NCBI GenBank assembly: GCA_944392275.1
Contig: CALXWA010000001.1
Span: 130,737 to 194,736, forward strand
Origin: an uncultured Alphaproteobacteria bacterium
Lineage (GTDB): Bacteria; Pseudomonadota; Alphaproteobacteria; RF32; CAG-239
Length of the DNA stretch: 64,000 nt
Direction of reading: 5' to 3'
A model generated the notes under the pieces. It had not been told where the DNA came from. It did not search any database and saw nothing but the letters and a program-made list of their open reading frames with translations. Made by a program: the position numbers and the translations under genes. Position 1 is the stretch's first letter, and the number at the start of each line of letters is the position of its first letter. Of this stretch, positions 1 through 64,000 are shown one piece after another.

Positions 1-1812
1 AATATCAAGACGTTCTTTAGCGGTTTCGCTTAAAGGTCCGGCATAAAGCAACAAGCAATTTGAGGCCTCAAAACCTCTTTTAATTCTCCCCCGAAGCTGA
101 TGAAGCTGAGCCAGACCAAAACGTTCGGCGTGTTCAATAATCATAAGTGTGGCCTCTGGAACATTGACTCCGACTTCAATAACGGTGGTTGCAACCAACA
201 GTCTCAAAGTGCCGGATTTGAATTTTTCCATCACGTCGTCTTTTTCTTTTTCTTTCATTTTTCCGTGAATAAGACCGACTTTTTCGCCAAAGATTTTTTT
301 AAGAGCCTCAAAACGTTCTTGTGCTGCCGCAAGGTCAGATTTTTCAGATTCTTCAACCAAAGGGCAAACCCAATAAGCTCTGGCTCCGCTTTCTAACTTT
401 CGCCTTAATCCGGCAACAACATCCTGAATTTTATCAACGGGAAGAACGCGGGTATCAACCGGCTTTCGCCCTTCGGGAACTTGATCAATTTTAGAGTATT
501 CCATATCGCCATACGTTGTCAGTACCAGCGTTCTGGGAATAGGGGTTGCCGTCATCACCAAAATATCGACTTTATCCCCTTTGGCCGAAAGGCTGAGTCT
601 TTGCTGTACGCCGAACCGATGTTGTTCATCAACCACGACATAAGCCAAGTTGCAAAACCGAACATCTTCCTGGAACAAAGCATGCGTCCCGATAAGAATA
701 TTGATTTTTCCCTGAGCTAAATCTTCGAGCAAGAGCTTTCTTTGTTTGGCTTTTGTTTTGCCGCAAAGCAATTCAGCCCGAAGACCGAGTTGCTCACAAA
801 AAGGTTTCATCGTCTCTAAATGCTGTTTGGCCAAGATTTCGGTCGGAGCCATAATTGCCGTTTGCAAACCGCACTCAACGGCATTTAACATTGAAAAAAG
901 TGCCACAATCGTCTTTCCGGATCCCACATCACCTTGTAAAAGCCGCAACATCCGATAGGGAGCCCGTTGGTCCGCATAAATCTCTTCTAAGACTCGTTTT
1001 TGGGCATCGGTTAATTGAAAAGGCAACAGAGAGAATAATTTTTGCCTAAGTTCTCCGTTCCCGTTAATAACTCTTCCGGCTTGTTTTTTTACTCTCTGTC
1101 GAGCAAGGCAAAGAGCCAATTGGTTGGCCAACAGCTCATCATAAGCCAAACGCATTCGATCTGGAGCCAAAGCTTCCAGATCAGAAAATTGCTTGGGATG
1201 GTGGACCGCCTCTAAGGCCAAATTGAAACTTTTCCAGTTTTTTTGGCGTAAAAAATCTGTATTTAACCATTCAGAAAACAAAGGAGTTTTGGCTAAAGCC
1301 TGACTAATCCATCTATTGAGAGCTTTATTAGAAATTCCGGCCGTGAGCGGATAAACAGTCTCAATATTCCGAATTTCATCAAGTTGTTTAAGCCCGCCGA
1401 TATAATCCGGATGGCTCATTTGTTTCATTCCGTTAAAACTTTCAATTTTCCCGCTAATAACTCGAACTTCTCCTTCGGGAAGATTTTTACGGATGGATTC
1501 AAGATAGACCTTAAAAAAGATTAAAATCATTTCTCCGCTGTCATCTTCAACAACAACACGATAGGGCTGATGATGATTTTTAGGCGGAAGGTGCTCTTTA
1601 ATTTTGACAACCAAGGTTGCAACACGGCCGGGAAGGGCCTCTCTGATTTTAGGAGAATATCTGCGATCAATAAGTCCGGAAGGCAAATGCCACAACAAGT
1701 CGACAATTTTATCTCCCGCTAGCCGAGCAAGAAGCTGTCGATTACGTTCTCCAACCCCTTTAAGGGTTTCAATTCCGCAAAATAACGGATATAAAATTTC
1801 CGGTCTCATCAT
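1..1812 (-). CDS. recG: ATP-dependent DNA helicase RecG (3' end beyond window)
   Basis: RecG remodels stalled replication forks and Holliday junctions. 604 codons are visible; the family is usually about 690-700 residues, so roughly 90 C-terminal residues lie outside the window. The N-terminal part has the wedge/OB-fold start (ETLKGVGERNRQLLARL). Walker A GDVGSGKT is at residues 294-301 and the DEQHRFG box at about 395-401. Motif VI near residues 569-580 reads QLHQLRGRIKRG instead of the usual QLHQLRGRVGRG. Start chosen at the first of two adjacent ATGs, a few bases after GGGAA. The gene is divergent from mfd across 115 bp. Identity is firm; the motif VI change is the only oddity. Confidence 0.95.
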   Translation of the reverse strand, partial: MMRPEILYPLFCGIETLKGVGERNRQLLARLAGDKIVDLLWHLPSGLIDRRYSPKIREALPGRVATLVVKIKEHLPPKNHHQPYRVVVEDDSGEMILIFFKVYLESIRKNLPEGEVRVISGKIESFNGMKQMSHPDYIGGLKQLDEIRNIETVYPLTAGISNKALNRWISQALAKTPLFSEWLNTDFLRQKNWKSFNLALEAVHHPKQFSDLEALAPDRMRLAYDELLANQLALCLARQRVKKQAGRVINGNGELRQKLFSLLPFQLTDAQKRVLEEIYADQRAPYRMLRLLQGDVGSGKTIVALFSMLNAVECGLQTAIMAPTEILAKQHLETMKPFCEQLGLRAELLCGKTKAKQRKLLLEDLAQGKINILIGTHALFQEDVRFCNLAYVVVDEQHRFGVQQRLSLSAKGDKVDILVMTATPIPRTLVLTTYGDMEYSKIDQVPEGRKPVDTRVLPVDKIQDVVAGLRRKLESGARAYWVCPLVEESEKSDLAAAQERFEALKKIFGEKVGLIHGKMKEKEKDDVMEKFKSGTLRLLVATTVIEVGVNVPEATLMIIEHAERFGLAQLHQLRGRIKRGFEASNCLLLYAGPLSETAKERLDI

Positions 1813-1927
1813 AAATTCCCAAACTCTATCTTTTCTTAAAATAATCTAAAAAGCCTGAAAACAAAAGTAAAAAAATCATCTTTTCAATATTTACAAATTC
1901 GACCGAATTAGATATAAAACACTCATT

Positions 1928-4900
1928 ATGAAGGATAAATTGGAAAACATAAACGGAAAAACAATCGCATCGGTTCCGGAAGGATACGATGCATTTGTTC
2001 TAGCCTCTCTGGCTCAAAGCCGCTCAAAAGATTGGTTATATATTGTCAGTGACGGAATAAGCTTAGCTCGTACGGCAGAGCTTTTAGAATATATTGCTCC
2101 CGAGATTGAGGTTTTGCGTTTTCCAGCCTGGGATACGGTCCCCTACGATCGGGTGTCTCCGAATGTGAATGTTATTTCCCAAAGAGTAGATACCTTATCT
2201 TCATTAGCTTTAGATCCTTCACCCAAAAAAAGTCGAATTGTTATAGCCAGTATTGGGGCGGTTTTGCAAAAATTACCGCCGCGTAAAATATTTTTAAATT
2301 CTTCCAAAGAGGTTGCCGTTGGAAAAAAACTGGACTTTAATGACTTTTTGCACTACGCAGCAATAAACGGTTATAATCGGGTAGAGCAGGTAATTGAACC
2401 CGGAGAATATGCCGTTCGGGGAGATATTATAGATATTTTCCCGGTCGGGACGGAAGACCCTTTGCGTATTGATTTATTTGATGATGAGGTTGAACGTATC
2501 CGTACCTTTGATGCCATGACTCAAAGAACAACCGGCGAGATAAAAAAATATGTCTTTAAGGTTATGGGCGAGGTTGTTCTGGATGCCAATACCATAAAAA
2601 CATTTCGCAGCAAATATCGTGAAGCCTTTGGAGCCGCCTTTAAGGATGATGAAATCTATGAGGCAATTTCCAATGGCAAAAAATACATAGGGCAAGAAAA
2701 TTGGCTGCCGTTTTTTTATGAAGAGGCATTGCCCAGTTTGTTTGACTATATGCCCTCAGCACAAATTGTTCTGGGGCATAATGTGCAAGAGGCTCTTAAA
2801 GCCAAAGTAGAAAGTATTTTAGATTATTATCAGGCCAGGTTAGAGGCCTTGGCGGTAAAATCGACCACCGAGATTGACACCTATCGTCCGGTCAATCCGG
2901 AGCTTTTGTATCTCAACGATAAAGAATTTTTAGCCCTCTGCGACAAACGTCAACGCGTTGTCCTAAGCCCGATGAATATGCCCGAAGGAGAGGGAATAAT
3001 CAACGCCGGTGTTCTTCCGGTACGGAATTTTTCCAGCGTCAAAAATATCTCAGCCGCCGAAGTTTATAATGAATTAAAGTTATACCTGTCGGAAAACAAA
3101 AAGATGCATCGTATCATAGCCTGCTATACGGAAGGTTCCAGAGAGCGTCTTTTTTCCTTAATGAGTGAGTACGAAACACCGGATTTGACATTTGCCGAAA
3201 ATTGGCAAGAAGCCCTTGAAAAGTCGGCTCGCAATATTGTTTTAACTATTATGCCGCTACCGCATGGCTTTAGGGGCGATGGCTGGTGCCTGGTTTCAGA
3301 ACAAGATATTTTAGGCGAAAGACAAGATCGCCGCCGCCATAAAAAAGTTACGGCAAAAGATTTTATCGCCGATATTTCTTCCCTCAACATCGGAGAGCTG
3401 GTTGTCCATATTGAACATGGTATCGGTCGTTTTTTGGGGTTGGAGAATATCATGGCCGGGGGAGCCCCGCACGATTGTTTGAAGATTTTGTACGCAAACG
3501 ATGCCAAACTTTTTGTTCCGGTTGAAAATATAGACGTCCTCTCTCGTTATGGGATAGAAGATGATAATATTGAGTTGGATACTCTGGGCGGAGTAGCATG
3601 GCAAGCCAAAAAAGCAAAAGTAAAAGCAAAAATCCGAGATATTGCGGAAAAACTTATCAAAATTGCCGCGGAACGTCATCTTAAAAAGGCCGAAACCTTT
3701 TATCCGCCCCAAGGGATGTATGATGATTTTTGTGCACGTTTCCCATACAACGAAACCGATGACCAATTAAATGCCATAGCCGATGTAATGGCCGATTTAA
3801 ACACCACGGTTCCGATGGATCGACTGGTATGTGGCGATGTTGGTTTTGGTAAGACGGAAGTTGCTTTGCGTGCAGCCTTTACGGTAGCCTCTTGCGGGGC
3901 TCAAGTCGCCTTGATTGTTCCGACCACGCTTTTGGCACGACAACACTATTATAACTTCAAAAAACGCATGGAAGGTTTTCCGATAACTGTCAAAATGCTT
4001 TCCCGCCTTGTAACTCCTAAAGAGGCAGAGGAAACACGTAAAGGGCTGGAAGAAGGTTCGGTTGAAATTGTCATCGGAACCCATGCCTTATTGTCCAAAA
4101 ATGTTAAGTTTTGCAATCTCGGACTTTTAATTATAGATGAGGAACAACACTTTGGTGTCGCACATAAAGAAAAGTTAAAACAAATTAAGTCCGATGTCCA
4201 TGTCTTGACCCTAACGGCAACCCCGATCCCAAGAACATTACAATTATCTTTAACCGGTGTAAAGCAATTGAGCATTATTGCAACTCCTCCGGTAGATCGC
4301 TTGGCGGCTCGCAGTTTTTTAATGCCTTTTGATAAAGTCATGATAAAAGAAGCCATTTATCGAGAAAAATATCGTGGCGGACAAATCTTTTTTGTTTGCC
4401 CTCGGGTTTCGGATATTGCCGTGGTTGAAAAAGAGTTAAGAGAGCTTGTTCCCGATATCAAAATACTGGTAGCCCACGGACAAATGCCGGTAAAACAGTT
4501 GGAAGACGTCATGAATGATTTTGCCGATGGAAAGGGCGATTTGTTGCTTTCAACCACGATTATTGAATCCGGAATTGATATGCCGAGTGTTAATACCATG
4601 ATTGTCTATCGGGCCGATATGTTTGGCTTGGCTCAGCTATACCAGTTGAAAGGGCGTGTCGGAAGAGGAAAAACAAGAGGCTATGCTTATTTTACCATTC
4701 CGCCCAAACGGCAGCTTAAACCGATTGCCGAACGTCGTTTGAGTATTTTACAGGCGCTAGATACGTTAGGGGCAGGTTTTTCTTTGGCCAGTCATGATAT
4801 GGACATCCGCGGGTCGGGAAATATTTTGGGTGAAGAACAATCCGGCCATATCAAGGAAGTGGGAATTTCTCTGTATCAACACATGTTGGAAGAAGAAATC

Positions 4901-5410
4901 CTTCGCTTAAAATCCGGAGGAGAGCTAGAAGATAAAAATACGCCGCAAATTGAATCTTGGACCCCGCAAATCAGTATTGGTATCCCGATTATGATTCCCG
5001 AAAGCTATGTTCGTGATTTAGGAGTTCGTCTCGGGCTTTATAAACGGATTGGAGAATTGTCCGATAATGAAGGAATAGCCGACATGCGTGAAGAGTTAAC
5101 AGACCGTTTTGGAAAGCTTCCAGATGAAGTTGAAAACTTATTAAAAACGGTAGAAATAAAAATTCTCTGCAAAGAAACCAATGTTGAAAAAATCGACGCC
5201 GGAGCAAAAGGGATACTCATAACATTTCATAATAACATTTTTGCCAAACCGGAAAAATTAATTGATTTTGTCGGGAAACAATTTGGCAGCGTAAAAATTC
5301 GTCCGGACCAAAAGATTTTCATAGAGAAGAATCTGGAGAGCTATGTCACTCGGGTAGATACCATAAAAAACTATATCACAAAGTTCAAAAACATGCTCAA
5401 AGAGGAATAA
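1928..5410 (+). CDS. mfd: Transcription-repair coupling factor Mfd
   Basis: Mfd removes RNA polymerase stalled at DNA lesions and recruits UvrA. At 1160 residues it has full family length. The UvrB-like N-terminal module (residues about 1-350, with FPAWDTVPYDR) is followed by the RNA-polymerase-interacting domain near residue 490 (VVHIEHGIGRFLGLENI). The translocase motor has Walker A GDVGFGKT near residue 636, DEEQHFG near 736, SGIDMP and a canonical motif VI (QLYQLKGRVGRGKTRG). The C-terminal TRCF domain covers roughly the last 150 residues. No clear Shine-Dalgarno precedes the ATG. A bidirectional hairpin follows the stop. Confidence 0.98.
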   Translation: MKDKLENINGKTIASVPEGYDAFVLASLAQSRSKDWLYIVSDGISLARTAELLEYIAPEIEVLRFPAWDTVPYDRVSPNVNVISQRVDTLSSLALDPSPKKSRIVIASIGAVLQKLPPRKIFLNSSKEVAVGKKLDFNDFLHYAAINGYNRVEQVIEPGEYAVRGDIIDIFPVGTEDPLRIDLFDDEVERIRTFDAMTQRTTGEIKKYVFKVMGEVVLDANTIKTFRSKYREAFGAAFKDDEIYEAISNGKKYIGQENWLPFFYEEALPSLFDYMPSAQIVLGHNVQEALKAKVESILDYYQARLEALAVKSTTEIDTYRPVNPELLYLNDKEFLALCDKRQRVVLSPMNMPEGEGIINAGVLPVRNFSSVKNISAAEVYNELKLYLSENKKMHRIIACYTEGSRERLFSLMSEYETPDLTFAENWQEALEKSARNIVLTIMPLPHGFRGDGWCLVSEQDILGERQDRRRHKKVTAKDFIADISSLNIGELVVHIEHGIGRFLGLENIMAGGAPHDCLKILYANDAKLFVPVENIDVLSRYGIEDDNIELDTLGGVAWQAKKAKVKAKIRDIAEKLIKIAAERHLKKAETFYPPQGMYDDFCARFPYNETDDQLNAIADVMADLNTTVPMDRLVCGDVGFGKTEVALRAAFTVASCGAQVALIVPTTLLARQHYYNFKKRMEGFPITVKMLSRLVTPKEAEETRKGLEEGSVEIVIGTHALLSKNVKFCNLGLLIIDEEQHFGVAHKEKLKQIKSDVHVLTLTATPIPRTLQLSLTGVKQLSIIATPPVDRLAARSFLMPFDKVMIKEAIYREKYRGGQIFFVCPRVSDIAVVEKELRELVPDIKILVAHGQMPVKQLEDVMNDFADGKGDLLLSTTIIESGIDMPSVNTMIVYRADMFGLAQLYQLKGRVGRGKTRGYAYFTIPPKRQLKPIAERRLSILQALDTLGAGFSLASHDMDIRGSGNILGEEQSGHIKEVGISLYQHMLEEEILRLKSGGELEDKNTPQIESWTPQISIGIPIMIPESYVRDLGVRLGLYKRIGELSDNEGIADMREELTDRFGKLPDEVENLLKTVEIKILCKETNVEKIDAGAKGILITFHNNIFAKPEKLIDFVGKQFGSVKIRPDQKIFIEKNLESYVTRVDTIKNYITKFKNMLKEE

Positions 5411-5418
5411 AGAAAAAG

Positions 5419-5446
5419 TCCTGAATTAAAAATTCAGGACGTTTTC
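5419..5446. terminator. Bidirectional terminator between mfd and the next gene
   Basis: Perfect inverted repeat GTCCTGAATT / AATTCAGGAC (5419-5428 and 5431-5440) with T-rich tracts on both sides. It can end mfd (+) and, on the other strand, the convergent hypothetical gene. Confidence 0.8.
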
Positions 5447-5923
5447 TTAAATTTCAAATCGCACCACAAAAATTGTGAATTTTTGCATAAACTCTTCCAC
5501 GGACATTTCCGGTGCCAAACAAGCTTTTGCAATGGCAACTTTTCCGGAATTGGTAATCAGTCCCTCTCCAAGGAGCTTGATTTTGTGGTTGAGACGGATT
5601 CTTTTAGCCAAGTTCCACTTTTTTGCTCTTTTTTCTTTTTCAAGCTGAAGGTAGAACAAATAACTGTTTGCCATCATCTTACTGTGAATATCAAACAAGC
5701 CGGGCAAGAGGTTGTTGTCGGAAAAAGAGTTTTTGACGTTTTTCAAAGCATCCGCATCGTTCAATACATGAGAGGAGCCTAAATATTTTTGAGAAATATT
5801 ATAACTATTTTTATAGTCAACGATCATTTCTTCAATAATATAGCGAAACCACTCCGTTAGGTCTTTGAAATTTTTTGTTTCTTCTACAACATCGCGTAGA
5901 TAGAAGGTTAAATTTTTTTTCAT
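5447..5923 (-). CDS. Hypothetical protein, 158 aa
   Basis: I do not recognise this protein. It is mostly helical in character, with charged helices and no signal peptide or membrane segment, and has a basic stretch (EKEKRAKKWNLAKRIRLNH) around residues 95-113. It is convergent with mfd and shares its terminator, so it is probably transcribed alone. The ATG is preceded by a weak purine tract. Coding status rests on the clean 158-codon frame, sensible codon use and good fit between the terminator and an AT-rich 166-bp upstream gap. Confidence 0.7.
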   Translation of the reverse strand: MKKNLTFYLRDVVEETKNFKDLTEWFRYIIEEMIVDYKNSYNISQKYLGSSHVLNDADALKNVKNSFSDNNLLPGLFDIHSKMMANSYLFYLQLEKEKRAKKWNLAKRIRLNHKIKLLGEGLITNSGKVAIAKACLAPEMSVEEFMQKFTIFVVRFEI

Positions 5924-6089
5924 CTTTTCTAATTTTTTAATAATACATTACATACTGCTATTAATACACCCGTTAAGAGTTTAAATCAATTTCTATTTTA
6001 TCAAATTTTGGCATTTTTCTGCAATTTTAAGATAATTTTTATTTTTTTTTGATAAAAGGGAAAAACAAAGAACGATACGGACTACTCCC

Positions 6090-6749
6090 ATGGCGGAAAA
6101 AAAAGTAAAATATTTTAATATGATTATTCATCTTATCCGAAACAATCGGTTATATGAAGAAAACGTTGCCATCCGCAATATATGGGAAAAAGACAAAAAT
6201 ATTTTTGTTGATATTTATTTCTATTCACAAAAAAAATCCTACGTTATTGATGGTGCTTTTATCCATGATTTATTAGATCTAAGCAACGATCGCTATTACA
6301 AAAATATTTCTAAATTTTTGCAAGAGTTTAATTCGGAAGATACCACAAGAGAAGAGACAAAAGAAAAAATACCTGATAAAAAAATTTTTGAGAAAATTTA
6401 TCCGGATTTAGTGATGCTTTCATTTATTGCCGGTACAAACAAAAATTATACCGTACTGAAACAAAATATTATTGTTGAATATGCTAAAGAAAATTTAGCC
6501 GCGGCAGAGACATTAAGCAAACAATTCATCATCAGTTATCTTCAAGATATCCAAGCCGATGAAACAGCTTTTTTTAAGGCATTGCAACAAATCGTCCGCA
6601 AAAAGCCGGAAGATGCCGTATCACTATTAGAAGAAATGCTCAAAGTAGCTTTATCGGACGGACAGTTGCAATATACGGAAAAACGCTATCTGGCAGAAGT
6701 TGTCCAGATTTTAAGGGAAGAAGGAGTTACCCCAAATGTCGGATTATAA
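6090..6749 (+). CDS. TerB-like domain protein, 219 aa
   Basis: The C-terminal 45 residues (LLEEMLKVALSDGQLQYTEK and onward) resemble the TerB/DjlA-type helical domain, in which an acidic D-G motif precedes a second helix. The first 150 residues are not recognised: basic, without signal or membrane segments, and containing beta-type strands. TerB family members occur in tellurite-resistance and membrane-associated complexes, but nothing nearby points to tellurite resistance. The final codons overlap the convergent phosphatase gene by 6 bp. Domain call is by motif only. Confidence 0.6.
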   Translation: MAEKKVKYFNMIIHLIRNNRLYEENVAIRNIWEKDKNIFVDIYFYSQKKSYVIDGAFIHDLLDLSNDRYYKNISKFLQEFNSEDTTREETKEKIPDKKIFEKIYPDLVMLSFIAGTNKNYTVLKQNIIVEYAKENLAAAETLSKQFIISYLQDIQADETAFFKALQQIVRKKPEDAVSLLEEMLKVALSDGQLQYTEKRYLAEVVQILREEGVTPNVGL

Positions 6750-7304
6750 TTCATCACAAGACAATAACACACCCAAAACATCCTCACTGCTTTTAAGCTT
6801 AACCTTATTGAGCTTATTGGCCAGCTGTTGGTATTTTGGGACCTCGATCATCGCCTCAATATGAAGTTGATTAATCAATTTTATTTTTGAGGAATCATCG
6901 CATTCAAAAACAAGAACATCTCCCATTGGAAGAGAAAGCCTTTGTTGGCAAATTAACCCCAAGATCGGTAAATGTGTAACCAAATGGACATGTTGCCAGT
7001 GGTTGATTTTAGCTTCTTCCCTAAGGCCAAGCAGAAACATGTTAATTTGCTCGGCGGTGGCATTTTCTACAAGCTCGGGAGCAAGAATAATTTTTTCTAA
7101 ATCCACCCCAAGACCAACAGCCCTAAACAAAGAAGTTGCCTGAGCTCTTTGTAAGGGGGAAGATAAAATGACATCCGGCACAGCAAGATTTTGTTTTAAT
7201 ATTTTTCCGCTCAAAAAAGATTTAATTGTTCCGGAAAGATTTAAGCCCCAAGCAAAGGGATTAAAGTATTCTTCATGTCTTCCGGCCGATAAAATAAATG
7301 TCAT
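6744..7304 (-). CDS. Histidine phosphatase (phosphoglycerate mutase-like/SixA-like)
   Basis: A small histidine phosphatase superfamily protein, 186 aa. The catalytic block near the N-terminus reads ILSAGRHEE, so the usual RHG triad is RHE. The second arginine lies in SSPLQRAQATS and the second histidine in LVTHLPILG. Size and layout resemble SixA phosphohistidine phosphatases. The start is the ATG with an AGGAAAAG Shine-Dalgarno at good distance; a longer reading from 7340 would run through the upstream terminator. The gene follows the OmpA lipoprotein on the same strand but is separated from it by that terminator. The substrate is unknown. Confidence 0.75.
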   Translation of the reverse strand: MTFILSAGRHEEYFNPFAWGLNLSGTIKSFLSGKILKQNLAVPDVILSSPLQRAQATSLFRAVGLGVDLEKIILAPELVENATAEQINMFLLGLREEAKINHWQHVHLVTHLPILGLICQQRLSLPMGDVLVFECDDSSKIKLINQLHIEAMIEVPKYQQLANKLNKVKLKSSEDVLGVLLSCDEL

Positions 7305-7321
7305 TTTTCTTTTCCTAAAAA

Positions 7322-7356
7322 AAACAAAACCAGCATGCAAGCTGGCTTTGTTTTTT
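7322..7356 (-). terminator. Terminator after the OmpA-family lipoprotein gene
   Basis: Stem CCAGC / GCTGG (7330-7334, 7341-7345) extended by A/T pairs, followed on the minus strand by a T-rich run. It lies just before the Shine-Dalgarno of the phosphatase gene. Confidence 0.65.
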
Positions 7357-7372
7357 CTTGTAAAATTTTTCC

Positions 7373-8014
7373 TTATTGATTATTAATCAATGCAATTTCA
7401 ACACGACGGTTTTGTTCGCGTCCGGAAGCCGTTGCATTAGAGGCAATCGGATTAGCAGAACCTAAACCATCGGTAATGATACGGTTGCCGTCAACGCCTT
7501 GCAAACGCAAATAGTTAGAAACAGCAGTTGCTCTTCTTAAAGATAAAGCGTTGTTTGTTGCGGCACTGCCGGTGTTATCGGTATAACCATAGACTTGAAC
7601 CATCGTCTTGTTATATTCTTTGATAACTTTGGCAATCGAGTTAAGAACCGGTTGAAAACCCGGTTTAATAACGGCTTCGTTAGTATCAAAAGTAATATTT
7701 CCCGGCATAATCAAATAAACCCGACCATCAACTTCTTTAACCTGAACGCCGGTACCAACCAATTCTTGACGCAACTTACGAGCTTGGATATCCATGTATC
7801 CACCGGTTGCTGCACCGGCCAAGGCTCCGACACCGGCCCCGATTAATGCACCTTTTTTACCTCCGGCCAAAGCCCCGATTCCGGCACCGGCAGCAGTACC
7901 AATACCGGTACCCCATGCGGTTTTAGAAACCTTGCTTTCTCCGGTGTACGGATCAATTGCACAAGCACTGAGCATAGAAACAGCCAACACACTGCAAATT
8001 AAAGACTTTTTCAT
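7373..8014 (-). CDS. OmpA-family lipoprotein with glycine zipper (YiaD-like)
   Basis: An outer-membrane lipoprotein expected to bind peptidoglycan. The signal peptide ends in the lipobox LSAC at residues 15-18. A glycine-rich zipper (GTGIGTAAGAGIGALAGG and similar) spans about residues 36-72. The OmpA C-terminal domain covers residues about 105-210, with YGYTDNTGS and the NNALSLRRA and GREQNRRVEI motifs that contact diaminopimelate. Length 213 aa matches YiaD-type proteins. Start has GAGGATAAATA before the ATG, and a plausible sigma70 promoter sits about 50 bp upstream. Confidence 0.92.
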   Translation of the reverse strand: MKKSLICSVLAVSMLSACAIDPYTGESKVSKTAWGTGIGTAAGAGIGALAGGKKGALIGAGVGALAGAATGGYMDIQARKLRQELVGTGVQVKEVDGRVYLIMPGNITFDTNEAVIKPGFQPVLNSIAKVIKEYNKTMVQVYGYTDNTGSAATNNALSLRRATAVSNYLRLQGVDGNRIITDGLGSANPIASNATASGREQNRRVEIALINNQ

Positions 8015-8062
8015 TTATTTATCCTCTGTTCTTAAAAGTTAACTTAACAACAAATTTAACTT

Positions 8063-8091
8063 ATCATATTGAAAAAGTCTTCAAAGCACAA
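8063..8091 (-). promoter_or_regulatory. Candidate sigma70 promoter of the OmpA-family gene
   Basis: On the minus strand TTGTGC (8086-8091), a 17-bp spacer, then TATGAT (8063-8068). The -10 box is good and the -35 weak. Position fits a leader of roughly 45 nt. Confidence 0.45.
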
Positions 8092-8121
8092 CAAGTTTTT
8101 AATGGTTATCAAACCAAAGTC

Positions 8122-8802
8122 TTATAAATTTTTTAAGGAGAGTTTTTTAGACTTGTGATGAAAAATATAAAAGAGCAATAAAATAAGGTAAAGCAAGCCC
8201 AAACCGCCCAATCCCCAATATTTGAGAGTATTAGCACTCCATTCTTTGGTAATGGCGTTTACATTAAGGGCGCTTCCTTCAATTCGGATATCCGGATTAG
8301 GGGATTCATGCAAAATATTTGCCGCAATCTGATAATCGGGATTAAGATAATCAAAATCCAGAATTAAATTATTGTCTTGGGGAATAACTTTTGCCGTAAC
8401 GGCATGGGTTGTCTCATTATTATCTAAGTTAAAATGACGCATTTTAGCATCTTTGGGAATGACAATGCGAATAGGGTCGTGTCCGGTTTTAGAAACATCT
8501 GAGCCCGAAAGAGCTAAATTTCCTCGATTATAAAGATAAACTTTTGTCAAATAAAGGTCTTTATATTCTTGTCCGTGAACCTTAACGGAATAATCATTAT
8601 CATTATTAGAGGAAATAAAATTGACGGTCTGCGTATCGTATTTTAAAATCGGCCGACTGATATAAAATTGATAGTACCCTAAAGCAATTGCTGATACCGC
8701 TAAAATAAAAGCACCGGTTTTACTTGTCCAAAAATCCCAAACAGCATAGATAACATCGCGTAATCGGCGGTGCTTTGGCCAAAATTTTCCTTTTAATTTC
8801 AT
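8122..8802 (-). CDS. Hypothetical membrane protein with extracytoplasmic domain
   Basis: 226 aa, not recognised. A basic N-terminus (KLKGKFWPKHRRLRD) precedes a first membrane segment at about residues 30-50. A roughly 130-residue soluble domain rich in N, D and beta-type segments follows, then a second membrane segment near residues 195-212 (GLGGLGLLYLILLLFYIF) and a basic tail. By the positive-inside rule both ends are cytoplasmic and the middle domain faces the periplasm. The second of two close ATGs is chosen because it sits 8 nt from GGGAG; the first is too close. Confidence 0.75.
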   Translation of the reverse strand: MKLKGKFWPKHRRLRDVIYAVWDFWTSKTGAFILAVSAIALGYYQFYISRPILKYDTQTVNFISSNNDNDYSVKVHGQEYKDLYLTKVYLYNRGNLALSGSDVSKTGHDPIRIVIPKDAKMRHFNLDNNETTHAVTAKVIPQDNNLILDFDYLNPDYQIAANILHESPNPDIRIEGSALNVNAITKEWSANTLKYWGLGGLGLLYLILLLFYIFHHKSKKLSLKNL

Positions 8803-8941
8803 AACCATTTCTCCCTTGTTTTTACTAAATATAATCCGTCCCGCGGAAGAATAAAGGTAACAAAAATAAATATTGACTTTTATGATAAAAAAATTGCAAC
8901 ATTAGACAAAATTTTAATTATTAATTCTAATTTTTATAATT

Positions 8942-10060
8942 ATGGAAGAAAAAATAAAAAAATTGGCTCAGAATTTGTTGCAAAATTCTGTAGATTTACA
9001 GCCGGGAGAAAAACTCTACATTGACAATCGGAGTACAAGCTCACTTCCTCTGGTTGAAGCATTAATCGAAACAGCCTGTCAAATAGGCGGCGTTCCTTTG
9101 TATATTATGGAGGATGTCCGGCTTCAAAGGGCACGTATTAATAATTCAACAGCCAAGCAAATTGCTATTTACGCCGAGCTTCAAAAACAGTTGATGTCAC
9201 AGATGGACGCTTATATCGGAATAAGGGATTTTACCAATCCTTTGGATGAATCTTTGATAAAGGAGGAGCAAAACAGACTTTATCAAAAAATCTATATCCA
9301 ACAAGTTCATTTTGATGTTCGACTAAGGCAAACAAAATGGTGTCTGCTACGCTATCCAGGAGATGTAATAGCTTATCGAGCCGGAATGTCAACTCAGGCT
9401 TTTACGGATTTTTATTTTCAAACATGTTTAGTTGATTATAAAAAGATGAAAAAAGCCATGCAGCCCTTGGCCAAACAAATGTCAGAAACGGACAAAGTAA
9501 AAATTGTCGGCCCGGGAACGAATTTAACCTTTTCAATAAAAAACATTCCGGTTACTTGTTGCTATGGTGAAAGGAATGTTCCAGACGGAGAGGTTTATAC
9601 GGCACCGGTTTTGGGAACCATGAATGGAACAATTCAGTTCAATACTCAAACCATTCATAATGGAAAACAATTTTCCAATATTTGTCTGACTTTCAAAGAT
9701 GGAAAAGTTGTTTGTGCCAACTCTCAAGGCAGTCAAGAAGAATTGCACAAAATTCTAAACATTGATGCCGGAGCAAAAATTATCGGAGAATTTTCTTTTG
9801 GAGTTAATCCATACATAACCAAAGCAATCGGAGATACCCTTTTTGATGAAAAAATCGGAGGTTCCATTCATTTGGCATTAGGAAATTCTTTGGAAAAATC
9901 AGACAATGGCAATCGTTCAGCAATTCACTGGGATTTAGTCTTAATTCAAACCCCGGACTACGGAGGAGGGCAGATATTTTTTGACGATAAACTTATCCGA
10001 AAAGACGGATTGTTTATTCCTCAAGAACTACAAGTCCTTAATCCGGAAAATCTTTTCTAA
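8942..10060 (+). CDS. M29 family aminopeptidase (AmpS/PepS-like)
   Basis: A thermophilic-aminopeptidase-type (M29) metalloenzyme, cytoplasmic, 372 aa, the normal family length. The N-terminal domain carries QPGEKLYIDN. The metal site is represented by the NVPDGEVYTAPV block (Glu), the GEFSFGVNP block (Glu), and SAIHWDLVL with the His and Asp ligands. This family removes N-terminal residues from peptides. The gene is divergent from the membrane protein and ends in a strong shared terminator with anmK. Only a short AT-rich leader precedes the ATG. Confidence 0.9.
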   Translation: MEEKIKKLAQNLLQNSVDLQPGEKLYIDNRSTSSLPLVEALIETACQIGGVPLYIMEDVRLQRARINNSTAKQIAIYAELQKQLMSQMDAYIGIRDFTNPLDESLIKEEQNRLYQKIYIQQVHFDVRLRQTKWCLLRYPGDVIAYRAGMSTQAFTDFYFQTCLVDYKKMKKAMQPLAKQMSETDKVKIVGPGTNLTFSIKNIPVTCCYGERNVPDGEVYTAPVLGTMNGTIQFNTQTIHNGKQFSNICLTFKDGKVVCANSQGSQEELHKILNIDAGAKIIGEFSFGVNPYITKAIGDTLFDEKIGGSIHLALGNSLEKSDNGNRSAIHWDLVLIQTPDYGGGQIFFDDKLIRKDGLFIPQELQVLNPENLF

Positions 10061-10062
10061 GC

Positions 10063-10099
10063 AAAAAAACACTCGAATCTAAAGCCGAGTGTTTTTTTT
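10063..10099. terminator. Bidirectional terminator between M29 peptidase and anmK
   Basis: CACTCG (10070-10075) pairs with CGAGTG (10086-10091), flanked by A7 and T8 runs, so it works in both directions. It overlaps the anmK stop codon. Confidence 0.85.
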
Positions 10100-11390
10100 A
10101 GAAACTTTGCCAACCTTTGGCCGCTTGGCAAATCATATCGTCATAAAAAGCTCTCCCTTCTTCCGGTTTGGCAAGGCTGCCACAGATAATCTTTTTCCCG
10201 GAGGCAATAATTTCCGGAATTTCCCAAACCCGTTGTTCTAATTGATAACGAGCCATGTCGGCAAAAAGTCTTGCTTCCATATATTCTCCAAAACGAGAAT
10301 ATTTAACCTCAAGAGGTTGATGAAAACGAGATAAAAATTCATGAAAAGGTTGTTGGTGTTCCGGCAACAAATAACCCTTTCCGGCAATCAAATCACAAAA
10401 AGCCTTATAAACAACCGGATTTTTCCAGCCCCCACCAAAAAGAATAATCTGAGCGGGAAGAGAAACGCTTGTATCACAAAGAGTTAAAGAATAAACGGCA
10501 ACATAAGCCGCAAAATACTCTAAGGTATGAACAATATCACAAAACAGCTCCGTTTGATAATCGGCAAAACCATACCGTTTTTCAATTCCGTCAAAAATTT
10601 CAGCCGTATGATAATATTGCGGATCACCGGATTTAGGTAAGGAGCGTTCATAATATTCTCGTCCGACATTAAACAAACGTTGCAACAATTCCGGCAACAA
10701 TTTTCCTTTTAATCCGTACTGGCCGTCTTTATCATAGGTATCCGGAGAATATTTACGGATATAAGAATCAATATATTCGTTAAAAGGACCGGCATCGGCT
10801 CCGATAAGAGCTTTACCATCAATAATCCACGCAAAATTAGAGGTATTTCCTCCATTATAATAACAAGCGTTTCCTTCGGTAGCGGCAATATGAGCATTAT
10901 GAGGCGGAACCAACGGCGCCCCTTCAAAACCATTCATAATCAGAGCAGAACGAAAATCATAAATTACCTTAATCCCGGTTAAATCGGCGAGCATCTTTCC
11001 GGACCCGATTTGCAACGTATAGGGAAGAGTTTTTTCTTTTTTGGCTTTTGACGGAGGATTATAATCCAAGGTTTTTCCATGGAAACCGATAGCATCAATC
11101 TGTTTTTTATCCAGATGATTTTTTTGGCACATATCATTAATACATTCAGCAATACCTTTCACATATTCATCATGGATTTTTTGAAAATCGGGAAGAGCTA
11201 AAATTTCAGGTTTTAACTTATTAAAGACCTGTTTTCTTAAAAAAGCCATTTTAGATTGCATTTCTTTGGAATAAGGTTTGCTATAGGTGCAAATATCCGT
11301 CATTTTATCCCCGTCAAACTCCGTTACAACAAGATCAATAGCATCCATGGAGTTTCCGGTCATATTCCCGATAATTCTGTATTTGCTCAT
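10098..11390 (-). CDS. anmK: Anhydro-N-acetylmuramic acid kinase-like protein, divergent
   Basis: AnmK phosphorylates and opens 1,6-anhydro-MurNAc recovered from the cell wall, giving MurNAc-6-phosphate. This 430-aa protein has the family's ATP-binding layout: an N-terminal phosphate loop (GNMTGNSMDAIDLV), the GGNTSNFAWI segment, the catalytic-Asp block GADAGPFNEYID and the adenosine-side ILFGGGWKNP. The usual forms are closer to GLMSGTSLDGVD and DTGPGNxxID, so this is a divergent member and a related sugar substrate is possible. The start at 11390 gives the conserved N-terminus; reading further upstream adds 17 residues unlike the family. Confidence 0.8.
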   Translation of the reverse strand: MSKYRIIGNMTGNSMDAIDLVVTEFDGDKMTDICTYSKPYSKEMQSKMAFLRKQVFNKLKPEILALPDFQKIHDEYVKGIAECINDMCQKNHLDKKQIDAIGFHGKTLDYNPPSKAKKEKTLPYTLQIGSGKMLADLTGIKVIYDFRSALIMNGFEGAPLVPPHNAHIAATEGNACYYNGGNTSNFAWIIDGKALIGADAGPFNEYIDSYIRKYSPDTYDKDGQYGLKGKLLPELLQRLFNVGREYYERSLPKSGDPQYYHTAEIFDGIEKRYGFADYQTELFCDIVHTLEYFAAYVAVYSLTLCDTSVSLPAQIILFGGGWKNPVVYKAFCDLIAGKGYLLPEHQQPFHEFLSRFHQPLEVKYSRFGEYMEARLFADMARYQLEQRVWEIPEIIASGKKIICGSLAKPEEGRAFYDDMICQAAKGWQSF

Positions 11391-11481
11391 CTTCCAATCC
11401 CAAAAAACAACTTTAAGATTACAAAATTTTATAAGCAACACAGTAAAAAAAAGATTAATCTAAAAAAGCCAATCCACAAAA

Positions 11482-13746
11482 TTAGAAATGATATTGAACT
11501 CCAAAGCTGATTTCAAAAGGAAGTTGAATCCGGCTTCCAAATTGTGTTGAAGCTTCGGTATAAGCAAAGAGATTATCCTTCCAATAAGATTGAATGCCGG
11601 CCCCGACCTCGTAGCGTAAAGAAGACAAATCCTCCTTAAAACAATAATCCGCCACGCAGACATCACTGGTCCCGTCCACATCATGAATCAGTGCAAAACG
11701 TCCATAAGCATCCAAGCGGTTGTTTTGGAGGGTTGTAAAGGTCTTTCCGGTAACAATATCTGCCCTTGTCGAAAAATAATTCGCATCATCTGCCTCAACC
11801 AAGGTATTATAATTTGTCCGGTAATGAACAGATCCGAGATACATATAATTAAATCCGACCGAAGGTTCTAAAAACCAATCCTTTGCAAAATAAAAACGTT
11901 TTCCCAAAGAGCTTGAAATCTGCCAACTGTCGACATCATATTTTCCGACAACTTCGCTACCGGCCGGCATATAGGTCTTAAGTTTTTGGTTGTGTTGAAA
12001 ATACGTTCCGACAATATCAGCAAAATAATTATCACGGGTGTTGAAAACCCCATAAAAACCAAGAGCTCGGGTATCCGCATCCCCATGACCGCTTCGATCA
12101 TATTTTTGCTGAGAAGACGTATATCCGCCATAAAGCCCCAAACTTAAAGAAGCAAAAGAATTTTTCCAAACTTCATGGTCATAACCGACTTCACTTCCAT
12201 AAAGTTTAATTTGACTGCTGGAGCCATCTTTATAATCAAATTTGAGCTCTTGTCCTAAACCCTTGATCCATAAATGATTATCCGGCTTATCAGAGCTTCG
12301 ATAAAGTCGAATACGATTATAAACCGGAGTTAAATGGGTATAAAATAAAGAGGCAAGGGAGCTATAAGTATTTTTAGCAAGAAGGGCACTATCTGTGACA
12401 TCTTGTGTGCGTACTAAAAACCAGTTGTCCCCCTCTTGTTCAAGGTTATAGCGATAAGCCCCGACATCAACGGCATTTCCTACCAAATAAAAACGATCGG
12501 AAGCTCCGGCGTTTTCATCAATAATTTCATATTTCAATGGGATAGAACCTTCAGCACTGTAATCATGAACGATAAGTCCAAAATTTCCATTTCCGGAATT
12601 AACCAGGATTTTATCAGATGTTCCTTCCGATAAATCACTATTAATGCTAAAAATACCGCTTCCCGATAAATTTCCAAATTGTACGATGCTAAATGCATAA
12701 TCGCGGGGAATATTAATTGCCGAATTTTGAATTTCCATATCTGGAATAGAGTTACTGCCGACAATGTTTACAACACTGTTATTAACGGTTGTTGTGCCTG
12801 ATAATGTTCCACCGGAAAATAAAAACATCCACCCGCCGTTTTCAAGGGTTGTATTTTCAGCTCTACCTCCGGAAAAAATACTTTGAACACCTCCGGTCTT
12901 AACCACAGCTCCCGAGACAAAACCTCCGTTTTCGACTTGTTGGCGGCCGCCGTTAACACTACTTCCGGTTTCCGTCCCGTAAACATTTTGTGTTCCGGAA
13001 TTGATACTTGTCTGGTAGGAGGTTGCTCCATAATCAACATTCATGCTTCCTCCGTTAAGGGTGGTTTGTTGAGCCGTTCCATTATCAATAATATCAATAA
13101 TAGCACCGGAATTTACCGTTGTTTGTTCCGTCGTTCCATAAACTTTTTGCCGCCCATTATTAGAAAAAGTTGCTCCGATACTACTGCCGCCAACATCAAC
13201 TTGTTGGGTTCCACCTGTAACAATAGCTTGTTTAGATATTCCACCGCTTAAAATTTCTTGCAGACCGCCGCTAACAAAAGAAGATTCATCCGTTCCTGAA
13301 ATATTTTCTCTTCCGCCGTTCAGATAGGTCTTGGCCACCGTTGCCCCGGCAGAAACAATAAAAATTCCGCCATTAACAGTCGTGTCTTCGGCATAACCTC
13401 CGGCATTAACATCAATGGTTCCAGACGTCGCTACCGTAGAAGAGTAGGCCGTTCCGTTAACATTTTGCACCGCTCGGTACTGAACATTTGTGTTATAAGA
13501 AATCCCTCCGGCCTCAACATTTTGTTGCCCATAAGGATAAATATTACTGTTATAAGAAGTTCCTCCGGACATAATTTGTTGATTCCCGGATACCGTAAAG
13601 TTCTTTGTTGTGCCATACACTTGTTGGGTAACAATCGACATAACATCTCCGTTGCTTAAAGTCTGGTCAGCACTAACAACTTGCGTGATAGCCATGGAAG
13701 TTGACGGAAACACAAGTCCTATCAAGAGCAAAAGAAATTTTTTCAT
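11482..13746 (-). CDS. Autotransporter with AIDA-type repeats and C-terminal beta-barrel
   Basis: A type Va secreted surface protein, 754 aa. The signal peptide (KKFLLLLIGLVFPSTSMA) is followed by a passenger of about 300 residues. The passenger consists of imperfect 19-residue-type units with the pattern GGxQxVxxGGxxxxTxVxx, as in AIDA-I, whose repeats are O-heptosylated. A short linker leads to a beta-barrel of about 270 residues ending in the BAM-recognised aromatic terminus (VQYHF). Likely role is adhesion or aggregation. Upstream is a 250-bp AT-rich gap, then tRNA-Pro on the same strand. No heptosyltransferase gene is visible in the window. Confidence 0.9.
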   Translation of the reverse strand: MKKFLLLLIGLVFPSTSMAITQVVSADQTLSNGDVMSIVTQQVYGTTKNFTVSGNQQIMSGGTSYNSNIYPYGQQNVEAGGISYNTNVQYRAVQNVNGTAYSSTVATSGTIDVNAGGYAEDTTVNGGIFIVSAGATVAKTYLNGGRENISGTDESSFVSGGLQEILSGGISKQAIVTGGTQQVDVGGSSIGATFSNNGRQKVYGTTEQTTVNSGAIIDIIDNGTAQQTTLNGGSMNVDYGATSYQTSINSGTQNVYGTETGSSVNGGRQQVENGGFVSGAVVKTGGVQSIFSGGRAENTTLENGGWMFLFSGGTLSGTTTVNNSVVNIVGSNSIPDMEIQNSAINIPRDYAFSIVQFGNLSGSGIFSINSDLSEGTSDKILVNSGNGNFGLIVHDYSAEGSIPLKYEIIDENAGASDRFYLVGNAVDVGAYRYNLEQEGDNWFLVRTQDVTDSALLAKNTYSSLASLFYTHLTPVYNRIRLYRSSDKPDNHLWIKGLGQELKFDYKDGSSSQIKLYGSEVGYDHEVWKNSFASLSLGLYGGYTSSQQKYDRSGHGDADTRALGFYGVFNTRDNYFADIVGTYFQHNQKLKTYMPAGSEVVGKYDVDSWQISSSLGKRFYFAKDWFLEPSVGFNYMYLGSVHYRTNYNTLVEADDANYFSTRADIVTGKTFTTLQNNRLDAYGRFALIHDVDGTSDVCVADYCFKEDLSSLRYEVGAGIQSYWKDNLFAYTEASTQFGSRIQLPFEISFGVQYHF

Positions 13747-13960
13747 ATGTTATTTCCTTTATATTTTACAAGGCCTGCCGTTTATATAAGCCTTAAAGGA
13801 AAAAATAAAATATTAGGAGAGTATAAAATAACAAAATAGGAAATTTGATAGGGACTTTTTTCGTTTGTAAATCAATACAGTTTCTCAGAATTTGCTTGAT
13901 CTTGAAAGAAAAAAATCTTTTGTATAGAGAGGGGCATACACAATTTATAAACATTAAAAC

Positions 13961-13991
13961 AAAAAACCGCCATAAAAGGCGGATTTTTGTT
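13961..13991 (-). terminator. Terminator after tRNA-Pro(GGG)
   Basis: CCGCC / GGCGG stem (13967-13971, 13978-13982) with A and T tracts on both sides, directly downstream of the tRNA on the minus strand. Confidence 0.75.
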
Positions 13992-13995
13992 TTAA

Positions 13996-14072
13996 TGGTC
14001 GGGATGACTGGATTCGAACCAGCGACCACTTGCACCCCATGCAAATGCGCTACCAGGCTGCGCTACATCCCG
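13996..14072 (-). tRNA. tRNA-Pro(GGG)
   Basis: Complete cloverleaf. The acceptor stem CGGGATG pairs with CATCCCG. The anticodon stem TTTGC / GCAAG encloses the 7-nt loop ATGGGGT, giving anticodon GGG. TTCGAAT is in the T-loop, and CCA is encoded at 13996-13998. The gene is followed by a rho-independent terminator. Confidence 0.95.
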
Positions 14073-14146
14073 AAAATCGTTTTTCTCTATCATAAAACAG
14101 TTATTTCTATATAACTCTTGGCACAAAAAAGCAAGCAAAAAAATTT

Positions 14147-14560
14147 TTATGACTTTGCCGTTTTATTAAGAGCAACAGAAAGTTCTTCATGAAGACTTTT
14201 TAAGCGTGTCAAAAGACTACTGATAATCTTCCGACTGGTATCATCAAGATTTTCTTGAGCAAGGCCATCTTCAAAGAAATCTTTTTGAATTTCTTCTCCG
14301 ACCACGGCTTTGACACCCTTTTCCTTAAATAATAATTGAACACCCTCAATCGTATAGCGTTTATCATATAAATAATCACGAATGGTGCGGATAATTTCAA
14401 CATCATCGGGCCGATAATAGCGACGACCGCCATTCCTTTTCATGGGTTTGATTTGCGGAAACTTAGTTTCCCAAAAACGAAGCACATGGGTAGCAACGCC
14501 AAGATCTTCAGCAACTTCGGCAATTGTCCTAAAGGCAGCTTTGCTTTTATTTACAACCAT
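14147..14560 (-). CDS. MerR-family transcriptional regulator
   Basis: 137 aa with an N-terminal MerR winged helix ([20 protein letters not shown], then [15 protein letters not shown]) and a basic or acidic C-terminal helical tail predicted to dimerise. There are no cysteines of the metal-sensing MerR group, so it is not a metal sensor. In alphaproteobacteria a regulator of this type regularly follows ihfA, as here (19-bp gap). The ATG is preceded by AAGGA at 6-nt distance; an in-frame TTG six bases upstream is rejected. Confidence 0.9.
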
Positions 14561-14579
14561 ATGCAATCCTTACCAAATA

Positions 14580-14864
14580 TTAGGCGTTAATGATTTTACG
14601 CACCGTTTGAGAGGGCTTAAAAGAAATAACACGGCGAGGGGTAATAACAGCCTCTACACCGGTTTTAGGGTTGCGACCGATGCGTTCTCTTTTATCACGC
14701 AAAGAAAAAGTTCCAAAAGAAGACAATTTTACATCATTTCCGTTACTGAGCTCATTAACAATCTCATCAATAATCATGTCTAAAATATCGGTAGAATCTT
14801 TTCTGGAAAGACCAACTTCTTCATAAATAGTTTCAGCAACATCGGCACGCGTAATAGTTTTCAT
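14580..14864 (-). CDS. ihfA: Integration host factor subunit alpha
   Basis: A 94-aa DNA-bending protein of the HU/IHF family. The N-terminal dimerisation helices (RADVAETIYEEVGLSRKDST) are followed by VKLSSFGTFSLRDK and the minor-groove arm with GRNPKTG and the ISFKPSQTVR end, typical of IhfA rather than HU. IHF-alpha pairs with IHF-beta, which is not in this window. The gene lies between fabH and a merR gene in the conserved alphaproteobacterial order. Confidence 0.93.
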   Translation of the reverse strand: MKTITRADVAETIYEEVGLSRKDSTDILDMIIDEIVNELSNGNDVKLSSFGTFSLRDKRERIGRNPKTGVEAVITPRRVISFKPSQTVRKIINA

Positions 14865-14969
14865 CTTTAATCCTTTTAAATTCTAAAATTCTTTTTTTTG
14901 CGATAAGATAATTATACTAAATCAAACCCCATATCAAGAGCAAATCAACGATTTTAACATAATTTATTC

Positions 14970-15947
14970 TTAGAGTCGGACAACCGCTCCGCCCCAAGTA
15001 AATCCGGCTCCCATTGCGGTCAAAACAATTAAATCACCTTTTTTAATTGTTCCGTCTTCAATTTTTTCAGAAAGAGCCAAAGGAATAGAGGCGGCAGAAG
15101 TATTTCCGTGCTGTGCAATATTGACAATAACCTTTTCTTCCGGGAGTTCAAGTTTCTTACCCACACCTTCAATAATACGAATATTGGCTTGATGAGGCAA
15201 TAACCAGTCAATATCTTGAATATTAATATTTGCCAAACGAGCAGCTTCTTCAGCAGCTTGAGCCAAAGAGCCGATAGCATACTTAAAGACTTCTTTCCCG
15301 TCCATTTCAATAAAACCGGTTGTCTTGGTTGAAGAAACACCGCCGTCGGTTTTTAAGCTGTCATAATGATAGCAGTCGGCATAAATTTTAGTCGACAAAA
15401 CACCAACATCTTGATTGCTTCCGTCTCCTTCTTTGGCACGGATAACAACCGCACCGGCCCCATCACCAAAAAGAACGCAAGTGTTACGATCGGTCCAATC
15501 AGTAATTTTAGAGAGCGACTCTGCACCAATAACAACGGCTGTTTTAATTTGTCCCATTTGGATCATATTATCCGCCATGGTCAAAGCATAAACAAAACCG
15601 GAGCAGGCCGCTGAAATATCAAAAGCAGGCGTCCCGGTTTTAACGCCGAGTTTTGCGGCAACTTTTAAAGCCGTTGACGGAGTCGTATTATCGGGAGTAA
15701 TGGAGGCCAAAATAACCAAATCAATTTCAGAAGGTTCAATTCCGGCTTTGTCGACAGCCATTTTAGCCGCATTGTAAGCCAAATCGGAAGTAAACTCATC
15801 TTCAACAATACTTCTGGCCTTAATCCCGGTACGAGTAGTAATCCACTCATCACTGGTTTCTACCATTTTAGCCATATCATCATTGGTCAAAACTTTTTTA
15901 GGGGTATAATGACCATGTCCAATAATTTCCGATCTAATACACTTCAT
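14970..15947 (-). CDS. fabH: Beta-ketoacyl-ACP synthase III (FabH)
   Basis: FabH condenses acetyl-CoA with malonyl-ACP to start fatty-acid synthesis. 325 aa, normal length. The catalytic triad is visible: Cys115 in ISAACSGFVYAL, His in LLPHQANIRII, and Asn in QHGNTSAASIPLAL. The start at 15947 has AGGA 8 nt upstream and begins with the family-typical SEIIGHGHYTP; longer readings overlap deep into plsX. It overlaps the 3' end of plsX by 14 bp, which argues for translational coupling. Confidence 0.97.
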   Translation of the reverse strand: MKCIRSEIIGHGHYTPKKVLTNDDMAKMVETSDEWITTRTGIKARSIVEDEFTSDLAYNAAKMAVDKAGIEPSEIDLVILASITPDNTTPSTALKVAAKLGVKTGTPAFDISAACSGFVYALTMADNMIQMGQIKTAVVIGAESLSKITDWTDRNTCVLFGDGAGAVVIRAKEGDGSNQDVGVLSTKIYADCYHYDSLKTDGGVSSTKTTGFIEMDGKEVFKYAIGSLAQAAEEAARLANINIQDIDWLLPHQANIRIIEGVGKKLELPEEKVIVNIAQHGNTSAASIPLALSEKIEDGTIKKGDLIVLTAMGAGFTWGGAVVRL

Positions 15948-16986
15948 AAATAACATCCTGTGATAATTCGTCGAGGTCGATTTTTTCAATCTCTTCTTTA
16001 ATTGTAGCAACAAAATTTTGGCGAACGAGCGTTGCAGCATTATTAACGGCAACCGAAAAGCCCAACGCATCCGTACCGCCGTGACTCTTAACGGATAACC
16101 CGTTCAGCCCGACAAACATAGCCCCGTTATAAAGGCGAGGGTCCATTGTTTTTTTGACCTTAAAGGCAACACCGAGCATAAAAGGCAAACCAAGTTTTGC
16201 CAACCAAGATTTTTTAACGGCATCTTTCAACATTGAAACAACTAAACGAGCTGTTCCTTCAATAGATTTAAGTGCAATATTTCCGGTAAAACCGTCCGCG
16301 ACGATAACATCGGCGATTCCTTTGGAAATTTCATGCGGCTCAATATATCCCTTAAAATCAATATCCATATGAGAGTTTTTAATCATATGAGCGGCTTGAC
16401 GGATTTCTTCTTTACCCTTCATTTCTTCAGCCCCGATATTGAGCAAGGCAACCCGAGGACGTTTAATCCCCAAGGCATGTTTTGCCAAAATATCACCCAT
16501 TAAAGCAAACTCAGTCAAATTGATGGCGTCACATTCGGTATTTGCACCCAAATCAAGCATAACATATTTTCCATAACGATGCGGCATAATGCTTACAATC
16601 GCCGGACGATGGATTTTGGTAATTGTTTTGAGAGTAAGTTTAGAAATAGCCATCAAGGCACCGGTATTTCCGGCAGAAACAACGGCTTGAGCTTCTCCGC
16701 GACGTACGGCATCAATAGCCATATACATACTGGTATTACGATTGCGGATCACATGGGAAGGCTTATCTTCGTTATGAACCATCTCTGAGGTGTGACGAAA
16801 TTCACAAACATTTTTCAGCTGAGGAAATTGATCAAGAATCGGCAAAACTTTTTCGGAATCACCAAACAGCAAAAACCGAATGTCTGGATTCTTTTTGGTA
16901 GCAAGTGCTAACCCTTCAATCACGACTCGGGGGGAATTATCTCCCCCCATAGCATCGATTGAAATAACTAAGTTACTGGTAGTCAA
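15934..16986 (-). CDS. plsX: Phosphate acyltransferase PlsX
   Basis: PlsX converts acyl-ACP to acyl-phosphate, the acyl donor for glycerol-3-phosphate acylation in phospholipid synthesis. 350 aa with ISIDAMGGDNSPRVV at the N-terminus, SAGNTGALMA, and VADGFTGNIALK further on, all hallmarks of the family. A peripheral membrane enzyme. It sits between rpmF and fabH in a lipid-ribosome operon conserved in many proteobacteria. Confidence 0.97.
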   Translation of the reverse strand: MTTSNLVISIDAMGGDNSPRVVIEGLALATKKNPDIRFLLFGDSEKVLPILDQFPQLKNVCEFRHTSEMVHNEDKPSHVIRNRNTSMYMAIDAVRRGEAQAVVSAGNTGALMAISKLTLKTITKIHRPAIVSIMPHRYGKYVMLDLGANTECDAINLTEFALMGDILAKHALGIKRPRVALLNIGAEEMKGKEEIRQAAHMIKNSHMDIDFKGYIEPHEISKGIADVIVADGFTGNIALKSIEGTARLVVSMLKDAVKKSWLAKLGLPFMLGVAFKVKKTMDPRLYNGAMFVGLNGLSVKSHGGTDALGFSVAVNNAATLVRQNFVATIKEEIEKIDLDELSQDVIYEVY

Positions 16987-17049
16987 GACCTACTCCGTTT
17001 CGCATAAAACCTGAAAAAAAATCAGGAAGTTGAAAGAAATAATAACTTA

Positions 17050-17238
17050 TTATTCGGCAGAAGCCTTTTTGGCAACTACTTCACGATTGTCGTATTGACC
17101 GCAAGACGGGCATACGTTATGAGGTCTCTTTAATTCGCCACAGTTTGGGCATTCCATATAAGAATTGCTCTTCAAGGCATCGTGAGAACGACGCATATCG
17201 CGGCGAGACTTTGATGTTTTCTTCTTAGGTGTAGCCAT
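17050..17238 (-). CDS. rpmF: 50S ribosomal protein L32
   Basis: 62 aa, basic N-terminus ([20 protein letters not shown]) followed by a four-cysteine zinc ribbon ([18 protein letters not shown]). The zinc form of L32. Located 176 bp downstream of yceD and 63 bp upstream of plsX. Confidence 0.97.
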
Positions 17239-17414
17239 TTTCTTATTCTCTATTTATTGTTAAACACGAAATTTTACTTGTTAGGTTTCAGCATTAATAA
17301 AACATTTAAAACCGAAAATCAACAAATAAAAACATTATTGCGAAATTCTGCAATCCTTTTACTCAATATTTTCTTATTTTGCAAGGACTTTTTTATAAAA
17401 CTTAAAGCAAAAAA

Positions 17415-17933
17415 CTATTTTTTCAGTTTTTGTAAGACCGCAAAAGGATTAGCCGCACGGGTTGTCTCCTCATCAAATTCAGACTTAAAGACAAAAGATT
17501 CGTTTTCTTGCCGTGGAAAATCGTCAATAACCAAAGCAATTTGTTCCATAGCAATTTCGGCCAAATCAATTTGACCGTTTTCAATAATATCGATGATTTC
17601 ATCATCAAACTCAAATTCGGTTTCTTTGAGTTCTTTTAAGGTCATTTGCGTATCATAAACAACCTTAAACTCGCAGTGATAAGGCTTGATAAAATTTTCC
17701 AAAGAAATGACGCTGGTTTGTTCCAATTTGGCATCAGCCGTGCCCCAAACATCAATTTTATGCTGCTTGCTTGTCATTTTGACATGGATTTCAGCCTGAA
17801 AAGATTTTACGGACGGGAGCTTATAAACCTCGGCAATAAAGGCACATTGTTCTTCAGTGGCCTTAAGGCGATAGACCTTTTCCGCTCCGGAAATATCTTC
17901 AACCTTTAAGGGATAAGAAAAAAGATTTTGCAT
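17415..17933 (-). CDS. yceD: YceD/DUF177 family protein
   Basis: 172 aa with the DUF177 pattern: acidic C-terminal half, and near the end PRQENESFVFKSEFDEE, corresponding to the conserved stretch before a Pro-Phe-containing tail (ANPFAVLQKLKK). YceD proteins regularly precede rpmF and have been linked to 23S rRNA metabolism. The 176-bp gap before rpmF is AT-rich and shows no other feature. Divergent from bamE across 66 bp. Confidence 0.9.
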   Translation of the reverse strand: MQNLFSYPLKVEDISGAEKVYRLKATEEQCAFIAEVYKLPSVKSFQAEIHVKMTSKQHKIDVWGTADAKLEQTSVISLENFIKPYHCEFKVVYDTQMTLKELKETEFEFDDEIIDIIENGQIDLAEIAMEQIALVIDDFPRQENESFVFKSEFDEETTRAANPFAVLQKLKK

Positions 17934-17999
17934 AAATATTTTCCTTGTGTTATAGAGATATTAAATATTTAAGTAAGGTATAACTTCAAGGAAAACAAT

Positions 18000-18470
18000 A
18001 TGTCAATAAACAAAATGATATGGACTTGCTCTTTTGCCGTTTTATTAGCTTCTTGCTCAACGCAAAAAACAAATGAATGGTTTGTCAGTCATAATGGCAA
18101 TATGCCGACAAACGAACGGATTGACAAGATAAAGGTCGGAACCTCAAAAGAAGAGGTTAAGGAGATTTTAGGAGCACCGTCTGTTGTTGTTTCCTTTGAT
18201 TCTAATACTTGGATTTATATGTCCTCAGATGTCAAAAGAGTGGCCTTTTTTGCTCCTGAGGAAGTTAATCGGGATGTCTTAACGCTCAAGTTTGATGAAA
18301 AAGACAATATTAAAGAGATTAAACGTTTGAGCAAGGCCGATGGCAAAGATATCAAACCGGTTTCGGATTACACGCCTTCATATGGGCAAAACATGGGCTT
18401 CTTCCGCAAATATTTTGGCGGGGTAGGGCAGTACAATCCCTTTGGTGGGGTGAACAGTCCCCGCATGTAG
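18000..18470 (+). CDS. bamE: BamE/OmlA-family outer-membrane assembly lipoprotein
   Basis: Lipoprotein component of the BAM complex that inserts beta-barrel proteins. 156 aa with signal peptide and lipobox LLASC, then the SmpA/OmlA fold: IDKIKVGTSKEEVKEILGAP, a tryptophan-tyrosine strand (TWIYMS) and a final strand pair. The C-terminal 45 residues (after DGKDIKPV) are a Gly/Asn/Phe-rich extension with no clear homology. Divergent to yceD, as in other alphaproteobacteria. Confidence 0.9.
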   Translation: MSINKMIWTCSFAVLLASCSTQKTNEWFVSHNGNMPTNERIDKIKVGTSKEEVKEILGAPSVVVSFDSNTWIYMSSDVKRVAFFAPEEVNRDVLTLKFDEKDNIKEIKRLSKADGKDIKPVSDYTPSYGQNMGFFRKYFGGVGQYNPFGGVNSPRM

Positions 18471-18477
18471 TTCAAAC

Positions 18478-18515
18478 AAAAAAATATCCCTTCTTTCGGA
18501 AGGGATATTTTTTTT
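18478..18515. terminator. Bidirectional terminator after bamE
   Basis: AATATCCCTT and AAGGGATATT flank a 7-nt loop, with A and T runs on both sides. It serves bamE (+) and the convergent transporter gene (-). Confidence 0.85.
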
Positions 18516-18524
18516 ATCATTATC

Positions 18525-19889
18525 TTATTCCAAATGCATAATAATGAAATATTCGGTGTAAAGGTATAAGGTTGCCAAAGCCACCGTCATCAGCATAATC
18601 GGAATAGACCATTTCATAAATCCGAGAAAACTGATAGGATGACCTTCACGGCTGGCCATTCCGGCAACAATCACATTGGCCGAAGCCCCGATAAGCGTTC
18701 CGTTTCCGCCAAAGCAGGCTCCCAAAGACAACGCCCACCAAACCGGCATCATCATTTCGCGTCCGCCCATAGCTTCTTCCATAGACTTAATCATCGGAAT
18801 CATGGTTGCCACAAAAGGAATATTATCAATCGCGGCAGAAACCAAAGCTGATACCCACACGATTAATAAACTGGCTTTTTTGATGCTGCCATCGGTAATT
18901 TCAATAAATTTTTCTCCCAGCATACTCAAAACACCGGTTACTTCCAAACCATACACAATAACAAATAATCCGGCAAAGAAGAAAATTGTTGTCCAATCAA
19001 CTAAATCAAAAGCCTTTTCAATACGGTTGTCTCTTTCTTCATGCCCCATACCCCAGGTGTACAAAAGCATTAATAAAGAGCCGCCGAACATGGCAATTGT
19101 TCCGTTAGCAATGTGTAAATGTTCGGCCAAAATAAAGCCGACAATCACCAAAAAGAGCACACATAAAGATTTGATTAATAAAATCTTATCGGTAATGGCC
19201 TCTTTTTCATTAAGAGCCATAACGGCCTGACGCCGATTTTCGGTTGAGACTAAACGTCTTCCCCAGAAAAAGTCAAAGACGCCGATTAAGAAAATCATGC
19301 ATAAAGTCACAATGGGTGTCAGCTCAAATAAAAAATCCGTAAAAGACAATCCCAAAGCCGACCCAATTAAAATATTAGGAGGATCCCCGATTAAAGTTGC
19401 CGTTCCGCCGATATTAGAAGCAAAAATCTCCATCAACAAAAACGGATAAGTCGGGACACCGAGTTTTTTGGTAATTTGAAATGTTACCGGGACAATTAAC
19501 AAAACCGTTGTTACATTGTCCAAAAAAGCAGAAAATACCGCGGTAACAACCCCCAAAACAACCAAAATACCTCTGGGGTTTGCTTTAACTTTTTTGGCTC
19601 CCCAAATCGCCACATATTGGAAAATTCCCGTTTTTTCAGAAATGCCGACAATCGTCATCATTCCGATTAATAAGGCCAAAGTGTTAAAGTCAATTCCTTT
19701 AATTGCTGTATTCTGTGTCAAAATACCGGCAAAAATCATGATGGATGCTGCCAGCAAAGCAACAACGGCCCGGTTTAGTTTTTCCGTAAACAGAATAACA
19801 TAAGCCAAAATCACAATAGCCACGGCAACAACTTTAGCATCAAGTCCCCACACCAATTGTGGAACACTCATAAGGTCTGCTCCATGCAT
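18525..19889 (-). CDS. NhaD/ArsB-type ion transporter (IT superfamily)
   Basis: A 454-aa polytopic inner-membrane protein with about 11-12 hydrophobic segments. The repeated signature of the ion-transporter superfamily is present twice: SAFLDNVTTVLLIVPVT with NIGGTATLIGDPPN in the first half, and AAIDNIPFVATMIP with GACFGGNGTLIGASAN in the second. This is the pattern of NhaD, ArsB and P-protein-like antiporters. The transported ion cannot be told; Na+/H+ exchange or anion efflux are both possible. Start at 19889 has AGAGGA upstream; a longer reading adds ten unsupported residues. Confidence 0.85.
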   Translation of the reverse strand: MHGADLMSVPQLVWGLDAKVVAVAIVILAYVILFTEKLNRAVVALLAASIMIFAGILTQNTAIKGIDFNTLALLIGMMTIVGISEKTGIFQYVAIWGAKKVKANPRGILVVLGVVTAVFSAFLDNVTTVLLIVPVTFQITKKLGVPTYPFLLMEIFASNIGGTATLIGDPPNILIGSALGLSFTDFLFELTPIVTLCMIFLIGVFDFFWGRRLVSTENRRQAVMALNEKEAITDKILLIKSLCVLFLVIVGFILAEHLHIANGTIAMFGGSLLMLLYTWGMGHEERDNRIEKAFDLVDWTTIFFFAGLFVIVYGLEVTGVLSMLGEKFIEITDGSIKKASLLIVWVSALVSAAIDNIPFVATMIPMIKSMEEAMGGREMMMPVWWALSLGACFGGNGTLIGASANVIVAGMASREGHPISFLGFMKWSIPIMLMTVALATLYLYTEYFIIMHLE

Positions 19890-19980
19890 TTTTTTGATTC
19901 CTCTAAACGTTATAAACATCTAATATATAACGAATATAGTCCTAAGAATCTCTTAATACAGGGGGCAAAAAAAGACAAAA

Positions 19981-20718
19981 CTATTTTTTTAGCAGATGCC
20001 GAATGGCTCCGTAGAGAGTGTTTAGCTCTTGTTCGGTCATTTGATTGCGAGTAAAAATATTACGCAAGTTAATAATCATTTTTTCGCGTTTTTCACCAAC
20101 CTTAAAATTGCCGCAATCATCAAGATTACTTTCTAAAAATTCGCAAAATTTCAGCACATGATCTTTTCCGGCTAAGCGGGAATGATTCACCACAAATTGT
20201 TCTTGCGGGGCATCAATTTGTGTTTTATAAAATTCATATCCGACCAAAAGTACGGCCTGAGATAAGTTAAGAGAGCAGTGCTTTGGGTTAAGCGGAATAT
20301 TAATAATAGCATCAGCCAAACAAACATCTTCATTACGAAGTCCGGTTCTCTCCGGGCCAAACAAAAATCCACACCGCACCCCATCAAAAATTTTTTGAGC
20401 AACAACATTGACCGCCTTATCTGCGGTATAAACGGTTTTGGTTTGGTCTCGATGCCGGGCGGTCGTTGCCAATAAAAAATCGATATCATGCAAAGCTTCA
20501 TCTAAAGAGGCAAAAACTTTTGCCCGATACAAAATTTCTTCCGCATTAGAAGATGCTGAAATTGCTTTGTCGGAAAGATGGTCTTCTCTCGGATTGATTA
20601 AATAAAGCTGTTCCAAGCCACAATTCATCATGGCACGAGCGGCCATTCCGACGTTTTCGGCCAATTGAGGTTCCACCAAAATAATGATGGGTTTATTTGA
20701 GGTTAAATTTTTATTCAT
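19981..20718 (-). CDS. trmJ: tRNA (Cm32/Um32) 2'-O-methyltransferase TrmJ
   Basis: SPOUT-fold methyltransferase, 245 aa. The N-terminus (IILVEPQLAENVGMAARAMM), the central ATTARHRDQTK, FGPERTGLRNEDV and the knot-forming IPLNPKHCSLNLSQAV match TrmJ. It methylates the ribose of nucleotide 32 in certain tRNAs. It is the last gene of a three-gene operon with two secreted unknown proteins, 2 bp after the preceding stop. Confidence 0.92.
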   Translation of the reverse strand: MNKNLTSNKPIIILVEPQLAENVGMAARAMMNCGLEQLYLINPREDHLSDKAISASSNAEEILYRAKVFASLDEALHDIDFLLATTARHRDQTKTVYTADKAVNVVAQKIFDGVRCGFLFGPERTGLRNEDVCLADAIINIPLNPKHCSLNLSQAVLLVGYEFYKTQIDAPQEQFVVNHSRLAGKDHVLKFCEFLESNLDDCGNFKVGEKREKMIINLRNIFTRNQMTEQELNTLYGAIRHLLKK

Positions 20719-20720
20719 TT

Positions 20721-21143
20721 TTATTCAGATTTTTCCGTAGAGTTTGAAGAAGGAGAGGAATCCTCTTTTGGCAAAGAGGAAAGAAGCGTGTTGGTGATTT
20801 TGGCATTAAAGTAACGGCTGACATCATCAGGGTCATCCGCTTTGACTTTAATATCCTCAACTTTAATTCTTTCTGTCGGTCGTACTCCGAGATTTTGCCT
20901 CCGAATATTATTAGCGTCAAGCGTTTTCATGGCATCAACCACGGCCGCAATTTCCGCCGGACGATAATTATTGGCCATATAGTCAATATTTCTGACCAAC
21001 GGCATTTTTACTTGAACTTTTTGCTCAACGGTAATTTCCGAAGGCTTACTTTGCTCCGGCAGATTAAGAGAAGATGTGTCTTCCTCAGCCAAAACCAAAG
21101 AAGGGGTAAAACAAAGCAAAAAGAGCGGAAAGAAAAATTTCAT
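20721..21143 (-). CDS. Secreted/periplasmic hypothetical protein, 140 aa
   Basis: Not recognised. A clear signal peptide (KFFFPLFLLCFTPSLVLA, cleavage near residue 19) precedes an acidic, Ser/Pro-rich mature protein with a central helical segment (NNYRPAEIAAVVDAMKTLDA) and a low-complexity tail of Ser, Asn and Glu. No cysteine in the mature part. It lies 10 bp after the stop of another secreted unknown and 2 bp before trmJ, so the three are co-transcribed. Confidence 0.75.
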   Translation of the reverse strand: MKFFFPLFLLCFTPSLVLAEEDTSSLNLPEQSKPSEITVEQKVQVKMPLVRNIDYMANNYRPAEIAAVVDAMKTLDANNIRRQNLGVRPTERIKVEDIKVKADDPDDVSRYFNAKITNTLLSSLPKEDSSPSSNSTEKSE

Positions 21144-21153
21144 CAGCTAGTTC

Positions 21154-21780
21154 CTAATCGGTAGACAACAAGTCAATACTATTAAAGAGCAAGTTTTCAA
21201 GATCCAACCCGGTTCCGTCTTCAAAGGCATCCATCATTCCGGCAAAAATAGTATCCATCGGGCTGCTTCCGTGACCAATATCATCATACGCTTCTCTTAA
21301 AATTTTGCCATAGGCTTGAGGCATATTCATAATTTTTTCATCGTAACTTTCCGGGATTTTATACCCCAAATCACGGAAATGTTGTGTCATAACAACCATG
21401 TTATGGCGGTTAACTTCCGGTGCAATCATCTCTTGCCCGTAAGCCGTTCCCCAGGTTGTTGCTTCTCCGGTATAATCAAGTTTTCCGTGTTGAGCACTTC
21501 CTCTCCAAGAGGTTGTTCCGCTGTAATCTCTAGCTCTTGCCCACGGATCAACCGGTAAAATATCGCTATAATCGGCCGCACGAGAAGAACCACCCCCTTG
21601 CTCAGGGGCTCTTCTTTGGTCGGCAGAAACAATTACCTCAGAAGAAGATGTCTGAGATTCAGCCGTTGCAATTGTGTTGCTTTGCGGATTGGTTGCCCAA
21701 GGGTTACTCGGCAGTTGAGCCAAAGCGGAAGAAGCCGCCAACATGACGCCAATGCCAAGCAATGATGCAAACTTTTTCAT
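21154..21780 (-). CDS. Secreted/periplasmic hypothetical protein with NPW/DPW motifs
   Basis: Not recognised. 208 aa; signal peptide KKFASLLGIGVMLAASSALA. The mature protein has two similar tryptophan motifs (LPSNPWATNP and LPVDPWARAR) separated by a Ser/Gly/Arg-rich linker, then a folded-looking C-terminal half (residues about 115-205) with MTQHFRDLGYKIPESYDEK and an acidic end. Start at 21780 has AGGGAGAA upstream and gives the signal peptide directly. First gene of the operon leading to trmJ. Confidence 0.75.
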   Translation of the reverse strand: MKKFASLLGIGVMLAASSALAQLPSNPWATNPQSNTIATAESQTSSSEVIVSADQRRAPEQGGGSSRAADYSDILPVDPWARARDYSGTTSWRGSAQHGKLDYTGEATTWGTAYGQEMIAPEVNRHNMVVMTQHFRDLGYKIPESYDEKIMNMPQAYGKILREAYDDIGHGSSPMDTIFAGMMDAFEDGTGLDLENLLFNSIDLLSTD

Positions 21781-21870
21781 GACACTTCTCCCTCTAATCC
21801 CATTACACTCAGTATACACCAAAATAAAGTAAAAATATAGTTACAAAAATGTGATATTTTAGAAAATAAT

Positions 21871-21895
21871 AAAAAAAGCAGGAAAAATCCTGCTT
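21871..21895 (-). terminator. Terminator after cysE
   Basis: AAGCAGGA / TCCTGCTT stem (21876-21883, 21888-21895) with an A7 tract that becomes the U-run on the minus strand. Confidence 0.8.
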
Positions 21896-21915
21896 GATTC
21901 AAAATGTTAAGAAAA

Positions 21916-22593
21916 TTAGCTTTTGGATTGTTTTTGCTCTTTTATTTGTTCAATTTCTTTTTGTAAGAGTTCAAGACGATAATCAATCGGATCTTGGTCA
22001 GAGGGGCAAACCCCATAAGCCATAAACCCTTTGGGTTCTTTGTGTTTTTCAACCTTATGAGCCGGTACGCCAACCACGGTTACATGGTCTTCCACATCTT
22101 TCAAAACAACGGCATTTGCCCCTATTTTAACATCATTACCGACATTAATCGGTCCCAAAACCTGAGCCCCGGCTCCGATAATCACATTATCTCCGATTGT
22201 TGGGTGGCGTTTATTGGTGTTTTTCCCTTTGCCGTTAAAAACAGTCGATCCGCCTAAAGTCACACCATGGTATAAGGTAACATTTTTTCCGATAACGGTA
22301 GTTTCGCCGATAACCACGCCCATACCATGATCAATAAAAAATCCTTCACCGATTCTTGCTCCCGGATGAATTTCCACCCCGGTCAAAAAACGTGCAATTT
22401 GTGAAATAACGCGGGATGTCAGCTTAAAACCGCGACGCCACAAGGCATTAGAAAACCGATAAACAATAATGGATTGAAGCCCGGATGAGCATAAAAGGGC
22501 CTCCACACGTGAGTTTGTTGCCGGGTCTCTGGCAATCACCGCATCGACGTCTTTAAGAATTTGCTTGAATTTTGCTTTCATTTTGTGATACAT
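21916..22593 (-). CDS. cysE: Serine O-acetyltransferase
   Basis: CysE acetylates serine with acetyl-CoA, the first step of cysteine synthesis. 225 aa (221 if read from the second ATG). A helical N-terminal domain ([20 protein letters not shown]) is followed by a left-handed beta-helix with [16 protein letters not shown] and [12 protein letters not shown], which include the catalytic His and Asp, then [11 protein letters not shown] and GVPAHKVE. The Shine-Dalgarno GAGGA abuts the first ATG, so the start four codons later is also plausible. Transcribed alone. Confidence 0.95.
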
Positions 22594-22669
22594 TCCTCAA
22601 CATTGTTAACAATTTATATAGTATTTTAAGATATATAATAATAAAAATTCTAAATTTAGGTTAAAATAC

Positions 22670-23440
22670 ATGACAGAAGTTTTATTTAATGGCTATGCCG
22701 GACGCTTGGAAGGGCGTTATCATCAGAGTGACAATCCGTCAGCTCCGATTGCATTGATTTTACATCCGCATCCGCAATACGGCGGGACAATGAATAATAA
22801 GGTTGTTTATACGTTGTTCAGTTGTTTCCAAAACTTAGGTTTTTCGGTTTTGCGTTTTAATTTCCGCAGTGTCGGACGTTCTCAAGGGGAGTTTGAGGAC
22901 GGCCCGGGAGAGCTTTCCGATGCCACGGTTGCCCTAAACTGGCTTCAGTCCGTCAATCCGGAGGCCAGACAATGCTGGATTGCCGGATATTCGTTTGGAG
23001 CATGGATTGGTTTGCAACTTCTCATGCGTCGTCCGGACATTAATAATTTTATTGCGGTATCTCCACCGGCAAATGAAAAAGATTTTTCATTCTTAGCTCC
23101 ATGTCCAACTTCAGGTTTAATTACACAAGGCTGTATTGATGAAATTGTTACTCCGGCCAGTGTGACCTCGTTGGTCAAAAGGCTAAACACCCAACGCAAC
23201 GTTTCGGTAGACTACGCAATGATAGAAGATGCCGACCATATGTATAATAATCATTTGACTGATTTATACAAGGTTGTAGGGCATTATATCATAGACGCCA
23301 TGAAGAAACGCACCCCGACCAAAAAACGTCGCGGCCGTCGTAAAAAATCAGAAATGATGGAAGAGCAAGATGAGACACTTTTGCTTGAAAATGATAGCGA
23401 AGACTCCATGGATGATGATTTTGGTGACGATGAAGAATAA
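22670..23440 (+). CDS. Alpha/beta hydrolase with basic-acidic C-terminal tail
   Basis: A 256-aa alpha/beta hydrolase of the short COG2945 type. LHPHPQYGGTMNNKVV corresponds to the oxyanion region, GYSFGAWIG carries the nucleophile Ser, and IEDADHMYNN carries the catalytic His. The core ends near residue 210. After it come about 15 basic residues (KKRTPTKKRRGRRKKSEMM) and then a strongly acidic tail ending DDDFGDDEE. Substrate unknown. Followed by two stacked hairpins. Confidence 0.85.
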   Translation: MTEVLFNGYAGRLEGRYHQSDNPSAPIALILHPHPQYGGTMNNKVVYTLFSCFQNLGFSVLRFNFRSVGRSQGEFEDGPGELSDATVALNWLQSVNPEARQCWIAGYSFGAWIGLQLLMRRPDINNFIAVSPPANEKDFSFLAPCPTSGLITQGCIDEIVTPASVTSLVKRLNTQRNVSVDYAMIEDADHMYNNHLTDLYKVVGHYIIDAMKKRTPTKKRRGRRKKSEMMEEQDETLLLENDSEDSMDDDFGDDEE

Positions 23441-23465
23441 TAAATAATCAAGAACAAATCGTTTT

Positions 23466-23578
23466 CTCAGCCCCTTGAAATGAGGGGCTGTTTTTTATGC
23501 CTCTTTTTAAAAAGAGGCGTTTTTTGTTTCAAGGAGGAAACAGGCTGTAATGAAGAAAAGAGGTTTCAAGAAATTTTG
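23466..23578 (+). repeat. Upstream element, copy 1 of 2 (matches 60735-60848)
   Basis: About 113 bp nearly identical to 60735-60848, both lying a few hundred bases upstream of a DUF285-type surface-protein gene. In order it holds a CAGCCCCT/AGGGGCTG hairpin with T6 (23468-23496), the 20-bp palindrome GCCTCTTTTT/AAAAAGAGGC with T6 (23499-23525), the block GTTTCAAGGAGGAAAC, and a mini-ORF at 23550-23603 (MKKRGFKKFCPHFVLIH) whose first nine residues match the other copy's MKKKGFKKF. The hairpins are terminator-like and can end the hydrolase transcript. Confidence 0.85.
23468..23525 (+). terminator. Two tandem terminator hairpins after the hydrolase gene
   Basis: Hairpin 1 (23468-23490) followed by T6; hairpin 2 (23499-23518) followed by GT6. 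Both have the rho-independent layout. Confidence 0.8.
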
Positions 23579-23599
23579 TCCTCATTTTGTTTTAATACA

Positions 23600-23628
23600 T
23601 TGACATGTAAGGGAAATCAGGGTAAAAT
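23600..23628 (+). promoter_or_regulatory. Sigma70 promoter of the long surface-protein gene
   Basis: TTGACA (23600-23605), exactly 17 bp, then TAAAAT (23623-23628). Near-consensus, predicting a 5' leader of about 118 nt. The -35 box overlaps the stop codon of the upstream mini-ORF. The equivalent place in the short copy has no comparable promoter. Confidence 0.75.
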
Positions 23629-23752
23629 AGATGTGTAATGTGCGGAAAGATAAAAGCTATCCATATATCACACACATACATATTTCAACAGCTTTTATAA
23701 AAAATATCGCTTTCCGCCATTACGCCGGTTAAGGATTGTGGAGGGCGGTGTC

Positions 23753-26287
23753 ATGCAGAAGCGTATCTTAGGATTGATAGGAATCATCGTATTATGGTCA
23801 AATTTAGCTGAAGCATCAATTGTATCTTTGCCTCGATATACGGGAGATATCAGTTCCCGATATAATGAAGCCAATATTGGCAAGACGGAAAAATTGAGTT
23901 GTGCAGAGCGAGGCAAAGTTGATAAGCCAAGTGATAGCTGTCAAAAGTGTGTTAACGAATATGCGGGATGTTGTGATTATATTGAATGTAGCACCGCTTC
24001 CAATTGTTATAAATATACTTCGGCTGATGCAGAAAAATATACCTGTGCGTCCTCGTGTCAAGATCGGTCTGGAAAACATTACAAAGATTGTCGTTATCAG
24101 TTAACGTGTAAAGATGTCTTGGGGATGACCACGGAAGAAGCCAGTCCGTATATAGCGGCGGGATTTTATTGCTCTCAAGCAAAAACAACATGTAAGATTG
24201 TAAATGGAACGACCCTTGGATCCTGTAAGCAATCTTCAGTATCATTAGGTGGAGAGAGTAACAGTGGTTCTTTAGGAGGAATGACTTCCGGAGGCAGTAC
24301 CTCAGAACAAAGTATTATTTGTTATACCTGTGCGTGTCCGGAAGGGACCTATAATACTGTTCAGGGAGGAAAAAGCTGTACGGTTAGCCACCAAGTTGGT
24401 AACAGTAAATGTTATACGTGTGGCTGTCCGGCCGGAACCTATGGAGAAGATTGTAAGGCTTGTCCGACGGGGAGTTACAGCAGTACGGCAGGAGCCTCTA
24501 CGTGTAGAGGATGTCCGGCAGGATATGGGTCTAAGACAGGGGTAACGGGAGCCACCAGTCAGGAAGCAGCATGTTCAATTTGTCCGCAAGGAACGTATAA
24601 AGCCAATATTGGCCTGGGAAGTTGTACCGCTTGTCCGACCGGGTATGACGCCATTGCCGGAGTAACCGGAGCAACCAGTGTTACGCAGGCCTGTGCACGG
24701 TCTTGTGTTCCGTGTGATCGTGCAAGTTATCCGTTAAGTAGTTGCCCGGCACATGCGATTTGTGAAGAATGTACTCCGAAATATTGTGATAATACCGCCA
24801 AATCGTATAAAATTACCTCTTGTGAAGGGGGATATGCCCTATCAGGAAATGCTTGCAAGAAAGATGGTGGGGCTATTAAAATGGTAATAGATACCAGTTT
24901 GGATACCAATTTTCGATTTGCTGTACAGCGTTCTGCCGAGTTTAATATAAATGTTGATTGGGGAGATGGAGTAAAAGAAAATTACCAAGGAGCCACAGGA
25001 GATACACTTATTAGCCATGCCTATACTAATAGTGGAAAATATACGGTAACAATTACAGGTGTCCTTCCGACATTGTATCAAATAACTACATACAATATTG
25101 TTGAATTAAAACAGTTCAATCTTTCTACGATTAAAAGCCTTTATACTACGTTTAGTGGTCATAAAGAATTCACGGGAAGTATTCCAGAATTACCTAAAAA
25201 TTTGGAATTGGGGCAGTATGCGTTCGCTAACAGTGGGATAACGGGAACCATACCGGATTTACCAGATAGTTTGAAAAATGGAAACTATATGTTCTCCGGT
25301 TGTAGTGGTTTGACGGGAACTATCCCAGCATTACCGGATAGTTTGACCAATGGAACTAATATGTTCAAAAGTTGTAGTGGTTTGACGGGAACTATCCCAG
25401 CATTACCGGATAGTTTGACCAATGGAACTTCTATGTTCGAATATTGTAGTGGTTTGACGGGAATGACCTCTCATATTTCAACTAGTTTGACGAATGGAAC
25501 TTCTATGTTCTCTGGTTGTAGTGGTTTGACGGGAACTATCCCAGCATTACCGGATAGTTTGACCAATGGATCTGATATGTTCTCTGGTTGTAGCAGCTTA
25601 AAGGGAACCATCCCAGCCTTACCGGATAGCTTGACAGATGGAATTTATATGTTCTCTAATTGTAGCAGCTTAACGGGAACCATACCGGCCTTACCGGATA
25701 GCTTGACCAAAGCTGCTGGTATGTTTTATCGCTGTAGTAGTTTGACAGGAATGACATCCCATTTACCAACTAATTTGACCAATGGATCTTATATGTTCGA
25801 ATATTGTAGTAAATTAACAGGAAGCATTCCAACATTACCAACAAGCTTGAAGGATGGAAGCTTTATGTTTGATGGTTGTAGTAAATTAACGGGAACCATA
25901 CCAGCATTACCGGATAGCTTGACTAATGGAACTTATATGTTCTCAGACTGTAGCGGATTGACAAAATTGCCATCACATTTTTCAACTAATTTGACAAATG
26001 CCAACGCTATGTTTATTAATTGTAGCGGACTAACGGGAAACATACCGGCATTACCAAATAGTTTGACAAGCGGAGATAGAATGTTTCAAAATTGTAGCAA
26101 ATTATGGGGGTTTGCCACAACAAATCTGCCGTCAAGTTTATATAATGCAGCTTATATGTTCTATGGTTGCAGTTATTTGAGCGGTAGAACTCCTCAAAAA
26201 CCATCGGGATTAGCCTTCTATTCACAGATCTTCAAAGGGACTAAACTAACTAACGATGGTTCTTGGCCATCCAATGCTTGGCAGTAA
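23753..26287 (+). CDS. Cys-rich, PKD-like, BspA/DUF285-type repeat surface protein
   Basis: A secreted or surface-anchored protein of 844 aa. Signal peptide (QKRILGLIGIIVLWSNLAEA). A cysteine-rich region runs from about residue 45 to 365, with repeated CPxGTYxxxxGxxxCxxCP units like the GCC2/ephrin-receptor type. A PKD-like strand domain (NINVDWGDGVKENY, about residues 375-455) follows. Then come 13 units of about 24 residues (513-825) of the MFxxCSxLTGTIP pattern, the DUF285/BspA-like leucine-rich repeat. The tail ends TNDGSWPSNAWQ. Start at 23753 has GGAGG 8 nt upstream; an in-frame GTG 15 nt earlier is rejected. Likely host- or matrix-binding; function not shown. Confidence 0.85.
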   Translation: MQKRILGLIGIIVLWSNLAEASIVSLPRYTGDISSRYNEANIGKTEKLSCAERGKVDKPSDSCQKCVNEYAGCCDYIECSTASNCYKYTSADAEKYTCASSCQDRSGKHYKDCRYQLTCKDVLGMTTEEASPYIAAGFYCSQAKTTCKIVNGTTLGSCKQSSVSLGGESNSGSLGGMTSGGSTSEQSIICYTCACPEGTYNTVQGGKSCTVSHQVGNSKCYTCGCPAGTYGEDCKACPTGSYSSTAGASTCRGCPAGYGSKTGVTGATSQEAACSICPQGTYKANIGLGSCTACPTGYDAIAGVTGATSVTQACARSCVPCDRASYPLSSCPAHAICEECTPKYCDNTAKSYKITSCEGGYALSGNACKKDGGAIKMVIDTSLDTNFRFAVQRSAEFNINVDWGDGVKENYQGATGDTLISHAYTNSGKYTVTITGVLPTLYQITTYNIVELKQFNLSTIKSLYTTFSGHKEFTGSIPELPKNLELGQYAFANSGITGTIPDLPDSLKNGNYMFSGCSGLTGTIPALPDSLTNGTNMFKSCSGLTGTIPALPDSLTNGTSMFEYCSGLTGMTSHISTSLTNGTSMFSGCSGLTGTIPALPDSLTNGSDMFSGCSSLKGTIPALPDSLTDGIYMFSNCSSLTGTIPALPDSLTKAAGMFYRCSSLTGMTSHLPTNLTNGSYMFEYCSKLTGSIPTLPTSLKDGSFMFDGCSKLTGTIPALPDSLTNGTYMFSDCSGLTKLPSHFSTNLTNANAMFINCSGLTGNIPALPNSLTSGDRMFQNCSKLWGFATTNLPSSLYNAAYMFYGCSYLSGRTPQKPSGLAFYSQIFKGTKLTNDGSWPSNAWQ
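25289..26227 (+). repeat. 72-bp in-frame tandem repeats (13 units)
   Basis: Thirteen consecutive units start with ATGTT and encode MFxxC at 72-bp spacing (one unit is 75 bp). Units near 25289, 25361 and 25505 are nearly identical at DNA level over about 55 bp, while those after about 25700 are more diverged. This suggests recent duplication in the first half of the array. Confidence 0.9.
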
Positions 26288-26306
26288 GTCATCGTTAATC
26301 CAAACA

Positions 26307-26338
26307 AAAATCCCTTGCTAACGGGCAAGGGATTTTTA
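26307..26338. terminator. Terminator after the long surface-protein gene
   Basis: AAAATCCCTTGC (26307-26318) pairs with GCAAGGGATTTT (26325-26336). The same sequence class follows the short copy at 61881-61917. It also serves the convergent RHH gene. Confidence 0.85.
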
Positions 26339-26362
26339 ATTAGAAAAAAAAGGAACAAAAAG

Positions 26363-26569
26363 CTATTTTTCGGTTCTTGTTTTTAAAATAAATACCCGAA
26401 TAGCCGAAGACAGATTTTCATGCTCTCGAGAGGCATCTATCTTTGTAATCAACTGATTAACACTGAGGTGTTGTTCTGTAGCGATTTTTTTTAACTCCTC
26501 CCAAAACTCTTCTTCTAAAGAGATACTGGTAGAGTGTCGATTGGCAATAACAACAGAAATTTTACGCAT
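26363..26569 (-). CDS. Ribbon-helix-helix domain protein, 68 aa
   Basis: Small RHH_4-type protein: an initial strand (KISVVIANRHSTSISLEEEF), then two helices (FWEELKKIATEQHLSVNQLI, ASREHENLSSAIRVFIL). In alphaproteobacteria such a gene commonly follows sspB. DNA binding is expected but no target is known. It overlaps the end of sspB by 8 bp. The start is the Met aligning with the RHH strand; longer readings run through sspB. Confidence 0.85.
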   Translation of the reverse strand: MRKISVVIANRHSTSISLEEEFWEELKKIATEQHLSVNQLITKIDASREHENLSSAIRVFILKTRTEK

Positions 26570-27038
26570 TTTTCTTTTTACGAAACTCGTCAATGGAAAT
26601 GACTTCAGCCATTCCGGAAACTTTTTTAGGCTCCGGTTCTTCTTGCAACAAAAGATCATCGAGCTCAGAATCTTCCATCCCGCTGTTAACATTAAAACTC
26701 AAGCCAAATTTTGCATACGGATCCGCAAAATAAGAAATGGCATCATAAGGAATACGTAACGTTTGCGGAACACCGCCAAAGCTCAAATCAACCTCAAAAT
26801 AAGTCTCCCCAACCATAAGGTTGGCAAATTGATGTTGCATAACAATCGTCATTTCTTCTGGATATTGGTTAAGCAACTGAGCTGAAACCCGAACCCCCGG
26901 ATGTGTTGTCTTAAAGGTAATATAAAAATGATGTTCTCCGGGAAGTCCTTCGTCGGCAGCAATTCGTAAAGCCTCAATCACAACGTGTTTGAGAGCTTTT
27001 TCAACCAAACGATCATAATTAATTTCCAACTTATCCAT
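26562..27038 (-). CDS. sspB: SspB-family ClpXP adaptor (alphaproteobacterial type)
   Basis: SspB delivers ssrA-tagged proteins to ClpXP. 158 aa: the N-terminal helix, GEHHFYITFKTTHPGVRVS, then a beta-sandwich (ETYFEVDLSFGGVPQTLRIP) and YFADPYAKFGLSF. After a linker, the C-terminal end (AEVISIDEFRKKK) matches the ClpX-binding tail. The neighbouring ssrA gene, which encodes the tag it recognises, is directly upstream on the same strand. Confidence 0.9.
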   Translation of the reverse strand: MDKLEINYDRLVEKALKHVVIEALRIAADEGLPGEHHFYITFKTTHPGVRVSAQLLNQYPEEMTIVMQHQFANLMVGETYFEVDLSFGGVPQTLRIPYDAISYFADPYAKFGLSFNVNSGMEDSELDDLLLQEEPEPKKVSGMAEVISIDEFRKKKNA

Positions 27039-27060
27039 AAGTAATCATCCTTATATAACA

Positions 27061-27421
27061 AAAAATCAGCGGGCCGTTCTGTTGATAGGTGGCCCAGACC
27101 CCACTTACAGAACTCCATGTCTGTAAGGATTTAAGTTGTTGCGACTACAACTAAGCAGCCATTGCAACAGGAGCTACGTTATTATCGTTAGCATTCATTT
27201 TAATTTGAACCGATAACGGTGGTATCTCACCGAACACAGCGATCTATCTTTACTGAAACCTGTCAATCCTGTTTCACCCCCAAAAGATATTCCTTTATCA
27301 AAATGTTTCAACCCAAAGCCATTTTGTGAATTAAATTTGGTGGAGGTGCCGGGTACTGCCCCCGGGTCCAGACAACCTATTTCATAGTGCCTCTAGTGTC
27401 ATAGTCGGATTTCTCCGACAA
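27061..27421 (-). ncRNA. ssrA: Permuted two-piece tmRNA (ssrA)
   Basis: tmRNA rescues stalled ribosomes. Read on the minus strand, the acceptor piece comes first and ends in CACCTCC-A-CCA (27338-27348). A 56-nt spacer (27282-27337) follows, and then the coding piece starting GGGGGTG at 27281. GGGGGTG pairs over 7 bp with CACCTCC, so the order is circularly permuted as in alphaproteobacteria. The tag frame (27151-27198) reads from the likely resume codon GCT as ANDNNVAPVAMAA, then TAG. Hairpins and a U-run close the gene near 27061. Confidence 0.95.
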
Positions 27422-27427
27422 AAATAT

Positions 27428-27456
27428 ATTATAGGGATAAATAATTAAAATTTCAA
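27428..27456 (-). promoter_or_regulatory. Sigma70 promoter of ssrA
   Basis: Minus strand TTGAAA (27451-27456), 17-bp spacer, TATAAT (27428-27433). Places the transcript start at about 27421, just before the acceptor piece. Confidence 0.8.
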
Positions 27457-27562
27457 TAACTAAGATTTTCGCCGTAAAGATAAAAATCTGGGGATTAAGC
27501 ACAGCTTTTTGTTTATCTGTTTTGATTTTTGTTAAAATATGCAAAAAAACAGGAGAAGAAAA

Positions 27563-28126
27563 ATGACAAAAGTTGCCGTCTGGTGCCGACATGAGGGGGA
27601 TAATATCATTGGTATCGGGCAAAATATACCGTGGAATGTTCCGTCCGATTTCAAAAAATTTGCTCGGATTGTCAGTGGACACAACATTGTGGTCGGGCGT
27701 CCGACTTATGAAACTTTGCCCCCAAAGTTTGATAAAGAAAAGATTTTTGTCTTGACCTCTAACCCGGAATATGAAGTAAAAAATCCAAAACTTCATCAAG
27801 TCATTACGAACCTAAAAATGTTCAAAGATTTTGCGGAAGATTTATATATCAGCGGCGGAGCCGGAGTCTATCAGCAGTTTATGGAAGGCGGGAGCAAATT
27901 AATTCCGGAGGTGATTGTTGATTGCATCTACCACGGAGAACTCCAACAAATAGAAGGAAAGCCGGTTGATATTTCTCCTTGTATTGAGATTATGCATAAA
28001 AAATATCTTCAAGTCGGAACAGAATATGAAGAAGACAATGTCACAACCCGCATTTTTATCCGCAAGGGAGAGTTTGTGGATCAGTCGGTTTTGAAGAATA
28101 TAATTGAGTGTATCATTCACCATTAA
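27563..28126 (+). CDS. folA: Dihydrofolate reductase
   Basis: DHFR regenerates tetrahydrofolate, consumed by ThyA. 187 aa. [18 protein letters not shown] is the substrate-side block with the acidic Asp, [14 protein letters not shown] the NADPH loop, and [13 protein letters not shown] the second glycine-rich nucleotide-binding block. It is somewhat longer than typical DHFR at the C-terminus. The ATG follows AGGAGAAGAAAA. Start of the folA-thyA-dut run, 20 bp before thyA. Confidence 0.92.
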
Positions 28127-28145
28127 AAAAAATGGAGGAAATTTT

Positions 28146-28931
28146 ATGAAACAATATTTAGATGTTCTTCGGGACATTATGGAAAACGGAGTTGATAAAC
28201 CCAATCGGACCGGGATTGACACCCGTTCGGTTTTTGGGCGACAGATGCATTTTGATTTAGGGCAGGGCTTTCCTTTGGTTACAACCAAAAAAGTCTTTCT
28301 TAAAGGAATTATTTATGAGTTACTTTGGCTGTTGTCCGGAAATACCAATATCAAGTTTTTGACGGACCATGGTGTTAAAATTTGGAATGAATGGGCTGAT
28401 GAAAACGGTAATCTGGGACCGGTTTATGGGGCACAATGGCGAAATTTTAACGGTGCCGGAATAGACCAGATTAAAGATGTGATAGAGCGTATCAAAACCA
28501 ATCCTAACGACCGCCGGATGATTGTTACGGCATGGAACCCTTGCCAAATAGATCAAATGGCATTGCCTCCTTGTCACTGTTTTTTCCAATTCTATGTAGC
28601 GGAAGGAAAACTTTCCTGCATGCTCTACCAAAGAAGTTGCGACATGTTTTTAGGAGTGCCGTTCAATATTGCTTCGTATGCGTTGCTGACCATGATGATG
28701 GCACAAGTTACCGGATTAAAACCCGGAGAATTTGTCCATACTTTAGGAGATGCCCATATCTACCACAACCATTTTGACCAAGTAAGAGAACAACTGAGCC
28801 GAACGCCGTATCCGTTGCCGCAAATGAAGATTAATCCTGCCGTCAAAAATATTGATGACTTTAAATATGAGGATTTTGAATTGGTCGGATATCAGTGTCA
28901 TGACAAACTGACCGGAGCCGTTGCTGTTTAA
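28146..28931 (+). CDS. thyA: Thymidylate synthase ThyA
   Basis: ThyA methylates dUMP to dTMP using methylene-tetrahydrofolate. 261 aa. Nucleophile Cys lies in [12 protein letters not shown]; the phosphate-binding arginines are in [26 protein letters not shown] binds substrate. Start has GGAGGAAATTTT before the ATG. Co-transcribed with folA, supplying the enzyme that recycles its folate product. Confidence 0.98.
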
Positions 28932-28999
28932 TTTTTTTCAGATTTTCCCTCAATAACAAAACATTTGGCAAAGGGAATATCTTTTTGAAAGAGTCGTAA

Positions 29000-29482
29000 A
29001 TGAGTATTACAACCATACCAACAAAAGTAAAATACACCAAACTTCCTCACTATGTGGAAAATTCGTCCAATTTGACCTACGGGAGCGAAGGTGCGGCGTG
29101 CTTTGATATTTGTGCCGCCATATCCGAACCGTTAGAACTCCGTCCGGGGTGCCGCATTGGTGTTCCGACCGCTATCAAAACCGCACCGGAGAGCCCCATC
29201 TGGTTTCGGGTAAATTCTCGGAGCGGACTAGCGATTAAGCACGGCATTATTACCATTGCCGGGATTATCGATACCGATTATCGGGGGGAGTGGATTATTG
29301 GTTTGCTCAATACCAATTCAACCGAAAGCGGCTGTACTTATGTGATTAATCCGGGAGACAAAATAGCACAGGTGGAAGTTCCTTTTCCGTATCGAGCCGA
29401 GTTTGAAGAAATCAGTGCGGAAGACTTTGAGCAAGAAATAACGGCTCGCGGAGCCAATGGCTTTGGCTCTACCGGAAGATAA
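29000..29482 (+). CDS. dut: Deoxyuridine triphosphate nucleotidohydrolase
   Basis: dUTPase hydrolyses dUTP to dUMP, feeding ThyA and keeping uracil out of DNA. 160 aa with the five trimeric dUTPase motifs: GAACFDICA, VNSRSGLAIKHGI, GIIDTDYRGEW, NPGDKIAQ and the glycine-rich RGANGFGSTGR at the C-terminus. Third gene of a dTMP-supply block, 68 bp after thyA, followed by a terminator. Confidence 0.95.
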   Translation: MSITTIPTKVKYTKLPHYVENSSNLTYGSEGAACFDICAAISEPLELRPGCRIGVPTAIKTAPESPIWFRVNSRSGLAIKHGIITIAGIIDTDYRGEWIIGLLNTNSTESGCTYVINPGDKIAQVEVPFPYRAEFEEISAEDFEQEITARGANGFGSTGR

Positions 29483-29512
29483 CAGAAAGCCGTAATTGTT
29501 AGAAAAAAATAA

Positions 29513-29549
29513 AAAAAGCACGTGTTTCTGAAAAAACAGGTGCTTTTTT
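29513..29549. terminator. Terminator after dut
   Basis: AAAAAGCAC (with a G mismatch, then TGTTT) pairs with the mirrored AAACA-G-GTGCTTTTT. A and T tracts make it usable on both strands. Confidence 0.65.
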
Positions 29550-29573
29550 AAGAAGAGGAATAAAACAAATTCA

Positions 29574-29966
29574 TCATTTTGGCTGTTGTTGTTGGTATCC
29601 GGAAAATACGTCAAAGTCTTCTTTTTTCTCATAACGTATACCATCCCACTCAAAGCCGTTTGTTACCTCCGATAAGGTATTTTCTTCCAGGCTGAAAAAG
29701 TGTGTGAATTTTCCGTCATGAAAAGTGTAAAGTAACAGAGATTTTTTGTCTTTATTGCCTTTGTTAAAGACGGGAATAACAATAACCGGATAACAAACAT
29801 CGGCACGAAAGCCCATTGAGGCTCGGGACAATTTTAAGACTCGAGGCTGGTCAAAACGGACGTCTTTTTTTGCATAGTCAAAACCGGCTCCGGAAGCAAA
29901 ATTTTTCAGTTCAGTTTTAAACCGTGCCAACTCCAAAAATTTTGGAGGAATAATTGTTTTTTCCAT
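29574..29966 (-). CDS. Hypothetical protein, 130 aa
   Basis: Not recognised. A mixed alpha/beta soluble protein without signal or membrane segments. It has ARFKTELKNFASGAGFDYAK near the N-terminus, a strand-rich middle (RADVCYPVIVIPVFNK) and a Gln-rich end. The ATG at 29966 lacks a clear Shine-Dalgarno; an upstream in-frame start at 30023 would add 19 residues from an AT-rich stretch. Convergent with dut. Confidence 0.65.
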   Translation of the reverse strand: MEKTIIPPKFLELARFKTELKNFASGAGFDYAKKDVRFDQPRVLKLSRASMGFRADVCYPVIVIPVFNKGNKDKKSLLLYTFHDGKFTHFFSLEENTLSEVTNGFEWDGIRYEKKEDFDVFSGYQQQQPK

Positions 29967-30060
29967 AATGTTTGAAAATGATAAGTTAATACTAATATAA
30001 TGAAAACAATTTTGATAAAGCACAAATTTTTAATTTTGTCAAATATTTTAGTTTAAGTCA

Positions 30061-30089
30061 AAAAAAAAGTCCCTCCAGAGAGGGACTTT
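30061..30089 (-). terminator. Terminator after the 137-aa hypothetical gene
   Basis: AAAGTCCCT / AGGGACTTT stem (30066-30074, 30081-30089) with A8 giving the U-run on the minus strand. Confidence 0.8.
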
Positions 30090-30154
30090 GCGTTTTTCAT
30101 TTAAGGTCCAAAGGTATCAATATCACATCTTACCTTTGAAAAAGATTGGGTACT

Positions 30155-30568
30155 CTATTCAGTCGTTACGTTTTTTGCCGAACGCCTGAGCTTGGGTTTC
30201 CGGCACACATTGGCACAGTACTTCCCGTTTTCTTTGCTGCAGCTTGCTTCTTTTTCAGAATAGAAGTGCAAAGTTTTGTGGCACTTGCTATCTCTTGCCG
30301 AATCCATATTCACAATCCAACCTCTTACCCCATCATAGATGGCCGGGCAGGCAATGTGATGCGTTTTGTCTTTCGGCGATGTAAAGATTTTTACGGTACA
30401 AGGACGGGGAAGACCTTTGATGGTAATTCCGCGTGGACGAGCATAAGCAATAAATTTTTCAAGCATATGCAACTTAGCACCGTCAAGCTTTTCCAACTCT
30501 ACTTGCATCTCACACTTGTTCAGAAACTCAACATCTGCAACGTTAAGATTATAACTTTTCTTTTCCAT
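30155..30568 (-). CDS. Hypothetical protein with Cys-containing C-terminal half
   Basis: Not recognised. 137 aa, basic. The first 60 residues are helical (KCEMQVELEKLDGAKLHMLE); the middle has KDKTHHIACPAIYDGVRGW; the last third contains four of the seven cysteines, spread through CHKTLHF, SCSKENGKYCANVC, and ends in a very basic tail. The cysteine and histidine spacing would allow metal binding but matches no ribbon I can name. Upstream is 110 bp of AT-rich DNA. Confidence 0.65.
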   Translation of the reverse strand: MEKKSYNLNVADVEFLNKCEMQVELEKLDGAKLHMLEKFIAYARPRGITIKGLPRPCTVKIFTSPKDKTHHIACPAIYDGVRGWIVNMDSARDSKCHKTLHFYSEKEASCSKENGKYCANVCRKPKLRRSAKNVTTE

Positions 30569-30678
30569 ATATAATAATTTTTAAATTTGTAAAACACTAT
30601 TCATTATATAAACATAGATTCGGAATTTTTGCAAGTAAAAAATGACAAAAATTTCGAAAAATTTTTAAAACGGAAACG

Positions 30679-31422
30679 CTATCCTAAAAAAGTCAAGATT
30701 AAACCGACAAAAATCGGAATAGAAATATTGTCATCAATTTTAATCTTGTCTTCAAAAACTTCGGCCACAACCGCAGCCATACAGGCAAGAACACTAACAT
30801 AGGTAAAAGGATACAAGGGATTATAAAGCATATTGACAATTAAAGCACTGACAAAAAAAGCATCGGTTCCCTCCAAAGATTTGTTACGATAGATTTTTCT
30901 TGTCCCCATAGCTTTTCCGATTAAGGCCGCCAAGGTATCCGAAATTAACATGACGGTCAGAGCAATCATGGCAATAGGCTTGCTAAACAAGAGAGTGCAG
31001 ACAATCGCCGCTAACAAAACATAAAGCGAACCGCTGGGTTGAAATTGGCTCCGTTTGGTTTCTTTTTTGCGTAAAGTCTTAAAAAACAAAACGCCAAAAG
31101 ATTTTCGAGCCCATTTCCATTTACGATAATTGGCATATTCAAGGAACAAATCCCCAACAAAAATAACAGAAAAAATTGCAACGGCATGTAAGGGGTGAAC
31201 AAAGTAAATCAGCCCCGGAATCCACAAAGAACTCAAATGAATTAATTTTCGATAAAATTCACGTTTAAGGGATTTGTCCAGATTAATACCGAGCTTTTGA
31301 CTCAAATCTAAAAGGGCTTTACGATGTTTTAAATGGAGACGATGAATTTCCTCCATTTGTTTCTGATGCAATTTTCTTACTTTTTGAATAGCTCTTAATT
31401 CGTTAACATCAAAATGAAACAT
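30679..31422 (-). CDS. SEC59-type polyprenol/diacylglycerol kinase-like membrane protein
   Basis: 247-aa membrane protein of the dolichol-kinase/CTP-dependent lipid kinase family (COG0170). An N-terminal charged helix of about 50 residues (residues about 8-50) precedes the domain. REFYRKLIHLSSLW, SGSLYVLLAAIV, ISDTLAALIGKAMGTRK, KSLEGTDAFF and a final DDNISIPI are the family blocks, within about six membrane segments. It probably phosphorylates a lipid alcohol, perhaps an undecaprenol-like carrier, but the substrate is not shown. Start at 31422 has GAGG upstream. Confidence 0.8.
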   Translation of the reverse strand: MFHFDVNELRAIQKVRKLHQKQMEEIHRLHLKHRKALLDLSQKLGINLDKSLKREFYRKLIHLSSLWIPGLIYFVHPLHAVAIFSVIFVGDLFLEYANYRKWKWARKSFGVLFFKTLRKKETKRSQFQPSGSLYVLLAAIVCTLLFSKPIAMIALTVMLISDTLAALIGKAMGTRKIYRNKSLEGTDAFFVSALIVNMLYNPLYPFTYVSVLACMAAVVAEVFEDKIKIDDNISIPIFVGLILTFLG

Positions 31423-31468
31423 CAATACCTCATACAATAAAATAAGATTAAAACTTCAATAATAAGAG

Positions 31469-31491
31469 AAGCCTCTGTAAAAGAGGCTTCG
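31469..31491 (-). terminator. Hairpin after alaS
   Basis: GAAGCCTCT / AGAGGCTTC stem (31469-31477, 31483-31491). The following U-run is weak, so termination efficiency is uncertain. Confidence 0.55.
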
Positions 31492-31495
31492 TCCC

Positions 31496-34117
31496 TTAAA
31501 TAACTTTTTTCAGAGCCTCGATGGCACTTTCCATCTGCGAAACATCGTTTCCTCCGGTCTGAGCCATATCCGGACGTCCGCCGCCGCCTTGAGCCCCCAC
31601 ATAAGGAGCAACCAGCTTAATCATATCCACGGCCGAATACTTTGTTGTTAAATCATCCGTAACTCCGATAACAACAGAGGCTTTTCCGTCATTGTTTGTA
31701 AATAAAGCAATAACACCGGATTTGATTTGGTCTTTAATTTCATCAATAAAAGCCTTTAACTCTTTTGGCGGGATATTTTCCAAAACGCGAGAAACAAATT
31801 TGACTCCGTTGACCTCGCCGATTTTGTCTTGATTATCAGCGGCTTTGTTGCTGACAAGCTTTTTCTTCAAATCAAATACCTGAGCTTCAAGCTTTTTCTT
31901 TTCTTCAAGTAATTGATTAACTCTGTTTTCTATATCGTTGAAACTTGATTTTAAAGCACTTCCAACGGCATGAAGGCGATCTTCAATATGTTGTGCATAT
32001 TCTTCGGCCTTTTTCCCACTGACGCATTCCAAACGTCTGACACCGGCCGCAACGGCAGATTCACTGACAATATTAAAATATCCGATATCGCCTGTATGTT
32101 TAACATGTGTTCCACCGCACAATTCCATAGAAACACCGTCTCCGACACAAACAACTCGAACTTCATCACCATATTTTTCGCCAAACAAAGCCATAGCTCC
32201 TGCGGCAATAGCATCTTGTTGACTCATTAAATTGGTATGGACGGGAAGGTTACTGCGAATAAGTCTGTTAACTTCATTCTCTAAATCCCGAAGCTCAATG
32301 TCTGTAATTTGCTTTGGATAAGCAATATCAAAACGCATTCGATCTGCCGCAACCATAGAACCTTTTTGGGTAACGGTTTTGCCAAATTTTTCTTGCAAAG
32401 CATGGTGTAACAGGTGCGTAACCGTATGGTTGCCCTCAATGGCATGACGATTTTCTTCATCAACACAAAAGCGAGCCGATACACCAACCATAACTTTTCC
32501 TTCCAAAAGCTTACAAACATGAACATGTAAGCCGTCTAATTTCTTTTTAGTATCCAGAACTTGGATTTTAAAACCATTTCCTTGAATAAGTCCAATATCA
32601 CCAACTTGTCCGCCCATTTCGGCATAAAAAGGTGTTTGGTTAGCCAAGAGAGAAAATTCTCCGTTTTCGACACAATTGACTTCAACTCCGTCTTTAACCA
32701 AAGCCGTAATCTGACAATCTGTCTTAAGGGTGGTATAACCTAAAAATTCGGTTGAACCCAATTTTTCTTTCAAATCAAACCAAATTTTTTCGGTTCCGGC
32801 ATCTCCGCTTCCGGCCCAATTTTTACGGGCTTCGGCTTTTTGGCGAGCCATGGCATCGTCAAAACCTTTGACATCAACCTTAACTCCCTTCAGACGCAAA
32901 GCATCTTCGGTTAAATCCAACGGAAAACCATAAGTATCATAAAGCTTAAAGGCGGTTTCTCCGCTTAAAATGTCGCCTTCTTTCAAATGACCGGCTTCAT
33001 CATCAAGGAGCTTCAAGCCTTTCTCCATCGTGCGGATAAAGCGGTCTTCTTCTAATTTGATAGTTTCTTTAATTAAATCTTCGGCTTTGTAGAGCTCAGG
33101 ATAAGCTTCGCCCATTTCTTGTTGCAAAACCGGCAAAAGCTTATACATCATCGGTTCTTTAACACCGAGCAAATGAGCATGACGCATAGCTCTTCTCATA
33201 ATACGGCGAAGAACATAACCTCTCCCTTCGTTAGAGGGAAGAACGCCGTCAGCAATTAAGAAACAGGTTGAACGTAAGTGGTCGGCAATAACGTTGTGTG
33301 AAGCCTTCAGCGGCCCGTTAGGATCCGAGTTTGCCAAATCAGCAATTGCCTTAATGATATGCTGGAATAAGTCAATATCATAGTTAGAATGAACCCCTTG
33401 TAAAATAGCCGAAATACGTTCCAACCCCATACCGGTATCAATACATTTTTGTTTTAAGGGAATACGTTCTCCGTTTGGTAAATCTTCAAATTGGTCAAAA
33501 ACCAGATTCCAAATTTCAATCCAACGGTCTCCGTCTTCTTCCGGAGTTCCGGGTAAACCACCCCAAACTTCCGGACCATGGTCATAAAAGATTTCAGAAC
33601 AAGGACCGCAAGGGCCGGTATCACCCATCTGCCAAAAATTATCTTTTGTAGCAATACGAATAATGCGGTCATCGGGCAGACCAGAGACTTTTTTCCAAAT
33701 ATTATAAGCCTCGTCATCATTATGGTAAACCGTTACGGCCAAACGATCTTTAGGCAAACAAAATTCTTTTGTAACAAGTTCCCACGCCCAAGCAATGGCA
33801 TCATCTTTAAAATAATCTCCGAAAGAGAAATTGCCGAGCATTTCAAAGAAAGTGTGGTGACGAACGGTGTAACCGACATTATCCAAATCATTATGTTTAC
33901 CGCCGGCACGAACAGATTTTTGGGAAGTCGTCGCTCGTTTATAATCTCTTGTCTCATTTCCGGTAAAGATGTTTTTGAACTGGACCATTCCTGAGTTTGT
34001 AAACATAAGGGTAGGGTCATTATCTGGCACCAAAGAAGAGGACGGAATAATTTTATGTCCGTGTTTTGCAAAGAAATTTAAATAAGTGCTTCGAATATCT
34101 TTTAATGTTGTTGTCAT
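31496..34117 (-). CDS. alaS: Alanyl-tRNA synthetase
   Basis: Charges tRNA-Ala. 873 aa, full length. The catalytic core has [17 protein letters not shown] and the class II motifs; an editing domain carries [11 protein letters not shown] and [10 protein letters not shown] (zinc ligands); the C-terminal DHHA1 domain ends with [20 protein letters not shown]. AlaRS also charges tmRNA, which needs alanine, and ssrA is in the same window. Transcribed alone. Confidence 0.98.
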
Positions 34118-34196
34118 TTTTTACTTCCCAAAATCAAAAAATTACTAACCTCACATTATTAATGCAAAGTTAAGGGACTGTCCAGTAAAAAATGCA

Positions 34197-34682
34197 TTAA
34201 AACACCACAATTTCCCCGTTTTCATAAACATAACTCAGGTTGATGAGGGTTGCATAAACCATCCAGATTAGGTACGGATAGAGCAAATAATACAGTTTCA
34301 AACCCAAGTTTTTGGTCTCGCGGATAAGAGCAACAATTGCAAAATCGGCGACAATCAAGACAATCAAGCCGTAAAACAGCATTCCCTCGCCAAAAAATAC
34401 CTGGCACCATACAAGTTGTAAGCAAAGTTGCAAAATAAAAAGACTATGAGCTTTCCACGATTCTTTTAAAGAAGAAGAGGTTAACAGTAAAAAGAGATAG
34501 ATGGCTAATAATAAGTATAAAATGCTCCAAACAATAGGAAAGACAACATTAGGAGGGGTAATGGCCGTCTTAGGGGTGGAATTATACCACAACAAAATAC
34601 CTTCACGTGTTATTTCTCCACACAAAATATTGGTCGCCAAGACAAGAAAGACACTATAAACTAATTTCAAAAATTTTTTCAT
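34197..34682 (-). CDS. TspO/MBR family membrane protein
   Basis: 161 aa with five hydrophobic segments and the TspO signature PPNVVFPIVWSILYLLLAIY plus the conserved WCQVFFG. The family binds tetrapyrroles and cholesterol-like ligands; the role in bacteria is often oxidative or porphyrin stress. Start ATG at 34682 has AGAGG five nt upstream; an in-frame GTG two codons earlier is rejected. Divergent from sfsA. Confidence 0.88.
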   Translation of the reverse strand: MKKFLKLVYSVFLVLATNILCGEITREGILLWYNSTPKTAITPPNVVFPIVWSILYLLLAIYLFLLLTSSSLKESWKAHSLFILQLCLQLVWCQVFFGEGMLFYGLIVLIVADFAIVALIRETKNLGLKLYYLLYPYLIWMVYATLINLSYVYENGEIVVF

Positions 34683-34756
34683 GAGCACCTCTTATAAACT
34701 TGCAAATTAAAACGGTTCGTCTATTATCTAAAAAAATATAATTTCATTTGGAGAAA

Positions 34757-35458
34757 ATGCAATTGCAGATAAAAGAAGAATTAATTTCCGGAGAAGTTGT
34801 TAAAAAATTTAATTCTTTGATTGTAGATGTTAAACTATCCAACGGGCAAATTGTCCCAAGCTTTTGTCCCTCGGCGGAAGTCGCCAATTTTTGCAAAGGG
34901 GGAACAATTGTTGGGTTACGCCACTTGGATGGAGCTTGTGCCAAAATTCAATATGAAATAGAGTTTGTCAAACAAAATGGCGGCATGATTTTTGTCAGCT
35001 CGCCACAAACTTTGTCTTTATTTGAAGAAGCCTTTATTGCCGGTAAGATTAAAGAATTTTCCGAATACAATCGCATCCGGCGGATTAATACCCAAGACCG
35101 TTTGCACCATGTTGATTTTGAGTTAAGTAACTCAGAGGGCAAAAAATGCTATGTTTTTTTGGAAAGTGTCTATAACAAAAAAGGCAACAGTGCCGTTTTT
35201 CCGGCAACAATCGATTTTTTTGAGATGGACGTCTTTACAGAATTAAATTTGTTAAAAAAGCAAGGAGCCAGAGCGGTTATTTTTATGATTGTTCCGCGAA
35301 CAGACTGTACGGAAGTTAAATTTTCGTGGAGCCTAAATCCGGTTGCGGCAGCTAAAATATATGATGAAGCAAAAAAAGGGTTAGAATTTATCTGTTATGG
35401 TTGCAAAATATCGAAAAAAAGTGTATCACTGGCAGAGAATATGAAAATTTTATATTAA
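34757..35458 (+). CDS. sfsA: SfsA family protein
   Basis: 233 aa. The SfsA fold combines an OB domain with a nuclease-like domain. Visible are an N-terminal beta region (SLIVDVKLSNGQIVPSFCPS), LRHLDGACAKIQYEI, and the C-terminal CYVFLESVYNKKGNSAVFPA, matching the usual VEVKNVTL...ALFPD block, then GARAVIFMIV. The protein is less conserved than average. Start ATG has GGAGAAA before it; an in-frame TTG nine nt upstream is rejected. First gene of sfsA-map-radC. Confidence 0.82.
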   Translation: MQLQIKEELISGEVVKKFNSLIVDVKLSNGQIVPSFCPSAEVANFCKGGTIVGLRHLDGACAKIQYEIEFVKQNGGMIFVSSPQTLSLFEEAFIAGKIKEFSEYNRIRRINTQDRLHHVDFELSNSEGKKCYVFLESVYNKKGNSAVFPATIDFFEMDVFTELNLLKKQGARAVIFMIVPRTDCTEVKFSWSLNPVAAAKIYDEAKKGLEFICYGCKISKKSVSLAENMKILY

Positions 35459-35472
35459 TATTGAGGTGGAAG

Positions 35473-36282
35473 TTGGCAGAATATAAAAGAAAAGACGGTG
35501 TTGTTATTCACACCGATAAAGAAGATTATGAAGGCATGCGTAAGGCCGGAAAACTTGCGGCAGAATGTCTTGACTATATTACCCCTTATGTTCAAGTCGG
35601 CGTAACAACCGGGGAGTTGGATGATTTGTGCCGTAATTATATTACCTCTCATGGAGCCATACCGGCTTGCCTTGGCTACCATGGTTATCCGAAGAGCGTT
35701 TGTATTTCAATCAACCATGTGATTTGTCATGGCATTCCCGATTATGAACGAAAGTTGATGGATGGCGATATTCTTAATATTGATGTAACCGTTATTTTGA
35801 ACGGTTGGTACGGAGATACCAGCCGGATGTATTATGCCGGAAAACCGAAAATAAAAGCAAAGCGTTTATGCGATGTAACCTATGAATGCATGATGCGAGG
35901 AATTGATGTTGTTCGTCCGGGAGCCCGTTTGGGAGATATCGGGGCCGTTATTGAGGAATATGCTCACAAGTATGGCTATTCGGTAGTTGATATGTTTTGC
36001 GGCCACGGTCTTGGAAAAATTTTTCACGATGCTCCAAATGTCATGCACTGCGGTCGTAAGGGTACCGGAGCTCTTTTAGAAGAAGGAATGTTTTTTACGA
36101 TTGAGCCGATGATTAATATCGGTCGTCCGGATGCCATCATTTTGAAAGACGGTTGGACTTCTGTTACCAGAGACAAATCTCTTTCGGCTCAGTTTGAGCA
36201 TTCTTTGGCCGTAACCAAAGACGGGTATGAGGTATTTACCTATTCTCCCAAAGGACTGGATAAGCCACCTTATAATATCTAA
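35473..36282 (+). CDS. map: Methionine aminopeptidase, type I
   Basis: Removes the N-terminal Met from nascent proteins. 269 aa from a TTG start at 35473, which follows GAGG at 6-nt distance and gives the family N-terminus; no suitable ATG exists near it. The metal ligands are visible: two Asp in DGDILNIDVT and GDTSRMY, His in GHGLGKIFHDAP, Glu in FFTIEPMI and Glu in QFEHSLAV. In the operon after sfsA (14-bp gap). Confidence 0.95.
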   Translation: MAEYKRKDGVVIHTDKEDYEGMRKAGKLAAECLDYITPYVQVGVTTGELDDLCRNYITSHGAIPACLGYHGYPKSVCISINHVICHGIPDYERKLMDGDILNIDVTVILNGWYGDTSRMYYAGKPKIKAKRLCDVTYECMMRGIDVVRPGARLGDIGAVIEEYAHKYGYSVVDMFCGHGLGKIFHDAPNVMHCGRKGTGALLEEGMFFTIEPMINIGRPDAIILKDGWTSVTRDKSLSAQFEHSLAVTKDGYEVFTYSPKGLDKPPYNI

Positions 36283-36301
36283 CCGCAAAGGTCTTTCTTA
36301 T

Positions 36302-37006
36302 ATGGTTGAAACAACAGCAACAACGCAGGCTCCGGATTATCTCGGTCACCGCAAACGTTTAAGAGAACGCTTTTTATTAGGCGGTGGTAAAGATATGGCC
36401 GATTATGAACTTTTAGAGCTTGCTCTGATGATGGCAATTCCGCGGAGAGATGTTAAGCCCTTAGCAAAAGAATTAATCCGTAAATTTGGGAGCTTTTCAG
36501 AGGTAATATCGGCTCCTGATTATGAACTAACAGCCATCTCCGGTGTTAAAGAAAATGTTTTAACAATGTTAAAGCTCTTACATGTCTCATCTGTGAGGGC
36601 CTCTTGGCAAACTCTAAAAGCAACAGACGAGCCGGTTTTAAACAAATTGGATTATTTAATTGATTATTGCCGAACTTCAATGAGCTTTTCAGATATTGAA
36701 GAACTTCATGTCTTGTTTTTGGACGGGAGATTGCGTTTGATTAAAGATGAACTGATGCAAAAGGGGACAAATAATTGTGTCGCTGTCCACCCGCGAGAAA
36801 TAATAAAAGCGGCTCTTGCTTTAAAAGCCGCTTCTATCATCATGGTTCACAATCATCCGACGGGAAATACAACCCCTTCAAAAAATGATATTGAAAACAC
36901 CAAAAACGTAAAGGCTGCTTGTGCCAGTGTCGGAATAACTTTATGCGATCACATTATTATCGGCAGAAACAGCCATTACAGTTTTTCAGAACATTATATC
37001 CTTTAG
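36302..37006 (+). CDS. radC: RadC/YsxA-type JAB domain protein
   Basis: 234 aa. An N-terminal helix-hairpin-helix-type region (DYELLELALMMAIPRRDVK) precedes the JAMM metalloisopeptidase-like domain with HNHPTGNTTPSKND and the upstream acidic RLIKDELMQKG. Once linked to DNA repair, though that role is disputed. Start at 36302; upstream readings run through map. The last 4 bp overlap the end of marC on the other strand. Confidence 0.9.
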   Translation: MVETTATTQAPDYLGHRKRLRERFLLGGGKDMADYELLELALMMAIPRRDVKPLAKELIRKFGSFSEVISAPDYELTAISGVKENVLTMLKLLHVSSVRASWQTLKATDEPVLNKLDYLIDYCRTSMSFSDIEELHVLFLDGRLRLIKDELMQKGTNNCVAVHPREIIKAALALKAASIIMVHNHPTGNTTPSKNDIENTKNVKAACASVGITLCDHIIIGRNSHYSFSEHYIL

Positions 37007-37617
37007 TGATTAAAGGTATTGTTAATATTATCAATCATATAGGTGATATTTGTTGTAAACAGTTTTACGGAAATTGCCAACAAAATAATTCCGAAAAACT
37101 TTTGCAACATATAGATTGCACCGGTTCCAAGAAAACCTTCAATTTTTTTGGTTAACTTTAAGAACAGGTAAACCATAACCATGTTTAAAAAGATTGCCAA
37201 CAAAATGTTAATATCTGCAAATTGAGCACGAATAGAAATCATGGTTGTCAAAGCACCGGCTCCGGCAATCAACGGAAAAACGATTGGAATAATGGTTGCA
37301 TCTTTAGGAGATTCATTATTATCCTTAAAGATATCAATATCCAAAATCATTTCCATAGCCACAACAAAAATAATAAGAGAACCGGCAACAGCGAAAGATG
37401 AAATATCAACGCTGAATAAATTTAAAAAAGCCTCTCCGACATAAAAGAAAATCAAAAAGATAACAAAAGCCGCACAAGCTGCACGCAACGGAGACACTTT
37501 CTTACCTTTTTTCTTTAAGTTTAAAATTACCGGTAAAGCACCGGGAGCATCAATAACAGCAAACAGAACTAAAAAAGCACTGATAAATTGTTGCCAACTA
37601 AAATTAGCAAAAGACAT
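37003..37617 (-). CDS. MarC-family membrane protein
   Basis: 204 aa with six hydrophobic segments. FAVIDAPGALPVIL, IVFPLIAGAGALTTMI and a final helix with FFGIILLAISVKLF are MarC-family features. Function is unsettled: the family has been called NAAT transporters, but E. coli MarC is not a multidrug determinant. The start ATG at 37617 has GGAGG upstream; an in-frame TTG twelve nt earlier is rejected. Convergent with radC. Confidence 0.88.
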   Translation of the reverse strand: MSFANFSWQQFISAFLVLFAVIDAPGALPVILNLKKKGKKVSPLRAACAAFVIFLIFFYVGEAFLNLFSVDISSFAVAGSLIIFVVAMEMILDIDIFKDNNESPKDATIIPIVFPLIAGAGALTTMISIRAQFADINILLAIFLNMVMVYLFLKLTKKIEGFLGTGAIYMLQKFFGIILLAISVKLFTTNITYMIDNINNTFNH

Positions 37618-37629
37618 TTTTTCCTCCAA

Positions 37630-38073
37630 AATAAAAAATACCGGAAGTTTTCTATCACTTTAAATTTCATAGTCAATAGAATTTTACAAAAATTTGCATA
37701 GAATTTTATTGTAAAATAACCTGTTTTTTTCAGATAATTTTCAGAATGGAGTGCTAAAAGAAAAACCAGAAATTATTATTTTTTATCATCAGGCAAAAAA
37801 ACAACAGCTTAATAGGTTGTGCAAACAAAAAATCTTTGGGGCAGAAAAGACCTTTCATTCGTTAAAACAATCTCTTAGGGATGCTACCTCCTGACAAATA
37901 CATCATATCGGCGGTGACTTTAAGCATAAAGCAACAAGAGGTCTTGGTATGATTTTTCGAGTTCCTTTCTAAGATGATGGATGCTTTTGCTTTTTTCGGT
38001 TGAAAATGTATCAGAGATGTTTAACGTTAAAATTTAATTTAAAGCTGTTGTTTTGCCTGACCTTTCAAAAGTA
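37630..38073. other. Intergenic region of about 440 bp with no supported gene
   Basis: AT-rich at both ends, more balanced around 37850-37990. On the minus strand a short frame (about 37910-38030) reads a charged helical peptide (IHHLRKELEKSYQDLLLLYA) before a stop. A neighbouring frame then stays open for a further 20 codons. This may be a decayed gene, but I cannot match it to a family, and no start with a ribosome site is visible. Confidence 0.35.
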
Positions 38074-39363
38074 TTAAGATGATTTTATTGGAATACGTAC
38101 TTCAAATACAGAGCCTTCATTTATTTTACTACACACTTTGATTTTTCCGCCATGAGCTTGAACAATTGTCTGAGCGATTGGTAATCCCAGTCCAAAACCC
38201 CCCGTTGACCGAGAGCGAGCTTTATCAACTCTGTAAAATCGTTCAAAAATTTTATTCAATTGATTTTCCGGTATTCCGACTCCCTGATCTTTTACTTTGA
38301 TAAGAATATCGCCATCTGTCGCCATTGCCGTAACTTTGATTTGCGTTTTTTCCTGAGAGTATTTAAGAGCATTATCCAAAAGAATTGCAATCAGTTGTCT
38401 GATTTTATTTTCGTCACCATAAAAGGGAATACATTCCTCAGATGAAAAAAGGATATCTATTTTTTTTTCAAAAGCCAAAGACTGAAAATTTCGAACAACG
38501 CTTTTAATACAATCCGCTAGATTAAAATCCTCAAACACTAAATTTTCTTTTTCACTATCAGACCGAGCAAGAACCAAAAGATCATTGATTAAATGTTTCA
38601 TGTTGAGAATTTCATTTTTCATATCGGCAATTAATTCGCGGTTGCTTTCATTTTTTTTCAAAATATCCACGGAAGAAAGTAAAATACTAAGAGGAGTTCT
38701 TAATTCATGGGAAGCATCCGCCACAAATTCTTTTTGTTTTTGAATAGAAATTTTAATCGGTTTAATGGCTTTAGAGGCAAAAAAGTTTCCAACCCAAAAA
38801 GCCAAAATAGAAACAGCCAAGACAATAAGGGCAGAAACCAAATAATATTTATTAGCAATAGAGGCAAAGGGAGACATGTTTGTTCCGACAATCACACGGC
38901 CCAAATAAGTATTATTGTCATCATAAATATCTTGCGAAACCATCATAAAAAACCAAGGCTTTTTCCCTTCGGCAGAAGAAACTAAGATATTTTGCAATGT
39001 TCCGGATGGAAAATTCCAAGCATCAAGTTTTTCACGAAGTTTCGGAGAAATAGAGGATGCAAGTTCTTCCGCCATCAATAATCTTCCATCGGGAGCATAC
39101 CAATAAACAACATTGTTAAAAGATCGCTTATGGGCCGTAATTTGGCGGATTCTGGTTTTAAGATGATGATTTGTTTGCCAAGCCTTCAGCATTTCTTGAG
39201 ATTCGTAAACTTCATTTGCCAAATAAAGAAAAAGAGACTTTTGGTTCATTTTTAACGTAATACGACTAAGAGCCATATATCCGGCAACGATACTGGCAAT
39301 TAAAATAACAATAATGGCAATTGAATAGCCGATAACTAGTTTTTTGCGAATTTTATTAATCAT
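38074..39363 (-). CDS. Two-component sensor histidine kinase
   Basis: 429 aa inner-membrane kinase. Two membrane segments (about residues 9-29 and 178-200) bracket a sensor domain of about 150 residues without cysteines or clear ligand motifs. The HisKA domain has His219 in FVADASHELRTPLS, followed by the ATPase with N-box DNALKYS, DQGVGIPE and GGFGLGLPI. It overlaps the response regulator by 8 bp and is its partner. The signal is unknown. Confidence 0.95.
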   Translation of the reverse strand: MINKIRKKLVIGYSIAIIVILIASIVAGYMALSRITLKMNQKSLFLYLANEVYESQEMLKAWQTNHHLKTRIRQITAHKRSFNNVVYWYAPDGRLLMAEELASSISPKLREKLDAWNFPSGTLQNILVSSAEGKKPWFFMMVSQDIYDDNNTYLGRVIVGTNMSPFASIANKYYLVSALIVLAVSILAFWVGNFFASKAIKPIKISIQKQKEFVADASHELRTPLSILLSSVDILKKNESNRELIADMKNEILNMKHLINDLLVLARSDSEKENLVFEDFNLADCIKSVVRNFQSLAFEKKIDILFSSEECIPFYGDENKIRQLIAILLDNALKYSQEKTQIKVTAMATDGDILIKVKDQGVGIPENQLNKIFERFYRVDKARSRSTGGFGLGLPIAQTIVQAHGGKIKVCSKINEGSVFEVRIPIKSS

Positions 39364-40054
39364 CGTTTTTCTCTATTTTATACCCAATTCCCCGAACCAA
39401 TACAATTTTAAAAAAAGGCTCTAAAGACTTCGTTTTTTTGCGGAGTAAGTAAATATAAGAATCAAGATTGGCTGAGGTAATATTAGCCTCTTCTCCCCAA
39501 ATTTTTTCAATAATCGTTTCCCGTGGGAGAACCTTATTAAGATTAATAAGTAAAAGATCAAAAATTGCAAATTCCCTTTTAGAAAAAGAAATTTGTTTTC
39601 CCTGAAAAGATATTTTTTGCTCATTGCGGAAGAGTTCTAAATCCCCGAGTTTTAAGAGGTTGTCAATATAAGGCTTTGATTTTCTTCGATAAATTGCTTT
39701 TAGCCGGGCGATTAATTCTGCATTTTCAAAGGGTTTGGGCAAATAATCATCTCCGCCGGCCTCCAACCCGGTAATCCGGTCTTCTAAGGCATCTCGAGCT
39801 GTTAAAAAAATAATACCACCTTGGTAGAGATATTTCTTGTTTCCTCGTAAGATTTTGCAAATTTCCGGTCCAGACTTTCCAGGAAGCATCCAGTCCAAAA
39901 TAACAACATCATAAATGTTATCGGCATTGTAATCAAAATAGGCAAAGACATCTTCACTGTCCTTAGCCCAATCAACCTCAAAATTTTCTTGCATTAGAAC
40001 TTGAGAAACAATTTTTCCAAGTTTTTCATCATCTTCAACCAAGAGAATATGCAT
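39356..40054 (-). CDS. OmpR-family response regulator
   Basis: 232 aa. The receiver domain has the acidic pair EDDEK, Asp54 in VILDWMLPG and Lys in LPKPFENAE; the C-terminal winged helix contains KREFAIFDLLL and IYLLRKKTK. The start at 40054 has GGAG seven nt upstream and begins at the canonical MHILLVEDD; a longer frame adds 34 unrelated residues. Divergent from the glycan operon across 268 bp of AT-rich DNA, so it could control that operon. Confidence 0.95.
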   Translation of the reverse strand: MHILLVEDDEKLGKIVSQVLMQENFEVDWAKDSEDVFAYFDYNADNIYDVVILDWMLPGKSGPEICKILRGNKKYLYQGGIIFLTARDALEDRITGLEAGGDDYLPKPFENAELIARLKAIYRRKSKPYIDNLLKLGDLELFRNEQKISFQGKQISFSKREFAIFDLLLINLNKVLPRETIIEKIWGEEANITSANLDSYIYLLRKKTKSLEPFFKIVLVRGIGYKIEKNDD

Positions 40055-40322
40055 TAGCCCGCTCCATGATAAGTAAGAAAAAGATATTCCAAAAATAAGC
40101 AAACGGCAACATTTATTTGCACAGCAATACAATCCACAGTCCAAAGATACAAACAAAAGTTGTAAAAATATTCTAATAGATTGAAATATTTAGATAAAAG
40201 ATAAGAAAAATTTATTTCCCTAAAAAGCGAATAATTTATATGTTGCAATAAGATATAAAGTTTTATAACTTCAAAAAAGTATTAATAAAATTTTATTAGC
40301 GATTCTGTATGAAGCAATACCC

Positions 40323-41159
40323 ATGAAACAGGCCCGAGACAAAATAATATTCATAAGTGTAACAAGAGATAAGGATATGTATGAGAGATGCCTATCCGGG
40401 AATAAGTATTGCACGCCCTATAGTTTAGTAGGGATAGACAATCGGCAAGACAACAAAGGGATACCGGTTCGGTATAATGAATTTTTAGCCCAATATGATT
40501 ATGGAGCTCCGGCGTGGTTTGTATTTTGCCATGAAGATTGGCAGGTCTTGGAAGATATCGGGAAGGTATTACAAGGAAAAGATAAAGATACCTTATACGG
40601 TACCATAGGAGTCAAATATGAAAAGAAAGGGGAGAAGGGTTATATCCATTCCAAAGGAAGGATACTCCAGTGTGATAAAGATGGTTCACGAGAGATAAGG
40701 GTAGGGATAAAAGCCCATAAGCGAGGCGATTTAGCGGATACGGCGGATTGTCAATGCGTGATTGTTCATTCAGATTTGATCAAGAAGACGGGATTAAGGT
40801 TTGACGAGCATTTAAGTTTTGATTTTTATGTCGAAGAATTTTGTATTCAAGCCCAAGAGAAGTATGGGATTCCATTAAAGATTATTCCGCTAAAGAGCCG
40901 TCATTATTCGTATGGAAATATACAGCAACGTTTTTATGATGCGGTTAATTATGTGCAAGAGAAATATCAGGGGATAAAGCGGTCTTATGCTTCTACCGTC
41001 AATCAAATCATCATAGGCCCTGATTTTGGCAAAGAAGTGAAAGAGTATCGTGGATTTTGGGAGAATTTCTGGTTCCAGAAAAAATACACAAATTCAGGAA
41101 AACTCTTAATCAAAATTTGTAAAATTCCGGTTTGGTGGAGGAAAAATGAAAGATTATGA
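40323..41159 (+). CDS. StrF-like glycosyltransferase-domain protein
   Basis: 278 aa. It resembles the StrF-type GT2-like domain found in glycan loci: an N-terminal strand (KIIFISVTRD), a nucleotide-sugar-type block around PAWFVFCHEDWQVLEDI, a later DCQCVIVHSDLIKKTG and an acidic FDEHLSFDFYVEEFC. No signal peptide. First gene of the glycan operon, and its last codons overlap the ketoisomerase start by 14 bp. No obvious Shine-Dalgarno precedes the ATG. Acceptor and donor are unknown. Confidence 0.75.
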   Translation: MKQARDKIIFISVTRDKDMYERCLSGNKYCTPYSLVGIDNRQDNKGIPVRYNEFLAQYDYGAPAWFVFCHEDWQVLEDIGKVLQGKDKDTLYGTIGVKYEKKGEKGYIHSKGRILQCDKDGSREIRVGIKAHKRGDLADTADCQCVIVHSDLIKKTGLRFDEHLSFDFYVEEFCIQAQEKYGIPLKIIPLKSRHYSYGNIQQRFYDAVNYVQEKYQGIKRSYASTVNQIIIGPDFGKEVKEYRGFWENFWFQKKYTNSGKLLIKICKIPVWWRKNERL

Positions 41160-41550
41160 ATTAATTGATTTGCACTCATTGGGTGATGATAGAGGACAGC
41201 TGATCGTTTTTGAAAAAGGAGTAAATTGCCCGTTTGACGTAAAACGTGTTTTTTATATTTTTGATACAAAATATGATATGTCAAGAGGATGCCATGCCAA
41301 TAAAAATTCTGAATTTTTATTGGTCGTTATTAATGGAAGTTGCCGAGTCAAAATAGATAATGGTAAAGAGCAATCGGATGTATTGTTGAATCGTCCGGAT
41401 AAAGGATTGTATTTAAACAAAATGGTCTGGAAAGAAATGTATGAATTTTCATACAATGCCGTTCTGATGGTTCTATCAAATATGCCATATCATGAAGAAG
41501 AATATATCCGAGATTATGACAAGTTTAAGGAGATGATAAAAAATGCCTAA
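41146..41550 (+). CDS. dTDP-4-oxo-6-deoxy-glucose 3,4-ketoisomerase (FdtA/QdtA-like)
   Basis: A 134-aa WxcM-like cupin. The cupin strands include RGQLIVFEKGVNCPFDVKRV, with RGCHANKNSEFLLVVINGSC carrying the catalytic His and the pattern typical of FdtA and QdtA. It converts dTDP-4-keto-6-deoxyglucose to the 3-keto sugar, the substrate of the aminotransferase encoded at 44913-45998. Whether the product is the galacto (Fuc3N) or gluco (Qui3N) epimer cannot be told from sequence by eye. Confidence 0.85.
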   Translation: MKDYELIDLHSLGDDRGQLIVFEKGVNCPFDVKRVFYIFDTKYDMSRGCHANKNSEFLLVVINGSCRVKIDNGKEQSDVLLNRPDKGLYLNKMVWKEMYEFSYNAVLMVLSNMPYHEEEYIRDYDKFKEMIKNA

Positions 41551-42427
41551 AAAGAAACTTGTAATTATTGGAAATACAAAAAACTGTGATATTGGTTCGG
41601 CTTTATTAGAAAGTGAGATTTACGATATCGTTGGTGGAATAATTGATCCTAAAGAATCAGAAAGTACACAGCAAATACATCGGGCTTTTTTAAAAGAGAA
41701 TAACATAGCAGAACTGGAATGGGAAACACTCCTTGCTCAGAAGCCGGATATGGCAATTATTATCACCTATTCTAAAGTGATTCCCAAAAAATATTTGGAA
41801 GCTCTTCCAATATTAAATATTCATGGAGGTCTCTTGCCAAAATACAAAGGATCTAATTGTTCTTGTTGGGCAATTTTAAATGGCGAAAAAGAAGTTGGAT
41901 ATACTCTTCATAAGATTGATGAGGGATTAGATACAGGACCAATCTATCATCGTTTTGTTGTACCTATTTCTGCAGAACAAAAATTTGGTGATGTTCATGC
42001 TAAGATAAGAAAACAAGTTTGTGATAAAATAAAAGGCCTGGTAGAAGATATTCTCTTGGATAAATTAAAACCACAGTCTCAGGATGGTGAACCCTATATT
42101 TATACAACTCCGTTAAGAAAAGAAGATGGAAAAATAAAATGGACGGATACATCGGATTATATCTATAACCTGTACAGAGTATTTGGAGCTCCTTATGGCT
42201 CGGGAATATATTTTTCGTATAAAGATAAGGTGTATGAAGCAACCAAAATATCTAAAGTCCCCAACATTATTCAATATATAGGGGCTTGTGGGGGTGTTGT
42301 AAATGTAAAAAATCATAGTGTTTGGGTTAAAACCGGAGATACTTTAATTTCTATAGATGAAATAAAAAAAGATGACCAACTTTTTGCACCTTCAAGTATA
42401 TTTAAAATTGGAAATAGATTATCATGA
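41543..42427 (+). CDS. Sugar N-formyltransferase (QdtF/Fmt-type)
   Basis: 294 aa. The N-terminal formyltransferase fold has the catalytic Asn-His-Asp set: Asn and His in NIHGGLLPKYKG and Asp in DEGLDTGPI, as in methionyl-tRNA and sugar formyltransferases. The rest is not a tRNA-binding domain, so a nucleotide-sugar substrate is preferred. With the ketoisomerase and aminotransferase it would give a dTDP-3-formamido-3,6-dideoxyhexose using N10-formyl-tetrahydrofolate. Overlaps its neighbours by 8 and 4 bp. Confidence 0.85.
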   Translation: MPKKKLVIIGNTKNCDIGSALLESEIYDIVGGIIDPKESESTQQIHRAFLKENNIAELEWETLLAQKPDMAIIITYSKVIPKKYLEALPILNIHGGLLPKYKGSNCSCWAILNGEKEVGYTLHKIDEGLDTGPIYHRFVVPISAEQKFGDVHAKIRKQVCDKIKGLVEDILLDKLKPQSQDGEPYIYTTPLRKEDGKIKWTDTSDYIYNLYRVFGAPYGSGIYFSYKDKVYEATKISKVPNIIQYIGACGGVVNVKNHSVWVKTGDTLISIDEIKKDDQLFAPSSIFKIGNRLS

Positions 42428-43374
42428 TGGAAATATTGGAAATCGATAACCAAACCTATAAAAAGAAAGTATTAAAGCCTTTTTGTCGTTTTAATAAGGC
42501 TGAGTTTTATGCCTTAAATTCGCATAAGGTTGATGAAGTAAAATACATGATCTTTAATGATGGAAAAGACAGATTTTCTTTGGTTCTTGGAATAAAAGAT
42601 AAAATAGCAAAAGCACCTTTTTCAGCCTCATTTGAAGCATTTTCGGAAATAACGGAAAACAATAAGATTATCCATTACCATGATGCTGTGTCAGCATTAG
42701 TAAATTGGTGCCAGCAGCATTCAATAAAGCAAGTAAAAGTGTCTTTACCTCCGGCTTATTATAATGTTTCTCATATAACAAAAATTGAAAATGCATTACT
42801 TTGTAATGGATTTAGGTTGTCTGTTCAAGATGTGAATTTTGAATATTATATTGAAGAATTTGATGAAAACTATGAAATGAATATTGATATAAAAGCTCGT
42901 CAAAAACTAAGAGCATCATTAAAGAAAAATTTGTTATTTGAAAAAACAGAAGCGGCAAAACTTGTATATGATGTTATTAAGCAAAACAGAGAAGAAAAAG
43001 GGTATCCTCTTTGGATGAGTTATAACGATGTAATTGAGACATCTAAAATCATACCAAGTGACTATTTTCTAGTTAAAGATAGCGAAGGAAAAGCCATAGC
43101 ATCAGCACTGGTGCATCAGATTAATGATGAAATTTTGCGCGTTGTTTATTGGGGAAACCTAATGGATGCCAATAAGCTTTGTCCGATGAATTTTTTAAGT
43201 TATAATATTTTCAAATATTATAAACAAACAAACTTTAAAATTATAGATATAGGTCCTTCTACAGAAGATGGAAAACCCAATTTTGGCTTATGTGATTTTA
43301 AAGAAGGAATTGGATGCCATTGCTCATCAAAAAATACATATATTTTAGATAATGGAGGCTTGAATGGAAAATAA
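42424..43374 (+). CDS. GNAT/FemAB-like acyltransferase
   Basis: 316 aa with a two-lobed GNAT layout as in BioF2-like or FemAB-type proteins. A first lobe (residues about 15-130) is followed by IDIKARQKLRASLKKN and a second lobe with DYFLVKDSEGKAIASALVH and IIDIGPSTEDGKPNFGLCDFK. Such proteins appear in O-antigen loci. A role as acyl- or aminoacyl-transferase on a glycan is inference. ATGA overlap with the upstream stop. Confidence 0.6.
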   Translation: MMEILEIDNQTYKKKVLKPFCRFNKAEFYALNSHKVDEVKYMIFNDGKDRFSLVLGIKDKIAKAPFSASFEAFSEITENNKIIHYHDAVSALVNWCQQHSIKQVKVSLPPAYYNVSHITKIENALLCNGFRLSVQDVNFEYYIEEFDENYEMNIDIKARQKLRASLKKNLLFEKTEAAKLVYDVIKQNREEKGYPLWMSYNDVIETSKIIPSDYFLVKDSEGKAIASALVHQINDEILRVVYWGNLMDANKLCPMNFLSYNIFKYYKQTNFKIIDIGPSTEDGKPNFGLCDFKEGIGCHCSSKNTYILDNGGLNGK

Positions 43375-44329
43375 GGGGTTGGTTTCTGTTGTAGTTCCAG
43401 TTTACAACGGAGAAAAATATATTAAAGAAACTCTTTGTAATATTTTATCGTCTGATTATCAGAATATTGAAGTAATTTGTATAGATGATTGTTCTAAGGA
43501 TAATTCTAGAGAAATCTTAAGAGAAATAGCTAAAGAAGATTCGCGGATTAAACTTGTCTTTAATGAAGAAAATTTAACCATGAATAAAAACGTAAAAAAA
43601 GGAATATCTTTGTGTTCTGGGGAGTATATCTGCCTGTGTGGACAAGATGATTTATATGCAAAGGACAAGATTTCAAAAGAAGTAGAATATTTAAAACAGA
43701 CAGGAAAAGATGGTGTATATGCTAAAGTAGCTACATTTTATGACAAAACAGGATTGAATAAGATTTTTGACACAGATGCTTCATCTTTTGTTGAATTATT
43801 AAAAAAAGATAAAAAAACAATTATGAAAGCAATTTATTGCGTGGAAGAAGGAATGTATCTTCCGATGGCTCAATCAGCGTTATGGAAAGCTCAAGTTCTT
43901 AAAGAATTAAATATTTGGAGACAAAAAGTTGATTTGGATGATTGGCCAATTTTAGTTAAATCTTTTGAAAATTATAATATGGGATTTATTAATGAAGTTG
44001 TGGCCTTTTGGCGTCAACATGATAATGCAAATCATAATAATTTTTGGTGGAATTGTGCAATTTCATTATCATCAGCACTGCAAGTGGTTCCAGATGAATA
44101 TAAATATAAAATCCTTTCTCGAAATTGTTTTTTTGCAATATCCTATGCCTTAGGCGACAAAGATTTTGAAAGAGCATTTAAGTTTTGGGGAGCTTCTTTA
44201 GTATTTGATTTTCATTGGAAAAATTTTCTTTATGGAAGAAAAATTATTAAATCATATTTAAAAACGAAACGCAGACAAATAAAGCAATTTCTTAAATTAA
44301 AGGTTAAACATCTATGCGAAAAAAAGTAA
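43364..44329 (+). CDS. Family 2 glycosyltransferase
   Basis: 321 aa GT-A enzyme. SVVVPVYNGEKYIKETLCNI is the nucleotide-binding start, ICIDDCSKDNS the second block, and CGQDDLYAKDKI carries the DXD-like acidic pair; VAFWRQHDNANHNN is the late His-rich block. Cytoplasmic face. Donor and linkage unknown. Overlaps both neighbours (11 and 16 bp). Confidence 0.9.
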   Translation: MENKGLVSVVVPVYNGEKYIKETLCNILSSDYQNIEVICIDDCSKDNSREILREIAKEDSRIKLVFNEENLTMNKNVKKGISLCSGEYICLCGQDDLYAKDKISKEVEYLKQTGKDGVYAKVATFYDKTGLNKIFDTDASSFVELLKKDKKTIMKAIYCVEEGMYLPMAQSALWKAQVLKELNIWRQKVDLDDWPILVKSFENYNMGFINEVVAFWRQHDNANHNNFWWNCAISLSSALQVVPDEYKYKILSRNCFFAISYALGDKDFERAFKFWGASLVFDFHWKNFLYGRKIIKSYLKTKRRQIKQFLKLKVKHLCEKK

Positions 44330-44916
44330 AAAAAATATATAATTACCTGTTTTCCATAATTAGAGCTTTTTACTGGAAATTTCTTTCTAATCATAAGATT
44401 GTTCAGGGAAAACCTAATATCACATGTAAAGTTCTTTGTCTGGGGCGAGGTAAAATTTATTTTGAAGATAATGTACAACTTGGGTATTTTCCTTCACCGT
44501 TTTTTTATAATGGGACAATTTATCTTGAGGCCAGATCGGATAAGGCATTTGTAAAAATAGGTAAAGGAACGGTAATTAATAACAATGCTTGTATTGTTGC
44601 GGATTGTTACGAAAATGAAAAGACGTCTAAAAGTGGAATACTAATCGGTAACAATTGCCTTATAGGTGTAAATTTTAAGTGTTTTAATTCAGATTTTCAT
44701 TCATTAAATCCGAATGATAGAGGAGAAAATATAAAATACGATGATGTGGTTATAGGTGATAATGTTTTTATAGGGAATGATGTCACAATTTTAAAAGGGG
44801 TTGTTATTGGAAATGGATGTACAATCGGAGCCGGAAGTGTTGTTACAAAATCTTTTCCAGAAAATTGTGTGATAGGAGGAAATCCGGCAAAAATTATAAA
44901 GAGGTTAGAAATATGA
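44314..44916 (+). CDS. Left-handed beta-helix O-acetyltransferase (WbbJ/WcaF type)
   Basis: 200 aa hexapeptide-repeat transferase. Repeats run from about residue 65 to 190 ([20 protein letters not shown]), with the [13 protein letters not shown] His block used as catalytic base and a final [17 protein letters not shown]. Probably O-acetylates a sugar of the glycan. It could alternatively N-acetylate the amino sugar, but a formyltransferase is already present. ATGA overlap with the aminotransferase. Confidence 0.8.
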
Positions 44917-45998
44917 AATTTTTAGATTTAGAGAAAATTAATAATCGTTTTCGGCAAGAGATTGATATGAGGATCAAAGATATACTTGATCGAGGTTGGT
45001 ATCTTCAAGGGGAAGATAATGAAAAGTTTTGCCAAAACTTTGCGTCTTATTGTGGAAGCAAATATGCATTAGGTGTAGGAAATGGGTTAGATGCCTTGAG
45101 ATTAATTATCAAAGCGTATGGTTTTGGTAAGGGGGATGAGATAATTGTTCCGGCCAATACATATATAGCGACAATATTAGCGATAACAGATAATGGTTGC
45201 ACGCCGATTTTGGTTGAACCGGATATAAATACATATAATATTAATCCGGATTTGATAGAAGCCGCTATAACACCAAGGACAAAAGCGATAATGGTTGTCC
45301 ATTTATATGGGCAAGCGGTAGAGATGGAAAAGATTTGGAAAATTGCCCAAAAACACGACTTGAAGGTCTTTGAAGATAGTGCACAAGCTCATGGAGCAAA
45401 ATACCAAGGACAGATGACAGGGAATTTATCGGATGCGGCAGCATTTTCATTTTATCCCGGAAAGAATTTAGGCTGCTTGGGAGATGGCGGAGCGATTACA
45501 ACTAATGATGAGGGAATTTATCAAAAAGTCAAGGCATTGGCAAATTATGGATCAGATAGAAAATATCATCATATTTATAAAGGGTTGAATTCGAGATTAG
45601 ATGAGATACAAGCCGCCGTTTTAGATATAAAATTACCTTATTTAGATGCGGATAATAAAAGAAGAAGAGAAATATCCACCTATTATAGAAATAATATTAA
45701 TAATCCATTGATTGTATTGCCGAAAACATATGATGAAGAAGCCCATGTATGGCATGTTTTTGCGGTTAGGACAAAGGAAAGGGATCGTTTTCAAGAATAT
45801 TTGAGGAGTAAGGGAGTTCAGACGATTATTCATTATCCGACCCCACCGCACAAACAAGAAGCGTATAAAGAATGGAATAATCGGAGTTATCCGATAACGG
45901 AACAAATCCATAAAGAAATAATTTCGTTACCGATTAGTCCGGTTATGACAGATGATGAAGTTGTTGAATTAGTGAGAATTGTAAATGAATATAAATAA
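44913..45998 (+). CDS. PLP-dependent sugar 3-aminotransferase (FdtB/QdtB-like)
   Basis: 361 aa DegT/DnrJ/EryC1 enzyme. [11 protein letters not shown] at the start, [23 protein letters not shown] (PLP Asp), [15 protein letters not shown] (Lys that binds PLP) and [14 protein letters not shown] are all family hallmarks and closest to FdtB/QdtB. It aminates the 3-keto sugar made by the ketoisomerase. The start shares ATGA with the acetyltransferase stop; a much longer frame upstream is not used. Confidence 0.9.
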
Positions 45999-47217
45999 AA
46001 ACATCATATTGTTTTATCCAAGTAAAATTGTTGGGGGAGCAGAATTTTTGTTTATCCGTTTAGCAAGGTTCCTTGTTGAACAGGGTATGCACGTCTTTTA
46101 TGTTGATTATGTTGACGGATTGGCTCGAAAACAACTTTTAGAGAACGATATTGTTTTTGTAGATTATGAAGATAACAAAAAAACAGTTGTTGATATTGAG
46201 GGGACATTAATTACACCGATTTCTAATTTTTATAGAATCAAAAATTTTTTAGAAATTACAAACCAAAATACCAAACTTTTATTTTGGTGTCTTCACTATC
46301 ATAATATTATTGATGTATGTCCTGAAGGAGAAGTCTTGACAAATTTGCCGGAGAAAGTGGTTCCTTTTTTTGTAAGGCATTTTTGCAAAAATACATTTAA
46401 TGTATATAGGAATGTTTTGCTTAATTTAGATAAGTTGCAATCGGTTTATTTTATGGATGAAATGACATTTGCTCTCAATCGTCGAATTTTTTCTTATCCA
46501 TTTTCTCAAGAAATCCCAATTTTGTCACTAAGAAAAGATACATTTGCGAAAGAAGAAGTAATTAATAAAGATGAAATTAATGTATGTTATCTAGGGCGCC
46601 TATGTAAAGAAAAAGTGTATCCCTTGATTAATGTTCTAGATAATTTATTAGAAATTTCAACGAATAAAAAAATTAATGTCCATATTATAGGTGAAGGGGA
46701 TTCAAAAAAGCTGATTAATGAAAAAAAATATAAAGACAAGCTGAACTTGTTGTTTATAGGTACTTTATCTCAAGAAGAAATGAATAAGTATTTAAAAAAT
46801 AAAATTGATATCCTTTTTGCAATGGGAACCGCAGCATTGGAAGGGTGTGCACTAAAATTGCCTGTTGTCTTTCTTAATCCTAGTTATAAAAAAATTCATG
46901 GAAAAATATTTCATTTTATGGATCATTATAATAATTTTAATTTAAAAAATAATCTCAACGGATTTAGTATGCAAGAGATTATTGATATGATTTATGTACA
47001 CGATAAAAAGTCAGAAATTGGTCAAAAATGCCTACAATATTATGAAGCGTATCATTCTCCGGAAGCCGTTATTGCGATGTTACTAAAAGCAATTGAGAAG
47101 AATGAACTTACTCTGTATAAATACAATCAGATCATTAAATCATCAGGAATTTTGAAAAAGAATAAAAATATTATCTACAAGCTTTTTAAAAAAATTATAA
47201 AGTGGAGAAAACTATGA
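45985..47217 (+). CDS. Family 4-type glycosyltransferase
   Basis: 410 aa GT-B protein. [20 protein letters not shown] is the N-terminal acceptor lobe; [20 protein letters not shown] and [20 protein letters not shown] are the donor-lobe hallmarks. A basic C-terminus follows. This gene and the next are visibly richer in A/T and AAA/ATT codons than the genes before 45 kb. Overlap of 14 bp with the aminotransferase and of ATGA with the next gene. Confidence 0.85.
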
Positions 47218-48317
47218 TTATAATTTTAGGTCATTACCCAAATAAAAAAAATGAAAAAGATGGGATGGTAAGGCGAATTTCGGCGATAGATTCTATCTTA
47301 GGAAATTTAGATAAAGTTTATATAGAAAAATTAAATAAAAAACTTAGTATTACAAAAATGCTTAAGCATCCCATAAGATTTTATAAAGCACTAAAAAATA
47401 AAAATTTTTTATTACCCAATAATAAAACAACCGTCTATAAAGAATTATATGCAAATTCTTTTTATCAAATGGCAAAGAATGCAAATGCCATATATGTACA
47501 TAGTTTATATTTTTTGAAGCAAATTCCGATAGAGTATATTAAAAAATTTGGTGAAAAAATTATTTTAGACATACATGGATGTGTTGTTGAAGAACTTATT
47601 TTTAATCAAGAAAAAGAAAAAACAATTTCATGTTTTAAAAAGTATGAAAGTATAGCATTTCAATACATTGGGTGCTTTGTTGCTGTAAGTGAGAATATGA
47701 TAAATTTTTATAAGAAAAAGTATGAACAAAATACAAAAAAATTTATCTTATTACCAATTTTTAATTTTAATGAAAACAAAATTAATAGAGACAATAATTC
47801 TAAAAAACTTAGAATTATATATTCAGGAGGATTGCAGAAATGGCAAAATGTTTCTGAAATGGTACATATTGTAAAACAATGTTTAGGAAAATTTAAATTT
47901 ATATTTTTAATTCATGATATTGATGAATTCTCTAAATACTTGAAAGTTTCAGATCAAAATGATGTCTTAATTAAATCAGTATCTCCTTCAGAAATTCAAA
48001 ATTTTTATGCAAACGCAGATTTAGGATTTTTATTAAGAGATAAGAATATTGTTAACGATGTCGCTTGTCCAACAAAAGCAATAGAGTACTTAGATAATGG
48101 AATTATTCCAATAGTTCTTCAACCAGAAATCGGCGATTTAGATCAATTAGGATATCAATATATTACAAAAAAAGATCTATTAGAGAATAAACTTCCAACA
48201 TGCGATGAAATGGAAAGGATGAGGAAAGTAAACTATAAAATTGTAAATAAATTGCAAGAAATCCACTCAATAGGTGTAAAAAGTTTGTTGCAACATTTAG
48301 AAAAATTAGGAGAATAA
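47214..48317 (+). CDS. Glycosyltransferase, GT4-like
   Basis: 367 aa. Only the donor lobe is clearly of the GT-B type: IIYSGGLQKWQNVSEMV, SVSPSEIQNFYANADLGFLL and PTKAIEYLDNGIIPIV. The N-terminal half is weakly conserved. Start ATG has GGAG six nt before it; an in-frame GTG 12 nt upstream is less likely. Overlaps the previous stop by ATGA. AT-rich like the previous gene. Confidence 0.75.
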   Translation: MIIILGHYPNKKNEKDGMVRRISAIDSILGNLDKVYIEKLNKKLSITKMLKHPIRFYKALKNKNFLLPNNKTTVYKELYANSFYQMAKNANAIYVHSLYFLKQIPIEYIKKFGEKIILDIHGCVVEELIFNQEKEKTISCFKKYESIAFQYIGCFVAVSENMINFYKKKYEQNTKKFILLPIFNFNENKINRDNNSKKLRIIYSGGLQKWQNVSEMVHIVKQCLGKFKFIFLIHDIDEFSKYLKVSDQNDVLIKSVSPSEIQNFYANADLGFLLRDKNIVNDVACPTKAIEYLDNGIIPIVLQPEIGDLDQLGYQYITKKDLLENKLPTCDEMERMRKVNYKIVNKLQEIHSIGVKSLLQHLEKLGE

Positions 48318-48319
48318 AC

Positions 48320-49213
48320 GTGAACATTAAAATACTTGTGGCATATCACAAAAAAGCTCCCCTATATTCAAATGAAGTCCTTGTTCCCATTCATGTAGGA
48401 AGAGCCGTTGCAAAAGACAAAAGCAAAGACGGTATAATTTCAGATTTAGAACTGGAATGGCTAAAATCTAATATGATAGGTGATGATACTGGAGATAACA
48501 TATCTCATCTAAATAGATATTTTTGTGAATTAACGGCATTATACTGGGCATGGAAAAATTATGATAAACTAGAAAATCCTGATTACATCGGTTTGTGCCA
48601 TTACCGTACTTTGTTTTATTTGAATAAATTTACAAAACATAAAAAAATAAATGGTATATTAGATTATGTTGGCTTGAATAGAGAGACAATTCAAAAACTG
48701 TTACAAAAGTATTCTATTATTGTTCCTCATCCAATTTTAATAGAAGAGTTAGGGGAAAAACGTAGTACGTTTTTTAAAAAAGATGCAGAGGAATTAATGT
48801 TAAATGAAGTTCCTGAATTATATAAGGAATTCCAATGCTTTTGTGAAACAGGATTATCATATCACAAGAATATTTTTCTTATGAAAAGGGAAGATTTTTT
48901 TGAATATTGTGAAAAAGTTTTTGGTTTATTATTAGATGAGTATAACAGAAAAGGTACTTTTTCCGATAGAATCTTTGGATATCAAGCAGAATATTTAACT
49001 TCTTTTTTTGTTAATTATATCGCAAAGAAAAATCAATATAAGATATTAGAAATTGACACTGGTGATATTTCTCAATTGGAAACGAAAAAATTTTCGTGGT
49101 TACGTCTTTTATTTTATGGCTGTATGACTTTTGTAACTTTAAAAAAAATCAGTAAGTACGCAGAGAAATATGAAAAACAACGCTTATTACATGCAATAAG
49201 GAAAAGTAAATGA
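48320..49213 (+). CDS. DUF4422 family (putative glycosyltransferase), first copy
   Basis: 297 aa. DUF4422 is found in capsule and LPS loci. Visible family blocks are ILVAYHKKAPLYSNEVLVPI, GDDTGDNISHLN, ELTALYWAWKNY and DYIGLCHYRTLF. A GTG start with AGGAG seven nt upstream. Shares its fold and block order with the second DUF4422 protein at 50477-51322 but is not a recent duplicate. A galactofuranosyl role beside glf is only an inference. Confidence 0.75.
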   Translation: MNIKILVAYHKKAPLYSNEVLVPIHVGRAVAKDKSKDGIISDLELEWLKSNMIGDDTGDNISHLNRYFCELTALYWAWKNYDKLENPDYIGLCHYRTLFYLNKFTKHKKINGILDYVGLNRETIQKLLQKYSIIVPHPILIEELGEKRSTFFKKDAEELMLNEVPELYKEFQCFCETGLSYHKNIFLMKREDFFEYCEKVFGLLLDEYNRKGTFSDRIFGYQAEYLTSFFVNYIAKKNQYKILEIDTGDISQLETKKFSWLRLLFYGCMTFVTLKKISKYAEKYEKQRLLHAIRKSK

Positions 49214-50343
49214 AAAATATTTTAGTGATTTTAGGAACGAGACCTGAAGTTATAAAATTAGCACCTGTAATTTTAGAACTAAAAAAATCAGAAAATTTTA
49301 ATGTTGAGATATGTAATACAGAACAACAAAAAGAGTTGTCTAATCAAACATTGTCCGTTTTTAATTTAAAAGCAGATATAAATCTTGATGTAATGCAACC
49401 AAATCAAACATTAGCTGACGTTCAAGCTCGGATATTAAGTTCGTTATCAAAGGTTTTTTTGCAAAAAACATATGATGCAGTGATTGTTCAAGGGGATACA
49501 ATGACTGTTTTTTGTGGTGCATTGCTAGGATTCTATAATAAAATTCCAGTCTTCCACGTTGAAGCAGGTTTAAGATCATATGATTTGTATGAACCTTTCC
49601 CGGAAGAAGCTTTAAGACAAATGGTCACAAGAATTTCATCAATACATTTTGCTCCTACGAATAAAGCAGTTGATGCATTACTTAAAGAAGGAATTGATAA
49701 AAATAATATTTATATGACAGGAAATACAGTTGTTGATGCATTATTAACATTACCAGAAGAGGTAAAAAAAAGAGCAAAAGATTATTTGGAAAAATTAAAT
49801 GTAAAGTTTAATGACAAATTAGTGCTCGTGACAGTACATAGAAGGGAAAATCATGGTAAACGATTGGATGAAATCATTAATTCTCTTCTATTCTTGTCAA
49901 AAAAATATAAAGAACATCAGTTTGTAATTCCTGTACATCCAAATCCAAATGTAAAAAACAAACTCTATCATTGTTTAGGTAATAAAAAAAATATTTTATT
50001 GTTACCACCGGTATCATATCCAGAGCTTATTTCTCTAATGTCTTCATCAAAATTGATTTTAACAGATAGTGGTGGCATACAAGAAGAAGCTCCGACATTT
50101 GGTGTTCCTGTTTTAGTTTTAAGATATGAGACGGAAAGAACAGAAGGTGTGGACGCTGGATTTGCCAAATTAATCGGTGCGGAAGCTGAAAAAATAATAT
50201 CATCAGCCTCATATTTTTTGGAGCAAGATAAAAGTTCAATTTTAATGAACAGCAAAAATAATCCATATGGCATTGGAAATGCGGCTGTAAAAATTAGAAA
50301 AATAATTGAAAACTATTTTTTTCAAAGTAAGAAGACAAAATAA
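49210..50343 (+). CDS. wecB: UDP-N-acetylglucosamine 2-epimerase (non-hydrolysing)
   Basis: 377 aa. GTRPEVIKLAPVILEL at the N-terminus, VIVQGDTMTVFCGA, HVEAGLRSYDLYEPFPEEA, VTVHRRENHGK and DSGGIQEEAPTFGVPVLVLR are WecB hallmarks. It makes UDP-ManNAc from UDP-GlcNAc. No WecC dehydrogenase is nearby, so ManNAc itself, or its conversion elsewhere, is expected. ATGA overlap with the preceding gene. Confidence 0.95.
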   Translation: MKNILVILGTRPEVIKLAPVILELKKSENFNVEICNTEQQKELSNQTLSVFNLKADINLDVMQPNQTLADVQARILSSLSKVFLQKTYDAVIVQGDTMTVFCGALLGFYNKIPVFHVEAGLRSYDLYEPFPEEALRQMVTRISSIHFAPTNKAVDALLKEGIDKNNIYMTGNTVVDALLTLPEEVKKRAKDYLEKLNVKFNDKLVLVTVHRRENHGKRLDEIINSLLFLSKKYKEHQFVIPVHPNPNVKNKLYHCLGNKKNILLLPPVSYPELISLMSSSKLILTDSGGIQEEAPTFGVPVLVLRYETERTEGVDAGFAKLIGAEAEKIISSASYFLEQDKSSILMNSKNNPYGIGNAAVKIRKIIENYFFQSKKTK

Positions 50344-50476
50344 ATATAAATTATTTGTCTTTAGAAAAAAATATCCTTTATCTTCTGGGTATGAGTTGTA
50401 AGTTATTGTTGTTTTATTGGATAATTTATTTAAACTGACTTCATTCGATAAATTATCATTCTATTGGACGGCAGAA

Positions 50477-51322
50477 ATGAAAATTAAGATTTTTTCATGT
50501 TATCATAAAAATACACCTCTCTTAAAAAATAAAGTTTTAGAGCCCATTCAGGTAGGAAAGGCTTCGGCAAAAGTAGATTTACAGATTTTAGGAGACAATA
50601 CAGGGGATAATATTTCCCTCAAAAATCCTCATTATTGTGAATTGACCGCAACCTACTGGATATGGAAAAATATCAAAGAGGTGGATTACGTCGGACTTTT
50701 TCATTATCGTCGCTTTTTTAATTTTAAGGATAATGCAAGAAAGGTATATCATTTACCGCTCTCGGTGATTGATGATTTTGGATTAGATGAACAAACAATC
50801 CAAAAAACGATTGAAAATTATGATTTGATATTGCCAAAAATAACGCGTCCGACCAGAAAGACGTTATATCAAAATTATAAAATAGGGCACGTTATATCAG
50901 ACATGGATTGTGTTTTAGATATCTTGGGCGAAAAATATCCTGAGATGAGGGATTTAGCCGAAGATCTGCTAAAAAACAATTCGCAGGGATATTTTGGAAA
51001 TATGTTGATTGCCAAAAAAGCGTTATTTGATGAATATGCTCAATGGTTGTTTTCAATTTTATTTGAGGTTGAAAAAAGAATTCACAGTGATGTTTTAACC
51101 AGAGATGCCTACCAACAAAGAGTTTATGGCTTTTTAGCTGAAAGAATGATGAATATTTTTGTTGCCTATAAAAGGCAACAAGGCTGCCGGATAAAGGAAC
51201 TTCCCAGTGTTTTTGTGGAAGAAGATTTAACGGCTTGGCGTAAATATCAATACAAAATGTTTAAGAGAAGATTCTTTTCTGCAATAGGGTTAGGGTTAAA
51301 GGAATGGAAAGATTTAATATAG
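50477..51322 (+). CDS. DUF4422 family (putative glycosyltransferase), second copy
   Basis: 281 aa. Blocks KIKIFSCYHKNTPLLKN, GDNTGDNISLKN, ELTATYWIWKNI and DYVGLFHYRRFF match DUF4422. The start is the Met before KIKIF; an upstream TTG adds 20 residues from a low-complexity stretch. The only real break (133 bp) in the operon lies just upstream, between wecB and this gene. It overlaps glf by 19 bp, a pairing often seen for DUF4422. Confidence 0.75.
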   Translation: MKIKIFSCYHKNTPLLKNKVLEPIQVGKASAKVDLQILGDNTGDNISLKNPHYCELTATYWIWKNIKEVDYVGLFHYRRFFNFKDNARKVYHLPLSVIDDFGLDEQTIQKTIENYDLILPKITRPTRKTLYQNYKIGHVISDMDCVLDILGEKYPEMRDLAEDLLKNNSQGYFGNMLIAKKALFDEYAQWLFSILFEVEKRIHSDVLTRDAYQQRVYGFLAERMMNIFVAYKRQQGCRIKELPSVFVEEDLTAWRKYQYKMFKRRFFSAIGLGLKEWKDLI

Positions 51323-52431
51323 ATAATTTAATTGTCGGTTGCGGATTTACGGGGATTACGCTGGCCAATAAATTAGCCGATTGTTTGGGCGAAAAAGTTT
51401 TAATCATTGATGTCAAAGACCACATTGCCGGCAATTGTTATGACTATTTTGATAAAAATGGGATATGTGTTCATCAATACGGAACGCACATTTTCCATAC
51501 AAACAACAAAAGAGTATGGGATTATTTAAGTCAATTTACCAAATGGTATCCGTATCAGCATAAGGTTAGAGGATATATTGATGGGCAAGAGGTTCCCATT
51601 CCCTTTAATCTTAATTCGATTCATCAGGTTTTTCCGGAATATTTGGCCAATTTGTTGGAAAAAAAGTTAATTGATACCTTTGGTTTTAATGTAAAAGTTC
51701 CTATTTTGGAATTGAAAAAGACAGGCGATAAAGATTTATTATTTTTAGCCGAATATGTTTATGACAAAGTTTTTTTGCACTATACCTTAAAACAATGGGG
51801 AATGAAGCCCGAAGACTTGGACATGAGTGTGACTGGCAGAGTCCCTGTTTATATTTCGCGTGATAATCGTTATTTTCAAGATAAATATCAAGGGATTCCC
51901 ATGGAAGGGTATACAAAGCTAGCACAAAAAATGTTAGACAATCCCAAAATTGAAGTAAAATTAAAAACATCCTATCAAGACATAAAATCATGCGTAAACT
52001 ACAAGCGTCTTTATTATACCGGTCCGATAGATGAATTTTTTGGTTTTACAGAGGGAGAATTACCCTACAGAAGTTTAAAATTTGATTTTGTGGAATTAAA
52101 CAAACCTTATTTTCAATCAGGAGCTTGTATTAATTATCCTAATAATTATGATTTTACACGGATAGGGGAGTATAAATATTTTCTGGATAACCAATCTGAC
52201 AAAACCGTTATTTCTTTCGAATATCCGCAAAATTTTGAACAAGGAAAGAATGAACGCTATTATCCGATCATAAGTAAAGAAAATGAAGATTTGTATCAAA
52301 AATATTTGTCAAAAGCACAGAAGGAGAAAAATATTTATTTTTGTGGTCGGTTAGGGGGCTACAAATACCTCAATATGGATCAGGCAATTGGAGCAGCCTT
52401 AGAGCTTTTTGAGCAAAGCACGCGTGGATAA
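51304..52431 (+). CDS. glf: UDP-galactopyranose mutase
   Basis: FAD enzyme that makes UDP-galactofuranose. 375 aa; VGCGFTGITLANKLAD is the FAD-binding start, HIAGNCYDYFDKNGICVHQY and GTHIFHTNNKRVW are GLF hallmarks, RVPVYISRDNRYF and YRSLKFDF follow, and GRLGGYKYLNMDQAIGAALE closes the protein. Supplies Galf to a glycosyltransferase of the locus. Last gene of the operon; a strong terminator follows. Confidence 0.96.
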   Translation: MERFNIDNLIVGCGFTGITLANKLADCLGEKVLIIDVKDHIAGNCYDYFDKNGICVHQYGTHIFHTNNKRVWDYLSQFTKWYPYQHKVRGYIDGQEVPIPFNLNSIHQVFPEYLANLLEKKLIDTFGFNVKVPILELKKTGDKDLLFLAEYVYDKVFLHYTLKQWGMKPEDLDMSVTGRVPVYISRDNRYFQDKYQGIPMEGYTKLAQKMLDNPKIEVKLKTSYQDIKSCVNYKRLYYTGPIDEFFGFTEGELPYRSLKFDFVELNKPYFQSGACINYPNNYDFTRIGEYKYFLDNQSDKTVISFEYPQNFEQGKNERYYPIISKENEDLYQKYLSKAQKEKNIYFCGRLGGYKYLNMDQAIGAALELFEQSTRG

Positions 52432-52444
52432 GAAATCTAAAAAT

Positions 52445-52480
52445 AAAAAAAGAACAGCTCTCTGAGGCTGTTCTTTTTTT
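52445..52480. terminator. Bidirectional terminator between glf and tRNA-Arg
   Basis: AAAAAAAGAACAGC pairs with GCTGTTCTTTTTTT around an 8-nt loop. It ends glf (+) and the tRNA pair (-). Confidence 0.9.
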
Positions 52481-52484
52481 GAAA

Positions 52485-52561
52485 TGGCGATCCCGAGAAG
52501 ATTCGAACTTCTGACCCACAGCTTAGAAGGCTGTTGCTCTATCCAGCTGAGCTACGGGACC
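52485..52561 (-). tRNA. tRNA-Arg(TCT)
   Basis: Cloverleaf complete. The acceptor stem GGTCCCG pairs with CGGGATC. The anticodon stem ACAGC/GCTGT has loop CTTCTAA, giving anticodon TCT; the T-loop is TTCGAAT; CCA is encoded at 52485-52487. Lies 10 bp after tRNA-Pro(TGG) on the minus strand, so the two are co-transcribed. Confidence 0.95.
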
Positions 52562-52571
52562 AACAATTTGC

Positions 52572-52648
52572 TGGTCGGGGCAGCAGGATTCGAACCTGTG
52601 ACATCTTGCTCCCAAAGCAAGCGCTCTACCAGGCTGAGCTATGCCCCG
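52572..52648 (-). tRNA. tRNA-Pro(TGG)
   Basis: CGGGGCA/TGCCCCG acceptor stem, anticodon stem CTTGC/GCAAG with loop TTTGGGA (anticodon TGG), T-loop TTCGAAT, encoded CCA at 52572-52574. Second proline tRNA in the window; the other, with GGG, is at 13996-14072. Confidence 0.95.
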
Positions 52649-52796
52649 ATTTCAGAAGATATATTTACCTTATTTATTTTATTTTGCAAGTACTTTTTTT
52701 AAAAAAACAAAAATTGCAAAGATCTCTTTTTATTTACAATAAGCAAATTTTGTACTAAAATAGACTAAATTCCAAATTGATATAAAAGAGGCGATG

Positions 52797-54401
52797 ATGA
52801 ATAAATTAACCCGTAATTCCGGAGAGCTAAGAAGAAAAGCGGAGCGATTGCTCAAAATTATGGCAATTGGAGGCTCGGCGTTGTTTTTTTCTTGTGGAGA
52901 AAAGACCGTTCAACAAAAACTCCCAAAAACCAATAAAATAGAGCAAGTCCGTAAAAAAGAACCGCCTCAAAACGCAGTGAAAGATGTTGTTTATCAAGTA
53001 GATACCTTAGAAAAATCAAGAAGTGGAGTGTTACTTTACCATAGCAATAATAAAATTGTTCGCTATTTTGTTGATAAAAATAATTCGTATCGTTTGCGTT
53101 TATATTTATTGGCTCATGAACAAAAACATAAAGATAATTATAACCGAGGTTTGAAAATTTGGAATGTTTCCCCTTCACAGTATGCCAAAATTTGCATGCA
53201 TGATGAAATTTCAGCCAATATTTGTGCTTTATTAACATTAAGGTATGAATATTTGGCTGCAAAAGATAAAGAGGCTGTTATCAATAAATATAAAAATGGC
53301 GAATACGGTTATTATTTTCAGGCAATTAAAGATAAACAAATTTTTCCAGAAAAAAATGACACCATAAATAGGGACAAAGAATGGTCTTTTATTGCGAATG
53401 AAACGCAAAAAATGTGGATGGCAACATATTTTCCGAACTATATGCGTTCAACAATTCGAATGGTTGAGCGTTATATGGGGAGAATTAGTAGGGGAATAAG
53501 CCCCGTACAGCAAAATAAAGGTTACCAAAAGGCTGTAAAAATAGCGTATAATATTGGCGGTGTTGATTTTGGCTCGTATATGAAACAAGACATAACGATT
53601 AACGATAATCGATTAGAAATTATGGATGGAATTAATCGGATAGACTTTTTAGGTAATGGACAAGATCAGATTTATAAAAATGTTAATATCCAGATAAATA
53701 AATTAAAAATACAACAAAAACCGATTAATGAAAATCTTGTTCGCCATATTTATTATGCGGAGTGGTTGAAGTTTCTTTTTAAGGATATCAGTGCGGATGA
53801 AATTAAGAACAATCCGCAAATTGTTGATTTTTGCTATAAAAAGATAGGAGCAACATTAAATTCAAGCAAAAACAAGGCACGGTTTGAAAAGTTAATTGAC
53901 GATAATTTAAAAGAACATCAGCTTTTTATCATGAAAGAACAGGCGATTGATAAAAAAACAATTGAACAAATATATACCTATAAAAATGTAAATTTATCCC
54001 AAATGATAACAAGTTTTACCTTTGACAATTCTGTTTTAAATCATCAATGGCAAGATTTAGAAAACAAATCCTATACATTCCCGATAGAAGACCGAATGTA
54101 TGAGTATTTTATTGAGCCGGAGCTAAAAGAAATGCGTAAAAACAGTAAAACCCCGGTTTTAATAAAAGGGCAACAATCCCCAAAAACACTTACATCTCTT
54201 AATAAGTCTAGAAGGTCAGAAGAACAAAGAATCGCTGTTCCGGATTTTACCCAGCCGATTTTAACAAGGGCAACACCACAACAAATCCAAGAAATTTACC
54301 AATGTATTGAAGATTTCAACAATATTCCAGAGGTGTTAAAAAATTGTGATGTTGAACAACAAAAAAAATATCTTTTACGCCAAAAACAAAGAGAAATCTA
54401 A
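52797..54401 (+). CDS. Putative membrane-anchored zinc metallopeptidase (HExxH)
   Basis: 534 aa, not assigned to a named family. After a long basic N-region there is a hydrophobic stretch ending FFSC (Cys33), a weak lipobox, so the protein may be a lipoprotein or membrane-anchored. A short HExxH motif (HEQKH, residues about 107-111) is followed 24-25 residues later by HDEISA, as expected for the third ligand of a gluzincin. The remaining 390 residues are helical and charged without recognised domains. The second ATG of two has AGAGG five nt before it. Next gene is the RNHCP protein, 5 bp away. Confidence 0.6.
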   Translation: MNKLTRNSGELRRKAERLLKIMAIGGSALFFSCGEKTVQQKLPKTNKIEQVRKKEPPQNAVKDVVYQVDTLEKSRSGVLLYHSNNKIVRYFVDKNNSYRLRLYLLAHEQKHKDNYNRGLKIWNVSPSQYAKICMHDEISANICALLTLRYEYLAAKDKEAVINKYKNGEYGYYFQAIKDKQIFPEKNDTINRDKEWSFIANETQKMWMATYFPNYMRSTIRMVERYMGRISRGISPVQQNKGYQKAVKIAYNIGGVDFGSYMKQDITINDNRLEIMDGINRIDFLGNGQDQIYKNVNIQINKLKIQQKPINENLVRHIYYAEWLKFLFKDISADEIKNNPQIVDFCYKKIGATLNSSKNKARFEKLIDDNLKEHQLFIMKEQAIDKKTIEQIYTYKNVNLSQMITSFTFDNSVLNHQWQDLENKSYTFPIEDRMYEYFIEPELKEMRKNSKTPVLIKGQQSPKTLTSLNKSRRSEEQRIAVPDFTQPILTRATPQQIQEIYQCIEDFNNIPEVLKNCDVEQQKKYLLRQKQREI

Positions 54402-54406
54402 AGCCG

Positions 54407-54721
54407 ATGAAAAAATTTCAGAGAAATATTGAGGACTTTGTGTGTGAACATTGTGGAACAAAAGTATCCGGCAACGGATATACCAATCATTGCCCGCAAT
54501 GCCTTTATTCAAAGCATGTTGATATTAACCCCGGCGACAGAGCATCTGATTGCGGTGGGTTGATGGAACCCATTGATGTTGAAATCAAAAACGGAAGTTA
54601 TGTTCTGGTTCAGCGTTGCCAAAAGTGCGGTTTTATCCGCAAAAATAAACTACAAGACGGGGATAACTTTAATGCGGTTTTAGATATCTCTCGGAACAAA
54701 GTAAACCTCTTAAAAAAATAG
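54407..54721 (+). CDS. RNHCP-domain zinc-ribbon protein
   Basis: 104 aa. The RNHCP family signature is present as GYTNHCPQCLYSKHVD preceded by FVCEHCGTKV, with a second pair in RCQKCGF. Family members are small cytoplasmic proteins of unknown function, some linked to RNA or translation. Starts 5 bp after the metallopeptidase stop, so co-transcribed. Confidence 0.85.
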   Translation: MKKFQRNIEDFVCEHCGTKVSGNGYTNHCPQCLYSKHVDINPGDRASDCGGLMEPIDVEIKNGSYVLVQRCQKCGFIRKNKLQDGDNFNAVLDISRNKVNLLKK

Positions 54722-54743
54722 AGGCTTATTTTTAATAAGCCTC
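54714..54743 (-). terminator. Terminator after hsp20
   Basis: GAGGCTTATT/AATAAGCCTC (54721-54730, 54734-54743) followed on the minus strand by a T7 run. On the plus strand the U-run is weak but it may also serve the RNHCP gene. Confidence 0.75.
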
Positions 54744-54763
54744 CGTTTATCACACACATAGTT

Positions 54764-55255
54764 TTATTGTTTTTTGGTGTTTTTAGCCGTTTTAGTAACA
54801 GAAATTTTCTTCTTCTTTTGTTGTTCCACAGCTGTCTTGGGAATATTGATTTTGAGCATTCCGTCAGTATATTCGGCATTGGCATTTTCAAATTGCAAAT
54901 CCCAGGGAAGGGGAATTGTTCTTTTGACCATTCCATAAGAGATTTCAGAAAAATAGTTGCCCTGATGAGTTTCTTCATTTTCTTGCCTTTTTTCTCCGGA
55001 AATCGTTAAATACCCGTCAGAAGAAATTTCAATATCAATATCTTTTTCGGATAATCCAGGCAATTCTGCGGTAACACAGACATTATTCTTATTTTCTTTA
55101 ACTTCAATTTTAGGCTCCAGTTCGTGCATATCAGAATGATGAGGAAAATCCATCATATTCCAAAAATGGTGCAACAAAGTTCGAATATCTCCATGTGTTA
55201 CATTATGAACCGGAACATTATAATCTTTATCGGTAGAGGTAATTTGGTTTGACAT
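54764..55255 (-). CDS. Small heat-shock protein Hsp20
   Basis: 163 aa alpha-crystallin-type chaperone that holds unfolding proteins. The N-terminal arm ends near residue 48. The core beta-sandwich has VCVTAELPGLSEKDIDIEIS, GYLTISGEKR and ISYGMVKRTIPLPWDL; the C-terminal end has the LKINIPK motif. Start has AGGAG upstream. A CTTGAAAA box on the minus strand (around 55308-55315) could be part of a heat-shock promoter, but no matching -10 is convincing. Confidence 0.93.
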   Translation of the reverse strand: MSNQITSTDKDYNVPVHNVTHGDIRTLLHHFWNMMDFPHHSDMHELEPKIEVKENKNNVCVTAELPGLSEKDIDIEISSDGYLTISGEKRQENEETHQGNYFSEISYGMVKRTIPLPWDLQFENANAEYTDGMLKINIPKTAVEQQKKKKISVTKTAKNTKKQ

Positions 55256-55320
55256 TATTTTTCTCCTAAAAAAAGCTTTGCCTCAAACAAATAATTCTGA
55301 AAATAAGCTTTTCAAGGGAT

Positions 55321-55340
55321 AAAAAAATCGCCCGAAGGCG
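55321..55340 (-). terminator. Terminator after the CorC/HlyC-type gene
   Basis: CGCC-TTCG-GGCG stable tetraloop hairpin on the minus strand (55329-55340) followed by T7. Confidence 0.85.
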
Positions 55341-55346
55341 GTTAAT

Positions 55347-56387
55347 CTATTCTGCCGGAAGCGTAATTCCTCGCTGTTCTTTTCTTTTTTGCCATTTCAT
55401 CTTTGCATAAAGACGCATGTCGGCAACGGTATCGGTTTCATCTAAAATTTCTTTTCCGAGGATTGTTTCCAAAATATCTTCCAAAGTAATGATTCCGAGC
55501 CAGTTTCCAAATTGATCAATCACCAAAGCCATATGATTATGGTCTTCCAACATGGCGGATAAAACAATCTCCAAATGAGCATCCTGAGAAAAACTCCGCA
55601 TTGGGCGTCCGTATTGTTTAACAACATCCGTATCTTTAGCATCATCAGAGCTGGATTTGTGAATATATCCGTAAAAATTTTGCTCGGTCTCATCCACAAT
55701 TGGGAAACGAGAAAACGGAGATGTTTTAACAAATTCATCAAACTCTTTAATGGTCATGTCTGGACGAACGGTATGTGCAACAGTCCGCGGCGTCATAATA
55801 TCTTTTAATTTCACTTCACTTAAATTAATGATATTGATAATGGCACGATATTTATTTTCATCAATAACGTTAGAAGCCTTTCCCATACGGGCAAGAGCCT
55901 TAATTTCATCTTTTATATTGGAGATATCATTGCTTTTGTTGTCAAACCAGCGGGTAATCAGCGTACATACCCAAATCAACGGTTTCATAACAAACATGAT
56001 GATATGCAAACTCCAAGCCAAAAAGGGGATAAGCTGTTTCCAGTATTTTGTCCCGACCGATTTCGGCAAGATTTCCGATAAGGTTAAGATTAAGAAAGTC
56101 ATAATACCGGAAGCCAGACCAATATAAGCTTGCCCGTAAATTTCGGCAACCTTTGCCCCAACACCGGCCGCACCAACCGTATGGGCAATGGTATTAAGGG
56201 ACAAAATTGCCGCCAAAGGTTCATCAAGATTTCCTTTTAACAGAGATATTTTTTTGAAAAGAACAGGATTTTTGTCTTCAAGTTGAGCAACATAGCTCGG
56301 GACAATGGATAAAAGAGCAGCTTCCATAACGGAACAATAAAAAGATATCGCAATCGCACCGACACCAAATAAAATTAAAGCAAACAT
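55347..56387 (-). CDS. CorC/HlyC-type membrane protein (DUF21 + CBS)
   Basis: 346 aa. DUF21/CNNM membrane domain with about three to four hydrophobic segments (residues about 1-150), including SLNTIAHTVGAAGVGA and LSEILPKSVG. After a short linker come two CBS motifs (IMTPRTVAHTVRPDMTIKEF and MALVIDQFGNWLGIITLED). Members mediate Mg2+ or Co2+ transport; not a hemolysin in function. No C-terminal CorC/HlyC transporter-associated domain is present. Start at 56387 has AAGGAAAAT before it. Confidence 0.88.
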   Translation of the reverse strand: MFALILFGVGAIAISFYCSVMEAALLSIVPSYVAQLEDKNPVLFKKISLLKGNLDEPLAAILSLNTIAHTVGAAGVGAKVAEIYGQAYIGLASGIMTFLILTLSEILPKSVGTKYWKQLIPFLAWSLHIIMFVMKPLIWVCTLITRWFDNKSNDISNIKDEIKALARMGKASNVIDENKYRAIINIINLSEVKLKDIMTPRTVAHTVRPDMTIKEFDEFVKTSPFSRFPIVDETEQNFYGYIHKSSSDDAKDTDVVKQYGRPMRSFSQDAHLEIVLSAMLEDHNHMALVIDQFGNWLGIITLEDILETILGKEILDETDTVADMRLYAKMKWQKRKEQRGITLPAE

Positions 56388-56513
56388 ATTTTCCTTATTA
56401 ATAGTTAAACCAAAATCAAAGTATAGCATAAAAAAAGCAAAAATAAAGACTTAAATAAAAAAGACGAAAAATTTTTATTTTCAGACTAGATAAGCTTAAG
56501 TCAGTGATTACAT

Positions 56514-57869
56514 ATGCAATACATTAAAATAATAAAAAAACAGAACAGAAGGGAAACAGCCGTGCCGATAGAAAATAATAATTTTTATCAATTAGAAGAG
56601 GGGTATCATCTCAGCCGACAAAATGGCAATAAATGTATCTGGATACTAAAAAATGATGAAAACGTTCTAATTTGCAAAATGGAATATTGCGGAGAAAGAA
56701 TAACCTATATTGAAACTCCAAAAGACAAAGAACTCAGCAAACAAGAAAAGAAAATCCTCTATCGTTTTATTATGAAAAGACGCCTTAGTCTTAGCAAAGA
56801 AGCGGCAGCCGTGCTTGATTTATCGATTATAAAATATGCAGACCACAATGAAGAAAAATATCTTCAGGAAAAGCAGTTAAAAAAGCTGTTAAGACAAAGA
56901 CTGTCCAATGTAAAAATTTATGTGTCAAAACTCCAAAGCCATACCATTAAGATTGCCGAGTATTCCAAAAACTGCGTGTACAATCTAAGCCAAGCCAAGA
57001 TAAAAAAACTTGTAATCGAAAATAATTGTGATGCTTTAATAGACCTAAGAGACAATACCACCATTGAAAATTTACGAATTAAAGAAAATTTTTCCGGTGG
57101 AATAAACATGTCTCGAAATAGTATTAAAAGCATTGAAATTGAAAACAATTGTCGTTGTGATATCACTTTGTTTGACAGTATCAATTGCTTTAATTTAGCT
57201 ATCGGAGATGTTTATAGCGGTAATTTGAATATCAAGAATTCTTGTTTTCATGCCATAAGTATAGGTTATTATTGTTATGCCTCCATTACCTTGAGCCAAA
57301 ATTGGGGGAGACGAGAAATCCAAATCGGCGATTCTTTTCGTGGTGGTTTTGTGATGGATAACGTTAGTGTTTATGGAATAAACATTGGTAAAGACTGTAA
57401 AGGTCAAATCAATATCTCGTCAAATAAACCTCAAACATTGCATAACCTTGTTATCGGAGATGATTTTGCCGGCACGGCAGATTTGAGTGAAGATACCGCC
57501 ATCAAACAATTACAAGTAGGCAAAAATGCTCGCGGACGTTTTAATCTTATTGGCTGTCCGTCAATTAAAATCGCCAAATTTGATAAATATTTTAAGGGTC
57601 ATGCCGATTTTAGCGAATCAACGGTTGAATACGTTAGCACACAGTACGGAAGCGGTGGCGAATTTATCTTTATCGGGTGTGAAAAACTAAATTTAGTGGA
57701 GCTGCCACGAGAAAGATTGTCTCATCTTGAGTTTAATCGGAGTCCGCTTTCTGTCAGTGCTGACAACTGGAAAAACTATTATCATTTTAGCAAAAAAGAG
57801 CTGCCCAAAGACTATTTTATCCCTTTTTATAGCAAAGTTGTTAACGGTATAAAAGAATTGTGGCAATAA
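56514..57869 (+). CDS. Repeat (beta-solenoid) hypothetical protein, 451 aa
   Basis: Not recognised. From about residue 130 to 420 the protein consists of roughly 20-23-residue repeats of the pattern (I/L)xIxxxCxGxIxxSxxxx, for example LVIGDDFAGTADLSEDTAIK and IEIENNCRCDITLFDS. Such alternating hydrophobic rows with regular Gly and Asn suggest a beta-solenoid. Cys occurs at repeated positions. The first 110 residues are mixed and basic; no signal peptide is seen, so cytoplasmic or exported without a signal. Upstream 126 bp is AT-rich, with no clear Shine-Dalgarno. Confidence 0.7.
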   Translation: MQYIKIIKKQNRRETAVPIENNNFYQLEEGYHLSRQNGNKCIWILKNDENVLICKMEYCGERITYIETPKDKELSKQEKKILYRFIMKRRLSLSKEAAAVLDLSIIKYADHNEEKYLQEKQLKKLLRQRLSNVKIYVSKLQSHTIKIAEYSKNCVYNLSQAKIKKLVIENNCDALIDLRDNTTIENLRIKENFSGGINMSRNSIKSIEIENNCRCDITLFDSINCFNLAIGDVYSGNLNIKNSCFHAISIGYYCYASITLSQNWGRREIQIGDSFRGGFVMDNVSVYGINIGKDCKGQINISSNKPQTLHNLVIGDDFAGTADLSEDTAIKQLQVGKNARGRFNLIGCPSIKIAKFDKYFKGHADFSESTVEYVSTQYGSGGEFIFIGCEKLNLVELPRERLSHLEFNRSPLSVSADNWKNYYHFSKKELPKDYFIPFYSKVVNGIKELWQ

Positions 57870-57914
57870 TTCATTTGTCAAGAGAAATTGTTACATTTTT
57901 GTTACAAAAATCTG

Positions 57915-57943
57915 TTGCGGGCACAGGCCAGATATGGTATAAA
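57915..57943 (+). promoter_or_regulatory. Candidate sigma70 promoter of the 145-aa gene
   Basis: TTGCGG (57915-57920), 17-bp spacer, TATAAA (57938-57943). Leader about 30 nt to the ATG with AAGGAG. Confidence 0.5.
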
Positions 57944-57979
57944 TAAAGTATTAGATACCCCTGCAAAAGGAGACTTATT

Positions 57980-58417
57980 ATGAGTGATTCTGCTAAAATA
58001 TCAAACAAAGAATTTTTAGAAGCAGTCTTGCCGGATGGGGATTGCAAAAATGTCTCCGTGTATAATCAAGAGACTGTTTTTAAGGCTCTGTTTGATCGAA
58101 TAGGGACGGATTTAGAATGTACGGATTTGCCAAAAATTCCGGCAGTTAAGGAAGTCGCTGCTCTCAATGCCAGACGCAAAGCCATACTGATTCGTTTCCA
58201 CGATGCCAACCCCAAGAAAAGCATTGATAAACCAAAAACTTCCGATTATATAGAAGTCGCACTGGGCGGATATCTTAAAGCCGGCGGTGATATCAAAAAC
58301 TTTTATAAAGATTTTGATAAATTCAAGGAAGAATATGAGAGCGGAAAACTCATGAGCAAGGAACTCGTCTCGTCTAGATCTTTTGCAAAGCCGATTTATC
58401 GTGGTGCGGAAATGTAA
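57980..58417 (+). CDS. Hypothetical protein, 145 aa
   Basis: Not recognised. Soluble, charged, no signal peptide; an N-terminal ISNKEFLEAVLPDGDC, a mid-protein PAVKEVAALNARRKAIL helix and a C-terminal KNFYKDFDKFKEEYESGK helix. Strong Shine-Dalgarno (AAGGAG) and candidate promoter upstream; bidirectional terminator downstream. Convergent with rubrerythrin. Confidence 0.75.
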   Translation: MSDSAKISNKEFLEAVLPDGDCKNVSVYNQETVFKALFDRIGTDLECTDLPKIPAVKEVAALNARRKAILIRFHDANPKKSIDKPKTSDYIEVALGGYLKAGGDIKNFYKDFDKFKEEYESGKLMSKELVSSRSFAKPIYRGAEM

Positions 58418-58427
58418 AATAATCCAA

Positions 58428-58461
58428 AAAATAAAGCCCCTGAAAAGGGGCTTTATTTTTG
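58428..58461. terminator. Bidirectional terminator between the 145-aa gene and rbr
   Basis: AAAATAAAGCCCCT pairs with AGGGGCTTTATTTT around GAAA (58428-58459). Confidence 0.9.
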
Positions 58462-58473
58462 ATAGAGAAAAGA

Positions 58474-59013
58474 TTAGTAGTTTTCTTTTCTTTCAAAGAA
58501 ATAAGATTGCGGATGATCACAAACCGGGCATTTAAGCGGAGCTTTTTCCAACTCACAAACATAACCGCAGTTAGCACATTCCCACATAATTTTTCCGTCA
58601 CGTTCAAAGACACGACCTTCTTCAATATTGGCCAACAGTTTGCGATATCTTTCTTCGTGCAACTTTTCAATTTTACCAACCATTTCAAATTTAGCGGCAA
58701 TTTCCTTAAAGCCTTCTTCTCTTGCTTCTTTAGCCATGCGGTCATACATGTCGGTCCATTCATAATTTTCACCGGCAGCGGCATCTTTCAAATTATCCAT
58801 AGTTGATGGAACATCACCGTTATGGAGATATTTGAACCACAATTTAGCATGTTCTTTTTCATTTCCGGCCGTAGTTTCAAAAATATCGGCAATTTGATTA
58901 AAGCCTTCTTTTTTAGCCTTAGAAGCATAATAAGTATATTTGTTGCGAGCTTGAGATTCTCCGGCAAAAGCTTCCATCAAATTTTTTTCTGTTTTAGATC
59001 CTTTAAGTTCCAT
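58474..59013 (-). CDS. rbr: Rubrerythrin
   Basis: A diiron peroxidase that detoxifies H2O2 in anaerobes. 179 aa. The N-terminal ferritin-like four-helix domain carries the Glu/His ligand sets ([17 protein letters not shown] and [12 protein letters not shown]). The C-terminal rubredoxin-like domain has two Cys pairs, WECANCGYV and LKCPVCDHP. Encoded 17 bp after perR on the same strand. Rubredoxin or another electron donor is not seen in the window. Confidence 0.97.
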
Positions 59014-59030
59014 TTTATATCTCCGTTAGA

Positions 59031-59420
59031 TTAGTTGATTTTTGTTTTACGCAAGCACTCAGGACAGATTCCTTTGAAAACAAGATCAAAATCATCAACC
59101 TGAAAACCGTTTGTTGAGACTTCTTTTCTTAAAAAATCAAAAGCCTCAGAATGGTTAATATCATAAACTTTATTACATTTGGTGCAAATAAAATGATGAT
59201 GTTTTTCAACACAACCATCATAATAAGCCATATTATTCAAACCTTCGAGCTTTAAGATTTCTCCGCATTCTGCCAACTGATTCAAATTTCGATAAACCGT
59301 TGCCAAACTAATATCGGGAAGAACAGCTTTGACCATAGCGTAAAGTTGCTCGGCGGTAGGGTGTTCCCTTTTAGCTTTTAGGGTTTGTAAAATAACATCT
59401 CTTTGTTTTGAATATCTCAT
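59031..59420 (-). CDS. perR: PerR/Fur-family peroxide regulator
   Basis: 129 aa Fur-family repressor. The winged helix (RDVILQTLKAKREHPTAEQL, ATVYRNLNQLAECGE) is followed by the metal region HHHFICTKCNKV and the C-terminal CPEC pair, a structural Cys4 zinc site. Its co-transcription with rubrerythrin and its position facing the flavodiiron gene suggest a PerR-type peroxide sensor rather than iron Fur, but the sequence alone does not separate them. A palindromic candidate operator lies upstream. Confidence 0.88.
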   Translation of the reverse strand: MRYSKQRDVILQTLKAKREHPTAEQLYAMVKAVLPDISLATVYRNLNQLAECGEILKLEGLNNMAYYDGCVEKHHHFICTKCNKVYDINHSEAFDFLRKEVSTNGFQVDDFDLVFKGICPECLRKTKIN

Positions 59421-59430
59421 TTGTTTGCCT

Positions 59431-59455
59431 AAATGATAATGATTGTTATTATTGT
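59431..59455. promoter_or_regulatory. Candidate Fur/PerR operator
   Basis: AATGATAATGATTGTTATTA (extended to 59455) is a partial palindrome with 16 of 22 positions matching its reverse complement. Its left half matches the Fur consensus GATAATGAT exactly. It sits between perR (-) and the flavodiiron gene (+), so it could control both. Confidence 0.6.
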
Positions 59456-59537
59456 TTATAATTTTATATTTAAGTTGTCAACATCAAATTTTAATATTAT
59501 TTATAAGCATGAAGAAATTTTATAAGGAGTATCTCTG

Positions 59538-60713
59538 ATGAACGCAAAACAAGTAAAAAAAGACATTTGGTGGGTAGGGGTAAAAGATTGGAATTTGGTC
59601 GAGTTCCACGGCTACAGCACGCCCCGCGGCTCTACCTATAATTCTTATTTAATTATGGATGATAAAATTACTTTGGTTGATGGTGTAAAACACTATCTGT
59701 CAGATGAAATGATAGCCCGCGTAAAAAGCGTTACGGATTTTTCTAAGATTGCTTATGTTGTTGTCAACCATGTTGAGATGGATCACTCCGGCAATATCCC
59801 CGAGGTCATGAAATTGGCTCCGCAAGCGGTTATTATCACCAATGCCGCTGGCAAGAGAGCTTTGGATGAGCATTTTGACACCAGCAATTGGCAGTTCCAA
59901 ATCATCAAAACCGGAGATACGGTATCCATTGGTAAAAGAACATTGTCCTTTGTCACAACACCGATGCTTCACTGGCCTGATTCAATGATGACCTATATTG
60001 CTGAAGAGAAGCTTTTATTGTCCAACGATGGATTCGGACAACATTATTGTACGGACGCCTTGTTTGTTAAAGAAGCTCCTTTTGATGTCGTAATGGATGA
60101 AGCCAAGCGTTATTATGCAAATATTTTGTTCCCATATGGAGCTCAGGCACAAAAAGCCCTCAATACGGCTCATGATTTGAATCTTGATATTGAAATGATA
60201 GCCCCGTCTCATGGCTGTATTTGGCAAGGAGAAGAGGTCAAAAAGATTTTGGACAACTATTGTCGTTGGTCTAGCGGCGAAAATCAAGGAAAGGCCGTTG
60301 TTGTTTATGACACAATGTGGGGAGCCACAGCCAAAATGGCAGAGGTAGTAACTTCCGTTTTTGAAGATGCCGGGATTCCGGTTGTAAAACGTTGTTTAAG
60401 CATGGCTCATATATCCGATGTCATAACAGATTTTATGGATGCAAAATATGTCGCAATCGGTACTCCGACCTTAAACAATGAGCTTTTCCCAAGGGTAGCT
60501 GCCTTTGTAACTTATATGAAAGGCTTGCAACCCAAAAACAAAAAGGCCTTTGCCTTTGCCTCTTATGGCTGGAAACCAGGTGTTGTAAACCAAATCCAAG
60601 CAGTTTATGAACAATTAGGGTGGGAGACAATTCCTCCGTTTGAGGAAAAATATACTCCAAAAGCCGATGTTTTGGAAAAGTTAAAAGAACACGTCAAAAC
60701 CATAATTGCGTAA
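59538..60713 (+). CDS. Flavodiiron protein (rubredoxin:oxygen oxidoreductase)
   Basis: 391 aa. The N-terminal metallo-beta-lactamase-like diiron domain has the NHVEMDHSGN ligand block and a later SHGCIWQG; the C-terminal flavodoxin domain begins VVYDTMWGATAKMAEVV (FMN) with CLSMAHISDV after it. It reduces O2 to water or NO to N2O. AAGGAG with an 8-nt spacer precedes the ATG. It faces perR-rbr across a candidate operator, making an oxygen/peroxide defence unit typical of anaerobes. Confidence 0.96.
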   Translation: MNAKQVKKDIWWVGVKDWNLVEFHGYSTPRGSTYNSYLIMDDKITLVDGVKHYLSDEMIARVKSVTDFSKIAYVVVNHVEMDHSGNIPEVMKLAPQAVIITNAAGKRALDEHFDTSNWQFQIIKTGDTVSIGKRTLSFVTTPMLHWPDSMMTYIAEEKLLLSNDGFGQHYCTDALFVKEAPFDVVMDEAKRYYANILFPYGAQAQKALNTAHDLNLDIEMIAPSHGCIWQGEEVKKILDNYCRWSSGENQGKAVVVYDTMWGATAKMAEVVTSVFEDAGIPVVKRCLSMAHISDVITDFMDAKYVAIGTPTLNNELFPRVAAFVTYMKGLQPKNKKAFAFASYGWKPGVVNQIQAVYEQLGWETIPPFEEKYTPKADVLEKLKEHVKTIIA

Positions 60714-60734
60714 TTGTAATTACATTAATCAAAT

Positions 60735-60848
60735 CTCAGCCCCTTGAAAAGAGGGGCTGATTTTTTACGCCTCTTTTTAAAAAGAGGCATTTTTTGTTTC
60801 AAGGAGGAAACAGGCTGCAATGAAGAAAAAGGGTTTCAAGAAATTTTG
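60735..60848 (+). repeat. Upstream element, copy 2 of 2 (matches 23466-23578)
   Basis: Nearly identical to the element before the long surface-protein gene: hairpin CAGCCCCT/AGGGGCTG (60737-60759), palindrome GCCTCTTTTT/AAAAAGAGGC (60769-60788), GTTTCAAGGAGGAAAC, and a mini-ORF at 60820-60849 (MKKKGFKKF, stop). The first hairpin also ends the flavodiiron gene. The following 190 bp to the start codon is AT-rich and not clearly similar to copy 1 until about 15 bp before the ATG; no promoter matching the one in copy 1 is visible. Confidence 0.85.
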
Positions 60849-61037
60849 ACCTTAACGTGTTTTGATGCATTAAAAATACAGAAAATAAGTTATCATAAAT
60901 ACAGTGTGATATATGAAGTAACAATATTAAATTTCCAAATTTAATATGTATTTTTGTATAAAAGCGACCCATTTTTATAGAGATAACGCATATATATCAC
61001 GCCACACAAGTTTACGATAAACTCGGAGGGCGGTGTC

Positions 61038-61861
61038 ATGCAGAAGCGTATCTCAGGATTGATAGGAATCATCATTGTATTATGGTCAAATTTAGCCGAG
61101 GCATCCATAGCTTTTTTACCCCGATATACGGGGAATATCAATTCCCGATATAATGAAGCCAATATTGGTCCGGGAAGTTGTGCCGCTTGTCCGACCGGGT
61201 ATGATGCCATTGCCGGAATGGTTGGGGCAACAACACAAGTACAGGCTTGTTCGAAAATCGAAAATGATAGTCCAGAAAATGGTGGAGCTATAAAATTGGT
61301 TGTGATACAAACTTAAATAAAAATGTTAGGATACCTCTTCTGGTCTTCAAAAACGGAGCGACGGTAGAGGTTAATATTGACTGGGGCGATGGCGAACAAA
61401 AAACTTACAAAACTGAAGATAATTTAATTGGTACAACTGCAAATCATACGTATGCTGATAATAATCAGTATATTATCACGATTACGGGTGTGCTTGAATA
61501 CCTTCCAGAGATACCGATAAAAAATATTGTTGAAATAAAACAATTGAATTTATCTAGTTTAGAGAGGTTTAGTTATACCTTTTATAGGCACTATCAATTG
61601 AAAGGCACAATTCCAAATTTGCCTCCTAAGTTAATAAATGGAAATTCTGCATTTAAGGGATGTAGCGGATTAACGGGGAATATTCCAAAATTGTCACAAA
61701 GCCTTGAGTATGCATTTAATATGTTTTCTGGATGTAGCAATTTGACAGGACAAACGCCGATAAAACCATCAGGATTGACTTCTTCTAACTCTTATCAGAG
61801 AATGTTTTCCGGAACACAAGTAACCAATGACGGCTCTTGGACATCCAGTGCTTGGTGGTAA
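61038..61861 (+). pseudogene. Shortened, frameshifted copy of the Cys-rich DUF285 surface protein
   Basis: The start region (GGAGGGCGGTGTC, then ATG) and signal peptide match the long gene at 23753. The reading frame stops at 61314-61316, but the next frame from about 61304 continues with DTNLNKNVRIPLLV, a PKD-like NIDWGDGEQ block, two to three MFxxC repeats and the tail TNDGSWTSSAWW, to 61861. Alignment to the long gene implies loss of one base at about 61299-61304. Only one Cys-rich unit (CAACPTGYDAIAG) remains. A sequencing error or programmed frameshift is not excluded, but there is no slippery run. Confidence 0.8.
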
Positions 61862-61880
61862 GCCATCGTCCATCCAAATT

Positions 61881-61917
61881 AAAAATCCCTTGTCTGAAAA
61901 GGCAAGGGATTTTTTTA
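61881..61917. terminator. Terminator after the short surface-protein copy
   Basis: AAAAATCCCTTG pairs with CAAGGGATTTTT (61881-61892 with 61903 onward); the same sequence class as at 26307-26338. Also ends the gtrA gene on the minus strand. Confidence 0.85.
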
Positions 61918-62337
61918 TTACTTTTTCGCAGAAGAAAAGGAAAATTTATTATGCAAAACAAAAGTAGAAATAGTCGCCAAGAGCGTGTAGAGAAATTGGG
62001 CGACAATTTCGTTCCAAGCAAACAAGTCAATAAACAAAAATAAAAAAGCATAATTGAGCAAAAGCAGGCTCAAATAGACAAAGGCGGCTTTAGCATATTC
62101 TTTTGCCAAATTGCCTTTTCCTTCAAAGACTAAAGACCGCATGCTTAAAATAGAAAAATTAACGGAAAGCAGATAAGTGATAATCAAAACCACCTGATAG
62201 TTCCATTGGAGCCAAGAAATTCCAATAGTAAAAATCAAAAAAGAAAAAACGGTATTTCCGCCACCGACAAGCAAAAAACGCAGTTTTTTGTTAAGCTTAA
62301 ACCAATAAGCAAAGATTTTAGATAAAGAAAACATCAT
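61918..62337 (-). CDS. GtrA-family membrane protein
   Basis: 139 aa with four hydrophobic segments. LRFLLVGGGNTVFSFLIF near the start and FVLHNKFSF at the end are GtrA hallmarks. GtrA proteins are thought to flip polyprenyl-phosphate-linked glucose or related sugars made by a GtrB-type synthase. Start at 62337 overlaps the stop of the GT2 gene (ATGA). A partner synthase of the GtrB/DPM type lies divergently at 63326. Confidence 0.85.
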   Translation of the reverse strand: MMFSLSKIFAYWFKLNKKLRFLLVGGGNTVFSFLIFTIGISWLQWNYQVVLIITYLLSVNFSILSMRSLVFEGKGNLAKEYAKAAFVYLSLLLLNYAFLFLFIDLFAWNEIVAQFLYTLLATISTFVLHNKFSFSSAKK

Positions 62338-63149
62338 CGCAACAACCATTTTAAGCGTAATTTGTGCAAAATAACTTTCCAATACGGATAGCGTTTTGCG
62401 TTGTTCAAGCCGAGATTTTGCCGAATAACCTCTTTAACTTTTTGGTCGGCAATTCGCATGGCATCTTTTCTTACTAAAGAAAAGTTATTTCCGTGCAAAT
62501 TATAAAAAAACAAAACTTCTCGCAGATTGGCAAGTTTTAATCCGTGCAACAGAGCCTCGGTCCACAAGCCATAATCTTCTGCCGGAGAATAATCCGGATT
62601 ATAGCGGAGGTGAAAACGTTCAAAATCAGCTTTCCGTATCATGGCCGAAGAATGCATGACCGGGCACCCGTGCCAAGCATCTTCCAAAGATGGAAAGTCG
62701 GGATGCACCCAAACCCATCCCAAATTAATGAAAGCGTTTTTGAGTTTTTTCCAAAAGTTTTTCCCTTTGGTAGAACAAAAAAGCTCTGTAGCACACCCAA
62801 CAACACTAACATCAGGATGCTCGTCCAAAAAATGCACCTGTTTTTCCAACCGAAGAGGATGAGAACGATCATCATGATCGGATATTGCCAAATATTCTCC
62901 CTTTGCCAAGTCCATTAATTTGTTACGGGAGGCAGAGATGCCTAAATTTTTCTCATTTTTATAATAAGATATTCGCGGATCCTTAACTTGTAGGATTAGC
63001 TTTTCAGTGTCATCACAAGAGGCGTCATCCAGCAAAATCAGTTCAAAGTCTTGAAACGTTTGTTGCAAAAAACTGTTCAGAGTTTCCACAAGAAACGGAG
63101 CAGAATTATAGAGCGGAATCAAAACGGAAACTTTAGGGACTTTGTTCAT
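62334..63149 (-). CDS. Family 2 glycosyltransferase
   Basis: 271 aa. KVSVLIPLYNSAPFLVETLN is the nucleotide-binding start, ILLDDASCDDTEKLI and DHDDRSHPLRLEKQ the acidic blocks, SPAEDYGLWTEAL the late Asp-Trp block. ATG at 63149 with AAAGGA six nt upstream; an in-frame TTG before it is rejected. Co-transcribed with gtrA. Donor unknown. Confidence 0.9.
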   Translation of the reverse strand: MNKVPKVSVLIPLYNSAPFLVETLNSFLQQTFQDFELILLDDASCDDTEKLILQVKDPRISYYKNEKNLGISASRNKLMDLAKGEYLAISDHDDRSHPLRLEKQVHFLDEHPDVSVVGCATELFCSTKGKNFWKKLKNAFINLGWVWVHPDFPSLEDAWHGCPVMHSSAMIRKADFERFHLRYNPDYSPAEDYGLWTEALLHGLKLANLREVLFFYNLHGNNFSLVRKDAMRIADQKVKEVIRQNLGLNNAKRYPYWKVILHKLRLKWLLR

Positions 63150-63185
63150 AATCAATCCTTTCGCAACAAAAGCTAAAAAATATTT

Positions 63186-63209
63186 TAGACATATTTACAA
63201 ACATGTCTA
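63186..63209. promoter_or_regulatory. Inverted repeat between divergent glycosyltransferase genes
   Basis: TAGACAT (63186-63192) and ATGTCTA (63203-63209) form a perfect 7-bp inverted repeat with a 10-bp spacer, in the 176-bp gap between the gtrA-side operon and the GT2 gene at 63326. An operator is possible; the rest of the gap shows nothing clear. Confidence 0.3.
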
Positions 63210-63325
63210 GTGATTAACTTAAGATAATCATTTAAAAATTGTGTAGGAATTTTTTTGCCTCTATACAAGTTTTAGAAGAAAGTGATATATTAAAATCAAG
63301 TAGGTTTAATCACAGAGAGGTTGAT

Positions 63326-64000
63326 ATGGCTGAAAAATTACAAAAATTGTTAATCATCTTACCATGCTATAATGAGGAAGAAATTTTACCCTCCACAATA
63401 AAAACCATGAAAAAGCTTTTGACCTCGCTGGTTAAAGAAAAAAAAGTCAGTCCCGAAAGTAAAATCTGTTTGGTAAATGATGGCTCAAAGGACAAAACTT
63501 GGGAGATTATCTCGCAAACCTGTGCTCAAGATAAAATGTTTGCCGGAATAAAGCTTTCTCGCAATTTTGGACACCAAAGTACAATTATTGCCGGCATGTA
63601 TAGCGTTGATGCCGATTTGTATGTAACAATCGATGCCGATTTGCAGGATAACCCGGAATGCATTGCCGAAATGTTAAAATGTGTGGAAGAGGGAGCAGAG
63701 GTTGTCTATGGTATCCGCAAATCTCGCAAAACCGACAGTATTTTCAAACGAACCAGTGCACAATTATATTATCGTTTGTTAAATTTGTTTGGGGTTGATG
63801 TCTTGTACAACCATGCGGATTATCGCTTAATGAGTCGTCGTGCGGTCGAAACCTTAAAACAATTTCCCGAGCGGAATCTCTTTTTGCGAGCAACAGTTCC
63901 CTTACTTGGCTTTAAGACGGCACAAGTTTATTACGACAGAACAGCCCGTACGGCCGGAGAAACAAAGTATCCCTTGAACAAAATGTTAGCTTTGGCCTGG
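63326..64000 (+). CDS. Family 2 glycosyltransferase, DPM/GtrB type (3' end beyond window)
   Basis: 225 codons to the window edge with no stop. LIILPCYNEEEILPSTIKTM, CLVNDGSKDKTWEII, KLSRNFGHQSTIIAGM, VTIDADLQDNPE and the C-terminal-side YDRTARTAGETKYPLNKM are hallmarks of GtrB/ArnC/DPM1-like polyprenyl-phosphate glycosyltransferases. The usual family has two C-terminal membrane helices after this point. GAGAGG precedes the ATG. Likely partner of GtrA. Confidence 0.92.
   Translation, partial: MAEKLQKLLIILPCYNEEEILPSTIKTMKKLLTSLVKEKKVSPESKICLVNDGSKDKTWEIISQTCAQDKMFAGIKLSRNFGHQSTIIAGMYSVDADLYVTIDADLQDNPECIAEMLKCVEEGAEVVYGIRKSRKTDSIFKRTSAQLYYRLLNLFGVDVLYNHADYRLMSRRAVETLKQFPERNLFLRATVPLLGFKTAQVYYDRTARTAGETKYPLNKMLALAW

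Follow-up and report, generated by a model that had tools for sequence, protein, structure and literature searches.

The 64-kb stretch of DNA analysed here (the window) carries a long gene for a Cys-rich protein and, at a second locus near 61 kb, a far shorter copy of it, and the question raised is how the short form originated. A sequence-only reading had proposed that the long gene contains a direct repeat, and that an in-frame deletion between its two copies would generate the first half of the short copy.

23738..26287, plus strand: long gene (L021, 849 aa), defined from its open reading frame, translation and Pfam matches

The long gene likely starts at the ATG at 23753, and its product comprises, in this order, a signal-peptide-like leader, a Cys-rich region with ephrin-receptor-like modules, a PKD-like domain (a weak match) and BspA-type leucine-rich repeats (LRR). 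The Pfam E-values are 2.6e-24 for LRR_5, 6.4e-13 for DUF285 and 2.8e-9 for Ephrin_rec_like. Like BspA-like LRR proteins, it has C-terminal repeats that pass the curated Pfam thresholds of LRR_5 (86 bits, cut-off 27.7) and DUF285 (48.9 bits, cut-off 25); unlike them, the family to which it belongs has an N-terminal Cys-rich region with ephrin-receptor-like modules, which in the long protein accounts for 38 Cys between residues 41 and 375. In the region 23440-26363, the gene has an alpha/beta-hydrolase-like gene on one side and an SspB-like pair on the other. Many relatives in the genus have these neighbours directly side by side and no family gene there, and the long gene apparently represents a species-specific insertion at this site.

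23868..23881, plus strand: repeat site 1, AAGCCAATATTGGC, EANIG codons, adjoining the leader
24600..24613, plus strand: repeat site 2, AAGCCAATATTGGC, KANIG codons, within an ephrin-receptor-like Cys module
23881..24612, plus strand: 732-bp stretch with 27 Cys codons, absent from the short copy

The 12-bp word from which the proposal started, AGCCAATATTGG, occurs in three exact copies in the window (23869-23880, 24601-24612 and 61157-61168). The coordinates of the two copies in the long gene, their spacing of 732 bp (244 codons) and their identical codon phase are all as described, and reading letter by letter extends their identity to 14 bp. Between site 1 and the short-copy junction, the identity amounts to 13 bp up to the right limit. 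The 732-bp stretch delimited by the repeats holds 27 of the 38 Cys mentioned above. A repeat of at least 14 bp within the Cys-coding part is found in 1.6% of codon-order shuffles and in 15% of synonymous-codon shuffles that preserve the protein, so that the repeat alone is weak evidence; the element that is not due to chance is the meeting of two unlike flanks exactly on the repeat. Without its first two letters, AAGCCAATATTGGC is a perfect palindrome, and this feature of GCCAATATTGGC led us to consider a site-specific recombination or restriction site. This reading was set aside: the genome has just nine copies of AAGCCAATATTGG, and eight of these lie within genes of the Cys-rich/LRR family, where they encode (E/K)ANIG.

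61038..61861, plus strand: short copy (L022), with leader, one Cys module, PKD-like domain and few LRR units, frameshifted
61156..61168, plus strand: junction microhomology AAGCCAATATTGG, 13 bp, with a site-1-type G at 61155 and a site-2-type T at 61169

The short copy occupies a locus bounded by a flavodiiron gene at 59538 and a GtrA-like gene at 61918. Around its repeat it reads ATGAAGCCAATATTGGT: one copy of the repeat is kept and the outer flanks are joined, a site-1 flank on the left and a site-2 flank on the right. The upstream side matches site 1 at 36 of 39 positions (61130-61168) and the downstream side matches site 2 of the long gene at 60 of 65 in BLAST, ending near 61217, which bears out the earlier description of a single repeat at 61157 preceded by site-1-type and followed by site-2-type sequence. 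The G that precedes the repeat (61155) is of the site-1 type, site 2 having A, and the T at 61169 is of the site-2 type found in the paralogue L026 (C1:368.8-371.3 kb), the long gene having C at both sites. Since diagnostic bases differ on either side, the switch is confined to the 13-bp AAGCCAATATTGG. About 120 bp downstream of the junction, a one-base frameshift breaks the reading frame, the first frame stopping at 61316 and the second being open from 61271 to 61861; for this reason the short copy looks like a pseudogene, in which function would have been lost.

60918..61053, plus strand: promoter and leader start, 136-bp exact match to L024
61218..61276, plus strand: L026-type tail tract, unlike the long gene, defined by diagnostic sites and 96% identical to L026 over 61215-61269

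When the long and short genes are aligned along both flanks, the upstream side follows the long gene as anticipated, and the downstream side departs from it after only ~49 bp. The downstream match had been expected to run through GGGAAGTTGT and on; it holds over those ~49 bp, with T instead of C at 61169, and fails beyond ~61217. Across 61169-61276, 35 diagnostic sites favour L026 and 5 favour the long type. Immediately past the junction, the first 49 bp agree with the long type at four diagnostic sites and with L026 at two, so that an extra switch near 61217 or an unsampled donor is needed. The ~230 bp that follow in the long gene code for a second Cys segment and are absent from L026 and the short copy alike. 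On the other side, the first 51 bp of the leader are 92% identical to L021, L024 and L025, and the remainder of the short copy (PKD and most of the LRR) is ~65-83% identical to any paralogue. Judged from these comparisons, the short copy combines pieces of several sister genes and is not a direct cut from the long gene of the window. The L026-type tail, the missing ~230 bp, the L024-like promoter and the frameshift together call for a further event, unless the parent was already mosaic. The original proposal is thus retained in that the join falls at the repeat, keeps the frame and removes most of the Cys-rich region; it is not retained as regards the parent, for which neither the long gene nor an exact copy of it is supported, the tail being L026-type and the promoter L024-like.

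The source genome (1.56 Mb, nine contigs) contains 11-12 members of the Cys-rich/LRR family. LRR tails are present in L021, L023, L024, L025, L026 and the short copy, and L027, L028, L029 and L032 share the Cys-rich part and have other tails. The repeat pair spaced by 732 bp is found in three members. Site 2 belongs to a Cys module and is conserved across paralogues, six of which (L023, L026-L029 and L032) have the Cys-rich region without the site-1 repeat. The site-1 repeat is therefore peculiar to leaders of the L021/L024/L025 type, and since paralogues devoid of it keep the Cys-rich region, the ancestral form is the long one, from which the short form was derived by loss. Exact identity tracts measure 1013-1044 bp for L021/L024 and L021/L025, 861 bp for L028/L029, 675 bp for L027/L028 and 327 bp for L026 with L021/L024/L025, although near-identical paralogues may have been collapsed in the assembly, so that these exact tracts may hide a few differences. 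Their ends are abrupt and differently placed, identity beyond them falls to ~40-70%, and their lengths were reached in at most about 6 of 1000 permutations of the polymorphic sites (p 0.001-0.006). Exact tracts with abrupt, differing ends that exceed chance point to gene conversion among the paralogues. L026 is itself mosaic, which means that mosaic parents exist. As a separate observation, L027, L028 and L029 have up to 861 bp of identical Cys-coding sequence joined to wholly different tails.

The reading that we favour, and hold to be somewhat probable, is that the 61-kb locus once held a mosaic full-length copy, which underwent a 13-bp microhomology deletion in cis and also acquired a frameshift. 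Gene conversion among paralogues would have produced at this locus a full-length gene with an L024-type promoter and leader, carrying site 1, and an L026-type tail, carrying site 2. About 732 bp would then have been lost in cis between the two 13-bp copies of AAGCCAATATTGG, with the frame kept, by replication slippage or single-strand annealing, and the downstream frameshift would also have been acquired. A parent with both sites would be easily supplied, because the pair with the 732-bp spacing is found in family members. No copy in this genome combines an L024-type leader with an L026-type tail, the three copies with both repeats having another tail; the full-length parent may have been lost or may survive in other strains. 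In E. coli, RecA-independent deletion between short direct repeats has been documented (PMC5426353). A deletion in cis is favoured because short repeats in cis can give rise to deletions without RecA (PMC5426353), and because an exchange in trans has long in-register identity available to it.

Such an exchange in trans is nevertheless the alternative that deserves some consideration, and we regard it as possible but doubtful. An out-of-register crossover or template switch would have joined an L021/L024/L025-type site 1 to an L026-type site 2 at the 13 bp, with no mosaic full-length parent at the locus; it would account for the two sides of the junction matching different extant paralogues and for the lack of site 1 in L026 itself. 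However, the hundreds of bp of in-register identity between paralogues would normally be used for such an event, and the 49 bp that follow the junction are not cleanly L026-type. Moreover, RecA usually needs more than 13 bp, a length that the shared sequence does not exceed. That a copy of the window's long gene underwent an in-frame deletion directly and then diverged is clearly unlikely. Both repeats, their spacing and the frame agree with it, as do the upstream flank and the first 49 bp downstream, but the tail is L026-type from 61218 with the next ~230 bp missing, position 61169 has T against C at both long-gene sites, and the promoter differs. As a single event it is largely refuted by the diagnostic sites, and it could be rescued by a later L026 conversion from 61218.

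It could also be argued that the short form is old and separate and that the long form gained its Cys-rich segment through an insertion that duplicated a 14-bp target, as the extra segment is flanked exactly by both repeats and relatives such as G022 have genes with leader, short Cys modules, PKD-like domain and LRR. We consider this very improbable: six paralogues in the same genome have the Cys-rich region and no site-1 repeat, and site 2 belongs to the Cys module as a conserved element. An equally remote prospect is that the junction is an assembly artefact. Contigs do end within the family, and the long-gene node at 23512-25274 can also be entered from C9 and left through the right end of C1. 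On the other hand, the overlaps at family contig ends are exactly 77 bp long: C1-left overlaps C7-left, C1-right overlaps the long gene at 25198-25274, and C9-right overlaps 23512-23588. This length suggests a short-read assembler run at k=77. As an assembler of this kind should not join sequences at 13 bp, the short-copy junction should be real and read-supported; in addition, the long gene is flanked by genes that neighbour each other in many relatives. At least one other copy shares the 23512-25274 node, where the assembly has probably collapsed another instance of the first 1.7 kb of the long gene.

The favoured deletion in cis from a mosaic parent is an event of a well-known type, a textbook case of microhomology, of which this family provides a new example, and the short copy is an ordinary product of recombination in a repeated gene family. 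It shares with documented deletions between short direct repeats (e.g., PMC5426353) a short perfect repeat, the retention of one copy and the loss of the intervening DNA, and it differs from them in that it is deduced here from one genome and would involve a mosaic parent. The exchange among the paralogues also invites comparison with other systems.

Segmental gene conversion of surface proteins is known from TprK of Treponema, Msp2 of Anaplasma and PilE of Neisseria. The present family resembles those in its exact tracts with variable ends among paralogues and in its truncated or broken genomic copies; it differs in that the one genome of the species shows neither a single expression site nor conserved donor-cassette boundaries. 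The idea of an active diversification system for secreted proteins in an alphaproteobacterium-like host, in which Cys-rich segments and LRR arrays would be exchanged by segmental conversion with short or broken copies as donors, appears improbable. The junction is useful as a marker that an apparently species-private family is being remodelled by recombination, in which the Cys-rich module is kept uniform or removed and the tails (LRR arrays or other domains) remain different. Strain data at the family loci could reveal the speed of this remodelling.

Regarding its distribution, the family is apparently private to the source species. Among the 35 genomes of the genus searched, the long Cys-rich part turned up in none of the other 34, some having the last module only, and the leader with the short junction has no convincing relative in them (one weak match, E 0.007). 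A collection of genome contigs, from which the source species is possibly absent, yielded no relative of the long protein and a sole match, in a Sulfurovum contig, to a 20-base pattern of the site-1 flank, which is probably due to chance. The pattern search of viral contigs returned nothing. The relative G022 contains at least ten LRR genes of the same kind with shorter Cys parts on several contigs (e.g., L033 and L052), and this set is an independent expansion.

60761..60848, plus strand: dispersed repeat upstream of several family members, overlapping the terminator of the preceding gene

This ~88-bp repeat, which overlaps a terminator hairpin, has copies that are 93-94% identical at 23491-23578, at the end of C9 and at C1:206990-207077, and is possibly part of how the family copies spread.

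What the first reader, a model, noticed from the sequence alone, without database searches (positions are those of the whole stretch)
25289..26227. 72-bp in-frame tandem repeats likely to vary in number
Thirteen 24-codon units, several nearly identical over 55 bp, encode the DUF285-type LTGTIPALPDSLTNG pattern. Units in the first half are more alike than those in the second, consistent with recent expansion by slippage or unequal recombination. Changing unit number would alter the length of an exposed adhesin while keeping the frame.
Basis: partly seen in the sequence, partly recalled or inferred. Interest (0 to 1): 0.58.

Follow-up and report, generated by a model that had tools for sequence, protein, structure and literature searches.

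The report
Surface repeats with hypervariable contact codons
This gut-type bacterium carries a family of surface proteins that share a near-identical stalk but end in repeats whose backbone DNA is almost unchanged while four particular codons per repeat are almost fully scrambled, a pattern that looks like a toolkit for making many different binding surfaces.

Summary
The array is real: 13 units, mostly 72 bp, at 25238-26173, in an ORF (23753-26287) that matches BspA-type LRR and DUF285. (1) The gene belongs to a recombining family: it shares 862 and 1013 bp of identical 5' DNA (Cys-rich stalk) with two paralogues, then falls to about 60-75% in the PKD-like part and array; another shares 327 bp internally; a second subfamily with non-LRR C-termini does the same (497-861 bp). 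(2) Among 67 units of this genome, 37 pairs with identical backbone DNA (0/259 four-fold differences) still differ at 181/296 first and second bases of codons 17, 18, 21 and 22, near saturation. The same four codons are the most variable in two other species; 63 of 67 residue quartets are unique. Best reading: diversifying selection on the LRR strand, with stalk and backbone kept uniform by recombination. Ligand and function are unproven. No reverse transcriptase was found, so not a DGR. The genome is a short-read assembly, so exact identity is less certain than the pattern. New variant of a known kind.

The parts
23600..23628 (+). sigma-70-like promoter: TTGACA (23600-23605), 17 bases, TAAAAT (23623-23628)
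   Evidence: read; the same arrangement, with diverged letters, stands upstream of the paralogues printed
23634..23752 (+). 5' leader with a 23-base core (GTAATG...AAAAGC) that can pair with CTTTCCGCCATTAC and GCTTTTAT further down; ends in a Shine-Dalgarno GGAGGG (23740-23745)
   Evidence: the exact core occurs 7 times in the genome, each time before a family gene
23753..26287 (+). surface LRR protein gene (start ATG 23753 preferred over GTG 23738 because of the Shine-Dalgarno), 844 aa
23753..23830 (+). signal peptide region (MQKRILGLIGIIVLWSNLAEA...), by eye
   Evidence: no signal-peptide program was available
23831..24865 (+). constant Cys-rich stalk (Ephrin_rec_like / CPxGTY modules), homogenised among paralogues
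   Evidence: PF07699 2.8e-9; identical tracts of 862, 1013 and 327 bp with paralogues
24866..25162 (+). PKD-like domain and N-terminal part of the LRR solenoid, diverged among paralogues
   Evidence: PF18911 and PF00801 below cut-off, E 0.0089 and 0.11; identity profiles
25163..26173 (+). LRR/DUF285 array: one degenerate unit (25163-25237) and 13 units ending MFxxCS
   Evidence: one strand per unit in the model
26174..26284 (+). C-terminal cap ending TNDGSWPxxAW, conserved across paralogues and species
26308..26337 (+). intrinsic terminator (AATCCCTTGC...GCAAGGGATTTTT)
   Evidence: read; similar hairpins after L025, L026, L027 and L028
61038..61862 (+). decayed second copy of the family in the window: most of the stalk lost between two GCCAATATTGG repeats, then a frameshift; about two LRR units and the cap remain

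Best explanation
The window gene is one member of a multigene family of secreted or surface LRR (BspA/DUF285-type) proteins. Each member has its own promoter and leader, a near-uniform Cys-rich stalk, and a C-terminal LRR solenoid. Recombination between paralogues (gene conversion) keeps the stalk, and in shorter tracts the repeat backbone, uniform; diversifying selection changes the first two bases of codons 17, 18, 21 and 22 of each unit, which lie on or beside the single beta strand that each unit gives to the solenoid, so that nearly every unit presents a different set of four residues. Changes in unit number happen but are secondary. SHOWN: family, identical tracts, hypervariable codons, LRR-type model. 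INFERRED: gene conversion as the exchange process, selection as the driver, ligand binding (host glycans or proteins, immune or phage evasion) as the purpose.
For: Identical DNA tracts with different ends in different pairs: win-L024 862 bp, win-L023 1013 bp, L024-L023 802 bp, win-L025 327 bp (internal), L156-L158 861 bp, L156-L157 675 bp, L157-L158 497 bp, against a maximum of 54-156 bp over 2000 random placements for each pair that has a long tract; away from the tracts mostly 10-60% of bases differ. Hypervariable codons: 37 unit pairs with all 48 backbone bases identical have 0/259 four-fold differences but 181/296 differences at first and second bases of codons 17, 18, 21, 22. Leave-one-out profile over all 24 codons: 0.616, 0.689, 0.658 and 0.384 at these codons against 0.000-0.114 for the 16 backbone codons; the same four are the four highest in G013 and in G021. 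Within these codons pN/pS is 3.78 (478/887 against 36/253) in the 95 close pairs and 2.05 in the 1893 most distant; the backbone gives 0.10 and 0.32. 63 of 67 quartets are distinct. Model: evenly spaced strands 24 residues apart, at unit positions 15-21; Foldseek best match an LRR protein, E 3.2e-5. Paralogues have their own promoters and leaders.
Against: The genome is a short-read assembly (exact 77-base overlaps at contig ends), so near-identical tracts may have been merged into one consensus and true identity may be a little under 100%. No strain series, expression or binding data. In G022 and G045 few unit pairs are close enough to show the contrast, and over all pairs the third bases vary as much as the first two (G022 0.666 and 0.638; G045 0.652 and 0.669), so the strong signal rests on G000 with support from G013 and G021. 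Close pairs were chosen by backbone similarity, which lowers backbone distances by itself; the leave-one-out profile and the within-codon pN/pS are meant to meet this. Half-unit shuffling could add to the diversity. The model is single-sequence, mean pLDDT 67, pTM 0.61, and I could not check which side of the strand the residues face.
Confidence: 0.68

Rival explanations
1. Repeat-number variation by slippage or unequal crossing-over inside the array is the main process; codon differences are ordinary drift since duplication.
For: First-half units more alike than second-half, 0.761 against 0.628, permutation p 0.027; unit number 13-15 among paralogues.
Against: Adjacent units no more alike than distant ones, 0.699 against 0.687; 25 of 37 identical-backbone pairs lie in different genes; drift cannot saturate four codons while 0/259 four-fold sites change.
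Confidence: 0.12
2. A dedicated mutagenic process targets the variable codons (in the manner of a diversity-generating retroelement) rather than selection on random mutations.
For: Variable codons of S, R, G, A, V, T, P, L end in T in 125 of 153 cases against 52.4 (sd 5.6) expected from the codon usage of 11 long window ORFs, while codons 4 and 16 do so in 8 of 133; at codon 18 the first and second bases differ 0.689 and the third 0.021 in close pairs.
Against: No RVT_1 match in this genome, the control search ringing in 3 of 14 control genomes; the ATG in the middle of the variable stretch keeps its A in all 55 units (one of the later 67 units has ATA), which adenine mutagenesis would not spare; base composition at the variable positions is not uniform. 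A frozen third base is also what recent selection on amino acids gives. Outside G000 the T bias is weaker.
Confidence: 0.08
3. Assembly artefact: collapsed repeats and chimeric joins make paralogues look mosaic.
For: Contig ends fall in family genes with exact 77-base overlaps; similar breaks of 141 and 127 bases in G022 and G045.
Against: A collapse needs near-identical stalks to begin with; tracts flanked on both sides by strongly different DNA (L025, L156, L158) are seen; each unit (72 bp) is no longer than the assembler's k-mer of 77, so the variable codons do not depend on long-range joins; the window gene's two flanks are neighbours in 10 of 12 relatives' loci.
Confidence: 0.08
4. Antigenic variation from one expression site and silent cassettes (as in vlsE or msp2, recalled).
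For: Constant part plus variable part shared among copies.
Against: Paralogues have their own promoters and leaders and open frames; the one decayed copy seen (window 61 kb) is not an array of cassettes.
Confidence: 0.04

Closest known systems
BspA-type LRR surface proteins (Pfam PF13306 LRR_5)
   Same: HMM match well over the cut-off (86 against 27.7 bits); tandem LRR units; secreted by appearance
   Different: 24-aa unit; shared near-identical stalk; four codons hypervariable on an otherwise frozen backbone
PARCEL / DUF285 repeat proteins (Roske et al. 2010, PMC2996958; sections 5, 6, 15 and part 1 of section 8 read)
   Same: Tandem arrays of a repeat with conserved hydrophobic and variable polar residues, patchy distribution, multicopy in small genomes; PF03382 match
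   Different: Canonical PARCEL is 25 aa with dyad symmetry in its DNA; here 24 aa and no dyad symmetry above shuffles; the parts of the paper that I read make no synonymous-site comparison of units and describe no homogenised stalk
TAL effector repeats and lamprey variable lymphocyte receptors (recalled, not searched)
   Same: Works like: nearly identical modules that differ at a few residues which make the contacts
   Different: No sequence relation shown; no assembly mechanism or recognition code known here
Gene-conversion antigenic variation families (vlsE, pilE, Anaplasma msp2; recalled; review PMC4534519 seen in a search listing only)
   Same: Constant and variable parts, tracts exchanged among copies
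   Different: Each copy seems to have its own promoter; no silent cassette array found

Membership tests
BspA-type LRR (PF13306) | profile match over curated cut-off | tested here: met
   86 bits, cut-off 27.7
BspA-type LRR (PF13306) | LRR solenoid fold | tested here: inconclusive
   one strand per unit (mean pLDDT 67); best Foldseek match an LRR protein at E 3.2e-5 but TM-score only 0.27: points to LRR, not proof
PARCEL / DUF285 | DUF285 profile over cut-off | tested here: met
   48.9 bits, cut-off 25
PARCEL / DUF285 | TIGR02167 PARCEL repeat profile over cut-off | tested here: not met
   25.8 bits, cut-off 30
PARCEL / DUF285 | canonical 25-residue repeat | tested here: not met
   24 residues in 11 of 13 units, 23 and 25 in one each; the paper admits non-canonical lengths
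PARCEL / DUF285 | dyad symmetry of the coding DNA | tested here: not met
   best arm score 7, synonymous shuffles average 6.65; my scan is not the paper's MEME procedure
Diversity-generating retroelement | reverse transcriptase in the genome | tested here: not met
   0 matches to PF00078
Diversity-generating retroelement | template repeat with adenine-specific change | not tested
   template repeat not sought; the fixed ATG speaks against it
Expression-site antigenic variation | exchange of tracts among copies | tested here: met
   as an inference from identical tracts
Expression-site antigenic variation | single expressed copy and silent donors | tested here: not met
   promoter-like and leader sequences before the intact copies; expression itself not measured
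Expression-site antigenic variation | switching within a clone | not testable with these tools
   no strain or time series held

The most novel reading that the evidence does not exclude
A bacterial counterpart of the variable lymphocyte receptors: a genome-wide repertoire of LRR modules in which a process confined to the first two bases of four codons per module (leaving NNT codons), together with short-tract recombination, continually generates new binding faces on a shared stalk.
Probability: 0.12. Interest if true: 0.88.

Novelty: new variant of a known kind. Interest (0 to 1): 0.62.

Why it matters
DUF285 and BspA-type repeat proteins are widespread and their role is largely open. Here the DNA itself marks which residues are under pressure to differ: four per unit, on or beside the LRR strand. 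That turns a vague 'variable adhesin' into a list of candidate contact residues and a testable prediction (which ligand or which enemy drives them). It also shows why such families are badly represented in short-read genomes: contigs break at the shared 5' parts.

Tried and rejected
DGR: no reverse transcriptase. PARCEL palindromes: none above shuffles. Relatives by a single-sequence scan of genome contigs: none; an alignment scan gave 13 loci, all in metagenome bins. Phage origin: 35 of 50,697 phage records match the PKD-array part, all under 60% identity, first-listed place 31.6%; 2 loci in viral contigs at 24-34%: the widespread repeat type only, no near relative. Copying of whole units as the source of diversity: 63 of 67 quartets are distinct, so copying alone does not explain it; half-unit shuffling is not excluded, since 57 units hold 39 distinct 17-18 pairs and 25 distinct 21-22 pairs. 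A silent-cassette locus: none seen among the places found in the own genome. Leader as a known RNA: the only Rfam matches in the window at gathering score are tmRNA and tRNAs. Prior reports: searches gave nothing that I could recognise as hypervariable codons or gene conversion in bacterial DUF285/BspA families (two returned no paper; for the others only listings were read); subscription papers are mostly not in that library.

Limits of the counts: unit sets hold only units of exactly 24 aa between recognised anchors (67 in G000, 101 G022, 48 G021, 39 G045, 36 G013, 41 in six further genomes); units of other lengths were dropped. The base-composition table and the codon-pair counts left out the ten units of L025 as too diverged. 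An earlier run of the unit parser held only 56 units (55 of 24 aa) because a position filter dropped L028 and most of L026; corrected. One spurious antisense frame (L139_1) put 1 unit among the 48 of G021.

Full report
WHAT IS THERE. The array is real: period 72, 10 copies by Tandem Repeats Finder, score 515, and 13 protein units at 25238-26173 in one open frame, 23738 or 23753 to 26287. The protein reads: signal peptide (by eye), Cys-rich stalk, PKD-like domain, LRR array, conserved cap. Pfam gives LRR_5 (BspA type) 86 bits, DUF285 48.9 bits and Ephrin_rec_like 37.1 bits, all over their cut-offs; PKD is below cut-off. The PARCEL repeat model TIGR02167 is below cut-off. The structure model, from one sequence and of moderate confidence (mean pLDDT 67), shows evenly spaced strands 24 residues apart, and its best solved match is a circular LRR protein, E 3.2e-5, TM-score 0.27.

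THE GENE IS ONE OF A FAMILY. In the same 1.56-Mb genome (9 contigs) array homologues lie at C1:20 kb, C1:369 kb, C5:55 kb, at both ends of C1 and at the start of C7, and a decayed copy lies in the window at 61 kb. The stalk is also found with other C-termini at C1:113 kb, C1:207 kb, C1:221 kb and C3:199 kb. By protein search, array homologues occur in 9 of 39 genomes (own included), all in the same genus, and in none of the 16 outside it. A DUF285 profile search of 35 same-genus genomes (own included) matched in 8, among them G045 and G050, which one search had not covered. Relatives that could be named are metagenome bins, one from roe deer cecum. The window copy sits at a lineage-specific site: of 12 same-genus loci fetched around SspB, 10 have the hydrolase and the RHH gene next to each other with gaps of 51 to 1612 bp and no family gene; in the other two the hydrolase was not found in 6.5 kb (G008) or the contig ended (G010).

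THE STALK IS HOMOGENISED, THE ARRAY IS NOT. Sliding identity shows blocks of 100% between the window gene and two paralogues, beginning upstream of or near the start codon and ending at different places, followed by about 60-75% in the PKD-like part and array. The longest identical tracts are 862, 1013 and 327 bp for the window gene against L024, L023 and L025, and 675, 861 and 497 bp within L156, L157 and L158. For L025 and for the L156-L158 pair the tracts are flanked on both sides by different DNA, so they are not just shared 5' ends. Random placement of the same number of differences never gave more than 156 bp for these pairs (2000 draws each). L027 shows no such tract with the window gene (22 bp, within chance), but 73 bp with L023 in the PKD part (chance maximum 44). 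I read this as gene conversion between paralogues. The caveat is the assembly: contig ends show exact 77-base overlaps, as a short-read assembler with k = 77 leaves, and near-identical tracts may have been merged. The same call shows that the end of C9 and the end of C1 join the window gene's path at 23588 and 25198, so a further copy is probably indistinguishable from it in between. In other species the family genes are cut at contig ends: of 27 family frames in G022, G021, G013 and G045 (one antisense frame left out), 21 run into a contig end on their 5' side; some pairs of such ends share exactly 141 or 127 bases from the first base on, the mark of collapsed identical 5' parts. Other ends share shorter tracts, and G021 none of 30 bases or more. 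So the design seems to repeat in other species with a different stalk sequence.

FOUR CODONS PER UNIT ARE HYPERVARIABLE. I took all 24-aa units of the genome (67 units from 7 genes or gene fragments). Among 37 pairs whose 16 backbone codons are identical in every base, none of 259 four-fold sites differs, yet 181 of 296 first and second bases of codons 17, 18, 21 and 22 differ (0.61); the most distant pairs reach 0.63. With codons left out in turn, the 95-123 closest pairs differ at 0.616, 0.689, 0.658 and 0.384 of first and second bases in codons 17, 18, 21, 22; next come codons 15 (0.326), 1 (0.300), 24 (0.205) and 14 (0.100), and the 16 backbone codons lie between 0.000 and 0.114. The four positions were picked on G000; in G013 and G021 they are again the four highest. 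Inside these codons pN/pS is 3.78 in close pairs; the backbone gives 0.10. Of 67 residue quartets 63 are distinct. Four consecutive units of the window gene (6-9) face four units of L024 (8-11) with the same backbone order, while 11 of the 16 variable residues differ. Against this: in G022 and G045 too few units are close enough to test, and over all pairs third bases vary as much as the first two.

A CURIOUS DETAIL. In G000 the variable codons mostly end in T, whatever the amino acid: 125 of 153 against 52.4 expected from 11 long window ORFs, while the backbone glycines are GGA (47 and 44 of 55). The plain reading is that all descend from units with T there and that mainly changes that alter the residue have been kept; a mutagenic process limited to the first two bases would look the same. 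No reverse transcriptase is present.

REGULATION. The copies whose upstream DNA I printed have sigma-70-like promoter sequences and a ribosome-binding site of their own. The leader's 23-base core occurs exactly 7 times in the genome, each before a family gene; one more site with three mismatches lies by an adhE-like gene. L023, the 61-kb relic and L158 have other leaders. So this does not look like one expression site with silent donors.

READING. Best supported: a surface LRR family whose stalks and backbones are kept uniform by recombination while residues on the LRR strand are driven apart by selection. The ligand is unknown.

NOVELTY. The repeat type, its patchy spread and its multicopy state are known (PMC2996958, sections 5, 6, 15 and part 1 of 8 read; DUF285 repertoires in Mycoplasma, passages of PMC10634449). 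The contrast of frozen backbone and scrambled codons, with a homogenised stalk, I did not find in print in searches. I rate it a new variant of a known kind.

Noticed in passing
window 23634-23752; L156:1634-1752; L157:3625-3744; L159:3850-3966: Family-specific 5' leader: GTAATGTGCGGAAAG + ATAAAAGC can pair with CTTTCCGCCATTAC and GCTTTTAT downstream around an invariant ATATATCACACACATACA loop; in the window copy's predicted best fold CTTTCC pairs instead with the Shine-Dalgarno, so the leader could be a two-state switch. No Rfam match.
   Followed up: partly
window 61038-61862: Decayed family copy: most of the stalk was lost between two GCCAATATTGG direct repeats (holding a 10-base palindrome), followed by a frameshift.
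   Followed up: partly
L156:1705-4215, L157:835-3774, L158:1221-2531: A second stalk subfamily, again with 497-861-bp identical tracts, but with quite different, non-LRR C-terminal parts: the stalk seems to be a general carrier for exchangeable C-termini.
   Followed up: partly
window 23480-23625: A stretch of 107-146 bp (two terminator-like hairpins and GGTTTCAAGAAATTTTG) upstream of the gene recurs at 89-99% at C1:191487, C1:206979 and the end of C9, each before a family gene or its likely start.
   Followed up: no
window 27068-27460 (-): Permuted (two-piece) alphaproteobacterial tmRNA beside SspB.
   Followed up: no
L138 (G021:C27): A relative's array gene is split into two frames by an in-frame TAA, each half keeping several intact units.
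   Followed up: no
contig ends of G000, G022, G045: Exact shared ends of 77, 141 and 127 bases show assembly-graph breaks at this family; short-read bins will tend to lose or cut these genes.
   Followed up: yes
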